NCBI RefSeq assembly: GCF_964204645.1
Contig: NC_134029.1
Coordinates: forward strand, 4,473,001-4,537,000
DNA: 64,000 bases
Direction of reading: 5' to 3'
From: Tubulanus polymorphus
Taxonomy: Eukaryota; Nemertea; Palaeonemertea; Tubulaniformes; Tubulanidae
The position numbers and the translations under genes were made by a program. How positions within the stretch are numbered: the stretch's first letter is position 1; every line of letters starts with the position of its first letter. The notes below the pieces were generated by a model. It did no database searches. It had not been told where the DNA came from and saw only the letters and a program-made list of their open reading frames with translations. Below are positions 1 through 64,000 of this stretch, in pieces.

Positions 1-48
1 TGTTACCGCTTCTCTATTCAGTATTTGGACGGAATTTTTATGGGTGTC

Positions 49-122
49 ACTAAACCTAAGACCCCCTAAGCCTAAGAACTAAGACCCGTTAGGTCTTATG
101 TTTAGGGGGTCGTAGGTTTAGT
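49..122. repeat. 74-bp imperfect palindrome (foldback)
   Basis: The left arm at 49-69 (ACTAAACCTAAGACCCCCTA..) is the reverse complement of the right arm at 102-122 with one mismatch. The centre also pairs (TAAGACC / GGTCTTA around CGTT). It could form a long hairpin and resembles a very short foldback MITE. I see no clear target-site duplication and no coding potential. Confidence 0.7.
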
Positions 123-241
123 ATGATCTGGGTCTTCGACGCCCGCTTTCTTATACATTTTTAACGAGACTAATCTATGTTTATTATGTTTTTACAGTCG
201 CCATTATCGATGTTTGTTAATGAAGGGCGGTTCAATATCCA

Positions 242-251
242 GACACATATG

Positions 252-297
<46 letters not shown>

Positions 298-354
298 GGC
301 CTATACATATACATATACATATACATAGGCCTATACATATACATATACATAGGC

Positions 355-385
<31 letters not shown>

Positions 386-460
386 CATACACATACACAT
401 ATACATATACATATGCCTATACATATACATATACATATGCCTATACATATACATATATTA
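242..460. repeat. (ACATAT)n microsatellite with AGGCCT variants
   Basis: About 215 bp of hexanucleotide ACATAT repeats. At several regular points the unit becomes ATAGGCCTAT, which contains an AGGCCT palindrome; later units change to ACACAT and ATGCCT. All frames on both strands stay open as dipeptide repeats (HI, YM, YI), so the apparent reading frames here are repeat artefacts. Confidence 0.95.
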
Positions 461-566
461 CGCCAAAAATAGGTTGGCTTCAATACGATAGGATGATATG
501 ACTCAACCTTACCAACAGTCGTCGATGTTATTAATTTCGGCCACAAAATGTTTATCTAATGTAAAG

Positions 567-730
567 TATGGAAGACCTCAGACGACATACGAGATATGAG
601 ATATAACATACGAGATATGAGATGCAACATACGAGATACGACATATGACATACGAGATACGACTTATTTACAGTCCGTCCGCTAGCGCCACCACAGTGTA
701 TGTTTTTTCAATATTTACTGCATATAAATC
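567..730 (+). repeat. Left terminal inverted repeat with 21-bp subrepeats
   Basis: The outer 19 bases are followed by about 3.7 tandem copies of a 21-bp unit beginning CATACGAGATA (starts at 586, 607, 628 and 649). After these come TTATTTACAGT and the CCGTCCGCTAGCGCCACC block. Subterminal repeats of this kind are typical transposase-binding sites in other DNA transposons; that role here is inference. Confidence 0.85.
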
Positions 731-1598
731 GTTTAACATGGTGACGCGTACAGTCATCGTCAATTATATGAAAACCAACATAGTCAACATTTTACTCAAA
801 CCAGAAATAGATTTCTTTTGGATAATGGACACCTGGACCGGACACAACGATATTAGGCCATACTGTGAACACCGTGGACGAGGCGCGCCGGCCGTTCCTC
901 TCCCGCGGGCGACGAAAAGTTTTTCAAATCACAAAACTGAAAAGATATCAAACTGTTCAAGTTCATAATATTATGCTATTTCTTGTCTTCCTTTGGTCTG
1001 AAAACGGCCTGGTGTTCAGGAGCCGGGGTTCCGGTTACTCGATGCCTACAGAAAAAATAACTACTGTTCACCGCTCGCCGTAACCGCCGGCTTTTCTGCA
1101 TCAGAAATCAAAATTCTAAAAAAAACTCCGCAGCCGGAAATCCCGCCCCCCCCCTTGTACCCCTCCTCCGCTGTTTGACACCTCTGCCTGAGTTCTTGAA
1201 TCCCAAACAACCCGGGAACCCGCACATCACCCTGGTATCCAGATTAAGAACTCCCGTGCTCTCTCTCAAGGTTTGAAATCCCCAGCTAAATTCCATCCCT
1301 ATCGAGCTACCGGGGTAGACTGGTGAGTCCACTAGACCAGCCGTTGAGAGTCGAGACTGGCCAGTTTTCGCTAAATGTCAGGGCAGTATGCGGCACTGTC
1401 TTTCTGAAGCCATAGTTTGGGGTCCTCCCCTGAAAATTTGTTCAATTTAGGTACTTGTGTATTCTGAAGGCTTTTTGGCTATCTTTCTTTTCCGACATCT
1501 TTCATGAAAAGGGCCAATGGCTGAATCTGAATAACTTTCATAATCGGAGAATCCAATTTAAGATCATTCTTATCAATTATCATGGCCAGTTTTAAAAC

Positions 1599-1890
1599 TG
1601 TTTATTGACAAAAGTACAGGAACCACATAAATAAGTCTTCAGCAAAACACAACAGCTCTTACATTTGTAAAGATAAGAGATCCATGGAAATATCAAGTAA
1701 CATTTCTTTAGACAGGGAATTAGCGGAACACCGGAACGTTGCTCGTATGGTGTGTTTGCACCCGTCGCAAAAAAACGTCGTGATAAACGAAATCAGCTGG
1801 ACTAGGGCCAGGAGCTGAGAGTGATACAATGGAACTCCATTCTGATATTTAATGAATAATTCATTCAATAAATTTATGATATCTTTAGTA
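1599..1890 (-). pseudogene. Protein-like remnant with polyadenylation signal inside the transposon
   Basis: On the minus strand an open frame of about 77 codons runs from just after a TGA near 1890 to a TAA at about 1659. It has no ATG near its start. The product has a protein-like composition and a CDGC motif, and ends SLQM. About 60 bases past the stop is CAATAAACAG, a canonical AATAAA signal, so the segment looks like a terminal exon plus short 3' UTR. It could be the decayed C-terminal end of the element's own transposase or a captured host gene fragment. I do not recognise the family. Confidence 0.35.
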
Positions 1891-2394
1891 TTCTTAATTC
1901 ATGTCCATGTTTCAATTCATTTGTTGAAATCATAGTACACTAAACAGATTCCGCGTGTGTCGGACTTTTTTAAGACTCTTTGGTCATCGGCATTCGTAAT
2001 ATACATACATCTCTCATTCTTCATCGAAAACACTCGATCGAACGCGAAGTTTAAACCCTTGACTAGGCGCAATTCTTAATTACCACCAATTTGAAGGGCC
2101 ATGGCTAACTCTTTTTGAGGGATTTTTGTACACCCAAAAATGGAATTTGAGGCGTTTTTGGTGGATTTAGGGGCTGTAGCCCCGTATTTGGAGCCAACTC
2201 GAATCACCGGACCATCGGTGTCTCACACTAAGAGTGGCCCACTGACGTCACAGCGAGAAGCCGGTCCCCGGGAGTGGTTGATCGAATATTTTTAAATATT
2301 TTTATTTTCAAATGAAACGTTTTTCGCTTATTGATATTCATAGTTAATGTACGCCACTGCCTGCGCACGTGTCGTAGTATACGCCGAGTAGATG

Positions 2395-2537
2395 TTGAAA
2401 AATATACACTGCGGTGGCGCTAGCGGACGGACACCCGTACTGTAAATAACGCATGTCATATGTCGTATCTCGTATGTTGCATCTCATATCTCGTATGTTA
2501 TATCTCATATCTCGTATGTCGTCTGAGGTCTTCCATA
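2395..2537 (-). repeat. Right terminal inverted repeat with 21-bp subrepeats
   Basis: Inverted copy of the left end. It carries only three units of the 21-bp repeat where the left has almost four. It also has a short extra segment between the TTATTTACAGT block and the CCGTCCGCTAGCGCCACC block. Confidence 0.85.
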
Positions 2538-2543
2538 GTAAAG

Positions 2544-4673
2544 GCTACTGACGTGAATGGCTAAGACTAGTCTGGTACTATGTTGTATCGATTCAGCGCT
2601 CGTATCCATCGTCTGACTAACTACAAACCAGTCTTGGTGGTTCATTATATCCTACGACTAAAGAGCATCGTTTTGTGCTGGTATATTGTACCTCATCACT
2701 TACCAAAAATGGCCCTACCGAACCACGGAAACCGCACTGAAAAAATGCTTACCTCTTCGTCCGCCATCTTTGGTGACTAATAATGAACACTATAACCTAA
2801 TAACAGGGTCAATGTATGATTGCTTCTGGGAAATTTTGTATCCGCTTTCATAACTCAGCATTTGACGGAAATTCGCTTCGTTGATGTACATAGTTACGTA
2901 ATAACGTAACACGATGAAAATTATAGCGAAAGAAGATTTAGAAGAGTTTACTTGAGCAACATTCCTAAACAACAGCCACCATCGTAGTCAAATAATAGAC
3001 CGAAATCCCAGTGTTATATGGCTCCCAGCTCCAATCGATCAGTTAATCCAGTTTTATTCCTATTGTTCTGCTTGTCGATGGACAACGTCGTATAAAAACT
3101 CATGGTTTTCGGTTAGAGGGTGTCCTCAGCTAACAACAAATGTATATATCAGCAGAGGACAGATCCGCGCCACCAGACCTAGATATTGTTGGAACGTGAC
3201 ACCATTCTCAAACACACTTTACTACAAATAATCATCACAACCAGTATTTGACCTATATTATATAAGGTTTCATTTAAGTTTTATTTTTTGCAAATCCGGG
3301 ACCGGTGGCGCGGCCGCATAACGACTATTTCATTCTAGTGTCAATAGACAGCTGTCACCGACTTCCCATTGAAAATATTTAGATCATACGGTACTTGTTA
3401 GAGGAGATGCAATGACGTTCTTTGGATCGGCTTATCTTAACCAGAAACAGACAGGTAAATTGCTAATTACTGATATGAATTCATTGAACATTGAAACGTT
3501 TTGTCATAAAAATCTGATATGCCTGACTGGCTTCTAGTAAAAAAACCGAAAATTCGAATTTTGGTAAATGATGTTTAACATTGCGCTATTTTAAGTTTTC
3601 CGCTTCGTCAAAATTCAGTGACCTGATCGTCGGTATCAGAGAGGCTGGAGCTATCCGGCCGTATGGACACGTGTGATCTCTGTGTAAAAATAACCTTGAT
3701 TTCATCAATTGAAAATAAAAACATTAGAGAATAATTTCCAATAATCTAAAACTCTTTAAACAAATCGGATGGATTTCCCCCCAGTTATATACAAATGAAA
3801 CTATTGGCGATCTTCGTCGACTTGGACTGACTTCAGTTACTTCAAAAGTCACGAACGAAACGAAGCGTTTGAAAGATTTCAGGGGTGGGCTCATTATTGA
3901 CAATAATAATGACATTCGACCAAAACGGTTCAAGTAAAATTCACAATACGTTACAAAACTACGTCTTGTATATAGCACATATACACCTTCATTAATGAGT
4001 ATTTTACCACACTCGGCAGTGCACTTAACGTTAAATTGAAAAATTTTCAATTTGGATTATTCATAATATATTACCATATACAACTTCAGCAGAAGGCAAA
4101 AAGAAAAGGTAAAAAGAAAATTAACACAAATTTACGTATGTACTAATTTTTCCTCAACATTTTCTAAAATGAATGATAAACAAATCTTCATGATTGTTAA
4201 TCCTTCGAATCAAAACGTGCCAATTTATTGTAGGAGTGCTTAAAACTCAAAAATAGAAATTTACGTCGTATTCAAATATATCTGAAATCTGAACTTGTTT
4301 AATATAAAGAGTATAAGAGATAAATGTAGGGATTTACGTTTCTGTTTTTAGTTCTACGTTTAAGTTTTAAGTTTGCGACCTTTTTCTTACTGGCAATGGG
4401 CAAAAACAGTTGGGGATATTGCCAACAACAGTCTATAAATTGAAATCATACAAAATGTTCACGCTTTTAATGTATGTAACAACAAAACTGTTGTCAACAA
4501 ACTCGCTGCTACTTAACATTTCACCATTATTGCTGTTAAAAACGATTATGGGTAGCTGTGAATTCCTGTAAATTCTAAATTCCAAAAGGTTAAAACGAAT
4601 ATTTTCATTTTTCGACATATAAGTGATCAATTCCTATTCCACTTCATTACATTGGTTTTTTCTTCTCTTCTAG
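2544..4673. other. Non-coding stretch upstream of the unknown basic-protein gene
   Basis: No coding exon recognised. The 3' part is probably an intron or 5' region of the next gene, because a polypyrimidine tract (4653-4670) and TAG acceptor end at 4673. The open frames here are short and not protein-like. Confidence 0.5.
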
Positions 4674-5735
4674 CTTTCAGCGAAATCTCATTCGGCGAAA
4701 ATGTCGGTGACAACTATCAAAGTGACCGATTCAGAAAAATCACCGGCGATTTATTCAACTAATTGGAAAGAGCAAGTACTCCTGAAGCGACGCCTAGCGG
4801 ACATTGAACGTACCAAGATGACGGTAGCTCAAAGAATTACTCTGGACCAGCGAATTATGTATAAAAGGTTTCAACAGAAGAGGTTTCATTCGGAATTGAC
4901 GCATGCGCGCGTTATGGGCGACAAAGAAAGCGAGCGGTCGCTTCGGGAGAATTCAGCGTACAATTTTAACACTAACTGCGGCATCAACGAAGAGGAAGAT
5001 TCGATTTTACAAAAGATCTTGCAAAGACGGCCTCCGAGTTCGGCGGCTGCGTCAGTGCACCGATCGAGAAGCGTGCCACCCACTGCCGAAAAGTCGCACC
5101 GTAGAAAATCGAACGTCATTGCAACCGCCGGGAACAATTCAAACAAGGTTCGACCGTCAACTTGTTATCCATCATCTACCAGCAAAACCGGGGATTATCT
5201 GAACACGTCTACGCGATCTCAGTCGCGACCTGATATTTCCAAACAGGAGTTGATACTAAATGCATTTGCCGATAACGCCGACGATAGGGGAGCGAAAACC
5301 CCGGAGTCACCAGTAGACAATCAGGACACGACTAGATCGAAAGCCATGAGTATTTTCGAGGACCCGGATGAGCGCCATCGAGCCATCTTGAAAGAAATCA
5401 ATCGCAGACGACTGCAGTCGGCGTGCTACGATAACAAAGTCAGAGATTTCTGTCAAGTTGTTGATAAAATGGATAACAAGTCAACGGCAGCCGCTTACGA
5501 CTATTACAATAAACGCTTGATCGAAGAAACGGAATGGAATCCGCTTTCGATGAATAGGAATATTCCGGGCACGCCTGAAACCGATTTTCTGAAACACATG
5601 GGCAATCTACGAGTGAAAACTATGACCATGAAATCAGTACACAGTCCCTATCTACCGAAAGCGACACCTATTACGGTGATGAATGACGTCAGAAGAAGAC
5701 AATCCAAACGATCTAGTTTGCAAATAATTGCGTAG
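4674..5735 (+). CDS. Uncharacterised basic Ser/Arg-rich protein (terminal exon)
   Basis: A 344-residue frame begins at ATG 4701 (GCGAAAATG, A at -3) and ends at TAG 5733-5735. A strong acceptor (TTTTTTCTTCTCTTCTAG) ends at 4673. The 27 bases between acceptor and ATG are open and in frame, so the protein may start in an upstream exon. Residues about 22-66 are a charged, probably helical or coiled-coil stretch (KEQVLLKRRLADIERTK). Residues 100-180 are Ser/Arg/Pro-rich and look disordered, with an RRKS site at 134-137. A second charged helix lies at 224-240. The tail is basic (RRRQSKRSS). There is no signal peptide or membrane segment, so it is probably cytosolic, cytoskeletal or nuclear. The even, low-repeat codon content supports a real gene. 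I do not recognise the family and assign no function. Confidence 0.75.
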   Translation, partial: LSAKSHSAKMSVTTIKVTDSEKSPAIYSTNWKEQVLLKRRLADIERTKMTVAQRITLDQRIMYKRFQQKRFHSELTHARVMGDKESERSLRENSAYNFNTNCGINEEEDSILQKILQRRPPSSAAASVHRSRSVPPTAEKSHRRKSNVIATAGNNSNKVRPSTCYPSSTSKTGDYLNTSTRSQSRPDISKQELILNAFADNADDRGAKTPESPVDNQDTTRSKAMSIFEDPDERHRAILKEINRRRLQSACYDNKVRDFCQVVDKMDNKSTAAAYDYYNKRLIEETEWNPLSMNRNIPGTPETDFLKHMGNLRVKTMTMKSVHSPYLPKATPITVMNDVRRRQSKRSSLQIIA

Positions 5736-5927
5736 GTCTGGTATTTATCGGATACGAGTTACAAGACTGTAGTCAGTTCGGGTGGCTATTTTGCAGCTAC
5801 GAAACCGAGTGTGACGCATTTTGATCCAATTGGCCACTGATGCTTACCAGTATTCTACTCGAGTTTGTGTAATTGCGTGTGTTTTCATTAAAATCAAATC
5901 AAAATATTCACTTTATACGCGATGGGT

Positions 5928-5933
5928 AATAAA
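5928..5933 (+). terminator. Polyadenylation signal AATAAA, basic-protein gene
   Basis: Canonical AATAAA 193 bases after the stop codon, the first good candidate for the 3' end of this gene. Confidence 0.5.
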
Positions 5934-7174
5934 TGCTTTACTATACAAAAAAAAATATGACGTTTTTATATTTACTTGTACGCATACGAAACTGAATAAG
6001 ATCTTCGGTTTGAATCAGGTGAGACCTCCGAGCTATTTTTCTATACTGTTTTACTTGTGTATTGTTGAGCGTGCGTGTCATATTGAAAGGAGAGTTTTAT
6101 GAGTTTGTTGTTTGCCTATTATCGAATAACACGAGCCGCCTATTCGTCCGATAATCATCGCTTTGAAACCCGTTCTATTGGATGTTAATTTAGATTAAAT
6201 ACCAACAGGTTGTATGCGTCTAAATAAGGCATTCTTTCTCCATTCAGTAAAATGATAAAAGAAGAGAAAAAACCAGACGAATTTACAAGATAGAGTTTCA
6301 GGGATTTATTTATATAGAGTGGTTCTGAAATGTTCTGACAGTGAATATAGACTGTTCTTAACGTCTATCGAAGAATAGGCGTTTGTTTGCGTGTTTACAA
6401 GCACTAATGACATCCTATATCTGTCGAATCAATAACTGAAGAATTCGATATATTTGCGCGATAGCATCTTCGAAACTTTGAAAGAAATAGATTTTCCGTG
6501 ATAGGAAATCGATATTTCTAAGCGAATTTTGCACGATCTTTGCTGCTGTAATATGTAACAAATAAATGTTTACATAAAATGCCTTGATTGTCGAATTTCA
6601 GGCAGGTGTTTGAAAGTCGGCAGGTTGACTATACTATCGTTTTGGTTTTTGTTTACAAAGCAACGCCTGCATTGCGAAATCTTCGCTCAATTGTGAAATA
6701 GAAACGACTGTAAGACTTTCCCCGTAAACAACTCGCATCTGGCGATTTTGAATGTATCTTTCCTGGATACGTTTTGATTTATGGTGCACAAAAACCAGTC
6801 ATCTGATGGTGCGATGTGATCCACGCTGGATGGACATGGCTCATCATTCAACCCCAACGAGAAACTAATATTCAAAACTCGAAGTCATTCATCGAGTGAA
6901 TCTGTCTAATCTGAAATCGTCATTAATTTGAGGATGGATATTAGTTATATTCGACCCATTTACCTTATTTGCGAAAACGATTACCTCAGCTAATTACTTG
7001 TGTGGAATTATCAACGTTACGAACAGTGTATATAACAAAAAGATAAATAATCGTCTGCCACAATAGCATAGAAATTATCTGTACATTGGCCTAGAAAACA
7101 ATAACGCATTAATATCAATCAGACCCAGGGAAATTTATCCGAAATAATGCGTGATTTTCATTTATCCGCTAGCA
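5934..7174. other. Intergenic region and presumed promoter/5' UTR of the Ig gene
   Basis: Separates two plus-strand genes. No coding frame recognised. A TATA-like GTATATAAC lies at about 7027, some 150 bases before the Ig-gene ATG, but it is an ordinary AT-rich match and I would not rely on it as the promoter. Confidence 0.4.
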
Positions 7175-55043
<47,869 letters not shown>

Positions 55044-55218
55044 GTGTGGCCTAACCGCAATATATATTATATCCATCATCATATATAATATTATATTTAA
55101 TACGATGGTATTAGCGTATCTAATCATAGTAAAACTAGTACACGCGCGCGCCGCCAGGTGGTGTCAGGCTTTGGCATCGAAACGACTAGTAGACCGATTC
55201 AACAGAGCTTCAACATCT

Positions 55219-55357
55219 GGGTCCAGTTGTACAGTCGTGATATCGAGTCTAAACGTGATTTTCGATCCTAAGACTTGTCTTAAGTTGTTAGATCGATTAC
55301 GGAGGAATTTCTTCTTAGACTGGTCTTAGATTTAAACCATGATTGTGCAACAAACCC
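55219..55357. mobile_element. Foldback MITE in the Ig gene 3' UTR
   Basis: The left end GGGTCCAGTTGTACAGTCGT is mirrored by the inverted right end GGGGTTTGTTGCACAATCAT. The inner parts also pair (CTAAGAC.TGTCTTAAG against TCTTAGACTGGTCTTAG). It is about 139 bp and non-coding. Short elements with GTTGCACAATC-type ends and internal CTTAGAC palindromes are familiar foldback repeats of marine invertebrates; that comparison is from memory. Confidence 0.55.
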
Positions 55358-55726
55358 CGCGGAAACGAAATCCCCGTTAAAAACGACTGTAACAGAAATC
55401 ACAAGCGGCTCCTACTGACGATCATCACTCTGTATAAGATATTTCCAACGTTGATATCTGGTGTCTGTGTACTCCTATTGAAAACGATCGCCCGATCGCC
55501 CGGCTTTTAAAGTTGATGTGTACTACGTAGATATATACATATATAGGGCATCGTAGCGATATTCTTAGTTTCTTGGTCTTGGGAAGCGGCTAGTCGTCGG
55601 CCGGCCTATTTAAAACATCGAGTCTCAACAGCCCAGGCCAATACGCGTGTCGTTATAGTTCCGAATCGTGTCCTTATTGTTTTAAAATTCGGCGGTGATA
55701 AAAAGCACGTTTCAATGTGACATTCG

Positions 55727-55732
55727 AATAAA
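55727..55732 (+). terminator. Polyadenylation signal AATAAA, Ig gene
   Basis: First canonical signal in the right orientation after the stop codon, 684 bases downstream; another follows at 55787. Confidence 0.45.
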
Positions 55733-55792
55733 CTCGTATCTAATTAGATATAGAATCGATTACAACTAAACCGTGATATTTTTGTGAATAAA

Positions 55793-57453
55793 TCATAAGC
55801 ATATTCTATAAATGTATAATCATAATATCGCGCGACTATTTTGTAAATAGCTTGAATGTGTTGTAAATGTAAATAGTTTTTTTTTCTCGCTTGAAATTGA
55901 GTTTCTTTTTCTAAATTTCAATATTAGGAATCATTCGTTTAGATCTATTCAAGTTTACGTGGCAGCAAAACTAAGTATATACATAATGTCGTTCGTCAAA
56001 GTTGAATGAAAGGACCGGGGTTACGAAGATAATCGTCGACGAACTTTGATCGTTTAAGTCAGACGGATGATAGCACTTGAATAGTCGTCGTAAACTAATG
56101 ACTGGCTCTGAGAAAAAATGATTTCATTCTCGTCAAAATTGAGGATTCGAACCCCGGAAGAGTCGTCAGACTTAAATATTGATAAATTCAATTCATCGCT
56201 TATGGTATTATTGATATCGCAGATTAAAAGCTTTTGTTATAGATCACAGAATATGGTGTTATTACGAAAGCCAGTAAGTAATGTTGTATATAAATTGTGT
56301 ACTACTCAATCATGTAAATGATATATATATTTTGTATATTAACTGTATCTATCCAATATGTAAATTATACTCTTTTCTAAATTAACCATTTACGAGTCCT
56401 TTATCGAGACCACCCGTGGGAGTTGTTTGTTTTGACACGTCGATTTATTTGTAGGACGAGCCGTCAATGGCTGGGGCCACTTTAGCGGGGGAATTTCTCT
56501 CTTGTTACAATATACCATTAATACCAATATTGTGGATTTCAGCAATTTTTCGAACCGAACTCTGATGAATGAAGTCATATGGCACAGAAGATATCCATAT
56601 ATCGGATGACTTAGGTTGGGCTGGATTCCTGCCATCAGGCATGTGATATTAATCAGTTGGCGTTAAAATACCGAGGAAATTACAGAATATTCCATTACAA
56701 AGTATCTTCGCGTTCATTTTTCTTCACGCGACGTTGATTCCATTGCGTGGATGTTGGCAAAAAACCCAAAATTAGAACGTCAGATTCAATTTAACTACGC
56801 GCGTGCGTATTTATAGGAAAGCTACCGGTCTTTTAGCATTAATTTCAGCACGTTTCCTTCACGATTCTGCGTCGAAATGATAAAGTAGCGTTATTTCGAC
56901 GAGTTTACCGCGGTACGGGCGGTGAATCAAGAAAGTTGAAGTAATTGAAAATGATGGCTTAAACTTAAAAAAATGAACATTTGGCAACGAAATAGAGAAA
57001 ATGTAGTGACAACGTAGAGACAATATAGACACTTTAGTAGAATGATTGTTTATTGGCTTGCAATAGTTTTTCTGAGTTTTAGGCAAAATAGCACGCAATA
57101 TAATATACAATATGTAATAACGATAATAGTATAAGGTATTTTTGATTACTTGGAGTACGGATCTGCAGCCCACAGTTCAAAAACATCATACGAAAAATGG
57201 TTCGTTTTTCAGTTGTCGTGTTTTCACCGTATTCTCGATTTTCGATTTAACGATTTGCACCATTTTGTTAACAGTTCGATAAATCAATGTTCACTCCTCT
57301 TTTCATTCTGCAGTTCTTCCGAGATTTTATATGGAAAAAGTCGAATATCAAAAAATTGCTTTCATTTCACCCCATGTCAAAGAAAAAACTGTTTTCATTC
57401 CTTTATTTTCCCTTCGCCCGTCCATTCTCTGTACTTCAAGTAATCAAAAAAGG
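55793..57453. other. Tail-to-tail intergenic region
   Basis: About 1.6 kb between the 3' ends of the plus-strand Ig gene and the minus-strand GPCR. No coding exon recognised. Confidence 0.55.
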
Positions 57454-57459
57454 TTTATT
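57454..57459 (-). terminator. Polyadenylation signal AATAAA, GPCR gene
   Basis: TTTATT on the plus strand, 84 bases past the GPCR stop; a second copy lies at 57402-57407. Confidence 0.5.
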
Positions 57460-57542
57460 CAAACACAACAATTTAATCATTAATTGAATAAGAAGAAAGA
57501 TAATTAATATCTTTCTCGACATTCGGTCGATAACAGCGACAC

Positions 57543-58736
57543 CTATACGCACGTTCCGTTCTGTTTGCGGGAATCGGACAATTCGTAGGTGTAAGTACCG
57601 CGCGACCGCATCACATACGCCAGGTACGCTTTCTTGCAGCATACGCGCTGAAATAGTAACCGCAGCTCTTTGCGGAATACTTTCCCGGTCAGGCAGTAAA
57701 TATAAAATTTGCACGCGTAATGCGACATGCCGAATACTTCGAACGTAGTACGAACTGTACCGTAAACGAAATGTCTGTGCCATTGCGGATTGGTGGGTAC
57801 CTCGGATAGGGGTATTTTGATATCGCCCAATGGAAAGATCACGTACAAGGCATAGACGATAGTAACCGGCAATACGCCAATAATCAAGTAAAAAGATACG
57901 GCGAGTAACATGACCGTCGTGGCGCTCGTTTTCGGCACATTTTTACTGTTCAAATAAACGGCTTCGCTTTTCGATAGTTTACGCGCTACCTTGATAACTA
58001 AAATGTTAAAAATGAGCACCACCAGTGGAACGAGCACGAATACTAACACCTCCGAAATCCAAGTCCAAATCGACCAGATCGACGCCGTGCCGCCGTGTAA
58101 CGCCTCAGGTCGCGGTTTGCATGTGCCGCTCTGGCGATCGTATATGTAAAAGTATCCTTGAACTAGCGCCAAAACGAACGATATCGTGATCAGCAGTATG
58201 GTGACTTTAGTAGCCCTTCCGATCGTGCAGTATTTATCCCTTTTGAACGGAAAACACACGGATATGTACCTCTCGACCGTGAAGGCTAACACCAGCAACG
58301 GGGATAAGTACTGGAACGTGAGAAAAAACACCGGGAATCCTTCGCAGACGAACGGATGATCCATAGTCCCCACGTCCCAGGTCTCTTGCAATTCGAATAC
58401 GATATTGCTCAACAGAAAACAACAGTCGAATAAAGACAACGCGGCTAGATATATCCCGGATGAATGTCTCATACGTCGCTGTATCCAAACCATGAAACTA
58501 AGTATGTTTCCCGGTATTCCTAAGATCCACCAGATCGGCGTCACCGACCGGTCGATCTTCAACATAATCGTGTAATTATCGTAGAATTCGTTTTGAGTTC
58601 GGAATCCCTGGAAGACGCTGTACGTCGAGTTCGTCGTGTTCAGTAAACCTGTCGTGTCGTTATCTGAAAACGGCGCGCCGGTATCCGCATTTACCGCCGT
58701 GTAGGTCATTTCCGTAACCCCGGTCACCGCGTCCAT
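57543..58736 (-). CDS. Class A (rhodopsin-like) GPCR, peptide-receptor type
   Basis: 397 residues in one exon. The extracellular N-terminus has four N-glycosylation sequons (26, 33, 36, 54). Seven hydrophobic segments start at about 66, 93, 131, 173, 223, 271 and 324. Class A marks: GN at 76-77 in TM1, Asp104 in TM2, Cys131 and Cys206 for the extracellular disulphide, ERY at 155-157 and Pro237 in TM5. TM6 has GVLP, not CWxP; TM7 has KFYIY (343-347), not NPxxY. Helix 8 (GKVFRKEL) and Cys366-Cys367 follow. The tail ends TCV, fitting a class I PDZ ligand. The sequence resembles the expanded peptide-receptor-like GPCRs of lophotrochozoans; the ligand is unknown. It acts at the plasma membrane. 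ATG context is GGGATGG. Confidence 0.92.
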   Translation of the reverse strand: MDAVTGVTEMTYTAVNADTGAPFSDNDTTGLLNTTNSTYSVFQGFRTQNEFYDNYTIMLKIDRSVTPIWWILGIPGNILSFMVWIQRRMRHSSGIYLAALSLFDCCFLLSNIVFELQETWDVGTMDHPFVCEGFPVFFLTFQYLSPLLVLAFTVERYISVCFPFKRDKYCTIGRATKVTILLITISFVLALVQGYFYIYDRQSGTCKPRPEALHGGTASIWSIWTWISEVLVFVLVPLVVLIFNILVIKVARKLSKSEAVYLNSKNVPKTSATTVMLLAVSFYLIIGVLPVTIVYALYVIFPLGDIKIPLSEVPTNPQWHRHFVYGTVRTTFEVFGMSHYACKFYIYCLTGKVFRKELRLLFQRVCCKKAYLAYVMRSRGTYTYELSDSRKQNGTCV

Positions 58737-58750
58737 CCCGGAGATGATCT
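58737..58750 (-). promoter_or_regulatory. Splice acceptor and 5' UTR stub of the GPCR gene
   Basis: On the minus strand TTTTCTTTATCATTTCAG ends at 58749 and is followed by 12 exonic bases (58748-58737), then the ATG. The coding exon is therefore preceded by an intron. The 12 bases (ATCATCTCCGGG) are open in frame, so a longer N-terminus is possible but not needed. Confidence 0.7.
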
Positions 58751-61700
58751 GAAATGATAAAGAAAAGTGCGTCTATGTAACTCAAAAATAACATCTAATG
58801 ACTTATATACATTATATAGACTTTATATAATAATAACATACATGAATATAATTCACATGAAGAGCGTATAGTCGAGATGCAGATATGATTACAACTCTGG
58901 CAGGTGAGGATGTACACTAATCAAATGAAGAAAAGGTCAGAGAGGGAGCTAGAGAGGGGAAGATGATGTTTGTCTGAGAGAACGGATGCCGTTCATCTTA
59001 CCGTTTGATTACGCGCGCCGGAAATATATGAGTAACTGTCATAACGGATTCGTCGACTCGTTTTATTAGATATTAGTAACAGGCGTCTGTCCATATGGCG
59101 CAATAGCAATAAACCTCATCTGGATGTCAGCTATTTATCAGAAATACAACAAATTGACAGTTGTTTGTGTCATAGGTTACCGATGGTAATGCGCGATATT
59201 TCTCGCCCGCGCGACAAGTTTGTCTGTCGGCGCATGAAATTAACCGGTGTTAGCCTGGATTGACTCATGTCATCTTCAAAATAACGCGTTTGAACTTATT
59301 TTTTCATTCGTTTTTTTATTCAACTTCGAGATCAGTTACGATGCATTATAATGATACCGTGTGAATTAGGCCGATTATCAGCTAAACGTTAAGCTACATC
59401 ATATCATTAAAATCTTACTAATTTTTCCATACATCGTACGATTCCGCCGGGGCTTGAAGCAGAGGCTATACTTCATATGCGATGTTGGAGCTTTTCGTTC
59501 TCGTGACTATATTCGCGTAGTTTATTGTCAGAGTCACAACAAACTTCTTTGACAACTCGAAAACAGAAAGATTAAAAACCCGCGGTACACACATTTAAAA
59601 AGACAAGACGTTTTGATACGTCATGTATTTTCATTTAACATTTGTGGAAAAAAGTAAGTTTTTAATCATTAAAATTTGTGAGTATATAGTGGACCCTTAA
59701 ATCTCATTTTTACCGCCTGAATGTGGCCATTCTGCTGACTTAGACATGAATACGAATGGATCTTATAACGTATAACAAGACCAAATATATTTACCATGTA
59801 TATGATAATGAGTTAATATCAGTGGGTCATATGAAGAACATTCATTTATTTTTTTGTGATGAAACCTGGTACACACGCGTCTAGTCATGCGGCAGCCTGT
59901 GTCAGGCGCAACCGCAATCAGTCGAAACCGTCTGCGAGTGTAAACCGATTAATCGAGCGACGGTAGTTAAATGAAAAATGACACTTGACATTTTTACAAA
60001 AAATACTGATCCGATAGCATAATGTATTTCCACGCGTTAGGAAATGTTGTTTTGATGTAAGAAAAATGAATCCGAGTGAGGCGTGATTATTTCTGACGTT
60101 TTTAGGCAACTCGTTTAGTTAGTCAATGCCTTGAATTGCGAAAGATCTACCTTCCACGAATCTTAACTCACGAATGAAATAAATTCGATCATATCTGACC
60201 GTATAAAATAGTCATCATTCCTCGCAAACAATATGTAAATCGAAATGCCAGATGAAATATGAAAAATCTCTTGTCGTAATGATTCGTGTAAACACTATCA
60301 GTTACGTTCAGTCGAGCTTGTCAAACTTTTCAAGCCGCTGAAATGAATAACAAACGTTTTTTTCTTTTATCATTAACTTCAAATCTTTGTGGAATAAGAT
60401 CTTACAAAAACAAATTAATCGTCTCGAGGCAAACAGGCCTGTCTGCTAGTTTGTCGTTTGCTTGTAAACGTCTAGACTATTTTAACGGTGATCGCACGGA
60501 AAGTAATCTGAAGACGAAATGGATTATTTTTTTGTTCGTTTACTTAAGATTTTCATTTCGGCGAAAAGCGCAGTTTGACAATGACAAACGCTATAAAAAT
60601 AGAACCGAATACGCTTCATATTTCGCTTTCGCCTTGCACTTTCTGCAGCGTTCGTCAACGGAGATTCCGCTGATGCAGTTAATCCAATAGATATGAAAAT
60701 GAATCATCTCGGAAGATGCTTTCGGCTGATATAAACATGTTTCGATAAGCTTATACGACCGGGCAACGATGCATAGATTTCGTATCTAGTTATCCGGTTT
60801 ATCATGTCTTGAAGCTGTCGCTGCGGTATGTAATCATACCCGCAATAAAGCCGTGCGACGCAATCGTTACCGATTTTGGACATCGCCGACAATTGGCAGT
60901 TTATACTTCAAACTCATCTACGACATTTTCCATCTTCACGTGAACAATGACATCAATCGGGCAGCTCTTCGTCGTTTCGACTACTATACAGAACGTCACG
61001 GTAGTTATCGGTAAACCAATCCGAACGTCTCTCTCCGATGTTTCAGTATTGTCAGAGAGGATTCAATAGATCAAAAAGACTGAAAGACTCGTGTCATATC
61101 ATGATCCGACGCCAAACAATATTAATCAAATGCGCCGGAAAAATGATGGCTTCCGATCCGATTTGTATCCGGAAACCTAACGTATTACTTACGACCAGGA
61201 AAAAACGAGTATAGTACTCCAGCTGATGGGCACTGGCATAATAGTGCTTTAAACATAAAGCAAACATAAGATGATAAGAACAAAACGTAGGCCCCTAGTA
61301 TAGAATAGACTTAGAATATCTAACTGATATTGAATGGAATATTGAAGATACGGCACTTGAATGATAACAGTCGGTGACGGCTGGTGTGGAGCCAGTCAGT
61401 CGCCGTCATGGGGTGAAGATTTGAATTTGAATTTGAATTATCACGACGTATAAGCGGCGCTAAACCAGACGCGCGTTCAAATTAGATGAATCATTACGAA
61501 ACTGTCAATTCCAGGTATCAGAATTCGATGCGCTGCATGAACGCGTCTCCAGTGTTTTGAAGAAGTCCCGTATCATAAAGAGCAGCGAGCGAGGATTCGT
61601 CGTCGAACTCGATCGAGATCTCAACCAAAAAGTTCGCAGAATCTAAATCCCAAATCGATGAGATACGATTGTATGATCCTTTTAAACGGGAAACTTTCAC

Positions 61701-64000
61701 GAATGGTTTTTACCGATAATTCTACAGAAAATTAAAAATATCAACATATTTGATCTTTATCAGGGGCCAGTCGCCCGCTAGAATTCACCGATATCAACCG
61801 TTCTGTGTTTCCCTGTTTCTTTGCATCGTGTGCGTTGGACTGAGAAATCTAAAACCAAGTAAGTGTTTTGATGTGGCAAAATGGAAAACATATCAAATGT
61901 CAAAAGTAAGTTTACGATATACGGCTTCATCGGTGAATTTTTATATCGGTTTTATGACGAATTGGTATCAGTGTCAGTGCGACAACTAAGTGAGTTATGG
62001 AAACCGCGAGAGGATAGAGCGAGCTTTGGGTGAATGCGATATTGACGACTTAACATGCCACGAACAATCGAACGAAAGTGTGTTTTTTATGTATCCTTTG
62101 AGAATGAAGCAGTAATCGAATGACTTCTGAGAGTTAGTGGTGATCTACATACGCATTGACTGCAGCACGCCCGCGCCGTACACTCGAGGAAACGAGGCGC
62201 TCAATCAGTGCAGCAAACCACCGAGAGCCGTTTCTAGAATAATGAACGGATTCCGGATTTCCCGGTGACAACCAAAACAATAGGCTGAATGTGAAAAATA
62301 TCTTATGATTGGCGGTTTTTTTCTTAACGTTTATTGATCGTTGAGCGAGACGAAAATCTGAGCCGAAGCGTTCGAAATCGTGATCAAAATTCGATTACGT
62401 CGAGCGCAATTCAAATTACCTTCATTTTTTCACGATAAACTATGTACAGAGAAATCAGTCAATTTTGTTATCTTTTTGTTTAATGAAAGCATTACTTTGG
62501 TGTGCGTTATCATGACCTCAGATTATTTGAGACAACCAGAATATTTGCGACTTACTAAAACACAATTTCTGACATATTACAAAGTTTTGTAGATGGGTTT
62601 TTGCTCGTTTCGATCTTTTCGATATTTTCCTTATCAAACAACGGTAGAATACGGTAGACTTGCGGAGTTGTTTTCTTAAGTCTTTTGCCTGATCGAATAG
62701 CACCGGAATTAATCCTTATATTTCTGTTATAACAATAAGGATAGTCTCTCAGTTGGTTACACCAGTAGGGCCTACGTCTGGGATTAATTGATACGCAGGT
62801 CAGATAAACTAATCAGGCCGTAACTTAATGCGAAATGCAATTTGCTTTGTGGGGAGAGAATGGGTAATCATAATTAGTTAGCCGCAAATTTCTCTAATTT
62901 GAAACAGTCTGATCAATCAATCTCTAGAAATTATACATTATCATTACCGATAGAAATTTCTTATTTGAAGGAATTAAATCAGAGAAGCAATTATAAGAAA
63001 TTGATATCGCGTCAAGAAGATCGAAATATCAAATTCATGGATGTTACATGTGGCTTTAAGCAGTTGGTCATAGATTTGAGACATTCTCTAGGATAAAACG
63101 TTTTCTTGCTTTTTTCAAAGATCTTAAATCGCTTTTAAATCGATATAGAAATGGTGTGTATATCATCATTATTATTCGGTTGTTTATCTATCTTTTTTTC
63201 AAACAGATTAATTCATTTCCATCAAACATTTGAATATATTATCTTAATTTCGACACATGAAGGAGCTATAAGGATAAAGCTTCTTCATTTCAAGGCAGCG
63301 CTTTAACGTCTGTATACGATATAAACCCTGCTAACTGGGCGTTTAGTTTGTGGCGCTGCTATGCGTGACGGAAATCTGTCGATTTAATAGATCTTATGGT
63401 CAACAACCTTGGAGATGTTGAGTCACTCGCGTAAAAGTGACGACAAATCATTATTCGCACGTTGATGAGAATCGGATTAATATAAACGATCTCTCGATAA
63501 CGATTCGGTGGAATGGGCCACTACCGGCAACGCTACGGGGTAATCAAGCCTCCGCTAGGTGTACCAGCCACAGTTGAATTACAACCGTAGGCTACTCCAA
63601 AAATGGGGGTAATCGAATACGCGTCAACGTAGAAGTAATCTAAAGATTTGGAATCTAAAAATTGAAAAAAAAAGCGAAACATGTCATTTTGTTTGTTTGT
63701 TTGTCTGATGTCGTTAGGATCTTTTTTCCCAAGACTAATCCTGGATGGTTAATCTAACCTCCACGACGAGACCGCCGCCGTTGTGTCGATGCCCATCGTA
63801 AGTTCGCTAACAGAATTTGGAAGTTTATAAGACACCTGGTGAGCGAGCACCATTCATGGCAGAAACGATAAGGAGTTGTTTTGTTACACTCGATAAGACG
63901 GCGAGGCATTTTGAGGACGCTAAGCACGTCCGGTAGTCTAAGACTGTCGTATCTAACAGTCACGGTGGACATTACTTCAGATAAACAGCTAACACCGCTA
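58751..64000. other. Upstream region of the GPCR gene, no gene recognised
   Basis: Must contain the GPCR 5' exon(s) and promoter if transcription starts inside the window, but I cannot place them. Apart from the hairpin-tailed repeat near 61.4 kb, only short unsupported frames and small TTTG repeats (about 63690) are seen. Confidence 0.5.
61375..61438 (+). repeat. SINE/LINE-like 3' tail: hairpin plus (TTTGAA)3
   Basis: TGACGGC (61375-61381) and GCCGTCA (61402-61408) form a hairpin stem. It is followed 11 bases later by three TTTGAA-type units (about 61420-61438). A stem followed by a short tandem repeat is how many LINE and LINE-mobilised SINE copies end. The 5' part of such an element is not recognised. 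Confidence 0.4.

Follow-up and report, generated by a model that had tools for sequence, protein, structure and literature searches.

The 1,971-bp element that occupies positions 567–2537 of the window (the whole 64,000-nucleotide stretch of Tubulanus polymorphus DNA that was analysed) is a member of a dispersed mobile family whose other copies have the same boundaries, and it probably represents a non-autonomous IS3EU/GingerRoot-type DNA transposon; we put the probability of this assignment at roughly 80%.

The terminal inverted repeats of the element lie at 567–654 (plus strand, starting TATGGAAGACC) and 2450–2537 (minus strand, with final bases GGTCTTCCATA). Each arm measures 88 nt; the two are 99% complementary, and they are perfect over 85 bp from the tip, as described in the first-pass annotation of this DNA. 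The hexamer GTAAAG, read directly in the sequence, lies on either side as the left (561–566) and right (2538–2543) target-site duplication. Within the inverted repeats there are 21-bp tandem units, 3.6 copies in the left arm (585–659, plus strand) and 2.6 copies in the right (2466–2519, minus strand), and a subterminal inverted repeat of 35 nt (94%) has its arms at 673–707 (plus strand) and 2398–2432 (minus strand). A search of the window with the 20-bp end, allowing up to three mismatches, gave two matches, both exact, and 100 shuffles gave none. The longest of the reading frames inside the element that start with ATG, GTG or TTG is 107 amino acids, and by eye none of these frames is recognisable as a transposase. 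A microsatellite of about 35 ACATAT units (245–457) adjoins the element; elsewhere in the window Pfam finds a frame for a Rhodopsin-type 7-transmembrane receptor (57546–58772, minus strand) and an immunoglobulin I-set exon (53291–53677, plus strand).

Copies of the element across the genome

The genome searched consists of 267.8 Mb in 77 contigs. The first 20 bp of the element, with up to two mismatches, have 174 matches in it, and the reversed control pattern has none. Among the 100 matches listed, 71 are exact and 16 carry one mismatch; the resulting 87 ends lie on 12 contigs and form 30 convergent pairs and 27 unpaired ends. All 30 pairs were read, either whole or at both ends. Among these pairs, all from the matches listed, 20 span 1.8–2.1 kb, 29 have TATGG at both ends (the exception, L042, has TTTGG at one end), and 24 are flanked by an exact 6-bp duplication. 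Flanks were compared for 29 of the pairs (the 32 compared loci, with duplicate locus L031 excluded, minus L044–L046, which belong to a related family); 23 of these have an exact 6-bp duplication, two have one mismatch, and four (L012, L029, L030 and L038) have non-matching flanks. The thirtieth pair (L024/L057, C10:7505183–7526824) has GAATAT on either side. One of the unpaired ends among the 87, C4:18116268, is assigned to a related family on the strength of its longer sequence.

Of the 30 pairs, 17 were selected because they can be aligned from end to end; the distances between them average 2.1% (range 0.05 to 4.2%). L023, at 0.46%, is the nearest to the window copy. The closest two, L010 and L015, are 0.05% apart but have different duplications (GATTCA versus GTGAAC), which marks them as two independent recent insertions and not as products of a segmental duplication. 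Near-identical copies of this kind argue for recent activity of the window family. The first-pass annotation had described a 6-bp duplication, had suggested recent mobility and had pointed to a genome search with the element end and to the boundaries of other copies as checks; the results given above bear it out on each of these points.

The flanks of the 23 copies with exact duplications were joined and compared with other fetched DNA of the genome. At two of the 23 sites, those of L009 and L042, the joined flanks have an uninterrupted counterpart in repeats of L027 and L025, and the junction is free of gaps; judged against such uninterrupted repeats, insertion is precise. Matches that span the L033 junction carry no weight, since the distance between two copies there is 17 bp. 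The first base of the duplication is G or C at 22 of the 23 sites (binomial P about 1e-8 against flank composition), and positions 2–5 are A or T at 80 of 92 bases (binomial P about 6e-8, likewise against flank composition); the target preference of the family is S-W-W-W-W-N. A palindromic preference was also sought at the 23 sites but did not emerge: they have 41 complementary positions out of 138, with a null mean of 36.5 and a standard deviation of 5.9.

The probable IS3EU/GingerRoot assignment and its alternatives

The portion of PMC10045372 cited here groups IS3EU with GingerRoot and describes the termini of complete IS3EU families as always TA..TA and their target-site duplications (TSDs) as usually 6 bp; it also puts the size of this small eukaryotic transposon group at 45 families, 17 of them autonomous, in Repbase in 2022. 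For the IS3EU elements of rust fungi, an excerpt of PMC12730594 gives TAYGG..CCRTA ends, a terminal inverted repeat (TIR) of over 30 bp and a 6-bp TSD. The window element has TA..TA termini as well (here TATGG..CCATA), its family has the 6-bp target duplication, and its TIR of 88 nt at 99% is longer than the 30 bp of the rust-fungus description. Unlike the described IS3EU/GingerRoot elements, the window-family copies read are without a transposase, and the 21-bp tandem units inside the TIR may set the window element apart from other IS3EU families. Because no transposase was found, the assignment rests on the termini and the duplication length, which are weak characters when taken alone.

The ends and the 6-bp footprint fit IS3EU, so the window family looks like a new non-autonomous family within an already known, though little-studied, group. 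The label "unclassified" given to the element in the first-pass annotation is therefore not retained, since TATGG..CCATA ends with 6-bp duplications are IS3EU/GingerRoot features in the published excerpts. Its suggestion of a new mobile family holds in that there is a family of close copies, but the family fits IS3EU/GingerRoot, and novelty in any higher sense is not supported. As a member of this group, the element would be recognised at its TATGG...CCATA ends, and perhaps also at the 21-bp repeats behind them, by a DDE (rve-type) transposase, expected to have no HHCC domain and encoded elsewhere in the genome, which would mobilise it by cut-and-paste; the element would be joined to the two target strands with a 6-bp stagger, and repair of the gaps would leave the 6-bp duplication.

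Four other explanations of the element were weighed. It is unlikely that the element belongs to another or an undescribed superfamily (for example hAT6 or a new DDE group) that has TATGG..CCATA ends and 6-bp duplications by chance. No transposase was seen in the window family, hAT6 elements with 6-bp TSDs exist according to the excerpt of PMC12730594, and nine of the 12 related-family copies discussed below have no 6-bp duplication, all of which agree with such an origin; on the other hand, TAYGG ends, a 6-bp duplication and a long TIR together are the very combination published for IS3EU in that excerpt.

A non-autonomous Polinton/Maverick, mobilised through a Polinton integrase, is a very doubtful identity for the element. 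Polintons do occur in this genome (L054 encodes an rve integrase and a Pox_A32-like ATPase, and L024 a type B DNA polymerase), and the cited portion of PMC10045372 gives their TSDs as 6 bp, the same length as the window-family duplication. However, a Polinton nested in a copy of the family has its own ends, AGTAATAGGG..CCCTATTACT (AG..CT), and its own duplication, CTGGTG, whereas the outer element around it has TATGG..CCATA ends and GAATAT; this comparison of ends draws on one Polinton, read at both ends. Polintons also carry viral-type genes, unlike the window family.

A Dada transposon, one of the options offered in the first-pass annotation, is highly improbable. Dada duplications are 6 or 7 bp in the excerpt of PMC8869645, an agreement with the window family in length only. 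The same excerpt reports that many Dada elements insert into multicopy RNA genes, whereas none of the 23 joined empty sites here contains a tRNA (in a scan that had no positive control). Rfam matches were likewise absent from 16 loci, in which the element was in place, so that an RNA gene split by it might escape notice, and the family's targets are varied, A+T-rich sites. Finally, a unique local inverted duplication that is not mobile, named in the first-pass annotation as a finding that would overturn its reading, can be dismissed, given dispersed copies with the same boundaries: at least 87 ends with up to one mismatch on 12 contigs, exact 6-bp duplications at 24 of the 30 pairs among the matches listed, and joined flanks that match uninterrupted repeats.

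The search for a transposase and an autonomous copy

No transposase-coding copy was found among the window-family copies read. The first-pass annotation had proposed looking for a longer copy with a transposase between the same ends; none with a readable transposase was found, and the long copies that were read proved to contain nested insertions. L019, a 9,558-bp copy, is a 2-kb element into which a gag-pol, Gypsy-like by eye, has been inserted, and C10:7505183–7526824 is a family copy with the nested Polinton; both were rejected as autonomous copies, as were L029 and L030, which are without duplications. L025 is apparently an inverted duplicate of the left part of C10:7505183–7526824, lying about 182 kb away and having the same 10-bp outer flank.

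For seven of the 27 unpaired ends a locus of about 10 kb was read, and the other 20 were covered by 19 pieces of 251 bp. At the unpaired ends as sampled there was no recognisable partner transposase, the 251-bp pieces being too short to exclude one. Five of the 19 pieces match the element and 14 do not; one of the latter matches L042, two bear an inserted repeat, and for ten of the 14 the translations, inspected by eye, revealed no transposase. At two unpaired ends (L063 and L064) an apparent LINE 3′ end lies inside the TIR, again as judged by eye.

Integrase searches of the genome were dominated by other elements. The NF033577 profile gave 1,520 candidates, with at least 67 places scored; of the five places read (L049–L053), four are retroelement-like by eye and one is the L049 rve gene. 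The PF13683 profile gave at least 148 matches, and the L049 rve protein at least 150, of which 11 are close and 139 are 25–33% identical. When the listed matches of the NF033577, PF13683 and L049-protein searches were set by eye against the listed ends, the only one found within a pair was the Gypsy-like gag-pol of L019. Three of the 139 distant L049 matches were read (L054–L056) and represent one kind of integrase; in L054 the rve integrase has a weak chromodomain match (below the Pfam cut-off) and adjoins the Pox_A32-like ATPase, which together identify it as a Polinton. The L049 rve gene also led to two 7-kb loci, L058 and L059, whose shared part measures about 5.1 kb in the former and 4.4 kb in the latter. 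The two copies of this rve-coding element are about 99% identical and have no obvious long TIR; since the shared part has no TATGG..CCATA pair at its edges, it was not taken as the partner. Six head-to-tail copies at a spacing of about 1.03 kb, encoding the N-terminal part of an L049-type rve transposase, are present at C8:990641–996050.

Related families with the same terminal motif

A longer end pattern, which with up to three mismatches also admits the window family, has 240 ends genome-wide (control 0), of which 100 are among the matches listed. The terminal motif is common to at least four related families besides that of the window. These have ends in ...CCCTGAGACGACATCTTGAG (pairs of about 650–775 bp), ...CCCTGAGACGACATTGCCAG (3.2, 3.6 and 14.85 kb), ...CCCTGAAACGACATTACGAA (around 900 bp) and ...ACCTGAGACGACATTCTGAG (701 bp).

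Both ends were examined in 12 copies of these related families, namely L082, L044–L046 and eight others; two have an exact 6-bp duplication, one has a duplication with one mismatch, and nine have none. The exact duplications are GTATAC (C4:18116268) and ATAATT (C5:22718241–22733089, 14,849 bp), and the flanks with a single mismatch are the CTTTTC/TTTTTC of L082. One copy without a 6-bp duplication has GTTTT, 5 bp, on either side, and the related copy at C2:22543049–22543953 (L085, L086) lies between 17-bp direct repeats of GTCAGTCTTGGTAGTAC rather than a 6-bp duplication. The nine copies that lack a duplication make it less likely that the group as a whole follows a clean 6-bp rule. The 650–775 bp relatives often seem to have been multiplied along with a host repeat, so that their flanks are shared, and L044–L046, L093/L094 and L097/L098, which are among the nine, seem to lie inside another repeat; most of the failures of the duplication in the relatives may be the result of such secondary multiplication.

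As known from its ends, length and duplication, the 14.85-kb copy at C5:22718241–22733089 is the strongest candidate autonomous relative. It is conceivable, but improbable, that the TATGGAAG families are driven by an autonomous element of about 15 kb with extra genes, of which this is a copy. If that were so, the element of about 15 kb would be a giant among animal IS3EU-like elements, or would represent a sister superfamily, and at least five non-autonomous families, some of them with tandem repeats inside their ends, would derive from it. For the window itself, the element is only an ordinary non-coding insertion. At the level of the genome, these families form a cluster of relatives, one of them recently active, in a compact animal genome, and the window family has well-defined ends and a target preference and gives a starting point in the search for an active transposase.
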